Of a stretch of 64,000 nt of DNA, positions 1 to 64,000 are shown piece after piece (the first letter of the stretch is position 1; each line of letters begins with the position of its first letter). The position numbers and the translations under genes are program-made. The stretch comes from Plasmopara viticola (lineage: Eukaryota; Oomycota; Peronosporomycetes; Peronosporales; Peronosporaceae), in the NCBI GenBank assembly GCA_001695595.3, contig MBPM02000203.1:1-64000 (forward strand), in the 5' to 3' direction. A model generated the notes under the pieces. It saw only the letters and a program-made list of their open reading frames with translations, was not told where the DNA came from and searched no databases.

Positions 1-108
1 GACAAGTCTATAATTGTACAACTCAGGCCAGATGATATTAAAGTATTGAGTGTAGCTATCGCAAAAGTAAGCAAACAAATATATGAGCGAAATTGTAGCA
101 CTACCATA

Positions 109-181
109 TATCGGAGGAGGGGATCGAACCCTCGATCTTGAGCGTGTTAAGCTCACGTCCTAACCACTAGACGACACCGAC
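109..181 (-). tRNA. tRNA-Val (AAC)
   Basis: Consensus copy; structure described at 16684-16756. Confidence 0.95.
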
Positions 182-553
182 ATTCGGCTCATAGATATTC
201 ACACACTTACTAAAATTTGCCATGATGACGTCTCAAACCGCCTTTTTTTGCTGTTATATTCATCACCTAGTGTTTAATCTTCGCTCTAACTAAAGGCCGT
301 CATATACCCAATGTTCATTTTGAAATAACAGAACGCGCACTTTGATTTGAGTAAGAAGCAAAGTAATAATAAATATTGCACCTTTTAAAAGAACAAAACC
401 CTGGTGCGGACAATTTACTCTGAAAATGTGATATGTAGGATCACGTTGCAATTGTTGCACCTTCTTATGCATAACGATATAAAAGCGTATTTATAAAGTT
501 GAGAGATGTAATCGTGAATGACAGCGCTCGAGAAATTATCGAGCACTTTGATT

Positions 554-634
554 CGACAGCTGTGAGATTTGAACTCACGCGGGTTACCCCAATAGATTTC
601 TAGTCTATCGCCTTAACCACTCGGCCAAGCTGTC
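554..634 (-). tRNA. tRNA-Ser (AGA)
   Basis: Consensus copy; structure described at 16279-16359. Confidence 0.95.
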
Positions 635-959
635 GTTAAAGAGTGACCGGTTTTCATTCGCTTATAAGCTGCTTCAAGCTTGGGCGAGAGCAAGAATGAG
701 CCAAAAATCGTCCGACAACGCGCAAAGTGCACCCAAGAGGAATGTACACCTATCTCCAAATCGTCGCACGAGGGCTACTACCTACTTTCTGATATGTTTC
801 TTTTTTGACTGGATAGCTTTGTTTGTGTTGACAAGTGCTTGTGCTGAGGGGACAAGTCTATAATTGTTACAACTCAGGCCAGATGATATTAAAGTATTGA
901 GTGTAGCTATCGCAAAAGTAAGCAAACAAATATATGAGCGAAATTGTAGCACTACCATA

Positions 960-1032
960 TATCGGAGGAGGGGATCGAACCCTCGATCTTGAGCGTGTTA
1001 AGCTCACGTCCTAACCACTAGACGACACCGAC
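960..1032 (-). tRNA. tRNA-Val (AAC)
   Basis: Consensus copy. Confidence 0.95.
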
Positions 1033-1406
1033 ATTCGGCTCGTAAATATTTACACACTTACTAAAATTTGCCATGATGACTTCTTCAAACCGCCTTTCTT
1101 TTGCTGTTATATTCATCACCTAGTGTTTAATCTTCGCTCTAACTAAAGGCCGTCATATACCCAATGTTCATTTTGAAATAACAGAACGCGCACTTTGATT
1201 TGAGTAAGAAGCAGAAGTAATAATAAATATTGCACCTTTTAAAAGAACAAAACCCTGGTCGGACAATTTACTCTGAAAATGTGATATGTAGGATCACGTT
1301 GCAATTGTTGCACCTTCTTATGCATAACGATATAAAAGCATATTTATAAAGTTGAGAGATGTAATCGTGAATGACAGCGCTCGAGAAATTATCGAGCACT
1401 TTGATT

Positions 1407-1487
1407 CGACAGCTGTGAGATTTGAACTCACGCGGGTTACCCCAATAGATTTCTAGTCTATCGCCTTAACCACTCGGCCAAGCTGTC
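1407..1487 (-). tRNA. tRNA-Ser (AGA)
   Basis: Consensus copy. Confidence 0.95.
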
Positions 1488-1811
1488 GTTAAAGAGTGAC
1501 CGGTTTTCATTCGCTTATAAGCTGCTTCAAGCTTGGGCGAGAGCAAGAATGAGCCAAAAATCGTCCGACAACGCGCAAAGTGCACCCAAGAGGAATGTAC
1601 ACCTATCTCCAAATCGTCGCACGAGGGCTACTACCTACTTTCTGATATGTTTCTTTTTTGACTGGATAGCTTTGTTTGTGTTGACAAGTGCTTGTGCTGA
1701 GGGGACAAGTCTATAATTGTACAACTCAGGCCAGATGATATTAAAGTATTGAGTGTAGCTATCGCAAAAGTAAGCAAACAAATATATGAGCGAAATTGTA
1801 GCACTACCATA

Positions 1812-1884
1812 TATCGGAGGAGGGGATCGAACCCTCGATCTTGAGCGTGTTAAGCTCACGTCCTAACCACTAGACGACACCGAC
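1812..1884 (-). tRNA. tRNA-Val (AAC)
   Basis: Consensus copy. Confidence 0.95.
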
Positions 1885-2258
1885 ATTCGGCTCATAATAT
1901 TTACACACTTACTAAAATTTGCCATGATGACTTCTTCAAACCGCCTTTCTTTTGCTGTTATATTCATCACCTAGTGTTTAATCTTCGCTCTAACTAAAGG
2001 CCGTCATATACCCAATGTTCATTTTGAAATAACAGAACGCGCACTTTGATTTGAGTAAGAAGCAGAAGTAATAATAAATATTGCACCTTTTAAAAGAACA
2101 AAACCCTGGTGCGGACAATTTACTCTGAAAATGTGATATGTAGGATCACGTTGCAATTGTTGCACCTTCTTATGCATAACGATATAAAAGCGTATTTATA
2201 AAGTTGAGAGATGTAATCGTGAATGACAGCGCTCGAGAAATTATCGAGCACTTTGATT

Positions 2259-2339
2259 CGACAGCTGTGAGATTTGAACTCACGCGGGTTACCCCAATAG
2301 ATTTCTAGTCTATCGCCTTAACCACTCGGCCAAGCTGTC
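2259..2339 (-). tRNA. tRNA-Ser (AGA)
   Basis: Consensus copy. Confidence 0.95.
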
Positions 2340-2662
2340 GTTAAAGAGTGACCGGTTTTCATTCGCTTATAAGCTGCTTCAAGCTTGGGCGAGAGCAAGA
2401 ATGAGCCAAAAATCGTCCGACAACGCGCAAAGTGCACCCAAGAGGAATGTACACCTATCTCCAAATCGTCGCACGAGGGCTACTACCTACTTTCTGATAT
2501 GTTTCTTTTTTGACTGGATAGCTTTGTTTGTGTTGACAAGTGCTTGTGCTGAGGGGACAAGTCTATAATGTACAACTCAGGCCAGATGATATTAAAGTAT
2601 TGAGTGTAGCTATCGCAAAAGTAAGCAAACAAATATATGAGCGAAATTGTAGCACTACCATA

Positions 2663-2735
2663 TATCGGAGGAGGGGATCGAACCCTCGATCTTGAGCGTG
2701 TTAAGCTCACGTCCTAACCACTAGACGACACCGAC
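2663..2735 (-). tRNA. tRNA-Val (AAC)
   Basis: Consensus copy. Confidence 0.95.
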
Positions 2736-3110
2736 ATTCGGCTCATAGATATTTACACACTTACTAAAATTTGCCATAATGACTTTCTTCAAACCGCCTT
2801 TCTTTTGCTGTTATATTCATCACCTAGTGTTTAATCTTCGCTCTAACTAAAGGCCGTCATATACCCAATGTTCATTTTGAAATAACAGAACGCGCACTTT
2901 GATTTGAGTAAGAAGCAGAAGTAATAATAAATATTGCACCTTTTAAAAGAACAAAACCCTGGTCGCGGACAATTTACTCTGAAAATGTGATATGTAGGAT
3001 CACGTTGCAATTGTTGCACCTTCTTATGCATAACGATATAAAAGCATTTATAAAGTTGAGAGATGTAATCGTGAATGACAGCGCTCGAGAAATTATCGAG
3101 CACTCTGATT

Positions 3111-3191
3111 CGACAGCTGTGAGATTTGAACTCACGCGGGTTACCCCAATAGATTTCTAGTCTATCGCCTTAACCACTCGGCCAAGCTGTC
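3111..3191 (-). tRNA. tRNA-Ser (AGA)
   Basis: Consensus copy. The 3' flank spacer is slightly shortened (aagcatttata). Confidence 0.95.
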
Positions 3192-3495
3192 GTTAAAGAG
3201 TGACCGGTTTTCATTCGCTTATAAGCTGCTTCAAGCTTGGGCGAGAGCAAGAATGAGCCAAAAATCGTCCGACAACGCGCAAAGTGCACCCAAGAGGAAT
3301 GTACACCTATCTCCAAATCGTCGCACGAGGGCTACTACCTACTTTCTGATATGTTTCTTTTTTGACTGGATAGCTTTGTTTGTGTTGACAAGTGCTTGTG
3401 CTGAGGGGACAAGTCTATAATTGTACAACTCAGGCCAGATGATATTAAAGTATTGAGTGTAGCTATCGCAAAAGTAAGCAAACAAATATATGAGC

Positions 3496-4932
3496 ACCCG
3501 GCGCACGGCAAAGATGCTCCATCCAATCCCAGCGTCTCCCGTTCGGCTTTCGTTCGTTGAACGGATTGACCTGGGACTTCGGAGACTAGTCCGCGTCGTT
3601 CATCCTCGACGACGTCAGCGCCGAAGCCGGCGCTGAAGACCCAAAGCCTGAAGGAAAGCACAGAGCGAAGCCTCTCCAACCTGCGGCGATTCATTAGCAA
3701 CATCGGCCGTTCGTGCTGACGTCGTTTCTCCTCACTGCGCAACGCCATCGAGCTGAAGAGAAGAGGGAAGGTCAGCTCCAGCCAGGAGCTCAGCTTGTCC
3801 GCAAACTGTGGCACACCATCTCGCGAAGAAGGTGATCGATATCGATGACGTCTTGTCGATCTCGACTTATCAAGAATCTACAGGTGGAATCTCGCACCCG
3901 CAGCCCAAATTCCAAGCCGACAGCGATGCTGATTGCTCACAGACGGCTTCACGACCGTCGTGAACAAAAAAAGCGCACACGGGGAGAGTCGACTTCTCCA
4001 GCATGCTGACGAAGCATGTACCACGCCGCTCGACGGAATCGCGACGAAGAACTACTTTGCGGAGCTCCAGACGATGTCCGCGTCGTTCCAAAGCTTCGAC
4101 GCGGCCATCAACCCGAAGTACGGTAAACGGCACCAGATCGTCCCGCCGAAGTGAGATGCCGGAGGCGCTCAGATGTCGAAAGAGGCCGCTTTTTTCGTGG
4201 AGAACGCCACACCAAGATTAGAACACAGCGAAAGCGTCGTTGTTGTCGAAGTGCGGAGTCGATGGTGAACGACGAGAACACTGCGCTGCTCAACACACTT
4301 CCCGACCTTCTTGCGGCAGCAGACGGCAAGGTGGACGGCACTGTAAAGATCATGGAGAACGCTTCAAACCCGGACCACGTGATGAAGAAACTTGTTGAGT
4401 CGGGTCCGGCGTTCAACAGCGCGATGTCCCTCAAGATGGCGGAGAATGGCAACGAGATCGCTGAACTCGCCCAACTGCACATGATCAAGCGTGTGCTGAG
4501 CGCGACGACGCCGAACGCGACGTCACGTTCAGTGCGAAGTGGAAGAAGCTGACAGGGACGGCTGTGCCCTCAAAACGTCAAGAGCTGCTCAAAGCGTGCG
4601 CGAAGTGGTGGACGGCGACGGACCAAGTTCGTGAGCTGTCCCGGTTCACTAAGGCGCTGAGTGTGTTTGAGCTCGCCCTGATATCGGCGGCACCGACAAT
4701 CTTCTTGAGTGATCACTGGATCCAATTCGTCACAGGCGAGCCAGTTCAGTGGATCCCAGCTCATCACGCAAGACTGCTGCACCCAAACACCCTCTTAAAA
4801 CTGCTGCGATCGGACCTTGGTGCTCTCTGCATGGAGCACTGGAGCCGTGTCCAATGGCAGGGCCACCTTCTCGACGAACTTGAGGAGCTGCGAAAGCTTG
4901 AGGGGAGTACCCGGTTGACGAGTCGGTGTTGA
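3496..4932 (+). pseudogene. LINE copy 1 ORF1 remnant
   Basis: Broken plus-strand frames that line up with ORF1 of the better copy at 43759-46335. The stretch near 4040-4150 (KNYFAEL ... RHQIVPPK) matches SNYFDVL ... FQIVPRK there. The stretch near 4290-4480 (LLNTLPDLLAAADGKVDG) matches LLPDRLAAADTMVSG. The stretch at 4564-4932 (WIPAHHARLLHPNTLL) matches WIPAHNRRLLHPNMLL. Several frame changes separate these pieces. ORF1 of LINEs usually encodes the RNA-binding particle protein, but I see no zinc knuckle here, so the role is inferred only from position upstream of the endonuclease. 3496-3930 has no recognisable coding match. Confidence 0.7.
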
Positions 4933-4980
4933 AGCTTCAAGTTGCGGGTGACGGATCGGTGACACTAGTGGCGGGCGGCC

Positions 4981-7361
4981 TTGCCACCCGCTGCTAAGGC
5001 GGATTCGGCTCCACCAACCTGGACAAACGTTGGTGTTCTCACTGTAAACACCAACGGCGTGAAGAAGAACGGCCACCTGTTGATCGAGCATCTGCTCTCC
5101 AGGTACTCGGTATCTTGTCTCCAAGAAACCAAGTTCGCCGACCGCCACCAACTTGACACCTTCCGCTTCCATCTCGAGTCGGCATTCACGCACAAGCTGT
5201 TCGTAAGCGATGACAATGCGCTGCTCGATAGACCAACGCGAGGTCGAGTAACGGCGTCCTGACGCTGCTGCGCTCCGACTTTCCTGGCTTTGACTCAGCT
5301 GCCAATGTTCCCCACCTCACTGTCTCCGGCCGCTACCTTGTCGTGCGTGTGATGGTCGATCTTACTCCCATCTACATACACAATGTGTACGCGCCAGTCG
5401 ACAAGCAAGAGAAACAAGCGTTCTTCTCGAATCTCGCGACAGAAGGGTTCGAAGACGCCGCGATCCACTTTGTCCTTGGCGACTTGAACACTCCGCTTGA
5501 CCCGAGTCTCGACTGCTCCATACCGGACCTCCGCTATGACCCTAGTCGCTCGAGTTGCCTTGACTGGTTGGCGCGACTTGGGGTTGCTGATGCCTGGCGT
5601 ATCCACAACGACTCGAAGCGCGTCTTCACGGGCCCGATGCCCCGCAAGAACCGACTCGACTACGTGCTGCTGTCCGAATTGTTCAGCAACCAATTTTACC
5701 ACGACGCCAAGTACTTTGACCCAAAGCATGCCGGTGATCACTTGGCGCACAGCGTGAGCTTCAAGTCTGGATCCCAACTACATGGCCGAGGGTACTGGAA
5801 GTTTCCACGATACCTTCTCGACTATCCTCAAGTCGTTTTGGCAATTCAGCGTGAAGTTAATGACATCCTCAAGCAGCTTCGGTCGACATCAAAACCCGGG
5901 CAAGACTTGGGAGATGTGGAAGGCGAGCATCAAGGCGCAACTTCAGGGCCTCCAGAAGAAACTTCGAGCACAAGACGCTCAAAGCCATAGAGGAGGCCCG
6001 CATTACGCTTGACCGCGCGGCCGCTCAGTACCAGACGGAGTCGGATGAAGACAACCGCGACGTGTACGAAGCGGCGATGCGTGAGTACAAAGAGACGGTG
6101 ACAAGGTCGAGCCAGTATAGCCAACGCAGCACTTCCAAGCTGCGAACTCCGAAAAGTCGACGAAGCACTTCTTCCGTCCTCTCGACACAAGCCTCCGGCG
6201 CGTCTCCATCGAAGAGGTCGTCACGCCAAATGGAAGTATCTCGACTAATTCGAACGAGATCTACCTCCGGTTCCTCGAACATTGGGGTTCCGAGATGGGG
6301 GACGAAAACAGCCCTGGCGGTAAGGCACTTCCGCCAGACGACGCGCTTCAAAGAAAACTGCTGGACTCTATCATTCGCAAACTGCCTGAGCTCGACCGCA
6401 ACGCACTGGACAGGAGAGTCAGCGCGTCCGACCTCGAGCAGGCGATCAAGCACATGAAGGCGACTTCGTCTCCAGGTATGGACGGCTTGACGGCTGGTTT
6501 CTACCAGGTTGCGCCGGCATTTTTGGTGAGTGTCTCGCGCTGGTGTTTAGAAATTGCCTTGAGCGCGGGAAACTGCTGACATCGCAGCGCAAATCAGCTG
6601 TGGTACTGCTTCACAAGAAAGGCTCTCGTGCCGACCCGGGAAACTACCGCCCGATTGCGCTGATTCCGGTCGACGTCAAGGTGCTGTCAAAGGCGCTCAC
6701 GTTCCGTCTTCAGGCTGTCATTCACAAGCTGATCCACCCGACCAGAAGGGGTTCATTCGCGGCCGCTCATCCACCACCACGTTCGCTTTCTTGCAGATCT
6801 TCAAGACCTCGTGACGAGCCGTGACGAGGAGGCGTACGCGCTGTTGGATTTCCAGAAGGCGTTTGACCGTGTGAATGGGAATACATGTTCAAGCTGCTCA
6901 AGCGCATGGGCATCGGAGACGGCTTTATTCGCTGGGTGAAGCTGCTGTACACCGACCCGCTCGCGAATCTTCTCATCAACGGCGAAGTTCAACCGGCACT
7001 TCAACCGACGCGTGGAGTAAAGCAAGGAGATCCACTCTCCGCGCTTCTTTTCGTTTTGACGATCGAGCCGCTTGGTAACCTGCTCCGATCACACGAGGAG
7101 TATGGCGTGTGCCTAAATGAAGACCACACGGCGACGAGCGTCTTCTTCGCGGACGACTCGACACTCCTTGGTAGCTCAATTGCTAACCTTCGGGCACAGC
7201 TCGATCTCGTCAAAGAGTACTGTCAAGGCTCCGGCGCAAAGCTAAATCTGACCAAGTCGGTGCTGCTGGCCCTGAATCGCGGCCACGAGTGTCCGTCGAT
7301 GCCGGACGTTCAGATCCTCGACCGGCTGGGGTCGGTCAAATACCTTGGTCGTCGCTCGACG
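4981..7361 (+). pseudogene. LINE copy 1 ORF2 remnant (APE endonuclease + reverse transcriptase)
   Basis: Endonuclease motifs appear in order: VNTNG near 5045, QETKF near 5120, HNVYAPVD near 5380, LGDLNTPLD near 5475, RLDYVLL near 5655 and DHLAH near 5740. Reverse-transcriptase motifs follow: SPGMDGLTAGFYQVAP near 6470, LLHKKGSRADPGNYRPI near 6610, LLDFQKAFDRV near 6840, RGVKQGDPLSALLF near 7010 and FFADDSTLL near 7145. At least four frame changes separate them, so no full-length protein can be made. The frame is cut by the right edge of the LINE block just after VKYLG. Confidence 0.88.
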
Positions 7362-7726
7362 ACACACTTACTAACAATTTGCTCATGATGACTCTTCCAA
7401 ACCGCCGCTTTCTTTTTGCTGTCGTATATGTCAGTCACCTAGAGTTTAATAGCTTCGCTCTAACTAAATGGCCGTCTATATACCCGAATTGTTCGATTTT
7501 GAAATAACAGAACGGCGCACTTTCGATTTGCCATGTAAGAAGCAGACAGTAATAATAAATATTGCACCTTTTAAAAGAACAAACCCTGGTCAGGACAATT
7601 CCCTGAAGTGTCGATGTAGGATCACGTTGCAATTGTTGCACCTTCTTATAATAACGATATAAAATATTTATAAAGTTGAGAGTGTAATCCGAATGACGCG
7701 CTCGAGAAATTATCGAGCATTTGATT

Positions 7727-7803
7727 CGGTGCTGGAGATTTGAACTCACGCGGGTTACCCCAATAGATTTCTAGTCTTCGCCTTAACCACTCGGCGAAGC
7801 GTA
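7727..7803 (-). pseudogene. tRNA-Ser (AGA), degenerate copy
   Basis: Recognisable tRNA-Ser with intact anticodon loop (CTAGAAA) and variable arm. The acceptor and T-stem sides are altered (ggtgctggag in place of gacagctgtgag), and one base is missing from the anticodon stem (agtcttcgcc for agtctatcgcc). Box A reads CGCCGAGTGG rather than TGGCCGAGTGG. It lies in the indel-rich unit beside LINE copy 1. Either a dead gene or poor consensus sequence. Confidence 0.7.
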
Positions 7804-8102
7804 TTGAGTGACCGGTTTTCATTCGCTTATAAGCTGCTTCAAGCTTTGGAGGAAGAATGCCAAAAATCGTCCGACAACGCGAAAGTGCACCCACGACAAG
7901 ACATTCTCACAAATCGTCGTCGAGCCACTACCTACTTTCTGATATGTTTCTTTTTTGACTGGATAGCTTTGTTTGTGTTGACAAGTGCTTGTCTGAGGGG
8001 ACAAGTCTATAAGCAACTCAGGCCAGATGATATTAAAGTATTGAGTGTAGCTATCGCAAAAGTTGCAAACAAATATATGAGCGAAATTGTAGCACTACCA
8101 TA

Positions 8103-8174
8103 TATCGGAGAGGGGATCGAACCCTCGATCTTGAGCGTGTTAAGCTCACGTCCTAACCACTAGACGACACCGAC
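8103..8174 (-). tRNA. tRNA-Val (AAC), one-base deletion
   Basis: As the consensus, but one G is missing on the plus strand at the T-stem/acceptor boundary (tcggagagggg for tcggaggagggg). The gene is 72 nt and the T stem or acceptor is one pair short. Function doubtful. Confidence 0.8.
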
Positions 8175-8535
8175 ATTCGGCTCATAGATATTTACACACT
8201 TACTAAGTTTGCCATGATGACTTCAAACCGCCTTTTTTGCTGTTATATTCATCACCTAGTGTTTAATCTTCGCTCTAACTAAAGGCCGTCATAACCCAAT
8301 GTTCATTTTGAAATAACAGAACGCGCACTTTGATTTGAGTAAGAAGCAGAAGTAATTAAATATTGCACCTTTTAAAAGAACAAAACCCTGGTCGCGGACA
8401 ATTTACTCTGAAAATGTGATTGTAGGATCACGTTGCAATTGTTGCACCTTCTTATGCATAACGATATTATATTTATAAAGTTGAGAGATGTAATCGTGAA
8501 TGACAGCGCTCGAGAAATTATCGAGCACTTTGATT

Positions 8536-8616
8536 CGACAGCTGTGAGATTTGAACTCACGCGGGTTACCCCAATAGATTTCTAGTCTATCGCCTTAACC
8601 ACTCGGCCAAGCTGTC
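8536..8616 (-). tRNA. tRNA-Ser (AGA)
   Basis: Consensus copy. Confidence 0.95.
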
Positions 8617-8939
8617 GTTAAAGAGTGACCGGTTTTCATTCGCTTATAAGCTGCTTCAAGCTTGGGCGAGAGCAAGAATGAGCCAAAAATCGTCCGACAA
8701 CGCGCAAAGTGCACCCAAGAGGAATGTACACCTATCTCCAAATCGTCGCACGAGGGCTACTACCTACTTTCTGATATGTTTCTTTTTTGACTGGATAGCT
8801 TTGTTTGTGTTGACAAGTGCTTGTGCTGAGGGACAAGTCTATAATGGTACAACTCAGGCCAGATGATATTAAAGTATTGAGTGTAGCTATCGCAAAAGTA
8901 AGCAAACAAATATATGAGCGAAATTGTAGCACTACCATA

Positions 8940-9012
8940 TATCGGAGGAGGGGATCGAACCCTCGATCTTGAGCGTGTTAAGCTCACGTCCTAACCACTA
9001 GACGACACCGAC
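8940..9012 (-). tRNA. tRNA-Val (AAC)
   Basis: Consensus copy. Confidence 0.95.
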
Positions 9013-9386
9013 ATTCGGCTCATAGATATTCACACACTTACTAAAATTTGCCATGATGACGTCATCAAACCGCCTTTTTTTGCTGTTATATTTATCACCT
9101 AGTGTTTAATCTTCGCTCTAACTAAAGGCCGTCATAACCCAATGTTCATTTTGAAATAACAGAACGCGCACTTTGATTTGAGTAAGAAGCAGAAGTAATA
9201 ATAAATATTGCACCTTTTAAAAGAACAAAACCCTGGTGGCGGACAATTTACTCTGAAAATGTGATATGTAGGATCACGTTGCAATTGTTGCACCTTCTTA
9301 TGCATAACGATATAAAAGCATATTTATAAAGTTGAGAGATGTAATCGTGAATGACAGCGCTCGAGAAATTATCGAGCACTTTGATT

Positions 9387-9467
9387 CGACAGCTGTGAGA
9401 TTTGAACTCACGCGGGTTACCCCAATAGATTTCTAGTCTATCGCCTTAACCACTCGGCCAAGCTGTC
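9387..9467 (-). tRNA. tRNA-Ser (AGA)
   Basis: Consensus copy. Confidence 0.95.
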
Positions 9468-9791
9468 GTTAAAGAGTGACCGGTTTTCATTCGCTTATAA
9501 GCTGCTTCAAGCTTGGGCGAGAGCAAGAATGAGCCAAAAATCGTCCGACAACGCGCAAAGTGCACCCAAGAGGAATGTACACCTATCTCCAAATCGTCGC
9601 ACGAGGGCTACTACCTACTTTCTGATATGTTTCTTTTTTGACTGGATAGCTTTGTTTGTGTTGACAAGTGCTTGTGCTGAGGGGACAAGTCTATAATGGT
9701 ACAACTCAGGCCAGATGATATTAAAGTATTGAGTGTAGCTATCGCAAAAGTAAGCAAACAAATATATGAGCGAAATTGTAGCACTACCATA

Positions 9792-9864
9792 TATCGGAGG
9801 AGGGGATCGAACCCTCGATCTTGAGCGTGTTAAGCTCACGTCCTAACCACTAGACGACACCGAC
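9792..9864 (-). tRNA. tRNA-Val (AAC)
   Basis: Consensus copy. Confidence 0.95.
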
Positions 9865-10240
9865 ATTCGGCTCATAAATATTCACACACTTACTAAAATT
9901 TGCCATGATGACGGTCATCAAACCGCCTTTTTTTGCTGTTATATTTATCACCTAGTGTTTAATCTTCGCTCTAACTAAAGGCCGTCATATACCCAATGTT
10001 CATTTTGAAATAACAGAACGCGCACTTTGATTTGAGTAAGAAGCAGAAGTAATAATAAATATTGCACCTTTTAAAAGAACAAAACCCTGGTGGCGGACAA
10101 TTTACTCTGAAAATGTGATATGTAGGATCACGTTGCAATTGTTGCACCTTCTTATGCATAACGATATAAAAGCGTATTTATAAAGTTGAGAGATGTAATC
10201 GTGAATGACAGCGCTCGAGAAATTATCGAGCACTTTGATT

Positions 10241-10321
10241 CGACAGCTGTGAGATTTGAACTCACGCGGGTTACCCCAATAGATTTCTAGTCTATCGCCT
10301 TAACCACTCGGCCAAGCTGTC
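10241..10321 (-). tRNA. tRNA-Ser (AGA)
   Basis: Consensus copy. Confidence 0.95.
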
Positions 10322-10643
10322 GTTAAAGAGTGACCGGTTTTCATTCGCTTATAAGCTGCTTCAAGCTTGGGCGAGAGCAAGAATGAGCCAAAAATCGTCC
10401 GACAACGCGCAAAGTGCACCCAAGAGGAATGTACACCTATCTCCAAATCGTCGCACGAGGGCTACTACCTACTTTCTGATATGTTTCTTTTTTGACTGGA
10501 TAGCTTTGTTTGTGTTGACAAGTGCTTGTGCTGAGGGACAAGTCTATAATGTACAACTCAGGCCAGATGATATTAAAGTATTGAGTGTAGCTATCGCAAA
10601 AGTAAGCAAACAAATATATGAGCGAAATTGTAGCACTACCATA

Positions 10644-10716
10644 TATCGGAGGAGGGGATCGAACCCTCGATCTTGAGCGTGTTAAGCTCACGTCCTAACC
10701 ACTAGACGACACCGAC
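10644..10716 (-). tRNA. tRNA-Val (AAC)
   Basis: Consensus copy. Confidence 0.95.
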
Positions 10717-11093
10717 ATTCGGCTCATAGATATTCACACACTTACTAAAATTTGCCATGATGACGGTCATCAAACCGCCTTTTTTTGCTGTTATATTTAT
10801 CACCTAGTGTTTAATCTTCGCTCTAACTAAAGGCCGTCATATACCCAATGTTCATTTTGAAATAACAGAACGCGCACTTTGATTTGAGTAAGAAGCAGAA
10901 GTAATAATAAATATTGCACCTTTTGAAAAGAACAAAACCCTGGTGGCGGACAATTTACTCTGAAAATGTGATATGTAGGATCACGTTGCAATTGTTGCAC
11001 CTTCTTATGCATAACGATATAAATGCATATTTATAAAGTTGAGAGATGTAATCGTGAATGACAGCGCTCGAGAAATTATCGAGCACTTTGATT

Positions 11094-11174
11094 CGACAGC
11101 TGTGAGATTTGAACTCACGCGGGTTACCCCAATAGATTTCTAGTCTATCGCCTTAACCACTCGGCCAAGCTGTC
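11094..11174 (-). tRNA. tRNA-Ser (AGA)
   Basis: Consensus copy. Confidence 0.95.
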
Positions 11175-11497
11175 GTTAAAGAGTGACCGGTTTTCATTCG
11201 CTTATAAGCTGCTTCAAGCTTGGGCGAGAGCAAGAATGAGCCAAAAATCGTCCGACAACGCGCAAAGTGCACCCAAGAGGAATGTACACCTATCTTCAAA
11301 TCGTCGCACGAGGGCTACTACCTACTTTCTGATATGTTTCTTTTTTGACTGGATAGCTTTGTTTGTGTTGACAAGTGCTTGTGCTGAGGGGACAAGTCTA
11401 TAATGTACAACTCAGGCCAGATGATATTAAAGTATTGAGTGTAGCTATCGCAAAAGTAAGCAAACAAATATATGAGCGAAATTGTAGCACTACCATA

Positions 11498-11570
11498 TAT
11501 CGGAGGAGGGGATCGAATCCTCGATCTTGAGCGTGTTAAGCTCACGTCCTAACCACTAGACGACACCGAC
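11498..11570 (-). tRNA. tRNA-Val (AAC), T-stem variant
   Basis: Plus strand reads gatcgaatcctcg where others read gatcgaaccctcg. On the tRNA this turns T stem GAGGG into GAGGA, giving an A-C mismatch at 53:61 and changing the second base of box B. Shared with 13710 and 14412. Confidence 0.9.
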
Positions 11571-11943
11571 ATTCGGCTCATAAATATTTACACACTAAAA
11601 TTTGCCATGATGACTGTCTTCAAACCGCCTTTCTTTTGCTGTTATATTCATCACCTAGTGTTTAATCTTCGCTCTAACTAAAGGCCGAATATACCCAATG
11701 TTCATTTTGAAATAACAGAACGCGCACTTTGATTTGAGTAAGAAGCAGAAGTAATAATAAATATTGCACCTTTTGAAAAGAACAAAACCCTGGTGGCGGA
11801 CAATTTACTCTGAAAATGTGATATGTAGGATCACGTTGCAATTGTTGCACCTTCTTATGCATAACGATATAAAAGCGTATTTATAAAGTTGAGAGATGTA
11901 ATCGTGAATGACAGCGCTCGAGAAATTATCGAGCACTTTGATT

Positions 11944-12024
11944 CGACAGCTGTGAGATTTGAACTCACGCGGGTTACCCCAATAGATTTCTAGTCTATCG
12001 CCTTAACCACTCGGCCAAGCTGTC
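11944..12024 (-). tRNA. tRNA-Ser (AGA)
   Basis: Consensus copy. Confidence 0.95.
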
Positions 12025-12332
12025 GTTAAAGAGTGACCGGTTTTCATTCGCTTATAAGCTGCTTCAAGCTTGGGCGAGAGCAAGAATGAGCCAAAAATCG
12101 TCCGACAACGCGCAAAGTGCATGTTATCTCCAAATCGTCGCACGAGGGCTACTACCTACTTTCTGATATGTTTCTTTTTTGACTGGATAGCTTTGTTTGT
12201 GTTGACAAGTGCTTGTGCTGAGGGGACAAGTCTATAATTGTACAACTCAGGCCAGATGATATTAAAGTATTGAGTGTAGCTATCGCAAAAGTAAGCAAAC
12301 AAATATATGAGCGAAATTGTAGCACTACCATA

Positions 12333-12405
12333 TATCGGAGGAGGGGATCGAACCCTCGATCTTGAGCGTGTTAAGCTCACGTCCTAACCACTAGACGACA
12401 CCGAC
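12333..12405 (-). tRNA. tRNA-Val (AAC)
   Basis: Consensus copy. Confidence 0.95.
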
Positions 12406-12782
12406 ATTCGGCTCGTAAATATTTACACACTTACTAAAATTTGCCATGATGACTTTCTTCAAACCGCCTTTCTTTTGCTGTTATATTCATCACCTAGTGT
12501 TTAATCTTCGCTCTAACTAAAGGCCGTCATATACCCAATGTTCATTTTGAAATAACAGAACGCGCACTTTGATTTGAGTAAGAAGCAGAAGTAATAATAA
12601 ATATTGCACCTTTTAAAAGAACAAAACCCTGGTCGCGGACAATTTACTCTGAAAATGTGATATGTAGGATCACGTTGCAATTGTTGCACCTTCTTATGCA
12701 TAACGATATAAAAGCGTATTTATAAAGTTGAGAGATGTAATCGTGAATGACAGCGCTCGAGAAATTATCGAGCACTTTGATT

Positions 12783-12863
12783 CGACAGCTGTGAGATTTG
12801 AACTCACGCGGGTTACCCCAATAGATTTCTAGTCTATCGCCTTAACCACTCGGCCAAGCTGTC
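12783..12863 (-). tRNA. tRNA-Ser (AGA)
   Basis: Consensus copy. Its 5' flank is heavily deleted after cattcg (from 12890), so the conserved TATA-like element is lost. Confidence 0.93.
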
Positions 12864-13064
12864 GTTAAAGAGTGACCGGTTTTCATTCGATAAGAAGCTT
12901 GGGCGATTATGCGAGGAATGGACGAGGGCTGACTGGATAGCTTTGTTTGTGTTGACAAGTGCTTGTGCTGAGGGGACAAGTCTATAATTGTACAACTCAG
13001 GCCAGATGATACTATCGCAAAAGTAAGCAAACAAATATATGAGCGAAATTGTAGCACTACCATA

Positions 13065-13137
13065 TATCGGAGGAGGGGATCGAACCCTCGATCTTGAGCG
13101 TGTTAAGCTCACGTCCTAACCACTAGACGACACCGAC
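13065..13137 (-). tRNA. tRNA-Val (AAC)
   Basis: Consensus gene inside a unit whose spacers are heavily deleted. Confidence 0.94.
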
Positions 13138-13358
13138 ATTAACACACTAAAATTTGCCATGATGACTCTTCAAACCGCCTTTCTTTTGCTGTTATATTCA
13201 TCACCTAGTGTTTAATCTTCGCTCTAACTAAAGGCCGTGGGAACGCGCACTTTGACAGCACGGGTTTTACTCTGAAAATGCACGTTGCAATTGTTGCACC
13301 TTCTTATGCATAACGATGCCGTGAATGACAGCGCTCGAGAAATTATCGAGCACTGATT

Positions 13359-13433
13359 CGACAGCTGTGAGATTTGAACTCACGACCCCAATAGATTTCT
13401 AGTCTATCGCCTTAACCACTCGGCCAAGCTGTC
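13359..13433 (-). pseudogene. tRNA-Ser (AGA), variable-arm deletion
   Basis: Six bases (cgggtt on the plus strand) are missing, which removes one side of the long variable arm that seryl-tRNA synthetase recognises. Acceptor, D, anticodon and T arms are otherwise consensus. Dead gene or consensus error. Confidence 0.75.
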
Positions 13434-13709
13434 GTTACAATAAGCTGCTTCAAGCTAGAGCAAGAATGAGCCAAAAATCGTCCGACAACTGCATGTACAC
13501 CTATCTCCAAATCGTCGCACGAGGGCTACTACCTACTTTCTGATATGTTTCTTTTTTGACTGGATAGCTTTGTTTGTGTTGACAAGTGCTTGTGCTGAGG
13601 GGATAAGTCTATAATTGTACAACTCAGGCCAGATGATATTAAAGTATTGAGTGTAGCTATCGCAAAAGTAAGCAAACAAATATATGAGCGAAATTGTAGC
13701 ACTACCATA

Positions 13710-13782
13710 TATCGGAGGAGGGGATCGAATCCTCGATCTTGAGCGTGTTAAGCTCACGTCCTAACCACTAGACGACACCGAC
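13710..13782 (-). tRNA. tRNA-Val (AAC), T-stem variant
   Basis: Same T-stem G53-to-A change as 11498-11570. Confidence 0.9.
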
Positions 13783-14156
13783 ATTCGGCTCATAAATATT
13801 TACACACTAAAATTTGCCATGATGACTGTCTTCAAACCGCCTTTCTTTTGCTGTTATATTCATCACCTAGTGTTTAATCTTCGCTCTAACTAAAGGCCGA
13901 AACATACCCAATGTTCATTTTGAAATAACAGAACGCGCACTTTGATTTGAGTAAGAAGCAGAAGTAATAATAAATATTGCACCTTTTGAAAAGAACAAAA
14001 CCCTGGTGGCGGACAATTTACTCTGAAAATGTGATATGTAGGATCACGTTGCAATTGTTGCACCTTCTTATGCATAACGATATAAATGCATATTTATAAA
14101 GTTGAGAGATGTAATCGTGAATGACAGCGCTCGAGAAATTATCGAGCACTTTGATT

Positions 14157-14228
14157 CGACAGCTGTGAGATTTGAACTCACGCGGGTTACCCCAATAGAT
14201 TTCTAGTCTATCGCCTTAACCACTCGGC
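14157..14228 (-). pseudogene. tRNA-Ser (AGA), 5'-truncated
   Basis: Consensus from the 3' end through box A position CGAG. The plus-strand sequence then leaves the gene after cactcggc (14228) and continues with 25 unrelated bases before re-entering spacer at about 14254. The 5' acceptor strand is lost, so no cloverleaf can form. The break is at almost the same base as the LINE junction at 14905. Confidence 0.85.
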
Positions 14229-14411
14229 AAATGCAACATATCGTCTTGGTTGCTTTTTTGACTGGATAGCTTTGTTTGTGTTGACAAGTGCTTGTGCTGA
14301 GGGGATAAGTCTATAATTGTACAACTCAGGCCAGATGATATTAAAGTATTGAGTGTAGCTATCGCAAAAGTAAGCAAACAAATATATGAGCGAAATTGTA
14401 GCACTACCATA

Positions 14412-14484
14412 TATCGGAGGAGGGGATCGAATCCTCGATCTTGAGCGTGTTAAGCTCACGTCCTAACCACTAGACGACACCGAC
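14412..14484 (-). tRNA. tRNA-Val (AAC), T-stem variant
   Basis: Same T-stem G53-to-A change as 11498-11570. The 5' flank is cut short just after the gene (cattcggctgccatg). Confidence 0.88.
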
Positions 14485-14833
14485 ATTCGGCTGCCATGAT
14501 GACTGTCTTCAAACCGCCTTTCTTTTGCTGTTATATTCATCACCTAGTGTTTAATCTTCGCTCTTACTAAAGGCCGAAACATACCCAATGTTCATTTTGA
14601 AATAACAGAACGCGCACTTTGATTTGAGTTAGAAGCAGAAGTAATAATAAATATTGCACCTTTTGAAAAGAACAAAACCCTGGTGGCGGACAATTTACTC
14701 TGAAAATGTGATATGTAGGATCACGTTGCAATTGTTGCACCTTCTTATGCATAACGATATAGAAGCGTATTTATAAAGTTGAGAGATGTAATCGTGAATG
14801 ACAGCGCTCGAGAAATTATCGAGCACTTTGATT

Positions 14834-14905
14834 CGACAGCTGTGAGATTTGAACTCACGCGGGTTACCCCAATAGATTTCTAGTCTATCGCCTTAACCAC
14901 TCGGC
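14834..14905 (-). pseudogene. tRNA-Ser (AGA), 3' part, split by LINE
   Basis: The gene runs normally from its 3' end to cactcggc at 14905 and is then interrupted by LINE 3' sequence. The missing 5' end, preceded by a duplicated ctcggc, resumes at 15495-15509. Confidence 0.9.
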
Positions 14906-15494
14906 AGGTCGGAGACTAGACGGTCGTCGCCAGGGCCCGAAAGGGTGACGGGCGGCCTGAGCCTGACTCTCGATCCAGTCGCTGCGGTAGAGGACCCTGT
15001 GGTCGAGGCGCTGCATAAGGGCTGCGCGTCCAAAGAGTGAGCCTCCACTTCTCCACTTCAGTTTCGGAGACTAGAGGGTCGTTGCCAGGGCTCGAAAGGG
15101 CGACGGGCGGCTCGAGCCCGAATTCTGTTGTGGAGATAGTGGTTGACTGCTCTAAGCGGGCGTGTCTGCAGCGGACCGAGAGCTGGAACACCGGCTTCGC
15201 TTCCCGCAACGACGGACAAGGCTTCGAACTGTACATGGAAGGTCAATACTTTGCTAGGTAGGTCAACTATCACGTCCAAGTGGATATCCGCGAAACCAGC
15301 AGAAACACTGGTCCCGGTGAAGGATTGTGAAATAAAATCAATCACTTCTATCCGGCCGATCAAAGTGCTTGTCACACCAAACGATTAGAAGAAAACCTCA
15401 AGTTAACCTGAAGACAGGTAGTAGATTGTATATTAGTTAAACGACGTAGGCATAGAGAAGTGGAAGTCGTATTAAGTAATACAGACTACTTGAA
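14906..15494 (+). mobile_element. LINE copy 3, 3'-end fragment inserted in tRNA-Ser
   Basis: 589 bp that match the last 0.55 kb of the LINE at 43669-50959, from the final codons of its long frame through the 3' untranslated end (…gactacttgaa). It is a typical 5'-truncated LINE insertion. ctcggc flanks it at 14900-14905 and 15495-15500 and reads as a 6-bp target-site duplication. The 3' junction, ttgaa followed by ctcggccaag, is identical to that of the long copy at 50959/50960. The sequence ggagactagNcggtcg appears twice (near 14911 and 15065), whereas the long copy has it once (near 50530). There is no poly(A) tail. Confidence 0.88.
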
Positions 15495-15833
15495 CTCGGC
15501 CAAGCTGTCGTTAAAGAGTGACCGGTTTTCATTCGCTTATAAGCTGCTTCAAGCTTGGGCGAGAGCAAGAATGAGCCAAAAATCGTCCGACAACGCGCAA
15601 AGTGCACCCAAGAGGAATGTACACCTATCTCCAAATCGTCGCACGAGGGCTACTACCTACTTTCTGATATGTTTCTTTTTTGACTGGATAGCTTTGTTTG
15701 TGTTGACAAGTGCTTGTGCTGAGGGGACAAGTCTATAATTGTACAACTCAGGCCAGATGATATTAAAGTATTGAGTGTAGCTATCGCAAAAGTAAGCAAA
15801 CAAATATATGAGCGAAATTGTAGCACTACCATA

Positions 15834-15906
15834 TATCGGAGGAGGGGATCGAACCCTCGATCTTGAGCGTGTTAAGCTCACGTCCTAACCACTAGACGAC
15901 ACCGAC
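15834..15906 (-). tRNA. tRNA-Val (AAC)
   Basis: Consensus copy. Confidence 0.95.
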
Positions 15907-16250
15907 ATTCGGCTCATAAATATTTACACACTAAAATTTGCCATGATGACTTCTTCAAACCGCCTTTCTTTTGCTGTTATATTCATCACCTAGTGTTTAA
16001 TCTTCGCTCTAACTAAAGGCCGTCATATACCCAATGTTCATTTTGAAATAACAGAACGCGCACTTTGATTTGAGTAAGAAGCAGAAGTAATAATAAATAT
16101 TGCACCTTTTAAAAGAACAAAACCCTGGTGGCGGACAATTTACTCTGAAAATGTGATATGTAGGATCACGTTGCAATTGTTGCACCTTCTTATGCATAAC
16201 GATATAAATGCATATTTATAAAGTTGAGAGATGTAATCGTGAATGACAGC

Positions 16251-16269
16251 GCTCGAGAAATTATCGAGC
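16251..16269 (-). other. Conserved hairpin 10 nt after tRNA-Ser 3' end (representative)
   Basis: GCTCGA and TCGAGC pair around a 7-nt loop. The hairpin lies ten bases beyond the discriminator of tRNA-Ser and is present in nearly every unit on the same side. The first run of four T on the transcribed strand is over 100 nt further on, so this hairpin may mark the end of the primary transcript or a 3' processing site. Role inferred. Confidence 0.45.
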
Positions 16270-16278
16270 ACTTTGATT

Positions 16279-16359
16279 CGACAGCTGTGAGATTTGAACT
16301 CACGCGGGTTACCCCAATAGATTTCTAGTCTATCGCCTTAACCACTCGGCCAAGCTGTC
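16279..16359 (-). tRNA. tRNA-Ser (AGA), reference copy
   Basis: Read on the minus strand, this 81-nt gene folds as a class II tRNA. The acceptor is GACAGCT/AGCTGTC with discriminator G, and the D arm GCC/GGC surrounds GAGTGGTTAA. The anticodon stem ATAGA/TCTAT encloses loop CTAGAAA. A 13-nt variable arm (GGG/CCC) follows, and the T arm GTGAG/CTCAC surrounds TTCAAAT. Anticodon AGA, presumably edited to IGA, decodes UCU/UCC/UCA serine codons. The long variable arm and discriminator G fit serine identity. Internal Pol III boxes are TGGCCGAGTGG (A) and AGTTCAAATCT (B). CCA is not encoded and there is no intron. The unit's own TATA-like box lies 27-34 bp upstream (16386-16393). This gene is also the landing site of the LINE insertions. 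Confidence 0.97.
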
Positions 16360-16385
16360 GTTAAAGAGTGACCGGTTTTCATTCG

Positions 16386-16393
16386 CTTATAAG
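16386..16393 (-). promoter_or_regulatory. TATA-like element upstream of tRNA-Ser (representative)
   Basis: CTTATAAG sits 27-34 bp upstream of the first base of tRNA-Ser and recurs in almost every unit. It is at the distance where TFIIIB commonly contacts DNA at tRNA genes, so it may help the internal A and B boxes. It is lost in the deleted unit near 12890 and changed to cttttaag near 51865. Confidence 0.5.
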
Positions 16394-16637
16394 CTGCTTC
16401 AAGCTTGGGCGAGAGCAAGAATGAGCCAAAAATCGTCCGACAACGCGCAAAGTGCACCCAAGAGGAATGTACACCTATCTCCAAATCGTCGCACGAGGGC
16501 TACTACCTACTTTCTGATATGTTTCTTTTTTGACTGGATAGCTTTGTTTGTGTTGACAAGTGCTTGTGCTGAGGGGACAAGTCTATAATTGTACAACTCA
16601 GGCCAGATGATATTAAAGTATTGAGTGTAGCTATCGC

Positions 16638-16641
16638 AAAA
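16638..16641 (-). terminator. Candidate Pol III terminator for tRNA-Val (representative)
   Basis: First TTTT on the transcribed strand, about 43 nt beyond the tRNA-Val 3' end (ACTTTTGCG). It recurs in the same place in the units. Four T is the minimal Pol III stop signal, so this would leave a trailer of about 45 nt. Confidence 0.4.
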
Positions 16642-16683
16642 GTAAGCAAACAAATATATGAGCGAAATTGTAGCACTACCATA

Positions 16684-16756
16684 TATCGGAGGAGGGGATC
16701 GAACCCTCGATCTTGAGCGTGTTAAGCTCACGTCCTAACCACTAGACGACACCGAC
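16684..16756 (-). tRNA. tRNA-Val (AAC), reference copy
   Basis: Read on the minus strand, this is a 73-nt cloverleaf. The acceptor is GTCGGTG/CTCCGAT with discriminator A, and the D arm GTCT/GGAC surrounds AGTGGTTA. Anticodon stem TGAGC/GCTCA encloses loop TTAACAC. A five-nt variable loop follows, and the T arm GAGGG/CCCTC surrounds TTCGATC. Anticodon AAC, presumably edited to IAC, decodes GUU/GUC/GUA valine codons. Internal Pol III boxes are TCGTCTAGTGG (A) and GGTTCGATCCC (B). No intron and no encoded CCA. Every copy has a U6-U67 mismatch and a G1-U72 wobble in the acceptor stem, which is unusual but fixed through the array. It is spaced about 320 bp from the preceding and 375 bp from the following Ser gene. 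Confidence 0.96.
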
Positions 16757-17131
16757 ATTCGGCTCATAATATTTACACACTTACTAAAATTTGCCATGAT
16801 GACTTCTTCAAACCGCCTTTCTTTTGCTGTTATATTCATCACCTAGTGTTTAATCTTCGCTCTAACTAAAGGCCGTCATATACCCAATGTTCATTTTGAA
16901 ATAACAGAACGCGCACTTTGATTTGAGTAAGAAGCAGAAGTAATAATAAATATTGCACCTTTTAAAAGAACAAAACCCTGGTGGCGGACAATTTACTCTG
17001 AAAATGTGATATGTAGGATCACGTTGCAATTGTTGCACCTTCTTATGCATAACGATATAAATGCATATTTATAAAGTTGAGAGATGTAATCGTGAATGAC
17101 AGCGCTCGAGAAATTATCGAGCACTTTGATT

Positions 17132-17212
17132 CGACAGCTGTGAGATTTGAACTCACGCGGGTTACCCCAATAGATTTCTAGTCTATCGCCTTAACCACTC
17201 GGCCAAGCTGTC
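17132..17212 (-). tRNA. tRNA-Ser (AGA)
   Basis: Consensus copy. Confidence 0.95.
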
Positions 17213-17536
17213 GTTAAAGAGTGACCGGTTTTCATTCGCTTATAAGCTGCTTCAAGCTTGGGCGAGAGCAAGAATGAGCCAAAAATCGTCCGACAACGCG
17301 CAAAGTGCACCCAAGAGGAATGTACACCTATCTCCAAATCGTCGCACGAGGGCTACTACCTACTTTCTGATATGTTTCTTTTTTGACTGGATAGCTTTGT
17401 TTGTGTTGACAAGTGCTTGTGCTGAGGGGACAAGTCTATAATTGTACAACTCAGGCCAGATGATATTAAAGTATTGAGTGTAGCTATCGCAAAAGTAAGC
17501 AAACAAATATATGAGCGAAATTGTAGCACTACCATA

Positions 17537-17609
17537 TATCGGAGGAGGGGATCGAACCCTCGATCTTGAGCGTGTTAAGCTCACGTCCTAACCACTAGAC
17601 GACACCGAC
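17537..17609 (-). tRNA. tRNA-Val (AAC)
   Basis: Consensus copy. Confidence 0.95.
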
Positions 17610-17985
17610 ATTCGGCTCATAGATATTTACACACTTACTAAAATTTGCCATGATGACTTCTTCAAACCGCCTTTCTTTTGCTGTTATATTCATCACCTAG
17701 TGTTTAATCTTCGCTCTAACTAAAGGCCGTCATATACCCAATGTTCATTTTGAAATAACAGAACGCGCACTTTGATTTGAGTAAGAAGCAGAAGTAATAA
17801 TAAATATTGCACCTTTTAAAAGAACAAAACCCTGGTGGCGGACAATTTACTCTGAAAATGTGATATGTAGGATCACGTTGCAATTGTTGCACCTTCTTAT
17901 GCATAACGATATAAATGCATATTTATAAAGTTGAGAGATGTAATCGTGAATGACAGCGCTCGAGAAATTATCGAGCACTTTGATT

Positions 17986-18066
17986 CGACAGCTGTGAGAT
18001 TTGAACTCACGCGGGTTACCCCAATAGATTTCTAGTCTATCGCCTTAACCACTCGGCCAAGCTGTC
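17986..18066 (-). tRNA. tRNA-Ser (AGA)
   Basis: Consensus copy. Confidence 0.95.
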
Positions 18067-18390
18067 GTTAAAGAGTGACCGGTTTTCATTCGCTTATAAG
18101 CTGCTTCAAGCTTGGGCGAGAGCAAGAATGAGCCAAAAATCGTCCGACAACGCGCAAAGTGCACCCAAGAGGAATGTACACCTATCTCCAAATCGTCGCA
18201 CGAGGGCTACTACCTACTTTCTGATATGTTTCTTTTTTGACTGGATAGCTTTGTTTGTGTTGACAAGTGCTTGTGCTGAGGGGACAAGTCTATAATTGTA
18301 CAACTCAGGCCAGATGATATTAAAGTATTGAGTGTAGCTATCGCAAAAGTAAGCAAACAAATATATGAGCGAAATTGTAGCACTACCATA

Positions 18391-18463
18391 TATCGGAGGA
18401 GGGGATCGAACCCTCGATCTTGAGCGTGTTAAGCTCACGTCCTAACCACTAGACGACACCGAC
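18391..18463 (-). tRNA. tRNA-Val (AAC)
   Basis: Consensus copy. Confidence 0.95.
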
Positions 18464-18838
18464 ATTCGGCTCATAATATTTACACACTTACTAAAATTTG
18501 CCATGATGACTGTCTTCAAACCGCCTTTCTTTTGCTGTTATATTCATCACCTAGTGTTTAATCTTCGCTCTAACTAAAGGCCGTCATATACCCAATGTTC
18601 ATTTTGAAATAACAGAACGCGCACTTTGATTTGAGTAAGAAGCAGAAGTAATAATAAATATTGCACCTTTTAAAAGAACAAAACCCTGGTGGCGGACAAT
18701 TTACTCTGAAAATGTGATATGTAGGATCACGTTGCAATTGTTGCACCTTCTTATGCATAACGATATAAAGCATATTTATAAAGTTGAGAGATGTAATCGT
18801 GAATGACAGCGCTCGAGAAATTATCGAGCACTTTGATT

Positions 18839-18919
18839 CGACAGCTGTGAGATTTGAACTCACGCGGGTTACCCCAATAGATTTCTAGTCTATCGCCTTA
18901 ACCACTCGGCCAAGCTGTC
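18839..18919 (-). tRNA. tRNA-Ser (AGA)
   Basis: Consensus copy. Confidence 0.95.
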
Positions 18920-19243
18920 GTTAAAGAGTGACCGGTTTTCATTCGCTTATAAGCTGCTTCAAGCTTGGGCGAGAGCAAGAATGAGCCAAAAATCGTCCGA
19001 CAACGCGCAAAGTGCACCCAAGAGGAATGTACACCTATCTCCAAATCGTCGCACGAGGGCTACTACCTACTTTCTGATATGTTTCTTTTTTGACTGGATA
19101 GCTTTGTTTGTGTTGACAAGTGCTTGTGCTGAGGGGACAAGTCTATAATTGTACAACTCAGGCCAGATGATATTAAAGTATTGAGTGTAGCTATCGCAAA
19201 AGTAAGCAAACAAATATATGAGCGAAATTGTAGCACTACCATA

Positions 19244-19316
19244 TATCGGAGGAGGGGATCGAACCCTCGATCTTGAGCGTGTTAAGCTCACGTCCTAACC
19301 ACTAGACGACACCGAC
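19244..19316 (-). tRNA. tRNA-Val (AAC)
   Basis: Consensus copy. Confidence 0.95.
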
Positions 19317-19691
19317 ATTCGGCTCATAATATTTACACACTTACTAAAATTTGCCATGATGACTTCTTCAAACCGCCTTTCTTTTGCTGTTATATTCATC
19401 ACCTAGTGTTTAATCTTCGCTCTAACTAAAGGCCGTCATATACCCAATGTTCATTTTGAAATAACAGAACGCGCACTTTGATTTGAGTAAGAAGCAGAAG
19501 TAATAATAAATATTGCACCTTTTAAAAGAACAAAACCCTGGTGGCGGACAATTTACTCTGAAAATGTGATATGTAGGATCACGTTGCAATTGTTGCACCT
19601 TCTTATGCATAACGATATAAATGCATATTTATAAAGTTGAGAGATGTAATCGTGAATGACAGCGCTCGAGAAATTATCGAGCACTTTGATT

Positions 19692-19772
19692 CGACAGCTG
19701 TGAGATTTGAACTCACGCGGGTTACCCCAATAGATTTCTAGTCTATCGCCTTAACCACTCGGCCAAGCTGTC
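19692..19772 (-). tRNA. tRNA-Ser (AGA)
   Basis: Consensus copy. Confidence 0.95.
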
Positions 19773-20096
19773 GTTAAAGAGTGACCGGTTTTCATTCGCT
19801 TATAAGCTGCTTCAAGCTTGGGCGAGAGCAAGAATGAGCCAAAAATCGTCCGACAACGCGCAAAGTGCACCCAAGAGGAATGTACACCTATCTCCAAATC
19901 GTCGCACGAGGGCTACTACCTACTTTCTGATATGTTTCTTTTTTGACTGGATAGCTTTGTTTGTGTTGACAAGTGCTTGTGCTGAGGGGACAAGTCTATA
20001 ATTGTACAACTCAGGCCAGATGATATTAAAGTATTGAGTGTAGCTATCGCAAAAGTAAGCAAACAAATATATGAGCGAAATTGTAGCACTACCATA

Positions 20097-20169
20097 TATC
20101 GGAGGAGGGGATCGAACCCTCGATCTTGAGCGTGTTAAGCTCACGTCCTAACCACTAGACGACACCGAC
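20097..20169 (-). tRNA. tRNA-Val (AAC)
   Basis: Consensus copy. Confidence 0.95.
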
Positions 20170-20545
20170 ATTCGGCTCATAATATTTACACACTTACTAA
20201 AATTTGCCATGATGACTGTCTTCAAACCGCCTTTCTTTTGCTGTTATATTCATCACCTAGTGTTTAATCTTCGCTCTAACTAAAGGCCGTCATATACCCA
20301 ATGTTCATTTTGAAATAACAGAACGCGCACTTTGATTTGAGTAAGAAGCAGAAGTAATAATAAATATTGCACCTTTTAAAAGAACAAAACCCTGGTGGCG
20401 GACAATTTACTCTGAAAATGTGATATGTAGGATCACGTTGCAATTGTTGCACCTTCTTATGCATAACGATATAAATGCATATTTATAAAGTTGAGAGATG
20501 TAATCGTGAATGACAGCGCTCGAGAAATTATCGAGCACTTTGATT

Positions 20546-20626
20546 CGACAGCTGTGAGATTTGAACTCACGCGGGTTACCCCAATAGATTTCTAGTCTAT
20601 CGCCTTAACCACTCGGCCAAGCTGTC
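20546..20626 (-). tRNA. tRNA-Ser (AGA)
   Basis: Consensus copy. Confidence 0.95.
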
Positions 20627-20950
20627 GTTAAAGAGTGACCGGTTTTCATTCGCTTATAAGCTGCTTCAAGCTTGGGCGAGAGCAAGAATGAGCCAAAAAT
20701 CGTCCGACAACGCGCAAAGTGCACCCAAGAGGAATGTACACCTATCTCCAAATCGTCGCACGAGGGCTACTACCTACTTTCTGATATGTTTCTTTTTTGA
20801 CTGGATAGCTTTGTTTGTGTTGACAAGTGCTTGTGCTGAGGGGACAAGTCTATAATTGTACAACTCAGGCCAGATGATATTAAAGTATTGAGTGTAGCTA
20901 TCGCAAAAGTAAGCAAACAAATATATGAGCGAAATTGTAGCACTACCATA

Positions 20951-21023
20951 TATCGGAGGAGGGGATCGAACCCTCGATCTTGAGCGTGTTAAGCTCACGT
21001 CCTAACCACTAGACGACACCGAC
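20951..21023 (-). tRNA. tRNA-Val (AAC)
   Basis: Consensus copy. Confidence 0.95.
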
Positions 21024-21398
21024 ATTCGGCTCATAATATTTACACACTTACTAAAATTTGCCATGATGACTGTCTTCAAACCGCCTTTCTTTTGCTGTTA
21101 TATTCATCACCTAGTGTTTAATCTTCGCTCTAACTAAAGGCCGTCATATACCCAATGTTCATTTTGAAATAACAGAACGCGCACTTTGATTTGAGTAAGA
21201 AGCAGAAGTAATAATAAATATTGCACCTTTTAAAAGAACAAAACCCTGGTGGCGGACAATTTACTCTGAAAATGTGATATGTAGGATCACGTTGCAATTG
21301 TTGCACCTTCTTATGCATAACGATATAAAGCATATTTATAAAGTTGAGAGATGTAATCGTGAATGACAGCGCTCGAGAAATTATCGAGCACTTTGATT

Positions 21399-21479
21399 CG
21401 ACAGCTGTGAGATTTGAACTCACGCGGGTTACCCCAATAGATTTCTAGTCTATCGCCTTAACCACTCGGCCAAGCTGTC
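21399..21479 (-). tRNA. tRNA-Ser (AGA)
   Basis: Consensus copy. Confidence 0.95.
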
Positions 21480-21803
21480 GTTAAAGAGTGACCGGTTTTC
21501 ATTCGCTTATAAGCTGCTTCAAGCTTGGGCGAGAGCAAGAATGAGCCAAAAATCGTCCGACAACGCGCAAAGTGCACCCAAGAGGAATGTACACCTATCT
21601 CCAAATCGTCGCACGAGGGCTACTACCTACTTTCTGATATGTTTCTTTTTTGACTGGATAGCTTTGTTTGTGTTGACAAGTGCTTGTGCTGAGGGGACAA
21701 GTCTATAATTGTACAACTCAGGCCAGATGATATTAAAGTATTGAGTGTAGCTATCGCAAAAGTAAGCAAACAAATATATGAGCGAAATTGTAGCACTACC
21801 ATA

Positions 21804-21876
21804 TATCGGAGGAGGGGATCGAACCCTCGATCTTGAGCGTGTTAAGCTCACGTCCTAACCACTAGACGACACCGAC
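21804..21876 (-). tRNA. tRNA-Val (AAC)
   Basis: Consensus copy. Confidence 0.95.
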
Positions 21877-22252
21877 ATTCGGCTCATAATATTTACACAC
21901 TTACTAAAATTTGCCATGATGACTGTCTTCAAACCGCCTTTCTTTTGCTGTTATATTCATCACCTAGTGTTTAATCTTCGCTCTAACTAAAGGCCGTCAT
22001 ATACCCAATGTTCATTTTGAAATAACAGAACGCGCACTTTGATTTGAGTAAGAAGCAGAAGTAATAATAAATATTGCACCTTTTAAAAGAACAAAACCCT
22101 GGTGGCGGACAATTTACTCTGAAAATGTGATATGTAGGATCACGTTGCAATTGTTGCACCTTCTTATGCATAACGATATAAATGCATATTTATAAAGTTG
22201 AGAGATGTAATCGTGAATGACAGCGCTCGAGAAATTATCGAGCACTTTGATT

Positions 22253-22333
22253 CGACAGCTGTGAGATTTGAACTCACGCGGGTTACCCCAATAGATTTCT
22301 AGTCTATCGCCTTAACCACTCGGCCAAGCTGTC
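22253..22333 (-). tRNA. tRNA-Ser (AGA)
   Basis: Consensus copy. Confidence 0.95.
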
Positions 22334-22657
22334 GTTAAAGAGTGACCGGTTTTCATTCGCTTATAAGCTGCTTCAAGCTTGGGCGAGAGCAAGAATGAGC
22401 CAAAAATCGTCCGACAACGCGCAAAGTGCACCCAAGAGGAATGTACACCTATCTCCAAATCGTCGCACGAGGGCTACTACCTACTTTCTGATATGTTTCT
22501 TTTTTGACTGGATAGCTTTGTTTGTGTTGACAAGTGCTTGTGCTGAGGGGACAAGTCTATAATTGTACAACTCAGGCCAGATGATATTAAAGTATTGAGT
22601 GTAGCTATCGCAAAAGTAAGCAAACAAATATATGAGCGAAATTGTAGCACTACCATA

Positions 22658-22730
22658 TATCGGAGGAGGGGATCGAACCCTCGATCTTGAGCGTGTTAAG
22701 CTCACGTCCTAACCACTAGACGACACCGAC
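22658..22730 (-). tRNA. tRNA-Val (AAC)
   Basis: Consensus copy. Confidence 0.95.
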
Positions 22731-23106
22731 ATTCGGCTCATAATATTTACACACTTACTAAAATTTGCCATGATGACTGTCTTCAAACCGCCTTTCTTTT
22801 GCTGTTATATTCATCACCTAGTGTTTAATCTTCGCTCTAACTAAAGGCCGTCATATACCCAATGTTCATTTTGAAATAACAGAACGCGCACTTTGATTTG
22901 AGTAAGAAGCAGAAGTAATAATAAATATTGCACCTTTTAAAAGAACAAAACCCTGGTGGCGGACAATTTACTCTGAAAATGTGATATGTAGGATCACGTT
23001 GCAATTGTTGCACCTTCTTATGCATAACGATATAAAAGCGTATTTATAAAGTTGAGAGATGTAATCGTGAATGACAGCGCTCGAGAAATTATCGAGCACT
23101 TTGATT

Positions 23107-23187
23107 CGACAGCTGTGAGATTTGAACTCACGCGGGTTACCCCAATAGATTTCTAGTCTATCGCCTTAACCACTCGGCCAAGCTGTC
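23107..23187 (-). tRNA. tRNA-Ser (AGA)
   Basis: Consensus copy. Confidence 0.95.
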
Positions 23188-23511
23188 GTTAAAGAGTGAC
23201 CGGTTTTCATTCGCTTATAAGCTGCTTCAAGCTTGGGCGAGAGCAAGAATGAGCCAAAAATCGTCCGACAACGCGCAAAGTGCACCCAAGAGGAATGTAC
23301 ACCTATCTCCAAATCGTCGCACGAGGGCTACTACCTACTTTCTGATATGTTTCTTTTTTGACTGGATAGCTTTGTTTGTGTTGACAAGTGCTTGTGCTGA
23401 GGGGACAAGTCTATAATTGTACAACTCAGGCCAGATGATATTAAAGTATTGAGTGTAGCTATCGCAAAAGTAAGCAAACAAATATATGAGCGAAATTGTA
23501 GCACTACCATA

Positions 23512-23584
23512 TATCGGAGGAGGGGATCGAACCCTCGATCTTGAGCGTGTTAAGCTCACGTCCTAACCACTAGACGACACCGAC
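23512..23584 (-). tRNA. tRNA-Val (AAC)
   Basis: Consensus copy. Confidence 0.95.
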
Positions 23585-23960
23585 ATTCGGCTCATAATAT
23601 TTACACACTTACTAAAATTTGCCATGATGACTGTCTTCAAACCGCCTTTCTTTTGCTGTTATATTCATCACCTAGTGTTTAATCTTCGCTCTAACTAAAG
23701 GCCGTCATATACCCAATGTTCATTTTGAAATAACAGAACGCGCACTTTGATTTGAGTAAGAAGCAGAAGTAATAATAAATATTGCACCTTTTAAAAGAAC
23801 AAAACCCTGGTGGCGGACAATTTACTCTGAAAATGTGATATGTAGGATCACGTTGCAATTGTTGCACCTTCTTATGCATAACGATATAAATGCATATTTA
23901 TAAAGTTGAGAGATGTAATCGTGAATGACAGCGCTCGAGAAATTATCGAGCACTTTGATT

Positions 23961-24041
23961 CGACAGCTGTGAGATTTGAACTCACGCGGGTTACCCCAAT
24001 AGATTTCTAGTCTATCGCCTTAACCACTCGGCCAAGCTGTC
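23961..24041 (-). tRNA. tRNA-Ser (AGA)
   Basis: Consensus copy. Confidence 0.95.
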
Positions 24042-24365
24042 GTTAAAGAGTGACCGGTTTTCATTCGCTTATAAGCTGCTTCAAGCTTGGGCGAGAGCAA
24101 GAATGAGCCAAAAATCGTCCGACAACGCGCAAAGTGCACCCAAGAGGAATGTACACCTATCTCCAAATCGTCGCACGAGGGCTACTACCTACTTTCTGAT
24201 ATGTTTCTTTTTTGACTGGATAGCTTTGTTTGTGTTGACAAGTGCTTGTGCTGAGGGGACAAGTCTATAATTGTACAACTCAGGCCAGATGATATTAAAG
24301 TATTGAGTGTAGCTATCGCAAAAGTAAGCAAACAAATATATGAGCGAAATTGTAGCACTACCATA

Positions 24366-24438
24366 TATCGGAGGAGGGGATCGAACCCTCGATCTTGAGC
24401 GTGTTAAGCTCACGTCCTAACCACTAGACGACACCGAC
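24366..24438 (-). tRNA. tRNA-Val (AAC)
   Basis: Consensus copy. Confidence 0.95.
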
Positions 24439-24814
24439 ATTCGGCTCATAGATATTTACACACTTACTAAAATTTGCCATGATGACTGTCTTCAAACCGC
24501 CTTTCTTTTGCTGTTATATTCATCACCTAGTGTTTAATCTTCGCTCTAACTAAAGGCCGTCATATACCCAATGTTCATTTTGAAATAACAGAACGCGCAC
24601 TTTGATTTGAGTAAGAAGCAGAAGTAATAATAAATATTGCACCTTTTAAAAGAACAAAACCCTGGTGGCGGACAATTTACTCTGAAAATGTGATATGTAG
24701 GATCACGTTGCAATTGTTGCACCTTCTTATGCATAACGATATAAAGCATATTTATAAAGTTGAGAGATGTAATCGTGAATGACAGCGCTCGAGAAATTAT
24801 CGAGCACTTTGATT

Positions 24815-24895
24815 CGACAGCTGTGAGATTTGAACTCACGCGGGTTACCCCAATAGATTTCTAGTCTATCGCCTTAACCACTCGGCCAAGCTGTC
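24815..24895 (-). tRNA. tRNA-Ser (AGA)
   Basis: Consensus copy. Confidence 0.95.
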
Positions 24896-25219
24896 GTTAA
24901 AGAGTGACCGGTTTTCATTCGCTTATAAGCTGCTTCAAGCTTGGGCGAGAGCAAGAATGAGCCAAAAATCGTCCGACAACGCGCAAAGTGCACCCAAGAG
25001 GAATGTACACCTATCTCCAAATCGTCGCACGAGGGCTACTACCTACTTTCTGATATGTTTCTTTTTTGACTGGATAGCTTTGTTTGTGTTGACAAGTGCT
25101 TGTGCTGAGGGGACAAGTCTATAATTGTACAACTCAGGCCAGATGATATTAAAGTATTGAGTGTAGCTATCGCAAAAGTAAGCAAACAAATATATGAGCG
25201 AAATTGTAGCACTACCATA

Positions 25220-25292
25220 TATCGGAGGAGGGGATCGAACCCTCGATCTTGAGCGTGTTAAGCTCACGTCCTAACCACTAGACGACACCGAC
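25220..25292 (-). tRNA. tRNA-Val (AAC)
   Basis: Consensus copy. Confidence 0.95.
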
Positions 25293-25668
25293 ATTCGGCT
25301 CATAATATTTACACACTTACTAAAATTTGCCATGATGACTGTCTTCAAACCGCCTTTCTTTTGCTGTTATATTCATCACCTAGTGTTTAATCTTCGCTCT
25401 AACTAAAGGCCGTCATATACCCAATGTTCATTTTGAAATAACAGAACGCGCACTTTGATTTGAGTAAGAAGCAGAAGTAATAATAAATATTGCACCTTTT
25501 AAAAGAACAAAACCCTGGTGGCGGACAATTTACTCTGAAAATGTGATATGTAGGATCACGTTGCAATTGTTGCACCTTCTTATGCATAACGATATAAAAG
25601 CGTATTTATAAAGTTGAGAGATGTAATCGTGAATGACAGCGCTCGAGAAATTATCGAGCACTTTGATT

Positions 25669-25749
25669 CGACAGCTGTGAGATTTGAACTCACGCGGGTT
25701 ACCCCAATAGATTTCTAGTCTATCGCCTTAACCACTCGGCCAAGCTGTC
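25669..25749 (-). tRNA. tRNA-Ser (AGA)
   Basis: Consensus copy. Confidence 0.95.
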
Positions 25750-26073
25750 GTTAAAGAGTGACCGGTTTTCATTCGCTTATAAGCTGCTTCAAGCTTGGGC
25801 GAGAGCAAGAATGAGCCAAAAATCGTCCGACAACGCGCAAAGTGCACCCAAGAGGAATGTACACCTATCTCCAAATCGTCGCACGAGGGCTACTACCTAC
25901 TTTCTGATATGTTTCTTTTTTGACTGGATAGCTTTGTTTGTGTTGACAAGTGCTTGTGCTGAGGGGACAAGTCTATAATTGTACAACTCAGGCCAGATGA
26001 TATTAAAGTATTGAGTGTAGCTATCGCAAAAGTAAGCAAACAAATATATGAGCGAAATTGTAGCACTACCATA

Positions 26074-26146
26074 TATCGGAGGAGGGGATCGAACCCTCGA
26101 TCTTGAGCGTGTTAAGCTCACGTCCTAACCACTAGACGACACCGAC
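26074..26146 (-). tRNA. tRNA-Val (AAC)
   Basis: Consensus copy. Confidence 0.95.
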
Positions 26147-26521
26147 ATTCGGCTCATAATATTTACACACTTACTAAAATTTGCCATGATGACTGTCTTC
26201 AAACCGCCTTTCTTTTGCTGTTATATTCATCACCTAGTGTTTAATCTTCGCTCTAACTAAAGGCCGTCATATACCCAATGTTCATTTTGAAATAACAGAA
26301 CGCGCACTTTGATTTGAGTAAGAAGCAGAAGTAATAATAAATATTGCACCTTTTAAAAGAACAAAACCCTGGTGGCGGACAATTTACTCTGAAAATGTGA
26401 TATGTAGGATCACGTTGCAATTGTTGCACCTTCTTATGCATAACGATATAAAGCATATTTATAAAGTTGAGAGATGTAATCGTGAATGACAGCGCTCGAG
26501 AAATTATCGAGCACTTTGATT

Positions 26522-26602
26522 CGACAGCTGTGAGATTTGAACTCACGCGGGTTACCCCAATAGATTTCTAGTCTATCGCCTTAACCACTCGGCCAAGCTG
26601 TC
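26522..26602 (-). tRNA. tRNA-Ser (AGA)
   Basis: Consensus copy. Confidence 0.95.
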
Positions 26603-26926
26603 GTTAAAGAGTGACCGGTTTTCATTCGCTTATAAGCTGCTTCAAGCTTGGGCGAGAGCAAGAATGAGCCAAAAATCGTCCGACAACGCGCAAAGTGCAC
26701 CCAAGAGGAATGTACACCTATCTCCAAATCGTCGCACGAGGGCTACTACCTACTTTCTGATATGTTTCTTTTTTGACTGGATAGCTTTGTTTGTGTTGAC
26801 AAGTGCTTGTGCTGAGGGGACAAGTCTATAATTGTACAACTCAGGCCAGATGATATTAAAGTATTGAGTGTAGCTATCGCAAAAGTAAGCAAACAAATAT
26901 ATGAGCGAAATTGTAGCACTACCATA

Positions 26927-26999
26927 TATCGGAGGAGGGGATCGAACCCTCGATCTTGAGCGTGTTAAGCTCACGTCCTAACCACTAGACGACACCGAC
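26927..26999 (-). tRNA. tRNA-Val (AAC)
   Basis: Consensus copy. Confidence 0.95.
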
Positions 27000-27372
27000 A
27001 TTCGGCTCATAATATTTACACACTTAAAATTTGCCATGATGACTGTCTTCAAACCGCCTTTCTTTTGCTGTTATATTCATCACCTAGTGTTTAATCTTCG
27101 CTCTAACTAAAGGCCGTCATATACCCAATGTTCATTTTGAAATAACAGAACGCGCACTTTGATTTGAGTAAGAAGCAGAAGTAATAATAAATATTGCACC
27201 TTTTAAAAGAACAAAACCCTGGTGGCGGACAATTTACTCTGAAAATGTGATATGTAGGATCACGTTGCAATTGTTGCACCTTCTTATGCATAACGATATA
27301 AATGCATATTTATAAAGTTGAGAGATGTAATCGTGAATGACAGCGCTCGAGAAATTATCGAGCACTTTGATT

Positions 27373-27453
27373 CGACAGCTGTGAGATTTGAACTCACGCG
27401 GGTTACCCCAATAGATTTCTAGTCTATCGCCTTAACCACTCGGCCAAGCTGTC
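27373..27453 (-). tRNA. tRNA-Ser (AGA)
   Basis: Consensus copy. Confidence 0.95.
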
Positions 27454-27777
27454 GTTAAAGAGTGACCGGTTTTCATTCGCTTATAAGCTGCTTCAAGCTT
27501 GGGCGAGAGCAAGAATGAGCCAAAAATCGTCCGACAACGCGCAAAGTGCACCCAAGAGGAATGTACACCTATCTCCAAATCGTCGCACGAGGGCTACTAC
27601 CTACTTTCTGATATGTTTCTTTTTTGACTGGATAGCTTTGTTTGTGTTGACAAGTGCTTGTGCTGAGGGGACAAGTCTATAATTGTACAACTCAGGCCAG
27701 ATGATATTAAAGTATTGAGTGTAGCTATCGCAAAAGTAAGCAAACAAATATATGAGCGAAATTGTAGCACTACCATA

Positions 27778-27850
27778 TATCGGAGGAGGGGATCGAACCC
27801 TCGATCTTGAGCGTGTTAAGCTCACGTCCTAACCACTAGACGACACCGAC
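27778..27850 (-). tRNA. tRNA-Val (AAC)
   Basis: Consensus copy. Confidence 0.95.
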
Positions 27851-28227
27851 ATTCGGCTCATAGATATTTACACACTTACTAAAATTTGCCATGATGACTG
27901 TCTTCAAACCGCCTTTCTTTTGCTGTTATATTCATCACCTAGTGTTTAATCTTCGCTCTAACTAAAGGCCGTCATATACCCAATGTTCATTTTGAAATAA
28001 CAGAACGCGCACTTTGATTTGAGTAAGAAGCAGAAGTAATAATAAATATTGCACCTTTTAAAAGAACAAAACCCTGGTGGCGGACAATTTACTCTGAAAA
28101 TGTGATATGTAGGATCACGTTGCAATTGTTGCACCTTCTTATGCATAACGATATAAAAGCATATTTATAAAGTTGAGAGATGTAATCGTGAATGACAGCG
28201 CTCGAGAAATTATCGAGCACTTTGATT

Positions 28228-28308
28228 CGACAGCTGTGAGATTTGAACTCACGCGGGTTACCCCAATAGATTTCTAGTCTATCGCCTTAACCACTCGGCC
28301 AAGCTGTC
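28228..28308 (-). tRNA. tRNA-Ser (AGA)
   Basis: Consensus copy. Confidence 0.95.
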
Positions 28309-28632
28309 GTTAAAGAGTGACCGGTTTTCATTCGCTTATAAGCTGCTTCAAGCTTGGGCGAGAGCAAGAATGAGCCAAAAATCGTCCGACAACGCGCAAA
28401 GTGCACCCAAGAGGAATGTACACCTATCTCCAAATCGTCGCACGAGGGCTACTACCTACTTTCTGATATGTTTCTTTTTTGACTGGATAGCTTTGTTTGT
28501 GTTGACAAGTGCTTGTGCTGAGGGGACAAGTCTATAATTGTACAACTCAGGCCAGATGATATTAAAGTATTGAGTGTAGCTATCGCAAAAGTAAGCAAAC
28601 AAATATATGAGCGAAATTGTAGCACTACCATA

Positions 28633-28705
28633 TATCGGAGGAGGGGATCGAACCCTCGATCTTGAGCGTGTTAAGCTCACGTCCTAACCACTAGACGACA
28701 CCGAC
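28633..28705 (-). tRNA. tRNA-Val (AAC)
   Basis: Consensus copy. Confidence 0.95.
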
Positions 28706-29081
28706 ATTCGGCTCATAATATTTACACACTTACTAAAATTTGCCATGATGACTGTCTTCAAACCGCCTTTCTTTTGCTGTTATATTCATCACCTAGTGTT
28801 TAATCTTCGCTCTAACTAAAGGCCGTCATATACCCAATGTTCATTTTGAAATAACAGAACGCGCACTTTGATTTGAGTAAGAAGCAGAAGTAATAATAAA
28901 TATTGCACCTTTTAAAAGAACAAAACCCTGGTGGCGGACAATTTACTCTGAAAATGTGATATGTAGGATCACGTTGCAATTGTTGCACCTTCTTATGCAT
29001 AACGATATAAATGCATATTTATAAAGTTGAGAGATGTAATCGTGAATGACAGCGCTCGAGAAATTATCGAGCACTTTGATT

Positions 29082-29162
29082 CGACAGCTGTGAGATTTGA
29101 ACTCACGCGGGTTACCCCAATAGATTTCTAGTCTATCGCCTTAACCACTCGGCCAAGCTGTC
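29082..29162 (-). tRNA. tRNA-Ser (AGA)
   Basis: Consensus copy. Confidence 0.95.
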
Positions 29163-29486
29163 GTTAAAGAGTGACCGGTTTTCATTCGCTTATAAGCTGC
29201 TTCAAGCTTGGGCGAGAGCAAGAATGAGCCAAAAATCGTCCGACAACGCGCAAAGTGCACCCAAGAGGAATGTACACCTATCTCCAAATCGTCGCACGAG
29301 GGCTACTACCTACTTTCTGATATGTTTCTTTTTTGACTGGATAGCTTTGTTTGTGTTGACAAGTGCTTGTGCTGAGGGGACAAGTCTATAATTGTACAAC
29401 TCAGGCCAGATGATATTAAAGTATTGAGTGTAGCTATCGCAAAAGTAAGCAAACAAATATATGAGCGAAATTGTAGCACTACCATA

Positions 29487-29559
29487 TATCGGAGGAGGGG
29501 ATCGAACCCTCGATCTTGAGCGTGTTAAGCTCACGTCCTAACCACTAGACGACACCGAC
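29487..29559 (-). tRNA. tRNA-Val (AAC)
   Basis: Consensus copy. Confidence 0.95.
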
Positions 29560-29935
29560 ATTCGGCTCATAATATTTACACACTTACTAAAATTTGCCAT
29601 GATGACTTTCTTCAAACCGCCTTTCTTTTGCTGTTATATTCATCACCTAGTGTTTAATCTTCGCTCTAACTAAAGGCCGTCATATACCCAATGTTCATTT
29701 TGAAATAACAGAACGCGCACTTTGATTTGAGTAAGAAGCAGAAGTAATAATAAATATTGCACCTTTTAAAAGAACAAAACCCTGGTGGCGGACAATTTAC
29801 TCTGAAAATGTGATATGTAGGATCACGTTGCAATTGTTGCACCTTCTTATGCATAACGATATAAAAGCGTATTTATAAAGTTGAGAGATGTAATCGTGAA
29901 TGACAGCGCTCGAGAAATTATCGAGCACTTTGATT

Positions 29936-30016
29936 CGACAGCTGTGAGATTTGAACTCACGCGGGTTACCCCAATAGATTTCTAGTCTATCGCCTTAACC
30001 ACTCGGCCAAGCTGTC
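29936..30016 (-). tRNA. tRNA-Ser (AGA)
   Basis: Consensus copy. Confidence 0.95.
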
Positions 30017-30340
30017 GTTAAAGAGTGACCGGTTTTCATTCGCTTATAAGCTGCTTCAAGCTTGGGCGAGAGCAAGAATGAGCCAAAAATCGTCCGACAA
30101 CGCGCAAAGTGCACCCAAGAGGAATGTACACCTATCTCCAAATCGTCGCACGAGGGCTACTACCTACTTTCTGATATGTTTCTTTTTTGACTGGATAGCT
30201 TTGTTTGTGTTGACAAGTGCTTGTGCTGAGGGGACAAGTCTATAATTGTACAACTCAGGCCAGATGATATTAAAGTATTGAGTGTAGCTATCGCAAAAGT
30301 AAGCAAACAAATATATGAGCGAAATTGTAGCACTACCATA

Positions 30341-30413
30341 TATCGGAGGAGGGGATCGAACCCTCGATCTTGAGCGTGTTAAGCTCACGTCCTAACCACT
30401 AGACGACACCGAC
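30341..30413 (-). tRNA. tRNA-Val (AAC)
   Basis: Consensus copy. Confidence 0.95.
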
Positions 30414-30789
30414 ATTCGGCTCATAATATTTACACACTTACTAAAATTTGCCATGATGACTGTCTTCAAACCGCCTTTCTTTTGCTGTTATATTCATCAC
30501 CTAGTGTTTAATCTTCGCTCTAACTAAAGGCCGTCATATACCCAATGTTCATTTTGAAATAACAGAACGCGCACTTTGATTTGAGTAAGAAGCAGAAGTA
30601 ATAATAAATATTGCACCTTTTAAAAGAACAAAACCCTGGTGGCGGACAATTTACTCTGAAAATGTGATATGTAGGATCACGTTGCAATTGTTGCACCTTC
30701 TTATGCATAACGATATAAATGCATATTTATAAAGTTGAGAGATGTAATCGTGAATGACAGCGCTCGAGAAATTATCGAGCACTTTGATT

Positions 30790-30870
30790 CGACAGCTGTG
30801 AGATTTGAACTCACGCGGGTTACCCCAATAGATTTCTAGTCTATCGCCTTAACCACTCGGCCAAGCTGTC
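30790..30870 (-). tRNA. tRNA-Ser (AGA)
   Basis: Consensus copy. Confidence 0.95.
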
Positions 30871-31194
30871 GTTAAAGAGTGACCGGTTTTCATTCGCTTA
30901 TAAGCTGCTTCAAGCTTGGGCGAGAGCAAGAATGAGCCAAAAATCGTCCGACAACGCGCAAAGTGCACCCAAGAGGAATGTACACCTATCTCCAAATCGT
31001 CGCACGAGGGCTACTACCTACTTTCTGATATGTTTCTTTTTTGACTGGATAGCTTTGTTTGTGTTGACAAGTGCTTGTGCTGAGGGGACAAGTCTATAAT
31101 TGTACAACTCAGGCCAGATGATATTAAAGTATTGAGTGTAGCTATCGCAAAAGTAAGCAAACAAATATATGAGCGAAATTGTAGCACTACCATA

Positions 31195-31267
31195 TATCGG
31201 AGGAGGGGATCGAACCCTCGATCTTGAGCGTGTTAAGCTCACGTCCTAACCACTAGACGACACCGAC
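31195..31267 (-). tRNA. tRNA-Val (AAC)
   Basis: Consensus copy. Confidence 0.95.
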
Positions 31268-31644
31268 ATTCGGCTCATAAATATTTACACACTTACTAAA
31301 ATTTGCCATGATGACTGTCTTCAAACCGCCTTTCTTTTGCTGTTATATTCATCACCTAGTGTTTAATCTTCGCTCTAACTAAAGGCCGTCATATACCCAA
31401 TGTTCATTTTGAAATAACAGAACGCGCACTTTGATTTGAGTAAGAAGCAGAAGTAATAATAAATATTGCACCTTTTAAAAGAACAAAACCCTGGTGGCGG
31501 ACAATTTACTCTGAAAATGTGATATGTAGGATCACGTTGCAATTGTTGCACCTTCTTATGCATAACGATATAAATGCATATTTATAAAGTTGAGAGATGT
31601 AATCGTGAATGACAGCGCTCGAGAAATTATCGAGCACTTTGATT

Positions 31645-31725
31645 CGACAGCTGTGAGATTTGAACTCACGCGGGTTACCCCAATAGATTTCTAGTCTATC
31701 GCCTTAACCACTCGGCCAAGCTGTC
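31645..31725 (-). tRNA. tRNA-Ser (AGA)
   Basis: Consensus copy. Confidence 0.95.
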
Positions 31726-32049
31726 GTTAAAGAGTGACCGGTTTTCATTCGCTTATAAGCTGCTTCAAGCTTGGGCGAGAGCAAGAATGAGCCAAAAATC
31801 GTCCGACAACGCGCAAAGTGCACCCAAGAGGAATGTACACCTATCTCCAAATCGTCGCACGAGGGCTACTACCTACTTTCTGATATGTTTCTTTTTTGAC
31901 TGGATAGCTTTGTTTGTGTTGACAAGTGCTTGTGCTGAGGGGACAAGTCTATAATTGTACAACTCAGGCCAGATGATATTAAAGTATTGAGTGTAGCTAT
32001 CGCAAAAGTAAGCAAACAAATATATGAGCGAAATTGTAGCACTACCATA

Positions 32050-32122
32050 TATCGGAGGAGGGGATCGAACCCTCGATCTTGAGCGTGTTAAGCTCACGTC
32101 CTAACCACTAGACGACACCGAC
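32050..32122 (-). tRNA. tRNA-Val (AAC)
   Basis: Consensus copy. Confidence 0.95.
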
Positions 32123-32498
32123 ATTCGGCTCATAATATTTACACACTTACTAAAATTTGCCATGATGACTGTCTTCAAACCGCCTTTCTTTTGCTGTTAT
32201 ATTCATCACCTAGTGTTTAATCTTCGCTCTAACTAAAGGCCGTCATATACCCAATGTTCATTTTGAAATAACAGAACGCGCACTTTGATTTGAGTAAGAA
32301 GCAGAAGTAATAATAAATATTGCACCTTTTAAAAGAACAAAACCCTGGTGGCGGACAATTTACTCTGAAAATGTGATATGTAGGATCACGTTGCAATTGT
32401 TGCACCTTCTTATGCATAACGATATAAATGCATATTTATAAAGTTGAGAGATGTAATCGTGAATGACAGCGCTCGAGAAATTATCGAGCACTTTGATT

Positions 32499-32579
32499 CG
32501 ACAGCTGTGAGATTTGAACTCACGCGGGTTACCCCAATAGATTTCTAGTCTATCGCCTTAACCACTCGGCCAAGCTGTC
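32499..32579 (-). tRNA. tRNA-Ser (AGA)
   Basis: Consensus copy. Confidence 0.95.
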
Positions 32580-32903
32580 GTTAAAGAGTGACCGGTTTTC
32601 ATTCGCTTATAAGCTGCTTCAAGCTTGGGCGAGAGCAAGAATGAGCCAAAAATCGTCCGACAACGCGCAAAGTGCACCCAAGAGGAATGTACACCTATCT
32701 CCAAATCGTCGCACGAGGGCTACTACCTACTTTCTGATATGTTTCTTTTTTGACTGGATAGCTTTGTTTGTGTTGACAAGTGCTTGTGCTGAGGGGACAA
32801 GTCTATAATTGTACAACTCAGGCCAGATGATATTAAAGTATTGAGTGTAGCTATCGCAAAAGTAAGCAAACAAATATATGAGCGAAATTGTAGCACTACC
32901 ATA

Positions 32904-32976
32904 TATCGGAGGAGGGGATCGAACCCTCGATCTTGAGCGTGTTAAGCTCACGTCCTAACCACTAGACGACACCGAC
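32904..32976 (-). tRNA. tRNA-Val (AAC)
   Basis: Consensus copy. Confidence 0.95.
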
Positions 32977-33352
32977 ATTCGGCTCATAATATTTACACAC
33001 TTACTAAAATTTGCCATGATGACTGTCTTCAAACCGCCTTTCTTTTGCTGTTATATTCATCACCTAGTGTTTAATCTTCGCTCTAACTAAAGGCCGTCAT
33101 ATACCCAATGTTCATTTTGAAATAACAGAACGCGCACTTTGATTTGAGTAAGAAGCAGAAGTAATAATAAATATTGCACCTTTTAAAAGAACAAAACCCT
33201 GGTGGCGGACAATTTACTCTGAAAATGTGATATGTAGGATCACGTTGCAATTGTTGCACCTTCTTATGCATAACGATATAAATGCATATTTATAAAGTTG
33301 AGAGATGTAATCGTGAATGACAGCGCTCGAGAAATTATCGAGCACTTTGATT

Positions 33353-33433
33353 CGACAGCTGTGAGATTTGAACTCACGCGGGTTACCCCAATAGATTTCT
33401 AGTCTATCGCCTTAACCACTCGGCCAAGCTGTC
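33353..33433 (-). tRNA. tRNA-Ser (AGA)
   Basis: Consensus copy. Confidence 0.95.
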
Positions 33434-33757
33434 GTTAAAGAGTGACCGGTTTTCATTCGCTTATAAGCTGCTTCAAGCTTGGGCGAGAGCAAGAATGAGC
33501 CAAAAATCGTCCGACAACGCGCAAAGTGCACCCAAGAGGAATGTACACCTATCTCCAAATCGTCGCACGAGGGCTACTACCTACTTTCTGATATGTTTCT
33601 TTTTTGACTGGATAGCTTTGTTTGTGTTGACAAGTGCTTGTGCTGAGGGGACAAGTCTATAATTGTACAACTCAGGCCAGATGATATTAAAGTATTGAGT
33701 GTAGCTATCGCAAAAGTAAGCAAACAAATATATGAGCGAAATTGTAGCACTACCATA

Positions 33758-33830
33758 TATCGGAGGAGGGGATCGAACCCTCGATCTTGAGCGTGTTAAG
33801 CTCACGTCCTAACCACTAGACGACACCGAC
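33758..33830 (-). tRNA. tRNA-Val (AAC)
   Basis: Consensus copy. Confidence 0.95.
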
Positions 33831-34206
33831 ATTCGGCTCATAATATTTACACACTTACTAAAATTTGCCATGATGACTGTCTTCAAACCGCCTTTCTTTT
33901 GCTGTTATATTCATCACCTAGTGTTTAATCTTCGCTCTAACTAAAGGCCGTCATATACCCAATGTTCATTTTGAAATAACAGAACGCGCACTTTGATTTG
34001 AGTAAGAAGCAGAAGTAATAATAAATATTGCACCTTTTAAAAGAACAAAACCCTGGTGGCGGACAATTTACTCTGAAAATGTGATATGTAGGATCACGTT
34101 GCAATTGTTGCACCTTCTTATGCATAACGATATAAAAGCGTATTTATAAAGTTGAGAGATGTAATCGTGAATGACAGCGCTCGAGAAATTATCGAGCACT
34201 TTGATT

Positions 34207-34287
34207 CGACAGCTGTGAGATTTGAACTCACGCGGGTTACCCCAATAGATTTCTAGTCTATCGCCTTAACCACTCGGCCAAGCTGTC
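34207..34287 (-). tRNA. tRNA-Ser (AGA)
   Basis: Consensus copy. Confidence 0.95.
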
Positions 34288-34611
34288 GTTAAAGAGTGAC
34301 CGGTTTTCATTCGCTTATAAGCTGCTTCAAGCTTGGGCGAGAGCAAGAATGAGCCAAAAATCGTCCGACAACGCGCAAAGTGCACCCAAGAGGAATGTAC
34401 ACCTATCTCCAAATCGTCGCACGAGGGCTACTACCTACTTTCTGATATGTTTCTTTTTTGACTGGATAGCTTTGTTTGTGTTGACAAGTGCTTGTGCTGA
34501 GGGGACAAGTCTATAATTGTACAACTCAGGCCAGATGATATTAAAGTATTGAGTGTAGCTATCGCAAAAGTAAGCAAACAAATATATGAGCGAAATTGTA
34601 GCACTACCATA

Positions 34612-34684
34612 TATCGGAGGAGGGGATCGAACCCTCGATCTTGAGCGTGTTAAGCTCACGTCCTAACCACTAGACGACACCGAC
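34612..34684 (-). tRNA. tRNA-Val (AAC)
   Basis: Consensus copy. Confidence 0.95.
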
Positions 34685-35060
34685 ATTCGGCTCATAAATA
34701 TTTACACACTTACTAAAATTTGCCATGATGACTTCTTCAAACCGCCTTTCTTTTGCTGTTATATTCATCACCTAGTGTTTAATCTTCGCTCTAACTAAAG
34801 GCCGTCATATACCCAATGTTCATTTTGAAATAACAGAACGCGCACTTTGATTTGAGTAAGAAGCAGAAGTAATAATAAATATTGCACCTTTTAAAAGAAC
34901 AAAACCCTGGTGGCGGACAATTTACTCTGAAAATGTGATATGTAGGATCACGTTGCAATTGTTGCACCTTCTTATGCATAACGATATAAATGCATATTTA
35001 TAAAGTTGAGAGATGTAATCGTGAATGACAGCGCTCGAGAAATTATCGAGCACTTTGATT

Positions 35061-35141
35061 CGACAGCTGTGAGATTTGAACTCACGCGGGTTACCCCAAT
35101 AGATTTCTAGTCTATCGCCTTAACCACTCGGCCAAGCTGTC
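35061..35141 (-). tRNA. tRNA-Ser (AGA)
   Basis: Consensus copy. Confidence 0.95.
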
Positions 35142-35465
35142 GTTAAAGAGTGACCGGTTTTCATTCGCTTATAAGCTGCTTCAAGCTTGGGCGAGAGCAA
35201 GAATGAGCCAAAAATCGTCCGACAACGCGCAAAGTGCACCCAAGAGGAATGTACACCTATCTCCAAATCGTCGCACGAGGGCTACTACCTACTTTCTGAT
35301 ATGTTTCTTTTTTGACTGGATAGCTTTGTTTGTGTTGACAAGTGCTTGTGCTGAGGGGACAAGTCTATAATTGTACAACTCAGGCCAGATGATATTAAAG
35401 TATTGAGTGTAGCTATCGCAAAAGTAAGCAAACAAATATATGAGCGAAATTGTAGCACTACCATA

Positions 35466-35538
35466 TATCGGAGGAGGGGATCGAACCCTCGATCTTGAGC
35501 GTGTTAAGCTCACGTCCTAACCACTAGACGACACCGAC
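35466..35538 (-). tRNA. tRNA-Val (AAC)
   Basis: Consensus copy. Confidence 0.95.
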
Positions 35539-35914
35539 ATTCGGCTCATAGATATTTACACACTTACTAAAATTTGCCATGATGACTTCTTCAAACCGCC
35601 TTTCTTTTGCTGTTATATTCATCACCTAGTGTTTAATCTTCGCTCTAACTAAAGGCCGTCATATACCCAATGTTCATTTTGAAATAACAGAACGCGCACT
35701 TTGATTTGAGTAAGAAGCAGAAGTAATAATAAATATTGCACCTTTTAAAAGAACAAAACCCTGGTGGCGGACAATTTACTCTGAAAATGTGATATGTAGG
35801 ATCACGTTGCAATTGTTGCACCTTCTTATGCATAACGATATAAATGCATATTTATAAAGTTGAGAGATGTAATCGTGAATGACAGCGCTCGAGAAATTAT
35901 CGAGCACTTTGATT

Positions 35915-35995
35915 CGACAGCTGTGAGATTTGAACTCACGCGGGTTACCCCAATAGATTTCTAGTCTATCGCCTTAACCACTCGGCCAAGCTGTC
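35915..35995 (-). tRNA. tRNA-Ser (AGA)
   Basis: Consensus copy. Confidence 0.95.
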
Positions 35996-36319
35996 GTTAA
36001 AGAGTGACCGGTTTTCATTCGCTTATAAGCTGCTTCAAGCTTGGGCGAGAGCAAGAATGAGCCAAAAATCGTCCGACAACGCGCAAAGTGCACCCAAGAG
36101 GAATGTACACCTATCTCCAAATCGTCGCACGAGGGCTACTACCTACTTTCTGATATGTTTCTTTTTTGACTGGATAGCTTTGTTTGTGTTGACAAGTGCT
36201 TGTGCTGAGGGGACAAGTCTATAATTGTACAACTCAGGCCAGATGATATTAAAGTATTGAGTGTAGCTATCGCAAAAGTAAGCAAACAAATATATGAGCG
36301 AAATTGTAGCACTACCATA

Positions 36320-36392
36320 TATCGGAGGAGGGGATCGAACCCTCGATCTTGAGCGTGTTAAGCTCACGTCCTAACCACTAGACGACACCGAC
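36320..36392 (-). tRNA. tRNA-Val (AAC)
   Basis: Consensus copy. Confidence 0.95.
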
Positions 36393-36768
36393 ATTCGGCT
36401 CATAGATATTTACACACTTACTAAAATTTGCCATGATGACTTCTTCAAACCGCCTTTCTTTTGCTGTTATATTCATCACCTAGTGTTTAATCTTCGCTCT
36501 AACTAAAGGCCGTCATATACCCAATGTTCATTTTGAAATAACAGAACGCGCACTTTGATTTGAGTAAGAAGCAGAAGTAATAATAAATATTGCACCTTTT
36601 AAAAGAACAAAACCCTGGTGGCGGACAATTTACTCTGAAAATGTGATATGTAGGATCACGTTGCAATTGTTGCACCTTCTTATGCATAACGATATAAAAG
36701 CATATTTATAAAGTTGAGAGATGTAATCGTGAATGACAGCGCTCGAGAAATTATCGAGCACTTTGATT

Positions 36769-36849
36769 CGACAGCTGTGAGATTTGAACTCACGCGGGTT
36801 ACCCCAATAGATTTCTAGTCTATCGCCTTAACCACTCGGCCAAGCTGTC
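36769..36849 (-). tRNA. tRNA-Ser (AGA)
   Basis: Consensus copy. Confidence 0.95.
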
Positions 36850-37173
36850 GTTAAAGAGTGACCGGTTTTCATTCGCTTATAAGCTGCTTCAAGCTTGGGC
36901 GAGAGCAAGAATGAGCCAAAAATCGTCCGACAACGCGCAAAGTGCACCCAAGAGGAATGTACACCTATCTCCAAATCGTCGCACGAGGGCTACTACCTAC
37001 TTTCTGATATGTTTCTTTTTTGACTGGATAGCTTTGTTTGTGTTGACAAGTGCTTGTGCTGAGGGGACAAGTCTATAATTGTACAACTCAGGCCAGATGA
37101 TATTAAAGTATTGAGTGTAGCTATCGCAAAAGTAAGCAAACAAATATATGAGCGAAATTGTAGCACTACCATA

Positions 37174-37246
37174 TATCGGAGGAGGGGATCGAACCCTCGA
37201 TCTTGAGCGTGTTAAGCTCACGTCCTAACCACTAGACGACACCGAC
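37174..37246 (-). tRNA. tRNA-Val (AAC)
   Basis: Consensus copy. Confidence 0.95.
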
Positions 37247-37621
37247 ATTCGGCTCATAATATTTACACACTTACTAAAATTTGCCATGATGACTTCTTCA
37301 AACCGCCTTTCTTTTGCTGTTATATTCATCACCTAGTGTTTAATCTTCGCTCTAACTAAAGGCCGTCATATACCCAATGTTCATTTTGAAATAACAGAAC
37401 GCGCACTTTGATTTGAGTAAGAAGCAGAAGTAATAATAAATATTGCACCTTTTAAAAGAACAAAACCCTGGTGGCGGACAATTTACTCTGAAAATGTGAT
37501 ATGTAGGATCACGTTGCAATTGTTGCACCTTCTTATGCATAACGATATAAATGCATATTTATAAAGTTGAGAGATGTAATCGTGAATGACAGCGCTCGAG
37601 AAATTATCGAGCACTTTGATT

Positions 37622-37702
37622 CGACAGCTGTGAGATTTGAACTCACGCGGGTTACCCCAATAGATTTCTAGTCTATCGCCTTAACCACTCGGCCAAGCTG
37701 TC
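37622..37702 (-). tRNA. tRNA-Ser (AGA)
   Basis: Consensus copy. Confidence 0.95.
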
Positions 37703-38026
37703 GTTAAAGAGTGACCGGTTTTCATTCGCTTATAAGCTGCTTCAAGCTTGGGCGAGAGCAAGAATGAGCCAAAAATCGTCCGACAACGCGCAAAGTGCAC
37801 CCAAGAGGAATGTACACCTATCTCCAAATCGTCGCACGAGGGCTACTACCTACTTTCTGATATGTTTCTTTTTTGACTGGATAGCTTTGTTTGTGTTGAC
37901 AAGTGCTTGTGCTGAGGGGACAAGTCTATAATTGTACAACTCAGGCCAGATGATATTAAAGTATTGAGTGTAGCTATCGCAAAAGTAAGCAAACAAATAT
38001 ATGAGCGAAATTGTAGCACTACCATA

Positions 38027-38099
38027 TATCGGAGGAGGGGATCGAACCCTCGATCTTGAGCGTGTTAAGCTCACGTCCTAACCACTAGACGACACCGAC
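38027..38099 (-). tRNA. tRNA-Val (AAC)
   Basis: Consensus copy. Confidence 0.95.
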
Positions 38100-38475
38100 A
38101 TTCGGCTCATAGATATTTACACACTTACTAAAATTTGCCATGATGACTTCTTCAAACCGCCTTTCTTTTGCTGTTATATTCATCACCTAGTGTTTAATCT
38201 TCGCTCTAACTAAAGGCCGTCATATACCCAATGTTCATTTTGAAATAACAGAACGCGCACTTTGATTTGAGTAAGAAGCAGAAGTAATAATAAATATTGC
38301 ACCTTTTAAAAGAACAAAACCCTGGTGGCGGACAATTTACTCTGAAAATGTGATATGTAGGATCACGTTGCAATTGTTGCACCTTCTTATGCATAACGAT
38401 ATAAATGCATATTTATAAAGTTGAGAGATGTAATCGTGAATGACAGCGCTCGAGAAATTATCGAGCACTTTGATT

Positions 38476-38556
38476 CGACAGCTGTGAGATTTGAACTCAC
38501 GCGGGTTACCCCAATAGATTTCTAGTCTATCGCCTTAACCACTCGGCCAAGCTGTC
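38476..38556 (-). tRNA. tRNA-Ser (AGA)
   Basis: Consensus copy. Confidence 0.95.
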
Positions 38557-38880
38557 GTTAAAGAGTGACCGGTTTTCATTCGCTTATAAGCTGCTTCAAG
38601 CTTGGGCGAGAGCAAGAATGAGCCAAAAATCGTCCGACAACGCGCAAAGTGCACCCAAGAGGAATGTACACCTATCTCCAAATCGTCGCACGAGGGCTAC
38701 TACCTACTTTCTGATATGTTTCTTTTTTGACTGGATAGCTTTGTTTGTGTTGACAAGTGCTTGTGCTGAGGGGACAAGTCTATAATTGTACAACTCAGGC
38801 CAGATGATATTAAAGTATTGAGTGTAGCTATCGCAAAAGTAAGCAAACAAATATATGAGCGAAATTGTAGCACTACCATA

Positions 38881-38953
38881 TATCGGAGGAGGGGATCGAA
38901 CCCTCGATCTTGAGCGTGTTAAGCTCACGTCCTAACCACTAGACGACACCGAC
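38881..38953 (-). tRNA. tRNA-Val (AAC)
   Basis: Consensus copy. Confidence 0.95.
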
Positions 38954-39329
38954 ATTCGGCTCATAGATATTTACACACTTACTAAAATTTGCCATGATGA
39001 CTTCTTCAAACCGCCTTTCTTTTGCTGTTATATTCATCACCTAGTGTTTAATCTTCGCTCTAACTAAAGGCCGTCATATACCCAATGTTCATTTTGAAAT
39101 AACAGAACGCGCACTTTGATTTGAGTAAGAAGCAGAAGTAATAATAAATATTGCACCTTTTAAAAGAACAAAACCCTGGTGGCGGACAATTTACTCTGAA
39201 AATGTGATATGTAGGATCACGTTGCAATTGTTGCACCTTCTTATGCATAACGATATAAATGCATATTTATAAAGTTGAGAGATGTAATCGTGAATGACAG
39301 CGCTCGAGAAATTATCGAGCACTTTGATT

Positions 39330-39410
39330 CGACAGCTGTGAGATTTGAACTCACGCGGGTTACCCCAATAGATTTCTAGTCTATCGCCTTAACCACTCGG
39401 CCAAGCTGTC
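39330..39410 (-). tRNA. tRNA-Ser (AGA)
   Basis: Consensus copy. Confidence 0.95.
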
Positions 39411-39734
39411 GTTAAAGAGTGACCGGTTTTCATTCGCTTATAAGCTGCTTCAAGCTTGGGCGAGAGCAAGAATGAGCCAAAAATCGTCCGACAACGCGCA
39501 AAGTGCACCCAAGAGGAATGTACACCTATCTCCAAATCGTCGCACGAGGGCTACTACCTACTTTCTGATATGTTTCTTTTTTGACTGGATAGCTTTGTTT
39601 GTGTTGACAAGTGCTTGTGCTGAGGGGACAAGTCTATAATTGTACAACTCAGGCCAGATGATATTAAAGTATTGAGTGTAGCTATCGCAAAAGTAAGCAA
39701 ACAAATATATGAGCGAAATTGTAGCACTACCATA

Positions 39735-39807
39735 TATCGGAGGAGGGGATCGAACCCTCGATCTTGAGCGTGTTAAGCTCACGTCCTAACCACTAGACGA
39801 CACCGAC
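39735..39807 (-). tRNA. tRNA-Val (AAC)
   Basis: Consensus copy. Confidence 0.95.
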
Positions 39808-40183
39808 ATTCGGCTCATAGATATTTACACACTTACTAAAATTTGCCATGATGACTTCTTCAAACCGCCTTTCTTTTGCTGTTATATTCATCACCTAGTG
39901 TTTAATCTTCGCTCTAACTAAAGGCCGTCATATACCCAATGTTCATTTTGAAATAACAGAACGCGCACTTTGATTTGAGTAAGAAGCAGAAGTAATAATA
40001 AATATTGCACCTTTTAAAAGAACAAAACCCTGGTGGCGGACAATTTACTCTGAAAATGTGATATGTAGGATCACGTTGCAATTGTTGCACCTTCTTATGC
40101 ATAACGATATAAATGCATATTTATAAAGTTGAGAGATGTAATCGTGAATGACAGCGCTCGAGAAATTATCGAGCACTTTGATT

Positions 40184-40264
40184 CGACAGCTGTGAGATTT
40201 GAACTCACGCGGGTTACCCCAATAGATTTCTAGTCTATCGCCTTAACCACTCGGCCAAGCTGTC
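40184..40264 (-). tRNA. tRNA-Ser (AGA)
   Basis: Consensus copy. Confidence 0.95.
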
Positions 40265-40588
40265 GTTAAAGAGTGACCGGTTTTCATTCGCTTATAAGCT
40301 GCTTCAAGCTTGGGCGAGAGCAAGAATGAGCCAAAAATCGTCCGACAACGCGCAAAGTGCACCCAAGAGGAATGTACACCTATCTCCAAATCGTCGCACG
40401 AGGGCTACTACCTACTTTCTGATATGTTTCTTTTTTGACTGGATAGCTTTGTTTGTGTTGACAAGTGCTTGTGCTGAGGGGACAAGTCTATAATTGTACA
40501 ACTCAGGCCAGATGATATTAAAGTATTGAGTGTAGCTATCGCAAAAGTAAGCAAACAAATATATGAGCGAAATTGTAGCACTACCATA

Positions 40589-40661
40589 TATCGGAGGAGG
40601 GGATCGAACCCTCGATCTTGAGCGTGTTAAGCTCACGTCCTAACCACTAGACGACACCGAC
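40589..40661 (-). tRNA. tRNA-Val (AAC)
   Basis: Consensus copy. Confidence 0.95.
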
Positions 40662-41038
40662 ATTCGGCTCATAGATATTTACACACTTACTAAAATTTGC
40701 CATGATGACTTTCTTCAAACCGCCTTTCTTTTGCTGTTATATTCATCACCTAGTGTTTAATCTTCGCTCTAACTAAAGGCCGTCATATACCCAATGTTCA
40801 TTTTGAAATAACAGAACGCGCACTTTGATTTGAGTAAGAAGCAGAAGTAATAATAAATATTGCACCTTTTAAAAGAACAAAACCCTGGTGGCGGACAATT
40901 TACTCTGAAAATGTGATATGTAGGATCACGTTGCAATTGTTGCACCTTCTTATGCATAACGATATAAATGCATATTTATAAAGTTGAGAGATGTAATCGT
41001 GAATGACAGCGCTCGAGAAATTATCGAGCACTTTGATT

Positions 41039-41119
41039 CGACAGCTGTGAGATTTGAACTCACGCGGGTTACCCCAATAGATTTCTAGTCTATCGCCTTA
41101 ACCACTCGGCCAAGCTGTC
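41039..41119 (-). tRNA. tRNA-Ser (AGA)
   Basis: Consensus copy. Confidence 0.95.
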
Positions 41120-41442
41120 GTTAAAGAGTGACCGGTTTTCATTCGCTTATAAGCTGCTTCAAGCTTGGGCGAGAGCAAGAATGAGCCAAAAATCGTCCGA
41201 CAACGCGCAAAGTGCACCCAAGAGGAATGTACACCTATCTCCAAATCGTCGCACGAGGGCTACTACCTACTTTCTGATATGTTTCTTTTTTGACTGGATA
41301 GCTTTGTTTGTGTTGACAAGTGCTTGTGCTGAGGGGACAAGTCTATAATGTACAACTCAGGCCAGATGATATTAAAGTATTGAGTGTAGCTATCGCAAAA
41401 GTAAGCAAACAAATATATGAGCGAAATTGTAGCACTACCATA

Positions 41443-41515
41443 TATCGGAGGAGGGGATCGAACCCTCGATCTTGAGCGTGTTAAGCTCACGTCCTAACCA
41501 CTAGACGACACCGAC
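41443..41515 (-). tRNA. tRNA-Val (AAC)
   Basis: Consensus copy. Confidence 0.95.
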
Positions 41516-41891
41516 ATTCGGCTCATAGATATTTACACACTTACTAAAATTTGCCATGATGACTTCTTCAAACCGCCTTTCTTTTGCTGTTATATTCATC
41601 ACCTAGTGTTTAATCTTCGCTCTAACTAAAGGCCGTCATATACCCAATGTTCATTTTGAAATAACAGAACGCGCACTTTGATTTGAGTAAGAAGCAGAAG
41701 TAATAATAAATATTGCACCTTTTAAAAGAACAAAACCCTGGTGGCGGACAATTTACTCTGAAAATGTGATATGTAGGATCACGTTGCAATTGTTGCACCT
41801 TCTTATGCATAACGATATAAATGCATATTTATAAAGTTGAGAGATGTAATCGTGAATGACAGCGCTCGAGAAATTATCGAGCACTTTGATT

Positions 41892-41972
41892 CGACAGCTG
41901 TGAGATTTGAACTCACGCGGGTTACCCCAATAGATTTCTAGTCTATCGCCTTAACCACTCGGCCAAGCTGTC
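41892..41972 (-). tRNA. tRNA-Ser (AGA)
   Basis: Consensus copy. Confidence 0.95.
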
Positions 41973-42296
41973 GTTAAAGAGTGACCGGTTTTCATTCGCT
42001 TATAAGCTGCTTCAAGCTTGGGCGAGAGCAAGAATGAGCCAAAAATCGTCCGACAACGCGCAAAGTGCACCCAAGAGGAATGTACACCTATCTCCAAATC
42101 GTCGCACGAGGGCTACTACCTACTTTCTGATATGTTTCTTTTTTGACTGGATAGCTTTGTTTGTGTTGACAAGTGCTTGTGCTGAGGGGACAAGTCTATA
42201 ATTGTACAACTCAGGCCAGATGATATTAAAGTATTGAGTGTAGCTATCGCAAAAGTAAGCAAACAAATATATGAGCGAAATTGTAGCACTACCATA

Positions 42297-42369
42297 TATC
42301 GGAGGAGGGGATCGAACCCTCGATCTTGAGCGTGTTAAGCTCACGTCCTAACCACTAGACGACACCGAC
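42297..42369 (-). tRNA. tRNA-Val (AAC)
   Basis: Consensus copy. Confidence 0.95.
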
Positions 42370-42746
42370 ATTCGGCTCATAGATATTTACACACTTACTA
42401 AAATTTGCCATGATGACTTTCTTCAAACCGCCTTTCTTTTGCTGTTATATTCATCACCTAGTGTTTAATCTTCGCTCTAACTAAAGGCCGTCATATACCC
42501 AATGTTCATTTTGAAATAACAGAACGCGCACTTTGATTTGAGTAAGAAGCAGAAGTAATAATAAATATTGCACCTTTTAAAAGAACAAAACCCTGGTGGC
42601 GGACAATTTACTCTGAAAATGTGATATGTAGGATCACGTTGCAATTGTTGCACCTTCTTATGCATAACGATATAAATGCATATTTATAAAGTTGAGAGAT
42701 GTAATCGTGAATGACAGCGCTCGAGAAATTATCGAGCACTTTGATT

Positions 42747-42827
42747 CGACAGCTGTGAGATTTGAACTCACGCGGGTTACCCCAATAGATTTCTAGTCTA
42801 TCGCCTTAACCACTCGGCCAAGCTGTC
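42747..42827 (-). tRNA. tRNA-Ser (AGA)
   Basis: Consensus copy. Confidence 0.95.
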
Positions 42828-43151
42828 GTTAAAGAGTGACCGGTTTTCATTCGCTTATAAGCTGCTTCAAGCTTGGGCGAGAGCAAGAATGAGCCAAAAA
42901 TCGTCCGACAACGCGCAAAGTGCACCCAAGAGGAATGTACACCTATCTCCAAATCGTCGCACGAGGGCTACTACCTACTTTCTGATATGTTTCTTTTTTG
43001 ACTGGATAGCTTTGTTTGTGTTGACAAGTGCTTGTGCTGAGGGGACAAGTCTATAATTGTACAACTCAGGCCAGATGATATTAAAGTATTGAGTGTAGCT
43101 ATCGCAAAAGTAAGCAAACAAATATATGAGCGAAATTGTAGCACTACCATA

Positions 43152-43224
43152 TATCGGAGGAGGGGATCGAACCCTCGATCTTGAGCGTGTTAAGCTCACG
43201 TCCTAACCACTAGACGACACCGAC
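43152..43224 (-). tRNA. tRNA-Val (AAC)
   Basis: Consensus copy. Confidence 0.95.
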
Positions 43225-43587
43225 ATTCGGCTCATAGATATTTACACACTTACTAAAATTTGCCATGATGACTTTCTTCAAACCGCCTTTCTTTTGCTGT
43301 TATATTCATCACCTAGTGTTTAATCTTCGCTCTAACTAAAGGCCGTCATATACCCAATGTTCATTTTGAAATAACAGAACGCGCACTTTGATTTGAGTAA
43401 GAAGCAGAAGTAATAATAAATATTGCACCTTTTAAAAGAACAAAACCCTGGTGGCGGACAATTTACTCTGAAAATGTGATATGTAGGATCACGTTGCAAT
43501 TGTTGCACCTTCTTATGCATAACGATATAAAGTTGAGAGATGTAATCGTGAATGACAGCGCTCGAGAAATTATCGAGCACTTTGATT

Positions 43588-43668
43588 CGACAGCTGTGAG
43601 ATTTGAACTCACGCGGGTTACCCCAATAGATTTCTAGTCTATCGCCTTAACCACTCGGCCAAGCTGTC
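43588..43668 (-). tRNA. tRNA-Ser (AGA), at the LINE 5' junction
   Basis: All 81 bases of the gene are present and the next base (43669) is the start of the LINE. The last 15 bases on the plus strand, the 5' end of the tRNA, are one copy of the target-site duplication. The gene keeps its internal promoter but loses its normal 5' flank and TATA-like box. The 3' flank also lacks about 13 bp (gatataaagttgag). Confidence 0.94.
43654..43668. repeat. LINE target-site duplication, left copy
   Basis: ctcggccaagctgtc, repeated exactly at 50960-50974 on the other side of the LINE. It covers the tRNA-Ser 5' acceptor strand and the first half of box A. Confidence 0.9.
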
Positions 43669-43758
43669 ACTTCTCAATTTGCCTCGTCGTGCTCAAGTCG
43701 ACCAAGTCAAATTTCGAAGTACCCAGTTTTTCAAGCACCCAAGCAAGCCTTTCCCCCA

Positions 43759-46335
43759 ATGGACACCGAAGCCAGTTGCCCTTTCTTAGAGTCAGCGCAA
43801 GCTGATTGTGAGATGGGTGAGCTGATTTTACGCCCATCCTCCCCCGCACGTACCCACGACCCATCGCCTATTGAAGGTTCCGCAACCCTACCAAGCGACA
43901 GTTCAGCTGGGTCCGTACCCAACAACCCAGATGCCGGTGGGATTCACGGTTCCATCGAAGCTTCGTTTTATGCACGGACCAGGGTAGAAACGCTGGTTCT
44001 GTGTCGCAAGCCTCGCACGAAACAAGTGATGGCATGGTCGTGCAGCTGCGGGTCACGCCTGCGCACAAGCCACCTGCTTCGCAGGACTTTGTGGAAGATG
44101 TGCAGCCCAACAGCGACACACGCCAATATACGCCACCAACTAACGCCAGTGCTCTCCCGCAAACCGCAGCAACTCGCACGCGTTCGACTGCGAGCGCACC
44201 AACGCGCATGCCAACGCTTCGTGCCCTGCTTCAACGTTCTACGGAGATCCCCGCGACAACGTTGAGGCCCCCGCCCCGCCGCGTGTCGAGATGCCCCGCC
44301 CCAAAATGATGGACATCGAAACCATTGATGCTTTTTATGAAGCCGGAGGCGATTGGAGCCAACTCGCCGCCTCGATTGACCGAGCTCGTCCATACGCGCT
44401 GCCTCGTGCACGCTATGTAATGGTCATCGAGACTGGACACGCCTTCCAGCGCACTGCACCAAGCAAAATCCTCGCGTCGTTGCTGAAAGACCAGGGCACT
44501 GTCGTACAACAGCAAATCGACCAGCAGCAACTAGGTCAGCTGACCAAAGCTCCCGGCGGCAACATCCGCGTCAAGGTGAAGACGAAAGAAGCCTGCCAAA
44601 GTCTTGCTGGCCAGGAAGTCAAGATCCTCGGAGGCAGGTACCGATTCGGCGGGTTTGACATCCTTGCCGACTGCTTCTTTATTGATGTGTCAAGTGTCGA
44701 CAGTGACTTCGATGCTGATCTCATGTTGAAACGCTTCTTCGAGCTCGGTACGCAGCCGATCTACGGCACGTTCCGTGATGTAAATCTGGACGCGGTAATC
44801 ACCACCGCCACTTGGCGTGTGTACTTCCGCTCTAGCCATTGCCCTCCGGAGCTCGTGATAAGTGGTACTGTGTGCGACCAGCTCGTTTTTGCTGGACGCA
44901 TTTACCCAGTACACACGAAAAACGCTCCGTTTCCAACCCAACGCATGTCGTTCGGTCAACGCTCGATCCACGCGCTCGACTTAGCTGGAGACGGTGGTCC
45001 ATCCTCCAACAATAGCCAAAGCAGGCCAGATAAATGCCCGTCGCAGCCATCTTATGCTGCCGTGGTACGTCGTGGCGTGCAGGAAACGTCGCTCAACGAT
45101 CGATCCGTGAAGACTCTGCCACGATCACTGCTATCGTTGCAGCTCCGACTGATACCTTAGAGCCTAGTGAGCTGTCCCTAAGCACTGCAGGCTCCCAAGT
45201 CGTGTCGCCACCAAGCAGCCCGACATCGTCTCCGTTGCTCTTGCTCCCACCACCACCGACTGCCCAATCTGAGTTGGTGCCCAGGGTCGGTGGCAAACGC
45301 AAAGGCAAACGTTCTCGTGCTGATGGAGACTTTGCCAATATGCTGATGAAATCTCGTCCGAAACCTCTCACCGGCGTCACGACAAGCAACTATTTCGACG
45401 TGCTCAGCAATGTCGAGGTCGAGTTTGACTGCTGCCCAGCGACGCTTGATGAGGTCGAGATCCCACGGTTTCAAATTGTGCCACGCAAGGTGCAGGCGCC
45501 GCGCAACCTGACTGACAGCAAAGCAGCCAGTCACTTTCTGACCAAACACCACACCAGAGTGGTGAAAACCAAAGAGCCTACTCCAATCCAAGAGATTGTC
45601 AGCGAGATGGAGGCTACTGAACAGACAGCCGATCTCCAGCTGCTTCCGGATCGCTTGGCCGCCGCCGACACCATGGTGAGTGGCCTTCGCAAGTCGCTTC
45701 GCACGACGAACAACCCCGACACGCTGACGTTCATGGGGTCCGTTAAAGCTCCAATGGCGTTTAACACCGCGCTCTTGCGTGAGATGCGTGAGCTGAGCCC
45801 AGCGTCACCGAGCTGGCCCAGCTTCACATGATCAATCGCATCTTAAGCGCGACCGACACACCGAAACCAACACGTTCGCTCGCAAGTGGGCCAAGTATCT
45901 CGGCACCAAGGTGTCTAAGACGCGTGACAGTGTATTCCGATGCGTTGCCCAGTGGTGGAACAACCCGGACAAACCAACTATTGTGCGTCTAGGGCGCTGT
46001 CCCTCTTTGAGTTGATGTTGATGTGCACAGCGCCCCAGATATTTGAAAAGGACTACCGGCTCCAGCGTCTGACCGGGTGGTCGGTGCCTTGGATACCAGC
46101 GCACAACCGACGTCTTCTTCACCCCAATATGTTGTTGGTCCTGCTTCGCTCCGAGATCGGCACACACTGCTTCAAGATTTGGGAAGCAGTCCAGTGGCAA
46201 GGGGATATACTCGAAGACCTCGAGTACCTTCGTGACTGCGGCCATTACTTCCCAGAGAACGCGGATGTGCTCCAGCTCCAGCAAGTCGACGGTCAGTCTG
46301 TGCTTGTGACTGGACCGCTCGCCTTAAGGTGCTAA
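43759..46335 (+). pseudogene. LINE copy 2 ORF1
   Basis: Coding similarity runs through three frames: 43759-about 43990, 44001-44309, 44291-45160, 45034-45831 and 45940-46335. At least four frame changes are needed to follow it. The best piece (44291-45160, 289 residues) has a compact region with RYRFGGFDILADC and YGTFRDVNLDAVITTATW, followed by a Ser/Pro-rich and basic stretch (GGKRKGKRSR). The last piece has WIPAHNRRLLHPNMLL, shared with the remnant at 4564-4932. No CCHC knuckle or known ORF1 domain is recognised. LINE ORF1 proteins usually bind element RNA and package it with ORF2; that role is assigned here by position only. Conservation between the two LINE copies supports it being a real gene. 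Confidence 0.7.
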
Positions 46336-46336
46336 G

Positions 46337-49300
46337 GTGGTCCCACGCGTGGACGCACCCGAGGTCTCGTGGCAAGAAGTCAGCTTGCTGACCGTTAATA
46401 CCAACGGGATCAAGAAAAACGGACACCTACTAATCGAGAACTTGCTCGAGAAGCACAGCCTCTCTTGCATCCAGGAGACCAAATTCCGCGATTGCCACCA
46501 TCTTGACACCTTCAAATTTAACCTTCAGGCCCGTTTCAAGCACAAGCTATTCGTCAGCGACCCTGGTGCAGTCAGTGCCACACAGACAACACACCGATCT
46601 GGCGGAGTGCTCACTGTGCTTCGCTACGACTTTCCAGGCTTCGATGCGGCCGAAGAGCTTCGCGAGCTGACTGTCCCGGGACGCTATCTAGTTGTTCGAT
46701 TGGTGGTCGTCAGTGCACCTGTGTACATCCACAATGTGTACTCGCCGGTGGACGACCACGAAAAAGCTGTGTTCTTCAACCATCTTCCAGTGGACCGCTT
46801 TGAGGACAATGCAACGCACATAGTCCTCGGCGATTTGAACACGCCGCTGAACCCCAGCCTCGACTCATCCCAGCCACGCTTGCTTGCTCGCCCGGGCCGC
46901 AGCGCTTGTATGAGCTGGCTGAGCCAGCTAGGTGTCGTAGATGCCTGGCGGATCCACCACCAAGACGAGCGCATATACACTGGCCCCCAGCCGAGGCAGA
47001 ACCGACTTGACTATGCTATGTTGTCGGAAGACTTCTGCAACGCGTTGTACGGCGACTCTAAGTACTTTGAGCCCAAAGGTGCTGGTGACCACCTGGCGCA
47101 CACAGTAACCTTGCGCTCGGTGTCTCAACTCCACGGATATGGCTACTGGCGCTTTCCGGAGTATCTTCTTGAGTACTCCGATGTTGTCGATGCCATCTGT
47201 GGTGAAGCCCGACAGGTGCTCGAGAATCTCCAGGCTGCATCGAACCCAGGCAAAGTCTGGGAGCAGTGGAAGAAATTTATGCGGCGCCAGCTACAGGCCC
47301 TCCAACGTAAGCTACGCAGCCAAAATGACGTCGCCATTACAGCCGCACAAATCACGCTAGACCAAGCAGCAATGCGGTACCATAGCAAGCGAGACGCAAC
47401 CTCCCAAGAGGCCTTTCGTGCTGCACTAGACACATACCGCGACTGCGTGACCCGGTCTCGCTGCTACAACCAAGACTCGGCCTTTGACTTTCAAGTTCAG
47501 AAGGCCGAGACGTCTTCCACGTACTTCTTCCGTCCGATCGACCCATCACTCCGACGGGTCAGCATTGAACAAGTTTGGACTCCCAGCGGCGACATCTCGC
47601 AAAACCCAGCGGACATCTCAGCATGCTTTCGGCCCACTGGGGTTGTATCATGGGCGATGCTGCCAATCCTGCCGGACCATTGCCACCCATCAATCCCAGC
47701 AGCCGACGAAAGCTGTTGAACACGATTGACAAGCGTCTAACAACCGATGAACAAGACCGTCTCAACGCCCCAATTTCCGGAGCCAATCTTGCTGACGCGC
47801 TCAAGCATATGAAGACCAACTCCGCGCCTGGCATGGACGCTCTCACAGCTGGCTTCTATCAGGTCGCGCCCGACGTTTTCGGGGAATGTCTGAGCATAGT
47901 GTTCAATTATCAGTTGGCACGAGGTGAGCTCCTCCCTTCCCAGCGCAAGTCGGCTGTGTGCATGTTGCACAAGAAAGGCTCGCGTGACGACCCCGGAAAC
48001 TTTTGGCCGATCTCGCTCATTTGCGTTGACGTGAAGGCGTTATCCAAGATCTTGACCTACCGCCTCCAGCACTGCCTTCCTGAGCTTATACACACCGACC
48101 AGAAGGCGTTCGTCAAGGGTCGGTCTATTCATCATCATGTGCGGTTCATGGCCGATCTGCAAGACCTCACGACTGCACGCGACGAAGAAGCCTACGCTTT
48201 GTTTCTCGATTTCGAGAAGGCGTACGATCGGGTCGACTGGGACTACATGTTTCAAGTGCTCGATCGCATGGGTTGCGGCGGCGCCTTCACCAACTGGGCG
48301 AGGTTGCTTTACACCGCCCCACAAGCACACCTCTTGCTCAACGGTCACATCCAGCCGCCGATTTTCCCCACAAGAGGAGTCAAGCAAGGCGACCCACTCT
48401 CAGCGCTGCTGTTTCTTATGGCTATCGAGCCACTGGGGAACCTGCTCCGACAGCATGAAGAGCATGGTGTTTGCCTCACCGAAGACCACACCGCCACCAG
48501 CGTCTTTTTTGCTGATGACACAACGTTGCTCTCTGGCTCGGTGTCCGGCATCTAGGCACAGCTTGACCTGGTTCAGCTGTACTGCGATGGCTCCGGAGCC
48601 AAGCTCAACTATGCCAAATGCGTGCTTATGCCTCTAAACCGCCGGACAAAACCTCCTTGTTTTCCTGGTGTCAGTTGCTCCAGCGTGGTGAGACGGTCAA
48701 GTTTCTGGGCATCCTGTTTGGTCACGATCCTGTTGAAAACGCCATCATAGAGCTCTTGGACAGGCGATTCTACGAATGGTTTTTCCAATGGTTTCGTCGC
48801 GCTCGCACCTTGCGAGGACGCCTGCTGGTTGCGCTAACAATGGTGCTTTCTCGGTTGTGGCACTACACTGTGCATGTGCCATTCCCGCAGCGGATCGTTA
48901 AGCAGTGGCAGTCCACGCTCAACCGCTTTGTACTTGCACGTCGCTACGAACGCAACGCCAAACACGTCCAGGTGATTCCCAAGGAGTTTCTGTATCAACC
49001 TCGCTCCGACGGTGGTCTGTCAGTACCCAGCATCGAAGCCTCACTCAAGCGTCAAAAGCTCAGCGTGCTGCTCCAGTTCATCGCTGCGTCGACCTCTTCC
49101 CAATCTAACTGGACCACATCAGGAGTCGTGCTTCTGTCGCTTGTGCTGCCCACTTGGGGTCCTCGGCGTCCTCTCGACTATCTTACGGTTAGCCCCATAC
49201 GCCACGGCGCTCTGCTGCGGTGGGATGTGTTGTCACAGTGGTGGCGCCAAGTCTGGCGTCTATGGTATATGACCAAGTGGGAAGTCACATGGCGAGACCT

Positions 49301-50726
49301 CGCCCCCCTCGCCCGCCTCGGCTATGTGCTGAACCAACCGATTTGGTTCCACGCCGACGCTGATTTCCAGTTTGAACTCGCCGCCCGTGTTAGCAGCTCA
49401 AAAGTACAGCGGCGTAGTCTTTGCATGGTTGCCGAGCCCAAGCGCAGCTACCGCCAGCACACCGCAACAACTTTCAAACTTCGGTGTCTGGCTGACTTCT
49501 TGAACGCTGGCGGTGCATGGCCGGATGCTGATGCGTTTGCGCGCGGACACATTGACTACCGGCTCACGTCAGTCCCTGTGTACCAGCAGTACCAGTGGCT
49601 CCGACGCCTGCATCACGAAGCCACACAAGTCTTCGAGCGACTACGGGATCTATGCGCCAATACACCGCTCCCGCCTCCAGGCGTGGCCTGGGTGTGTCCC
49701 ACTGCACCATACGTTGGCGTGCGCGTGGGGGAACGCGTCTGTGTTGCGCCCTTAGTACCACGTTCCCAGTTGCTCCTGCTTGTGTGGAAGATCCCCACGC
49801 CCACGAAGCCTCACCCAATCCAGCTGCACGATGAGCACGCCACAACAATCGACATCAAAGTTTTCGTGGAACAGTCCAAGCGTTTACGTCGGCTGCTGCT
49901 TCCTGTATACGAAGATCTGCAATTCCGACTCGCCTTCCGTCTGTTGCCAGTGCGTTCACGATTCTCTTTTCTGCGCGAGGCGCATCCTGGCATCATCTAC
50001 TGCGTACGCAGCGGATGCAACGCAGTGGAAACAGAGCGGCACCTGTTCTTTGAGTGCGTTCTACCAGCCGAGCTATGGCCAGTTCTGTTTCGGGACTGGT
50101 CAGCTTTCTTTGTCACCACACCGACATGGCTCGACATCGCCCTTGGTCGCCCACCAGCCCTTACATCCGCTTGGCACGACCATGCCGCCGTGGTGCATGA
50201 TCTGTGGCAGATCACACGTTGCATCACGCTCCACTTGCTGTGGACAGTGCGCAATGACGGATTGTTCCGCCAGCGTGAGCTTTTGCCTCTGGTGCCTGCG
50301 CTCCGGGTCGTGTACACCACACTTAATGCCCACGTGCGTGCATGCAAACGTAGGGTGTACGACGAAGACCAGCAAGCATCGCTCCATTCTGTGCTGACCC
50401 GGCTCCGATGCTCTCGCTCGCCTGAGCCTGACTCTCGATCCAAATGCTGCGGTAGAGGACCCTGTGGTCGAGGCGCTGCATCAGGGCTGCGCGTCCAAAG
50501 AGTGAGCCTCCACTTCTCCACTTCAGTTTCGGAGACTAGAGGGTCGTCGCCAGGGCCCGAAAGGGCGACGGGCGGCTCGGGCCCGAATTCTGTTGTGGAG
50601 ATAGTGGTTGACCGCTCTAAGCCGGCGTGTCTGCAGCGGACCGAGAGCTGGAACACCGGCTTCGCTTCCCGCAACGACGGACAAGGCTTCGAACTGTACA
50701 TGGGAGGTCAATACTTTGCTAGGTAG
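46337..50726 (+). pseudogene. LINE copy 2 ORF2: APE endonuclease, reverse transcriptase, Cys-His domain
   Basis: The product would nick target DNA and copy element RNA onto the nick. The first frame (46337-47719, GTG-start region, 460 residues) has the exonuclease-endonuclease-phosphatase signatures VNTNG (20-24), QETKF (46-50), YIHNVYSP (130-137), LGDLNTP (164-170), RLDY (223-226) and DHLAH (251-255). The frame then shifts. 47575-48555 has the RT: PGMDALTAGFYQ, LDFEKAYDRVDW (motif A), RGVKQGDPLSALLF (B) and FFADDTTLL (C). A TAG at 48553 and another frame shift near 48660 follow. 48618-50726 is the thumb and C-terminal part with the Cys-His motif YCVRSGC…HLFFEC. Two frameshifts plus one stop break an otherwise complete protein. 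The final 100 residues overlap sequence reused in the 14906-15494 fragment. Confidence 0.9.
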
Positions 50727-50959
50727 GTCAACTATCACATCCAAGTGGATATCCGCGAAACCAACAGAAATACTGGTCCCGGTGAAGGATTGTGAATTAA
50801 AATCAATCAGTTCTATCCGGCCGTTCAAAGTGCTTGTCACACCAAACGATTAGAAGAAAACCTCAAGTTAACCTGTAGACAGGTAGTAGATTGTATATTA
50901 GTTGAACGACGTAGGCATAGAGAAGTGGAAGTCGTATTAAGTAATACAGACTACTTGAA

Positions 50960-50974
50960 CTCGGCCAAGCTGTC
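50960..50974. repeat. LINE target-site duplication, right copy
   Basis: ctcggccaagctgtc, identical to 43654-43668. It is followed directly by the normal tRNA-Ser 5' flank (gttaaagagtgaccgg). Confidence 0.9.
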
Positions 50975-51303
50975 GTTAAAGAGTGACCGGTTTCATTCGC
51001 TTATAAGCTGCTTCAAGCTTGGGCGAGAGCAAGAATGAGCCAAAAATCGTCCGACAACGCGCAAAGTGCACCCAAGAGGAATGTACACCTATTTCCAAAT
51101 CGTCGCACGAAGGCTACTACCTACTTTCTGATATGTTTCTTTTTTGACTGGATAGCTTCGTTTGTGTTGACAAGTGCTTGTGCTGAGGGGACAAGTCTAT
51201 AATTGTACAACTCAGGCCAGATGATATTAAAGTATCAAGTATAGCTATCGCATAAGTAAGCAAAACAACAAATATATATGAGCGAAATTGTAGCACTACC
51301 ATA

Positions 51304-51376
51304 TATCGGAGGAGGGGATCGAACCCTCGATCTTGAGCGTGTTAAGCTCACGTCCTAACCACTAGACGACACCGAC
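51304..51376 (-). tRNA. tRNA-Val (AAC)
   Basis: Consensus gene in a diverged unit. Confidence 0.94.
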
Positions 51377-51754
51377 ATTCGGCACATAGATAGTTACACA
51401 TTTACTAGATTTTGCCATGATGACTGTCTTCAAACCGCCTTTCTTTTGCTGTTATATTCATCACCTAGTGTTTAATCTTCGGTCTAACTAAAGGCCGTCA
51501 TATACCCAATGTTCATTTTGAAATAACAGAACGCGCACTTTAATTTGAGTAAGAAGCAGAAGTTATAATAAATATTGCACCTTTTGAAAAGAACAAAACC
51601 CTGGTGGCGGACAATTTACTCTGAAAATGTGATATGTAGGATCACGTTGCAATTGTTGCGCCATCTTATGCACAAAGATATAAAAGCATATTTATTAAGT
51701 TGAGAGATGTAATCTTGAATGACAGCGCTCGATAAATTATCGAGCACTTTGATT

Positions 51755-51835
51755 CGACAGCTGTGAGATTTGAACTCACGCGGGTTACCCCAATAGATTT
51801 CTAGTCTATCGCCTTAACCACTCGGCCAAGCTGTC
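51755..51835 (-). tRNA. tRNA-Ser (AGA)
   Basis: Consensus gene. The downstream hairpin is weakened (gctcgataaattatcgagc). Confidence 0.94.
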
Positions 51836-52159
51836 GTTAAAGAGTGACCGGTTTTCATTCGCTTTTAAGCTGCTTCTAGCTTGGGCGAGAGCAAGAATGA
51901 GCCAAAAATCGTCCGACAACGCGCAAAGTGCACCCAAGAGGAATGTACACCTATTTCCAAATCGTCGCACGAGGGCTACTACCTACTTTCTGATATGTTT
52001 CTTTTTCGACTGGATAGCTTTGTTTGTGTTGACAAGTGCTTGTGCTGAGGGGACAAGTCTATAATTGTACAACTCAGGCCAGATGATATTAAAGTATTGA
52101 GTGTAGCTATCGCAAAAGTAAGCAAACAAATATATGAGCGAAATTGTAGCACTACCATA

Positions 52160-52232
52160 TATCGGAGGAGGGGATCGAACCCTCGATCTTGAGCGTGTTA
52201 AGCTCACGTCCTAACCACTAGAAGACACCGAC
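52160..52232 (-). tRNA. tRNA-Val (AAC), D-stem variant
   Basis: Plus strand reads ctagaagacacc for ctagacgacacc, changing G10 of the tRNA to U. This breaks the first D-stem pair and alters box A. Confidence 0.88.
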
Positions 52233-52610
52233 ATTCGGCTCATAGATATTCACACACTTAATAAAATTTGCCATGATGACTGTCTTCAAACCGCCTTTCT
52301 TTTGCTGTTATATTCATCACCTAGTGTTTGATCTTCGCTCTAACTAAAGGCCGAAACATACCCAATGTTCATTTTGAAATAACAGAACGCGCACTTTGAT
52401 TTGAGTAAGAAGCAGAAGTAATAATAAATATTACACCTTTTGAAAAGAACAAAACCCTGGTGGCGGACAATTTACTCTGAAAATGTGATATTTAGGATCA
52501 CGTTGCAATTGTCGCGTCTTCTTATGCATAAAGATATAAAAGCATATTTATAAAGTTGAGAGGTGTAATCTTGAATGACAGCGCTCAAGAAATTATCAAG
52601 CACTTTGATT

Positions 52611-52672
52611 CGACAGCTGTGAGATTTAAACTTACACACAAGATTTGAACTCACGCGGGTTACCCCAATAGA
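52611..52672 (-). pseudogene. tRNA-Ser, broken at the inversion point
   Basis: The 3' half is present but carries a 19-nt insertion in the T arm, where gagattt is followed by aaacttacacacaag and the gene then resumes at atttgaactc. It stops at caatag (52672). The 5' half, including box A and the anticodon arm, is missing. Confidence 0.85.
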
Positions 52673-52675
52673 CGT

Positions 52676-52756
52676 GGCAGCTTGGCTGAGTTGTTAAGGC
52701 GATAGACTAGAAATCTATTGGGGTAACCCGCGTGAGTTCAAATCTCACAGCTGTCG
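52676..52756 (+). pseudogene. tRNA-Ser (AGA), inverted copy with box A changes
   Basis: Anticodon arm, variable arm and T arm are consensus. The 5' part reads GGCAGCTTGGCTGAGTTGTT, so the acceptor has A2 to G, the D stem C12 to U and the conserved GG of the D loop becomes UG. Box A is damaged, so transcription and folding are doubtful. Confidence 0.75.
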
Positions 52757-53133
52757 AATCAAAGTGCTCGATAATTTCTCGAGCGCTGTCATTCACGATT
52801 ACATCTCTTAACTTTATAAATATGCTTTTATATCTTTAAGCATAAGAAGGTGCAACAATTGCAACGTGATCATACATATCACATTTTCAGAATAAATTGT
52901 CCGCCACCAGGGTTTTGTTCTTTTAAAAGGCGCAATATTTATTATTACTTCTGCTTCTTACTCAAATCAAAGTGCGCGTTCTGTTATTTCAAAATGAACA
53001 TTGGGTATATGACGGCCTTTAGTTAACGGGAAAATTAAACACTAGGTGATGAATATAACAGCAAAAGAAAGGCGGTTTGAAGACAGTCATCATGGCACAT
53101 TTTAGTAAGTGTGTAAATATCTATGAGCCGAAT

Positions 53134-53206
53134 GTCGGTGTCGTCTAGTGGTTAGGACTTGAGCTTAATAGGCTCAAGATCGAGGGCTCGATCCCCTCCT
53201 CTGATA
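53134..53206 (+). pseudogene. tRNA-Val-derived copy, anticodon now AAT
   Basis: Loop reads TTAATAG, so the anticodon is AAT, which would read isoleucine codon AUU. T54 is changed to C (box B GGCTCGATCCC) and G26 to T, and the acceptor has C69 to U. The damaged box B and the array context favour a decaying tRNA-Val rather than a working tRNA-Ile. Confidence 0.75.
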
Positions 53207-53530
53207 TATGGTAGTGCTACAATTTCGCTCATATATTTGTTTGCTTACTTTTGCGATAGCTACACTCAATACTTTAATATCATCTGGCCTGAGTTGTACA
53301 ATTATTGACTTGTCCCCTCAGCACAAGCACTTGTCAACACAAACAAAGCTATCTAGTCAAAAAAGAAACATATCAGAAAGTAGGTAGTAGCCCTCGTGCG
53401 ACGATTTGGAAATAGGTGTACATTCCTCTTGGGTGCACTTTGCGCGTTGTCGGACGATTTTTGGCTCATTCTTGCTCTCGCCCAAGCTTGAAGCAGCTTA
53501 TAAGCGAATGAAAACCGGTCACTCTTTAAC

Positions 53531-53611
53531 GACAGCTTGGCCGAGTGGTTAAGGCGATAGACTAGAAATCTATTGGGGTACCCCGCGTGAGTTCAAATCT
53601 CACAGCTGTCG
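53531..53611 (+). tRNA. tRNA-Ser (AGA), inverted
   Basis: Consensus except one base in the variable arm (GGGGTACCCC for GGGGTAACCC), which keeps or strengthens the arm. Confidence 0.9.
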
Positions 53612-53988
53612 AATCAGAGTGCTCGATAATTTCTCGAGCGCTGTCATTCACGATTACATCTCTCAACTTTATAAATATGCATTTATATCGTTATGCATAA
53701 GAAGGTGCAACAATTGCAACGTGATCCTACATATCACATTTTCAGAGTAAATTGTCCGCCACCAGGGTTTTGTTTTTTTAAAAGGTGCAATATTTATTAT
53801 TACTTCTGCTTCTTACTCAAATCAAAGTGCGCATTCTGTTATTTCAAAATGAACATTGGGTATGTTTCGGCCTTCAGTTAGAGCGAAGATAAAACACTAG
53901 GTGATGAATATAACAGCAAAAGAAAGGCGGTTTGAAGACAGTCATTATGGCAAATTTTAGTAAGTGTGTGAATATCTATGAGCCGAAT

Positions 53989-54061
53989 GTCGGTGTCGTC
54001 TAGTGGTTAGGACGTGAGCTTAACACGCTCAAGATCGAGGGTTCGATCTCCTCCTCCGATA
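53989..54061 (+). tRNA. tRNA-Val (AAC), inverted
   Basis: Consensus except C61 to U in the T stem, giving a G-U pair. This is the last tRNA gene before the telomere-type repeats. Confidence 0.9.
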
Positions 54062-54281
54062 TATGGTAGTGCTACAATTTCGCTCATATATTTGTTTGCT
54101 TACTTTTGCGATATCTACACTCAATACTTAATATCATCTGGCCTGAGTTGTACAATTAAAGACTTGTCCCCTCAGCACAAGCACTTGTCAACACAAACAA
54201 AGCTATCCAGTCAAAAAAGAACATATCAGAAAGTAGGTAGTAGCCCTCGTGCGACGATATGGAAATAGGTGTACATTCCTC

Positions 54282-54371
54282 TAGGGTTTTGGGGTTATGG
54301 TTTAGGGTTTATGGTTTAGGGTTTAGGGTTTATTTTTGGGTTTAGGGTTAGGGTTTAGAGTTTAGGATTTA
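54282..54371 (+). repeat. Interstitial telomere-type repeats, block 1
   Basis: Degenerate TTTAGGG repeats (about six perfect copies, others such as tttatgg, ttttgggg, tttagag), G-rich strand reading to the right. They join directly onto the truncated array unit. This is the orientation of a right-hand chromosome end. Confidence 0.85.
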
Positions 54372-54525
54372 TTAAATTATGCAAGTTACTACACAAACTT
54401 AATTAATTCTAAAGAATTGTCCGAAATGATCCGATTGACTAATTCTTTCGCTGGTTTGCTTCTTCAGTAGGACATGTTATTCTATAGTTGGACTTGGACC
54501 TTACGGACATCTTACTAAAACTCTA
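54372..54525. other. Unrecognised AT-rich segment
   Basis: About 150 bp with no open frame of interest and no match to the array or to the neighbouring elements that I can see. It may be the remains of a terminally added element. Confidence 0.3.
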
Positions 54526-54757
54526 ACTTGAAAATCATACTTGAAATTCATACTTGAAATTCATACTTGAAATTCATACTTGAAATTCATACTTGAAATT
54601 CATACTTGAATTTCATATTTGAATTTCATACTTGAATTTCATACTTGAATTTCACACTTGAATTCATACTCGAATTTCATACTTGAATTTCATACTTGAA
54701 TTTCATACTTGAATTTCATACTTGAATTTCATACTTGAAATTCATACTTGAAATTTG
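54526..54757. repeat. 13-bp minisatellite
   Basis: About 18 tandem copies of acttgaaattcat or acttgaatttcat, with a block change from the AAATT to the AATTT form and back. It lies directly before telomere block 2. Confidence 0.88.
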
Positions 54758-54760
54758 TAC

Positions 54761-54775
54761 TAGGGTTTAGGGTTA
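54761..54775 (+). repeat. Telomere-type repeats, block 2
   Basis: tagggtttagggtta, two repeats, fused without spacer to the 3' end of the Penelope-like element to its right. The stop codon of that element's frame (54773-54775) is made from these repeat bases. Confidence 0.7.
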
Positions 54776-56272
54776 CTCCCCATCGGCTGTACAATTTTGT
54801 ATTAAGGCTGCAGTCGACGGGAGAGTTTTTGGAAGTCGCGAAGGACACAGAAGCGTCTTGAGAGTTGGAGGCTTGAGGTAGCAGATTTTAACCTGCGTTC
54901 CGAGTGCCTTTTCCAGCTCATCGGTCAGTAATATAGACCGTAGTCTGCTTCTCGAAAGTCCATTTGGGTCGTATTGGAGCTTGAAAACTATAGGTGCTGT
55001 AGATGACGTGTTTCGTGATGACGTAGTGTCGTCGAGCGCCTGTCTGAACAGCGGTTGCAGTATTCTCGGAGTATATCCTCGGTCAAGTAGCCGCGCATAG
55101 AGTTGTTTGACGATTCATTTAAAGTCACGATATCGAACATTCTGTTTGCGGTATTTACGGACTTGGCCAATGATTAGTCCTTTTAGAACACCAGGTGGAT
55201 GAGCGCTATTAGCAGGAATATACAGGTACAAATTCAGACTTTTCTGATATGTTCTTGTGTATATCCTTTGTTTGTCCCGAATGATTCGTAGGTCTAGAAA
55301 CACAGCTTCATCTTTGTCGATAGAGCTTGTGAATCGTAGCTTAGACCGCCGGGTAAATGTTGCTAACATGCGCTGGAAGCTATATGGCTCGGTGCTCGGA
55401 CTCCACAATGTGAAGATGTCATCGATGTAGCGTTTGTAGTAAACTACATGTCGCGAATATTCTGTGAGTAGAATTTCTTCGATGTGAGCCACGTAAAGGG
55501 AAGCGAATGCCGGTGCCACCGGTGTTCCCATAGCCGTTCCACGCAATTGGCGCCAGCATGAGTCTCCAAAGGTAAAGTAATTGTTGTGCATTACTACTTG
55601 GAGTCCAGACAGAATTGCGTTTTCCCATGGATGACCCCGTATACGTTCCGCGATTGCTTTGATAGCGTTGATAATCGGAATATTGGTGTAGAGAGATTCT
55701 ACGTCGATTGTGATCAACAGCGTATCAGGCGGGAGTATCAGATCCGGGAGGTCTGTCAATAGCTGGTCTGAGTCGCGTATATAGGAACTAGTGGATCTAT
55801 AAAAGGGTTGAAGTTGAAAATCTAACCACTTTGAAAGTCCTTCCAGTATACTTGCGCTATTGGATACAATGGGTCGAATACAGAGTTTAGGTTTGTGTAT
55901 TTTTGCTAATGCGTAAAACACATTCAACCTTGACTCTTCTAGTTTCGCCACAATGATCCGTGTTGTGTCCCAGTCAGTACGATGGGCATATGTCTTTGCC
56001 ATGTTTCTGTACCAAGTACGAACTTTTGTCCGCACAAGCCGGGTTAATGCTTCGACTGGAGCGCATTGCAGCTCGTATATTGACTTATCTGAAAAATGAT
56101 CAATACACAGTCTAACATAATGCTCCGTTGTAAAAAGAGCCGGCCCTAGGTTCTAGTCAGTAAGGACTACTCAAAGATCTGGGCGGCTTCTTAGGAGCTG
56201 AAACGTGTTCCGTTGTCTCGAGTAAAGGTTCCTGAGTTTCCTCGGTTCCCATGTCTCGCGACTGACGTTGTC
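54773..56272 (-). pseudogene. Penelope-like reverse transcriptase 1 (endonuclease-lacking), 5'-truncated
   Basis: On the minus strand the open core (56035-55115, 306 residues) has PLE reverse-transcriptase motifs: IHKPKLCIRPIVSN, DVESLYTNIP (motif A), AMGTPVAPAFASLY (B) and RYIDDIFTLW (C). It continues with the PLE thumb motif LNLYLYIPANSAHPPGV. In the same frame the protein runs on past a TGA at 55115-55117 (QLYARLLDRGYTPRIL, YDPNGLSRSRLRSIL, KPPTLKTLLCPSRLP) to a TAA at 54773. Upstream it also continues through a TAG at 56153 (in place of Lys in the TDKNLGPA motif) and a TGA at 56171. Similarity stops near telomere block 3, so the 5' end is missing. There is no GIY-YIG domain after the thumb, and the frame ends about 25 residues after KPPTLK, as in copy 2. 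Three stops make it a dead copy. Confidence 0.88.
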
Positions 56273-56307
56273 TTAGGGTTTAGGGTTTAGGGTTTAGGGT
56301 TTAGGGT
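56273..56307 (+). repeat. Telomere-type repeats, block 3
   Basis: Five uninterrupted TTTAGGG repeats, G-rich strand to the right, abutting the truncated 5' side of PLE 1 and the next minus-strand segment. Confidence 0.9.
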
Positions 56308-56868
56308 GGAGTCAACCGAGGCAGACATAGTTCACCTTCCCTTTGAAAACCAATGTATGTTTACACACGTATCTCAAAGGAAATTCAAATGTGAACTTAG
56401 CCTTTCGGCTGGGAGGCCTTCATCAGTGAGAAATACCCACGTGTAATTACGGTTATTATCAGCCACTCATTTTTTAAGCGGGCTTGAAATAAACGCTTAA
56501 ATCACATACAATTTAAACGTCATACCGTAAATCAAATTCCTGGGAAAATTTGACGCAGAATGATATTTTTCTCGAAATTTCTAAGAAAAAAATCATTAAG
56601 TACCAATAAGAAGTACAAAAGTAACAAACTTCTGTATCGACCAAATCGACACAATTTCGTCGCAATTAACCAAATATGGGTTCAAAGAACCAAATTTGTA
56701 CAGGACAAATGAGTAACAAATTTGATACCAAATCACAATTTTGGTTGCAAATGACTTTATTTGTTACCAAAAAAGGAGAGTGGAGGTCACTCGGAATGAT
56801 GGTCATTATATAAGATTCCAGGGTGTGACACTATGGAAGAGTGACAGTGAATAATTTTTAGAGGTAAT
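56308..56868 (-). mobile_element. Probable PLE 3' fragment carrying a hammerhead ribozyme
   Basis: 560 bp bounded on both sides by TTTAGGG blocks, with no coding capacity. On the minus strand its 3' part contains a hammerhead-like fold (56365-56444). Hammerhead motifs are known from the terminal repeats of Penelope-like elements, so I read this as the 3' end of a strongly 5'-truncated element or as part of the 3' region of the element at 57424-59510. The rest is AT-rich, with short runs such as accaaat and aacaaat that I cannot assign. Confidence 0.5.
56365..56444 (-). ncRNA. Hammerhead-type self-cleaving ribozyme (predicted)
   Basis: Minus-strand core CTGATGA (56420-56426) and GAAA (56403-56406) lie in the correct order. 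Stem II is GGC/GCC with loop CTCCCA and one extra A at its base. Stem III is AGG/CCT capped by a 7-bp hairpin AAGTTCA/TGAATTT with loop CATT. Stem I is TGAG/CTCA, extended by ATAC/GTAT and GTGT/ACAC with small internal loops. The cleavage triplet is CTT, with scission predicted after 56377. All three helices form and stem I is open, as in type I hammerheads. The short stem II and the extra A lower confidence. Confidence 0.65.
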
Positions 56869-56884
56869 GGGTTTAGGGTTTAGG
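56869..56884 (+). repeat. Telomere-type repeats, block 4
   Basis: gggtttagggtttagg, about two repeats in the same orientation as the other blocks, running straight into the palindrome at 56883. Confidence 0.75.
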
Positions 56885-56906
56885 CCCGGGTATAGATACC
56901 CGGGCC
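56883..56906. repeat. Perfect 11-bp inverted repeat
   Basis: GGCCCGGGTAT and ATACCCGGGCC separated by AG. It is a GC-rich cruciform-capable palindrome at the junction of a telomere block and the 3' end of the PLE copy 2 region. Confidence 0.85.
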
Positions 56907-57423
56907 CGAAGTCACTGTCTCAAAATAGTGTAATAGTAAAGTAATCGTCAATAATATTAATAATATCGCTTATTAATAAAATTTTGTATTAATAAAATTT
57001 TGTTTAATAATTTTTTTATTAATAATATTTTTAATAATATTTTTGAAGTCCAGAAATTACGAATTGTACGTGAGGGTCCACGGGCAGGTATACGTACAAG
57101 ACGATATCACTGTATTTAAATATACACTGACGGTAACTTCCCATTACGGGTAAGTAAAACCAAGGTAATTATTCGATGGGCTCCTAAAAAGTGCTACCGA
57201 ACCTATGATCTAAAGTATTGGTCTTCCCTGCCCGGGATCAATATTTTAGTGAGGTCCAGCGCGGTCCGGGATTGGGAATCGGTAGATATTACGCCAGTGT
57301 GGTACGTTGTCTTTACGATACGGGTCGTACATTGGTCGATAATATGGGGTAAAACCCAATTTTATCGACCACTTGCGACCTAGCTGCACAGAGTGATATC
57401 ACCAATTCATTCTTTTAACTAAT
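56907..57423 (-). other. 3' flank of PLE copy 2, non-coding
   Basis: Probable 3' untranslated region of the element at 57424-59510. It contains an AT-rich stretch (about 56945-57045, repeated ttaataaaatttt and aataatattttt) and a hairpin at 57334-57370. No open frame of note. Confidence 0.5.
57334..57370. repeat. Hairpin in PLE 3' region
   Basis: GGTCGATAA pairs with TTATCGACC, and inner GGG/CCC pairs further close the loop. It lies about 55 bp after the PLE stop codon on the minus strand. Confidence 0.6.
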
Positions 57424-59510
57424 TTATATTCTATGGTAAAGTTCTTTAGCGTTAGGCTTAAAAGTACTTGGTATTTTAGCTCGTACCAAAATATTGCCAA
57501 GATTTGGTGGTCGCTTATAACAAATAAGTAACCGACCTAGTTTTTTCTTAATAGTTAAAAGACGTAATTGACGAAAATTTAAGAAGTGTTTTAAAGATGC
57601 ACGACAGGGACCATTAGGATTATAAGTAATCTTAAAAGGTAAAATTCTGTTGTTGTCATTAGAAACACTTTGTGAACATTTACATTTATTATAAGCTTTC
57701 TCAAATTGAAGTTTGAGAAATTTAGCAGGGAATCCACGAGTACGCAATCTAGCATACAAAAGCCGAATGATCGTTAAAAATTCATGGCGTCGTGAATTTT
57801 GACTAAAATAAGTGCGGATTAAACCGGTTATAAGCCCCGAAAATGTACCAGGCGGGTGGGCGCTGGATGGGGTAGGATATAAATATAGATTTAACGCTTT
57901 TTGAAATGTTCTGGTGTGTATGATGTTATCAGAGATCGTAAGGGTGAGATCTAAGAAATCTACCGAAAGTGGTAATGTAGTCATATCAATATCAGTAATA
58001 CGACTAGTCGGTGACCAAGAGACACCGGGAAAGGTACGGTACATCATTGCAATAAAGCGGTTAAAATACCACGGTTGATCTGGATTAAATCGAAAAGTGT
58101 GGAAAACATCGTCTATATAGCGAGTATAAAACACTAATTCGGATTTAAACATTGGGAATATTACGTTAAGTTCATATATCCCAGGTAAAGGTTCGCATAA
58201 CTGGGTGCGACGGGTGTACCCATAGCTGCACCATGAGTTTGGCGCCAAAAAGTATCACCAAATTCAAACCAATTATGAGTCATGAGGAGTTTTAACCCCT
58301 CAAGAATGATATCGCGGTATTTATTGTCGCGGATCCACCAAGAGATGGCTAATAAACCTTTATCGTTTGGTATGGAAGTATAAAGTGTTTGGGCATCCCA
58401 AGATACAAGAAAACAGCCAGTAGGCAACGTTAAAGATTTTAATTGACTGAGTAACTCTTTAGAGCTGGTTAATATATGGCTACACCGTTTAATATAAGGT
58501 TGTAACATAAAGTCTAACCATTTGGAAAGTCCGTGGAACGGCGAGTTAACAGAGGAAACAATGGGGTGGAGACCCATTGGAGATTTATGGATTTTTGGCA
58601 TGCCATAAAATCTAGCGGGTACAGTTGTATCCAAATTATAAGTGACGATCTTAAGATCGCGTATTGATTCTGGAAAGCGTTTAACTGCTCGAGAATGCCA
58701 ATTAATAATCATTCTACGAAGACCGCGGATAGGTAATGATGTGGCGTAAGAATACACATCATTTGATTTAAGATGGAGAAGACACCATCTTATATATTGT
58801 TCAGTGTTCATGACAGCAGGACCGAGGTTTTTATCTGTCGCCATAAATTTAAACGATTTATTATTCCGAAGGTCCGAAATAAGCTTACGTTGTTGAAAAT
58901 TAAGATTTTTACGTTTACGAAACTTAAAGATCTTAATGCTTTCTACAAGTTTTTCTTTTGTATTAAGTAAAAACTGTGAAAATAATTTATCCGAGAGTTC
59001 TGGTGGTTGCCAGGATGGATTGGGTACATAAATTTGTTTATTATATGTACCGCTGCTTTTAAACAAAGTATTAATTTTAATACTGCGGATAAGCTGGTCA
59101 ATAGATGTCTGATATTCACAATAGGGGCGTTTAGCCGGTGAAGGTGTAGGACAAAATTTTAGATTTAAACCTAAAAGTTGCGTAAGGCCGTCTGGTAGGC
59201 TCATACTAGAAGTAAGGTCATGAAATGCTAAATTTGTCGTACGAATATTAAATGTGAAAATTGGACGATCACCAAAAAGACGTAATACATTCGATTTAGT
59301 GGAAGACTTAAGCTTTATTAGTGGATTTTTATCTACTAATTGTGTCCGCGCTTTGAGTGCTTGTTTAGCTTGGCGTTTCTGTTTCCGGAAGAAACGGCGC
59401 CGTGCTTGCGCTTGTTTGGCCCAGTGCGAACGACACTGGCGCCGGACGCGGGTTTTTTGCTGGGTTTTGGGACTTTCTGTTGAGAAGATGATGTGAGCAG
59501 TAGAAGGCAA
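57424..59510 (-). pseudogene. Penelope-like reverse transcriptase 2 (endonuclease-lacking), one frameshift
   Basis: The first frame (59510-58161, 449 residues) has a basic N-terminal region (28-54), then FMATDKNLGPAVM (222-234), ARFYGMPKIHKSP (299-311), PFHGLSKWLDFMLQPY (324-339), SWDAQTLYTSIP (370-381, motif A) and AMGTPVAPSYANLY (429-442, motif B). A one-base shift near 58180 moves the reading into the second frame. That frame (to 57424) has YTRYIDDVF (motif C), LNLYLYPTPSSAHPPG and the thumb with YNPNGPCRASL and YKRPPNLGNILVRAKI. It ends about 13 residues later, with no GIY-YIG endonuclease. This matches the telomere-associated, endonuclease-deficient branch of PLEs. Such enzymes copy RNA from a free DNA 3' end rather than from a self-made nick. 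A single frameshift is the only defect seen, and it could be a sequence error. The ATG lies 13 bp from the copia LTR, so the true 5' end may lie beyond the insertion. Confidence 0.9.
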
Positions 59511-59523
59511 GTTTGGAAGTAAA

Positions 59524-59711
59524 TGTATTTAAGGTCCTTAGTTCGCTATTCCGAGCTACCTCTAAGCCTTTCCTATGACGTCATCGTGGGCGCAATCATG
59601 TCGCGTCATCGTGTGCGTAATCATGTCGCGTCATCGTGTGCGTGATCATGTCGTCCTATGGTCCGGAGATTCGATCGCGCAACGTGTGCTGATAGCTGTT
59701 TTTCTAACACT
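59524..59711 (-). repeat. Copia 3' LTR
   Basis: 188 bp. On the minus strand it begins TGTTAGAAAA after the polypurine tract and ends TTAAATACA, so it has the TG…CA termini of an LTR. The outer boundary is inferred from that dinucleotide, since the 5' LTR is not available for comparison. The five bases outside (gtaaa, 59519-59523) would be one target-site copy. Confidence 0.65.
59577..59649. promoter_or_regulatory. 25-bp tandem repeats with CRE-like sites in the LTR
   Basis: Three copies of a 25-bp unit (gtcgcgtcatcgtgtgcg…), the first slightly short. The leftmost boundary contains the perfect bZIP/CRE palindrome TGACGTCA (59576-59583), and the others carry the related cgcgtcatcg. Tandem repeats in LTR U3 regions often act as enhancers; that function is inferred. 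Confidence 0.5.
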
Positions 59712-59720
59712 CCTCCTCGC
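59712..59720 (-). other. Copia polypurine tract
   Basis: GAGGAGGAG on the minus strand directly before the LTR start, the usual plus-strand priming site for LTR retrotransposons. Confidence 0.7.
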
Positions 59721-59742
59721 GATCGTGTCCCCGCCGCCGTAA

Positions 59743-62700
59743 CTAGCGCAACCCCACGAGCGCTCGCAGCTCTGCAAGCTTGTGCTGATCTAACACCTTT
59801 GTCAGTAAGTCCGCGAGCATAAGCTCTGACCGGACGTAGCGCATCTCAACGACGCCACGACGAGCAAAGTCCTTAACAAACTTGAGGCGCACGTCGATGT
59901 GTTTAGCTTTTAGAGACGAAGTCTCTCCTTCGATCTGGCGAATCGTGGCCTGGTTATCCGCATGCATTGTCATAGGCTGAGTCGGTGCAAGTCCCACCTC
60001 TTTAAGCATCTCTTGAATACCAAGAAGCTCGCGTGCCGTCTCAGACGCCGCGACAAATTCGACCTCCATAGTCGAGAGAGAGACGCCACCTTGTTTCTTG
60101 GCTGCCCAGCTTACAGGCATCCCATTTAGCAAAACGATGGCACCAGTGAGCGATTTTCTGTCTCCCTTGTCGGCAGCAAAGTCGGCATCACTGTATGACT
60201 CGAGCGTTATTTGTTCGTTGCGGTCGGTATTAGCTCGCATTTCAAGCCGCATCACCTTGCTGCCACTAAGATAGCGCGCTATCCTTTTTGCGAGTTTCCA
60301 GTCTCGTACGCGCGGTGCATGTGTCTGGCGCGTGGCTTTGTGAACCGCAAACGCAATATCTGGACGCGTGCATCGTGCGATCCAAAGCAAACTACCGACC
60401 AACGACTGAAACGAACGTATACTTGGTGACCCGGATTCCTGCAGCAGCGCACTATCTGCCGTAACTTCTTCGTAGCAATCATCACCAATAGGCGTCCGCG
60501 TGGGGTTGGCCGAACCCATGCCGTGCTCACGCAACAGCTCGCCAATAGCCTCCTCCTGATCAAGGGTATATGCGTGCGTGTCGAGTGCCGTCACCCTTAT
60601 ACCGAGAAACTTCGACACTGGTCCAAGATTCTTGATCGAAAGCGATGCCATCGACACGAAAAATTGCTCAACCGCTGCAGCTCTTGTTGCTGTGACAAGA
60701 AGATCGTCGACGTAGACGCCGACCACTGTCAAGATTTCTTCCTCGCGCTTGAAATACAGACACATGTCGCTGATACACTGCTTGAATCCTGCTTCAGTGA
60801 GTCGTGCGTGTAGCAATTGACTCCATAATCGTCCTGCCTGCTTCAGTCCATACAGGCTCTTCTTCAGCTCAAGCGCGACTTCGCTTACGTTGGTCGCACC
60901 AAGCTTCTTCAGTTGTTCGTCCTTGATGTCCATACCCCTAGGCACGTGAAGCAGAATCTCAAGGTCCTTCTCCTTGTCGGCCTTGACGTAGGCGTTCGGA
61001 ATATCACCATGCTTTGCCGGCACCCCCCACGTCGCTGCAAGGCCTAATATTACCTTAACTGTCGACATATCCATGACCGCAGCGAAGGTGAGCGCGTAAT
61101 CGATGCCGAAAACTTGCTCATTCCCGCACGCAACTAGCCGCGCCTTGAGGCGCTCCACCGCGCCATTCGCATCAGTTTTGGTCTTGAATACCCACTTACT
61201 GTGAAGCATGTTGGCCCCAGCCGGTCGCTTGATCACATTCCAGACACCATTGTTTTGGAGAGCGAGGATCTCCTCGAGCATTGCCTTTCTCCATCCTTCA
61301 GCTTTCGTGCTGCGCATTGCCACCGCGTGTGTCTTGGGATCTGCCTCGTAAACTTGCATCACAGCTGGTACATCACTTGTCACGGGTTCACTGTCTTGTG
61401 CCGCTCGCTTGGCAGCCCCTCGTGTGGCATGGGTTGCACGTACCCACGATTTCTGATTAGCCGTCCCCTTTGTTTTTGCTACGACGGGAACAATCGAAGA
61501 TGTCTCCTCCTCAGCTCCTGCTTCGTAGAGTAGCTGCCCGCTGTGCTTGTCGGAGATTGCCTTAATGTTCTTGACGTGCTGGGTCACGATCACGACATTG
61601 GCCTTGCGTACGAACACACGATATCCTTTGGTCTCGTCGCTGCGACCCACGATGATACCAATCTGCGCCCGCTGTGCAAAAGAGTTCTTCTTCGGGTCAC
61701 GGTACACTGTGCATACCGAACCAAAAGTAACGATATCACGAAGATCGGGCGCTTGACTTGTTAGTACCTCGATTGGTGATGCTTGGTTGACGTTCGAGCT
61801 TGTGGGGCTTCGATTCAGAATGTACGCTGAGTATTCCACCGCATCTCCCCAGAACTTCAGCGGGAGCTTGCTAGCAAAAATCATAGAGCGAGCCATGTTT
61901 AGAATCGTCCGGTGCATGCGCTCTGCCTTGCCATTTGATGCTTGATTTCTTGCTTCGCTCACCTGCCGTGACACGCCGGCGGACTGGCAGAACAAATCAA
62001 CGTTCCGATATTCGCCACCCCCATCTGTGCGTAACACATGAATGCGACAGTCGAAACGCTTCTCAAAAAACACTAAGAATTCCTTGAACCTTTTCGCCGC
62101 TTGGTCCTTGGTGCGTGCCAGAAATACGCGGCAGTAATTGCTCTTGTGATCGACGAAGTTAACGAGATACCGATTGCCAAGGCGGTCCCTTGGTGTCATC
62201 GGTCCCTTAAGGTCTGAGCAAATCACACCACCGATGCGATCGATCGGGGAGTGCACACCCGTATCTTTCTTTGACTGCGCGTTCTTGGTTTGCTTACTCT
62301 GTGCGCATGTGACGCACACCATGCGGCGACAGTCCGTGAGCTGAATTCCAGAGCCGGGCTCGAGCGCCATCTTCTTGATTCTGTCGTACGATAGGTGCCC
62401 GAAACGCTGATGGAAATGCATGAGTGTTCCACGCTGGACGTTTTCTCTGCACCCCTTCACTTTAGCAATCGATGCCACGATGGAGCCAGTCTTGTTAATG
62501 CCGTTTCGTTCGGCTTGCACTTCTACAACAAGCACATTGTTCTGCATTGCCACATCAAAGACGACGTCGCCTGTGTTGAGCGATCTAATCGTTCGCCGAT
62601 CGTTTGCGTAAGCGAGCTTGAATCCTTTGAACTCAAGCTTGCCGTACGACAATATATTGCGGGCTAGCATTGGTGCGTAGTAGACGTCCGTTAGGCGAAC

Positions 62701-63990
62701 GATGCTCGGCTTGCCGAGCGCAGTTACCCGCAGTAGCACGCTACCGACCAGCGTCAGCTGAAGCATCTTGCCATCGGCTACCAAACACTGATCGTCACAT
62801 TCTCGTGCATCTTCGAGTAGAGCTGCGTCGTTCACGAGATGCCGGCTCGACCCGCTGTCCAAGATCCAAACCTTCTCTTGAGTGTTGCTATCTTGTACGC
62901 ATAAGGTGTAATTTACAACGTCCTTCGTCTTGACGTTTCTCTTCCAGCTACCCTTGGCACCATTATGCCTCTTCTTCTTATCGGAACAAGCAGCCAAAAT
63001 GTGACCAACCTTGCCGCATCCAAAGCACGCTCGTGTCTCGACGCGTGGTTTGCTCTCGACGATGTTCGCAACGACGTCTTTCCCAAACGAAGCAGGACCC
63101 CTCGTATCAATCTCAACAGACTGTGCGAAATGCGCGAGCTCTTCCGCTTGAACGAGGAAATCAAGGCGCCTGGCATCATACTTTGCCATGAGTACCGTGC
63201 GCAGCTCACTCGACGCATAGTGGACAATGTTGTCGAGCACTTGCGCATCAGCCCCTCCGCACGCGTCGCTCACTGCCACCAAGTACAGGTAGTGCTCGGG
63301 CCAGGTCCTCTTGGCGTCTTTCTTTGCCGTGAACAGTCTCATTGACTGTGACGCAGTGATCGTCGTCTTAAACGTCTGGTGTAGTCGCTCCATTACATGG
63401 TCCAGCGTCGGGAGCTGGCGCCACCAAGTCTCGACCTGCTTGTTGTAGTACCGCTCGGCCGTGCCACTCAAGTAGTGACCAAGCAAGTCAGTCTTCACGT
63501 CTTCTGACCATTCAAAACCACACGCTGCTTGCGCGTACTGAATCTGACGCATAAAAGTCCGACCCCAATCCAGAAACCCGGAGCCCAGTCCTCGATACAA
63601 TTCCGTTCCGTCAAACTTGCGAATCGTGAGCCTGCGCTGCCGCTCATCTGGTACACGCATCGCTTGTTGTGCGACCGGCTCCGTTCGTCGCGCGTAATCC
63701 TGTGCCGCTGCAAACTGTGGTGATCGGAACTGGGTTTGCTGCGGCACTTCACCGCGCTGAGCGCCCCATTCCGACCGTGCAGGTTGTCTTCCTGCCTCAT
63801 GCGTACGCTGCACGTATGCGCGGCCTTGGCCATGCCTTTGCTGCACGGGCGAATGACTTAGCGCATCGATGTTCATCGGAATACCCCCTCGGCCATTGCC
63901 AAGAGCGGAATGGAACATGCCAGACTCAATTGCTCCAAGCATACGCTCGTCCTCGTCTCTCTTCACTTGCGAGGCCTCCATCTGCGTCAT
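59743..63990 (-). CDS. Copia gag-pol polyprotein
   Basis: Single uninterrupted frame of 1415 residues from the ATG at 63990. The frame stays open to the window edge, so the true start could lie further out. Gag-like region about 115-300; CCHC zinc knuckle [14 protein letters not shown] (322-335); aspartic protease ILDSGSS (376-382). The integrase zinc region has H527, H532, C559 and C562, and the catalytic residues are D593 (SDLKGP), D656 (RTDGGGEY) and E690 (NGKAER). Reverse transcriptase has [11 protein letters not shown] (995-1005), [16 protein letters not shown] (1045-1060) and YVDDLL (1093-1098). RNase H has SDADFA (1267-1272), STMEVEF (1306-1312), ADNQAT and ADLLTK. All catalytic motifs are present, which suggests a young and possibly active element. 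The protein makes particles, processes itself, copies RNA and inserts cDNA. The gag start resembles oomycete copia elements I recall. Confidence 0.95.
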
Positions 63991-64000
63991 CCGTGCTTGG

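What the first reader, a model, noticed from the sequence alone, without database searches (positions are those of the whole stretch)
43654..50974. LINE family that targets box A of the tRNA-Ser(AGA) gene
Two independent insertions (43669-50959 and 14906-15494) end with the same LINE base joined to the same target base (ttgaa then ctcggccaag), inside box A of tRNA-Ser. Their 5' junctions and target duplications differ (15 bp versus 6 bp), so they are separate events and not one duplicated insertion. A fixed 3' junction with a variable second nick is the signature of target-primed reverse transcription by a site-specific endonuclease. LINEs specific for rRNA, snRNA and tRNA genes are known in other lineages (R1/R2, the Tx1-clade Mutsu, Keno and Dewa, and TRE elements near tRNA genes in Dictyostelium). 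One landing inside tRNA-Ser in an oomycete-like genome may be undescribed.
Basis: partly seen in the sequence, partly recalled or inferred. Interest (0 to 1): 0.88.

Follow-up and report, generated by a model that had tools for sequence, protein, structure and literature searches.

The report
LINEs that rebuild the tRNAs they hit
In this genome, probably that of an oomycete, two related groups of LINE jumping genes sit at one fixed point inside 21 kinds of tRNA gene and, because the first 15 letters of the gene are duplicated on insertion, a complete tRNA gene still stands beside most copies whose front end is intact; the elements likely make the cut themselves, and would thus be able to spread through essential genes without destroying them.

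Summary
The LINE at 43669-50959 and the truncated copy at 14906-15494 end at the same base of tRNA-Ser box A, with 15 and 6 bp duplications. Genome-wide, 40 of 40 scored 3' ends of this family join the same position of Ser and Leu tRNA genes (7 anticodons at full-length copies). Sister families (RT 62-66% identical) join the homologous position of class I tRNA genes: 30 of 32 sampled sites; the other 2 show no LINE sequence. The cut lies after tRNA nucleotide 15. The 5' junction is fixed as well: 56 of 65 LINE 5' ends abut nucleotide 1 of a complete tRNA gene, because the duplication equals nucleotides 1-15. Insertion thus rebuilds its target, and LINE-15 bp-LINE tandems suggest that rebuilt genes are hit again. 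None of the 72 3' ends examined lies in tRNA-Val or tRNA-His, which lack the motif although Val genes are interleaved, so direct DNA recognition by the LINE's APE endonuclease is likelier than Pol III guidance. Site-specific LINEs are known, some in tRNA genes; I found no description of an APE/L1-type clade in box A that regenerates the gene. Nicking, target-primed synthesis and expression of rebuilt tRNAs are untested.

The parts
43587..43668 (-). tRNA-Ser(AGA) gene rebuilt at the LINE's 5' end, head to head with it
   Evidence: ARAGORN; Rfam tRNA model 61.9 bits at 43588-43668; its 82 nt occur 44 times on the minus strand of the window, itself included
43654..43668 (.). left target-site duplication = tRNA nt 15 to 1 (15 bp)
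   Evidence: sequence
43669..50959 (+). LINE, full length apart from a roughly 0.5 kb 3'-UTR stretch that most other long copies carry
43669..43683 (+). 5'-terminal 15-mer ACTTCTCAATTTGCC, identical in class I and class II families
   Evidence: 74 exact genome places against 1 for the reversed control; alignment
43759..46335 (+). ORF1 region, frame broken in this copy; open for 862 aa in four other copies
46337..47719 (+). ORF2 N-terminal part with APE-type endonuclease (about 46373-47116)
   Evidence: Pfam PF03372; human LINE-1 ORF2p alignment; AlphaFold model and Foldseek
47575..48555 (+). ORF2 reverse transcriptase part, FADD motif; the frame ends with a stop at 48553-48555
   Evidence: Pfam PF00078; LINE-1 ORF2p among the best PDB matches
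48618..50726 (+). ORF2 C-terminal part; Pfam finds no family here, so no RNase H or restriction-like endonuclease
50420..50959 (+). 3' region of the LINE, ending aatacagactacttgaa
50960..50974 (.). right target-site duplication, remnant of tRNA nt 15 to 1
14906..15494 (+). 5'-truncated copy in another tRNA-Ser gene, same 3' base; this tRNA gene is not rebuilt
14900..14905 (.). left 6 bp duplication of the short copy
15495..15500 (.). right 6 bp duplication of the short copy

Best explanation
A clade of L1-type LINEs in this genome sits at one fixed point in box A of tRNA genes, after nucleotide 15, with nucleotides 1-15 duplicated, so that a complete tRNA gene stands at the 5' end of most copies with an intact 5' end; the cut is likely made by the elements' own APE endonuclease reading the DNA, and copying likely proceeds by target-primed reverse transcription. 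Shown: the fixed 3' junction, the 5' junction at tRNA nt 1, duplications of about 15-17 bp in both lineages, the complete tRNA genes, two lineages divided by target (class II GSCCGAG for Ser and Leu, class I GCTCAG-like for ten other amino acids), LINE-15 bp-LINE tandems, and no insertion in tRNA-Val or tRNA-His among 72 examined 3' ends. Inferred: ORF2's endonuclease nicks the tRNA-sense strand after G15; the 3'-OH primes synthesis from the LINE RNA 3' end (ACTTGAA or ACTTTAA); the second strand is cut 15 bp away, at the tRNA's first nucleotide, so repair yields an intact gene with the LINE as its new 5' leader; the rebuilt gene stays functional and can be hit again.
For: Class II 3' ends: 40 of 40 scored at box A. 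Class I 3' ends: 12 of 12 loci chosen from RT places (in L069 the contig ends after 8-9 target bases) and 18 of 20 sites found by a 14-base LINE tail pattern; the 2 misses, L143 and L152, show no LINE tail in the 30 bases upstream. 5' ends: the terminal 15-mer has 74 places (reversed control 1), all read. Of 65 that continue as LINE, 56 abut a complete tRNA within 3 nt: 39 of 47 class I, and 17 of 18 class II (3 of 4 fetched plus 14 of 14 already held). Of the 9 that continue otherwise, 0 do. Duplications, up to one mismatch: 16-18 bp (shared A included) in 15 of 20 class II copies with both ends; 15-16 bp in 13 of 17 class I copies with both ends. 21 anticodons: 7, 14. APE fold and motifs; L1-type RT. 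Tandems: L063, L076/L121. Val (CTAG at nt 12-15) and His (ATAG) lack the motif; none of the 72 3' ends examined lies in them, although Val alternates with Ser (49 and 46 exact 20-base gene starts in the window).
Against: No biochemistry and no expression data. 9 of 65 LINE 5' ends do not abut a complete tRNA: L087, L124 and L099 look like decayed tRNAs, L112, L113 and L121 follow another LINE tail, L119 and L129 join elsewhere inside a tRNA gene, and L107 has no tRNA. By script 5 of 20 class II and 4 of 17 class I copies gave no full duplication; in one class I copy (C328, L135/L160) the two ends lie in different tRNA genes. One class I copy (L145) has five extra bases before box A. The 5'-truncated copy at 14906 does not rebuild its tRNA. 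An old copy on C9 shows no box A junction. Only 12 of 105 RT places below 90% identity were read for their 3' side, and only 40 of 108 candidates were scored. Copies within one array may be duplicates of each other.
Confidence: 0.82

Rival explanations
1. The Pol III machinery (TFIIIC or TFIIIB bound to box A) guides the LINE, as for TRE5 and Ty3, and the endonuclease adds little specificity.
For: The targets found are Pol III genes and the site is box A. TRE5 ORF1 protein binds TFIIIB subunits (PMC5911963, passages).
Against: Val and His genes, transcribed by the same machinery and interleaved or adjacent, hold none of the 72 3' ends examined. The junction is fixed to the base, and the two lineages split by nucleotide 13 (G or C), which fits reading of DNA.
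Confidence: 0.1
2. The 5' junction varied at insertion and only tRNA-restoring insertions survived selection.
For: Two LINE 5' ends lie elsewhere in tRNA genes (L119, L129).
Against: In an array of about 46 tRNA-Ser genes a broken copy should be tolerated, as the 14906 copy shows, yet 17 of 18 class II 5' ends with the terminal 15-mer abut nucleotide 1.
Confidence: 0.1
3. Target choice is helped by base pairing between LINE RNA that runs on into the 15-nt remnant (antisense to tRNA nt 1-15) and the nicked strand.
For: The box A 3' ends read are followed by such a remnant; shared box A letters would pair even between different tRNAs.
Against: One family sits in tRNAs whose nt 1-7 differ (Ser, Leu), and transcript ends are unknown.
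Confidence: 0.15
4. One insertion was copied round the genome by array expansion or gene conversion.
For: Several copies lie in the same Leu(TAG) arrays on C96 and C40 with near-identical flanks; one class I copy on C328 has ends in two different tRNA genes, as recombination would give.
Against: 21 anticodons, many contigs and distinct native flanks.
Confidence: 0.02

Closest known systems
Dictyostelid TRE5, TRE3 and NLTR-A LINEs
   Same: LINEs tied to tRNA genes (APE stated for the TREs); NLTR-A lies 2-6 bp upstream of the mature tRNA sequence, so the tRNA stays whole (PMC5006619 passages; PMC5911963 passages)
   Different: TRE5 lies about 50 bp upstream and TRE3 downstream; NLTR-A carries RNase H, which Pfam does not find here; a box A nick with duplication of tRNA nt 1-15 was not in the passages I read
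NeSL/R2-type LINEs in tRNA genes (NeSL-1_TV tRNA-Pro, LIN15_SM tRNA-Arg, LIN25_SM tRNA-Glu)
   Same: LINEs specific for tRNA genes (PMC4640811 passages)
   Different: relatives of restriction-like-endonuclease lineages; the elements here have an APE endonuclease and an L1-like RT
Dewa, Keno, Mutsu (Tx1 clade by recall)
   Same: LINEs aimed at small RNA genes; Dewa is tied to tRNA-Leu (PMC3706591 passages); Tx1-clade elements carry APE endonucleases (PMC4640811 passages)
   Different: Dewa lies in the spacer of tRNA-Leu, not inside the gene; RT kinship not tested
Dada DNA transposons (Dada-tS, -tY, -tK)
   Same: insert at nt 8-13 of tRNA genes reading TGGCCG (Ser, also present in Leu) or TAGCTC, the letters just before the cut found here (PMC8869645 passages)
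   Different: DNA transposons with a DDE transposase and 6-7 bp duplications (PMC3706591 passages); a parallel choice of site, not kinship
Utopia LINEs of oomycetes
   Same: small-RNA-gene targeting in oomycetes, tandem arrays of element and target (PMC4640811 passages)
   Different: U2 snRNA target that is left disrupted; restriction-like endonuclease

Membership tests
L1-group (APE-type) non-LTR retrotransposon | APE endonuclease N-terminal to a non-LTR reverse transcriptase, after a separate ORF1 | tested here: met
   Pfam PF03372 and PF00078; LINE-1 ORF2p matches in sequence and fold; ORF1 and ORF2 frames in several copies
L1-group (APE-type) non-LTR retrotransposon | RT nearer to L1 than to R2 | tested here: met
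   133-135 bits to LINE-1 ORF2p chains (one equal hit, 8c8j, is named only RNA-directed DNA polymerase) against 74 bits at best to R2-type proteins
Site-specific LINE | same target base at the 3' junction in independent copies | tested here: met
   40 of 40 class II; 12 of 12 and 18 of 20 class I
Tx1 clade | RT groups with Tx1, Keno, Mutsu and Dewa | not tested
   no named reference sequences were at hand
Dewa | inserts in the tRNA-Leu spacer | tested here: not met
   insertions lie inside the gene after nt 15
TRE5/TRE3 | inserts outside the mature tRNA sequence, about 50 bp upstream or further downstream | tested here: not met
   junctions at nt 15/16 and nt 1
NLTR-A | RNase H domain downstream of RT | tested here: not met
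   no Pfam match in the 702-aa C-terminal part of the window copy
R2/NeSL/Utopia | C-terminal restriction-like endonuclease, no APE | tested here: not met
   APE domain present, no other nuclease matched
Dada | DDE transposase and 6-7 bp duplications | tested here: not met
   APE plus RT; duplications of about 15-17 bp
Target-primed reverse transcription | nick at the 3' junction primes cDNA synthesis | not testable with these tools
   only the junction signature is seen: fixed 3' end, 5' truncation in some copies

The most novel reading that the evidence does not exclude
A radiation of self-sparing tRNA LINEs: two sister lineages have divided nearly the whole tRNA gene set between them by reading box A (nucleotide 13 G or C), and the 15-bp spacing of their two cuts matches the distance from box A to the tRNA's first base, so each full-length insertion rebuilds its target, supplies its new Pol III leader, and leaves the site open to unlimited reinsertion.
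Probability: 0.55. Interest if true: 0.92.

Novelty: new variant of a known kind. Interest (0 to 1): 0.85.

Why it matters
Site-specific LINEs are usually thought to survive by hiding in genes with many spare copies. Here the geometry of the insertion itself appears to spare the gene, which would open every tRNA family, small ones included, as a harbour, and would explain how one clade came to occupy 21 anticodons. It resembles in outcome the bacterial elements that restore the tRNA gene they enter (recalled), but by a LINE route. It makes testable questions of how an APE endonuclease reads box A, how the second cut is placed, and whether a LINE end can serve as a tRNA leader. Compact APE endonucleases that distinguish class I from class II tRNA genes would also be natural material for studies of targeted insertion into sites that tolerate it.

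Tried and rejected
Considered and rejected: duplication of one insertion as the general cause (21 anticodons, distinct flanks); chance (controls); a host-guided mechanism as sole cause (Val and His not hit among 72 ends). Looked for and not found: relatives in viral contigs (one scan, none); Rfam families inside the LINE (only the two flanking tRNAs); an unusually stable 3'-UTR hairpin (z -1.5, unremarkable); a shared motif in native tRNA 5' flanks that the LINE 5' end might mimic (by eye, none clear). A chimaera suspected on C211 proved to be a separate 5'-truncated class II copy between array sequences. The RT trees place class II with Globisporangium splendens proteins and class I with a larger oomycete group, but without named Tx1 references they do not settle the clade.
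Full report
What was checked. The window is contig C203 (1-64000) of a 92.9 Mb, 358-contig assembly. ARAGORN finds 97 tRNA genes in it, nearly all alternating tRNA-Ser(AGA) and tRNA-Val(AAC), like the dimeric 850-nt repeat described in Phytophthora infestans (PMC9584435, passages). The nearest named proteins to the LINE are from oomycetes: Globisporangium splendens at 75-76% identity, then Plasmopara, Peronospora, Lagenidium and Aphanomyces.

The observation. Both junctions are as stated. The long copy has a 15-bp duplication, ctcggccaagctgtc, on each side; the short copy has 6 bp, ctcggc. Both LINE copies end ttgaa at the same target base.

The same family elsewhere. The 3' end was searched in the whole genome (40 of 108 candidates scored; the query included 31 bp of target; the two window copies are among the 40). 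All 40 continue with (C/T)TCGG(C/G)C, the antisense of the class II box A start GSCCGAG. A LINE-only query gave 40 main places, 36 of them the same. Of the other four, one is a decayed copy (C9) without a box A junction and three (C7 and two on C37) share only an internal stretch. Long copies among the 20 regions read lie in tRNA-Leu(TAG), Leu(CAG), Leu(CAA), Ser(AGA), Ser(GCT), Ser(CGA) and Ser(TGA).

The sister families. A search with the RT gave 123 places: 18 at 92% identity or more (one copy gives two of them) and 105 at 52-84%, some of which are old copies of the window family. I read the 3' side of 12 of these, all at 62-66% identity. All 12 end at the antisense of a class I box A (CTGAGCTA and near variants), in Ala, Tyr, Arg, Ile, Phe, Met, Lys or Thr genes; in one (L069) the contig ends within the target. 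A 14-base LINE-only tail pattern found 27 places (reversed control 1), of which 4 were already held, 20 were fetched and 3 left unread. 18 of the 20 continue with class I box A (one, L145, after five extra bases; one, L144, with a changed letter), and 2 (L143, L152) have no LINE tail upstream. In tRNA numbering (recalled) the cut is after G15 in both lineages; they differ at nt 13, G for class II and C for class I.

The 5' junction. The LINE 5'-terminal 15-mer is identical in both lineages, although much of the next few hundred bases is not. It occurs 74 times, against 1 for the reversed control. I read all 74: 60 fetched and 14 already held. Nine continue with other letters and none of these abuts a tRNA. 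The other 65 continue as LINE (judged on the next five letters for the 51 fetched ones), and 56 of them abut a complete tRNA gene within 3 nt of its first base: 39 of 47 class I and 17 of 18 class II. The 9 exceptions are listed under evidence against. The class I tRNAs cover 14 anticodons.

The duplication. In 15 of 20 class II copies with both ends the script finds a 16-18 bp duplication, shared A included and one mismatch allowed. Of the five failures, L049 lacks the first 12 LINE bases beside the usual target letters, L057 and L067 differ from a full match by small changes, and L064 and L065 are decayed. For class I, 17 copies could be paired end to end (7.1-8.8 kb apart): 13 have a 15-16 bp duplication; of the other four, one ends at a contig end, one has the five extra bases, one (Ala) has a longer run of C at its 5' junction, and one (C328) has its two ends in different tRNA genes. 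Since the cut lies after nt 15 and the duplication spans nt 1-15, such an insertion leaves a complete tRNA gene at the LINE's 5' end and a 15-bp remnant at its 3' end. In the window the rebuilt gene is identical to 43 others, and the joined host flanks match a neighbouring array unit (558 of 568 bases, 96% identity, 15 gaps). The Rfam tRNA model accepts the rebuilt gene at 61.9 bits.

Reinsertion. L063 shows tRNA - LINE - 15 bp - LINE, and L076/L121 shows a class I LINE tail, 15 bp of target, then another LINE 5' end. This is what insertion into an already rebuilt gene would leave. A 547-bp element sharing only the LINE tail (73% identity) also sits in Leu(TAG) genes with a complete tRNA at its 5' side (L051, L057); it is likely a non-autonomous passenger.

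Specificity. tRNA-Val alternates with tRNA-Ser in the window (49 and 46 exact 20-base gene starts), and tRNA-His lies beside tRNA-Ala. Val reads CTAG and His ATAG at nt 12-15. Of the 72 3' ends examined (40 class II, 12 and 20 class I), 70 are at box A of other tRNA genes and none is in Val or His. This natural control favours reading of DNA letters over guidance by the Pol III machinery alone.

The proteins. ORF2 has an APE-type endonuclease and an RT. The endonuclease aligns with human LINE-1 ORF2p, including the ET, GDxNTPL and DH motifs (their catalytic role is recalled), and an AlphaFold model (mean pLDDT 78.5) finds LINE-1 structures first (ranks 1-6). The RT matches LINE-1 ORF2p at 133-135 bits and R2-type proteins at 74 at best. 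In the RT tree the window element groups with four proteins, three of them from Globisporangium splendens (100/96), apart from a 42-row oomycete clade (100/100) that holds Globisporangium, Plasmopara and Peronospora proteins. The one class I RT that I could read (C176) falls beside members of that clade in a quick second tree, where its nearest node is weakly supported. If inherited vertically, both lineages are older than the split from Globisporangium; whether the relatives there also target tRNA genes was not tested.

What is known. LINEs in tRNA genes are reported among relatives of NeSL, with restriction-like endonucleases (PMC4640811); Dewa lies in the tRNA-Leu spacer (PMC3706591); dictyostelid TRE and NLTR elements lie near tRNA genes, NLTR-A only 2-6 bp upstream (PMC5006619, PMC5911963); Dada transposons use nt 8-13 of tRNA genes (PMC8869645). 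For all of these I read passages only. Ten searches of the held library listed no paper whose title, abstract start or passages read describe APE-type LINEs in box A or LINE insertion that rebuilds a tRNA gene; most subscription journals are missing from the library and I had no Repbase, so an unnoticed Repbase entry is possible.

Verdict. The finding is real, and broader and stranger than first read. What is shown is anatomy; the nick, the priming and the function of the rebuilt genes are inference.

Noticed in passing
window 3494-7350: Second, decayed LINE fragment whose RT falls in the 42-row oomycete clade of the tree (WIN2nd); no 3' end is seen, and the neighbouring array unit is eroded.
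   Followed up: partly
L051:253-799, L057:752-1297: A 547-bp short element shares only the LINE tail (73% identity) and sits at the same point of tRNA-Leu(TAG) genes, likely a non-autonomous passenger; nine similar tails lie on C96 and C40.
   Followed up: partly
C328: L135 (5' end) and L160 (3' end): A class I LINE with its 5' end in a tRNA-Cys gene and its 3' end at box A of a different tRNA gene, perhaps a recombinant.
   Followed up: no
window 50420-50959 and 14906-14956: The 3' UTR of most long copies holds an extra stretch of roughly 0.5 kb, with a repeated GC-rich block, that the window's long copy lacks.
   Followed up: no
window 52675-54062: The tRNA array switches strand near 52.6 kb, and one unit carries tRNA-Ile(AAT) where Val is expected.
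   Followed up: no
L085, L091, L092, L101: The 15-mer ACTTCTCAATTTGCC also follows a different repeated sequence (ending atctcaatc or a near variant), unrelated to tRNA; identity unknown.
   Followed up: no
5' ends of class I, class II and the 547-bp element: A second short motif, CAAGTCGAC, is kept near the 5' ends (about nt 26-34 in the LINEs), perhaps a promoter or packaging signal.
   Followed up: no
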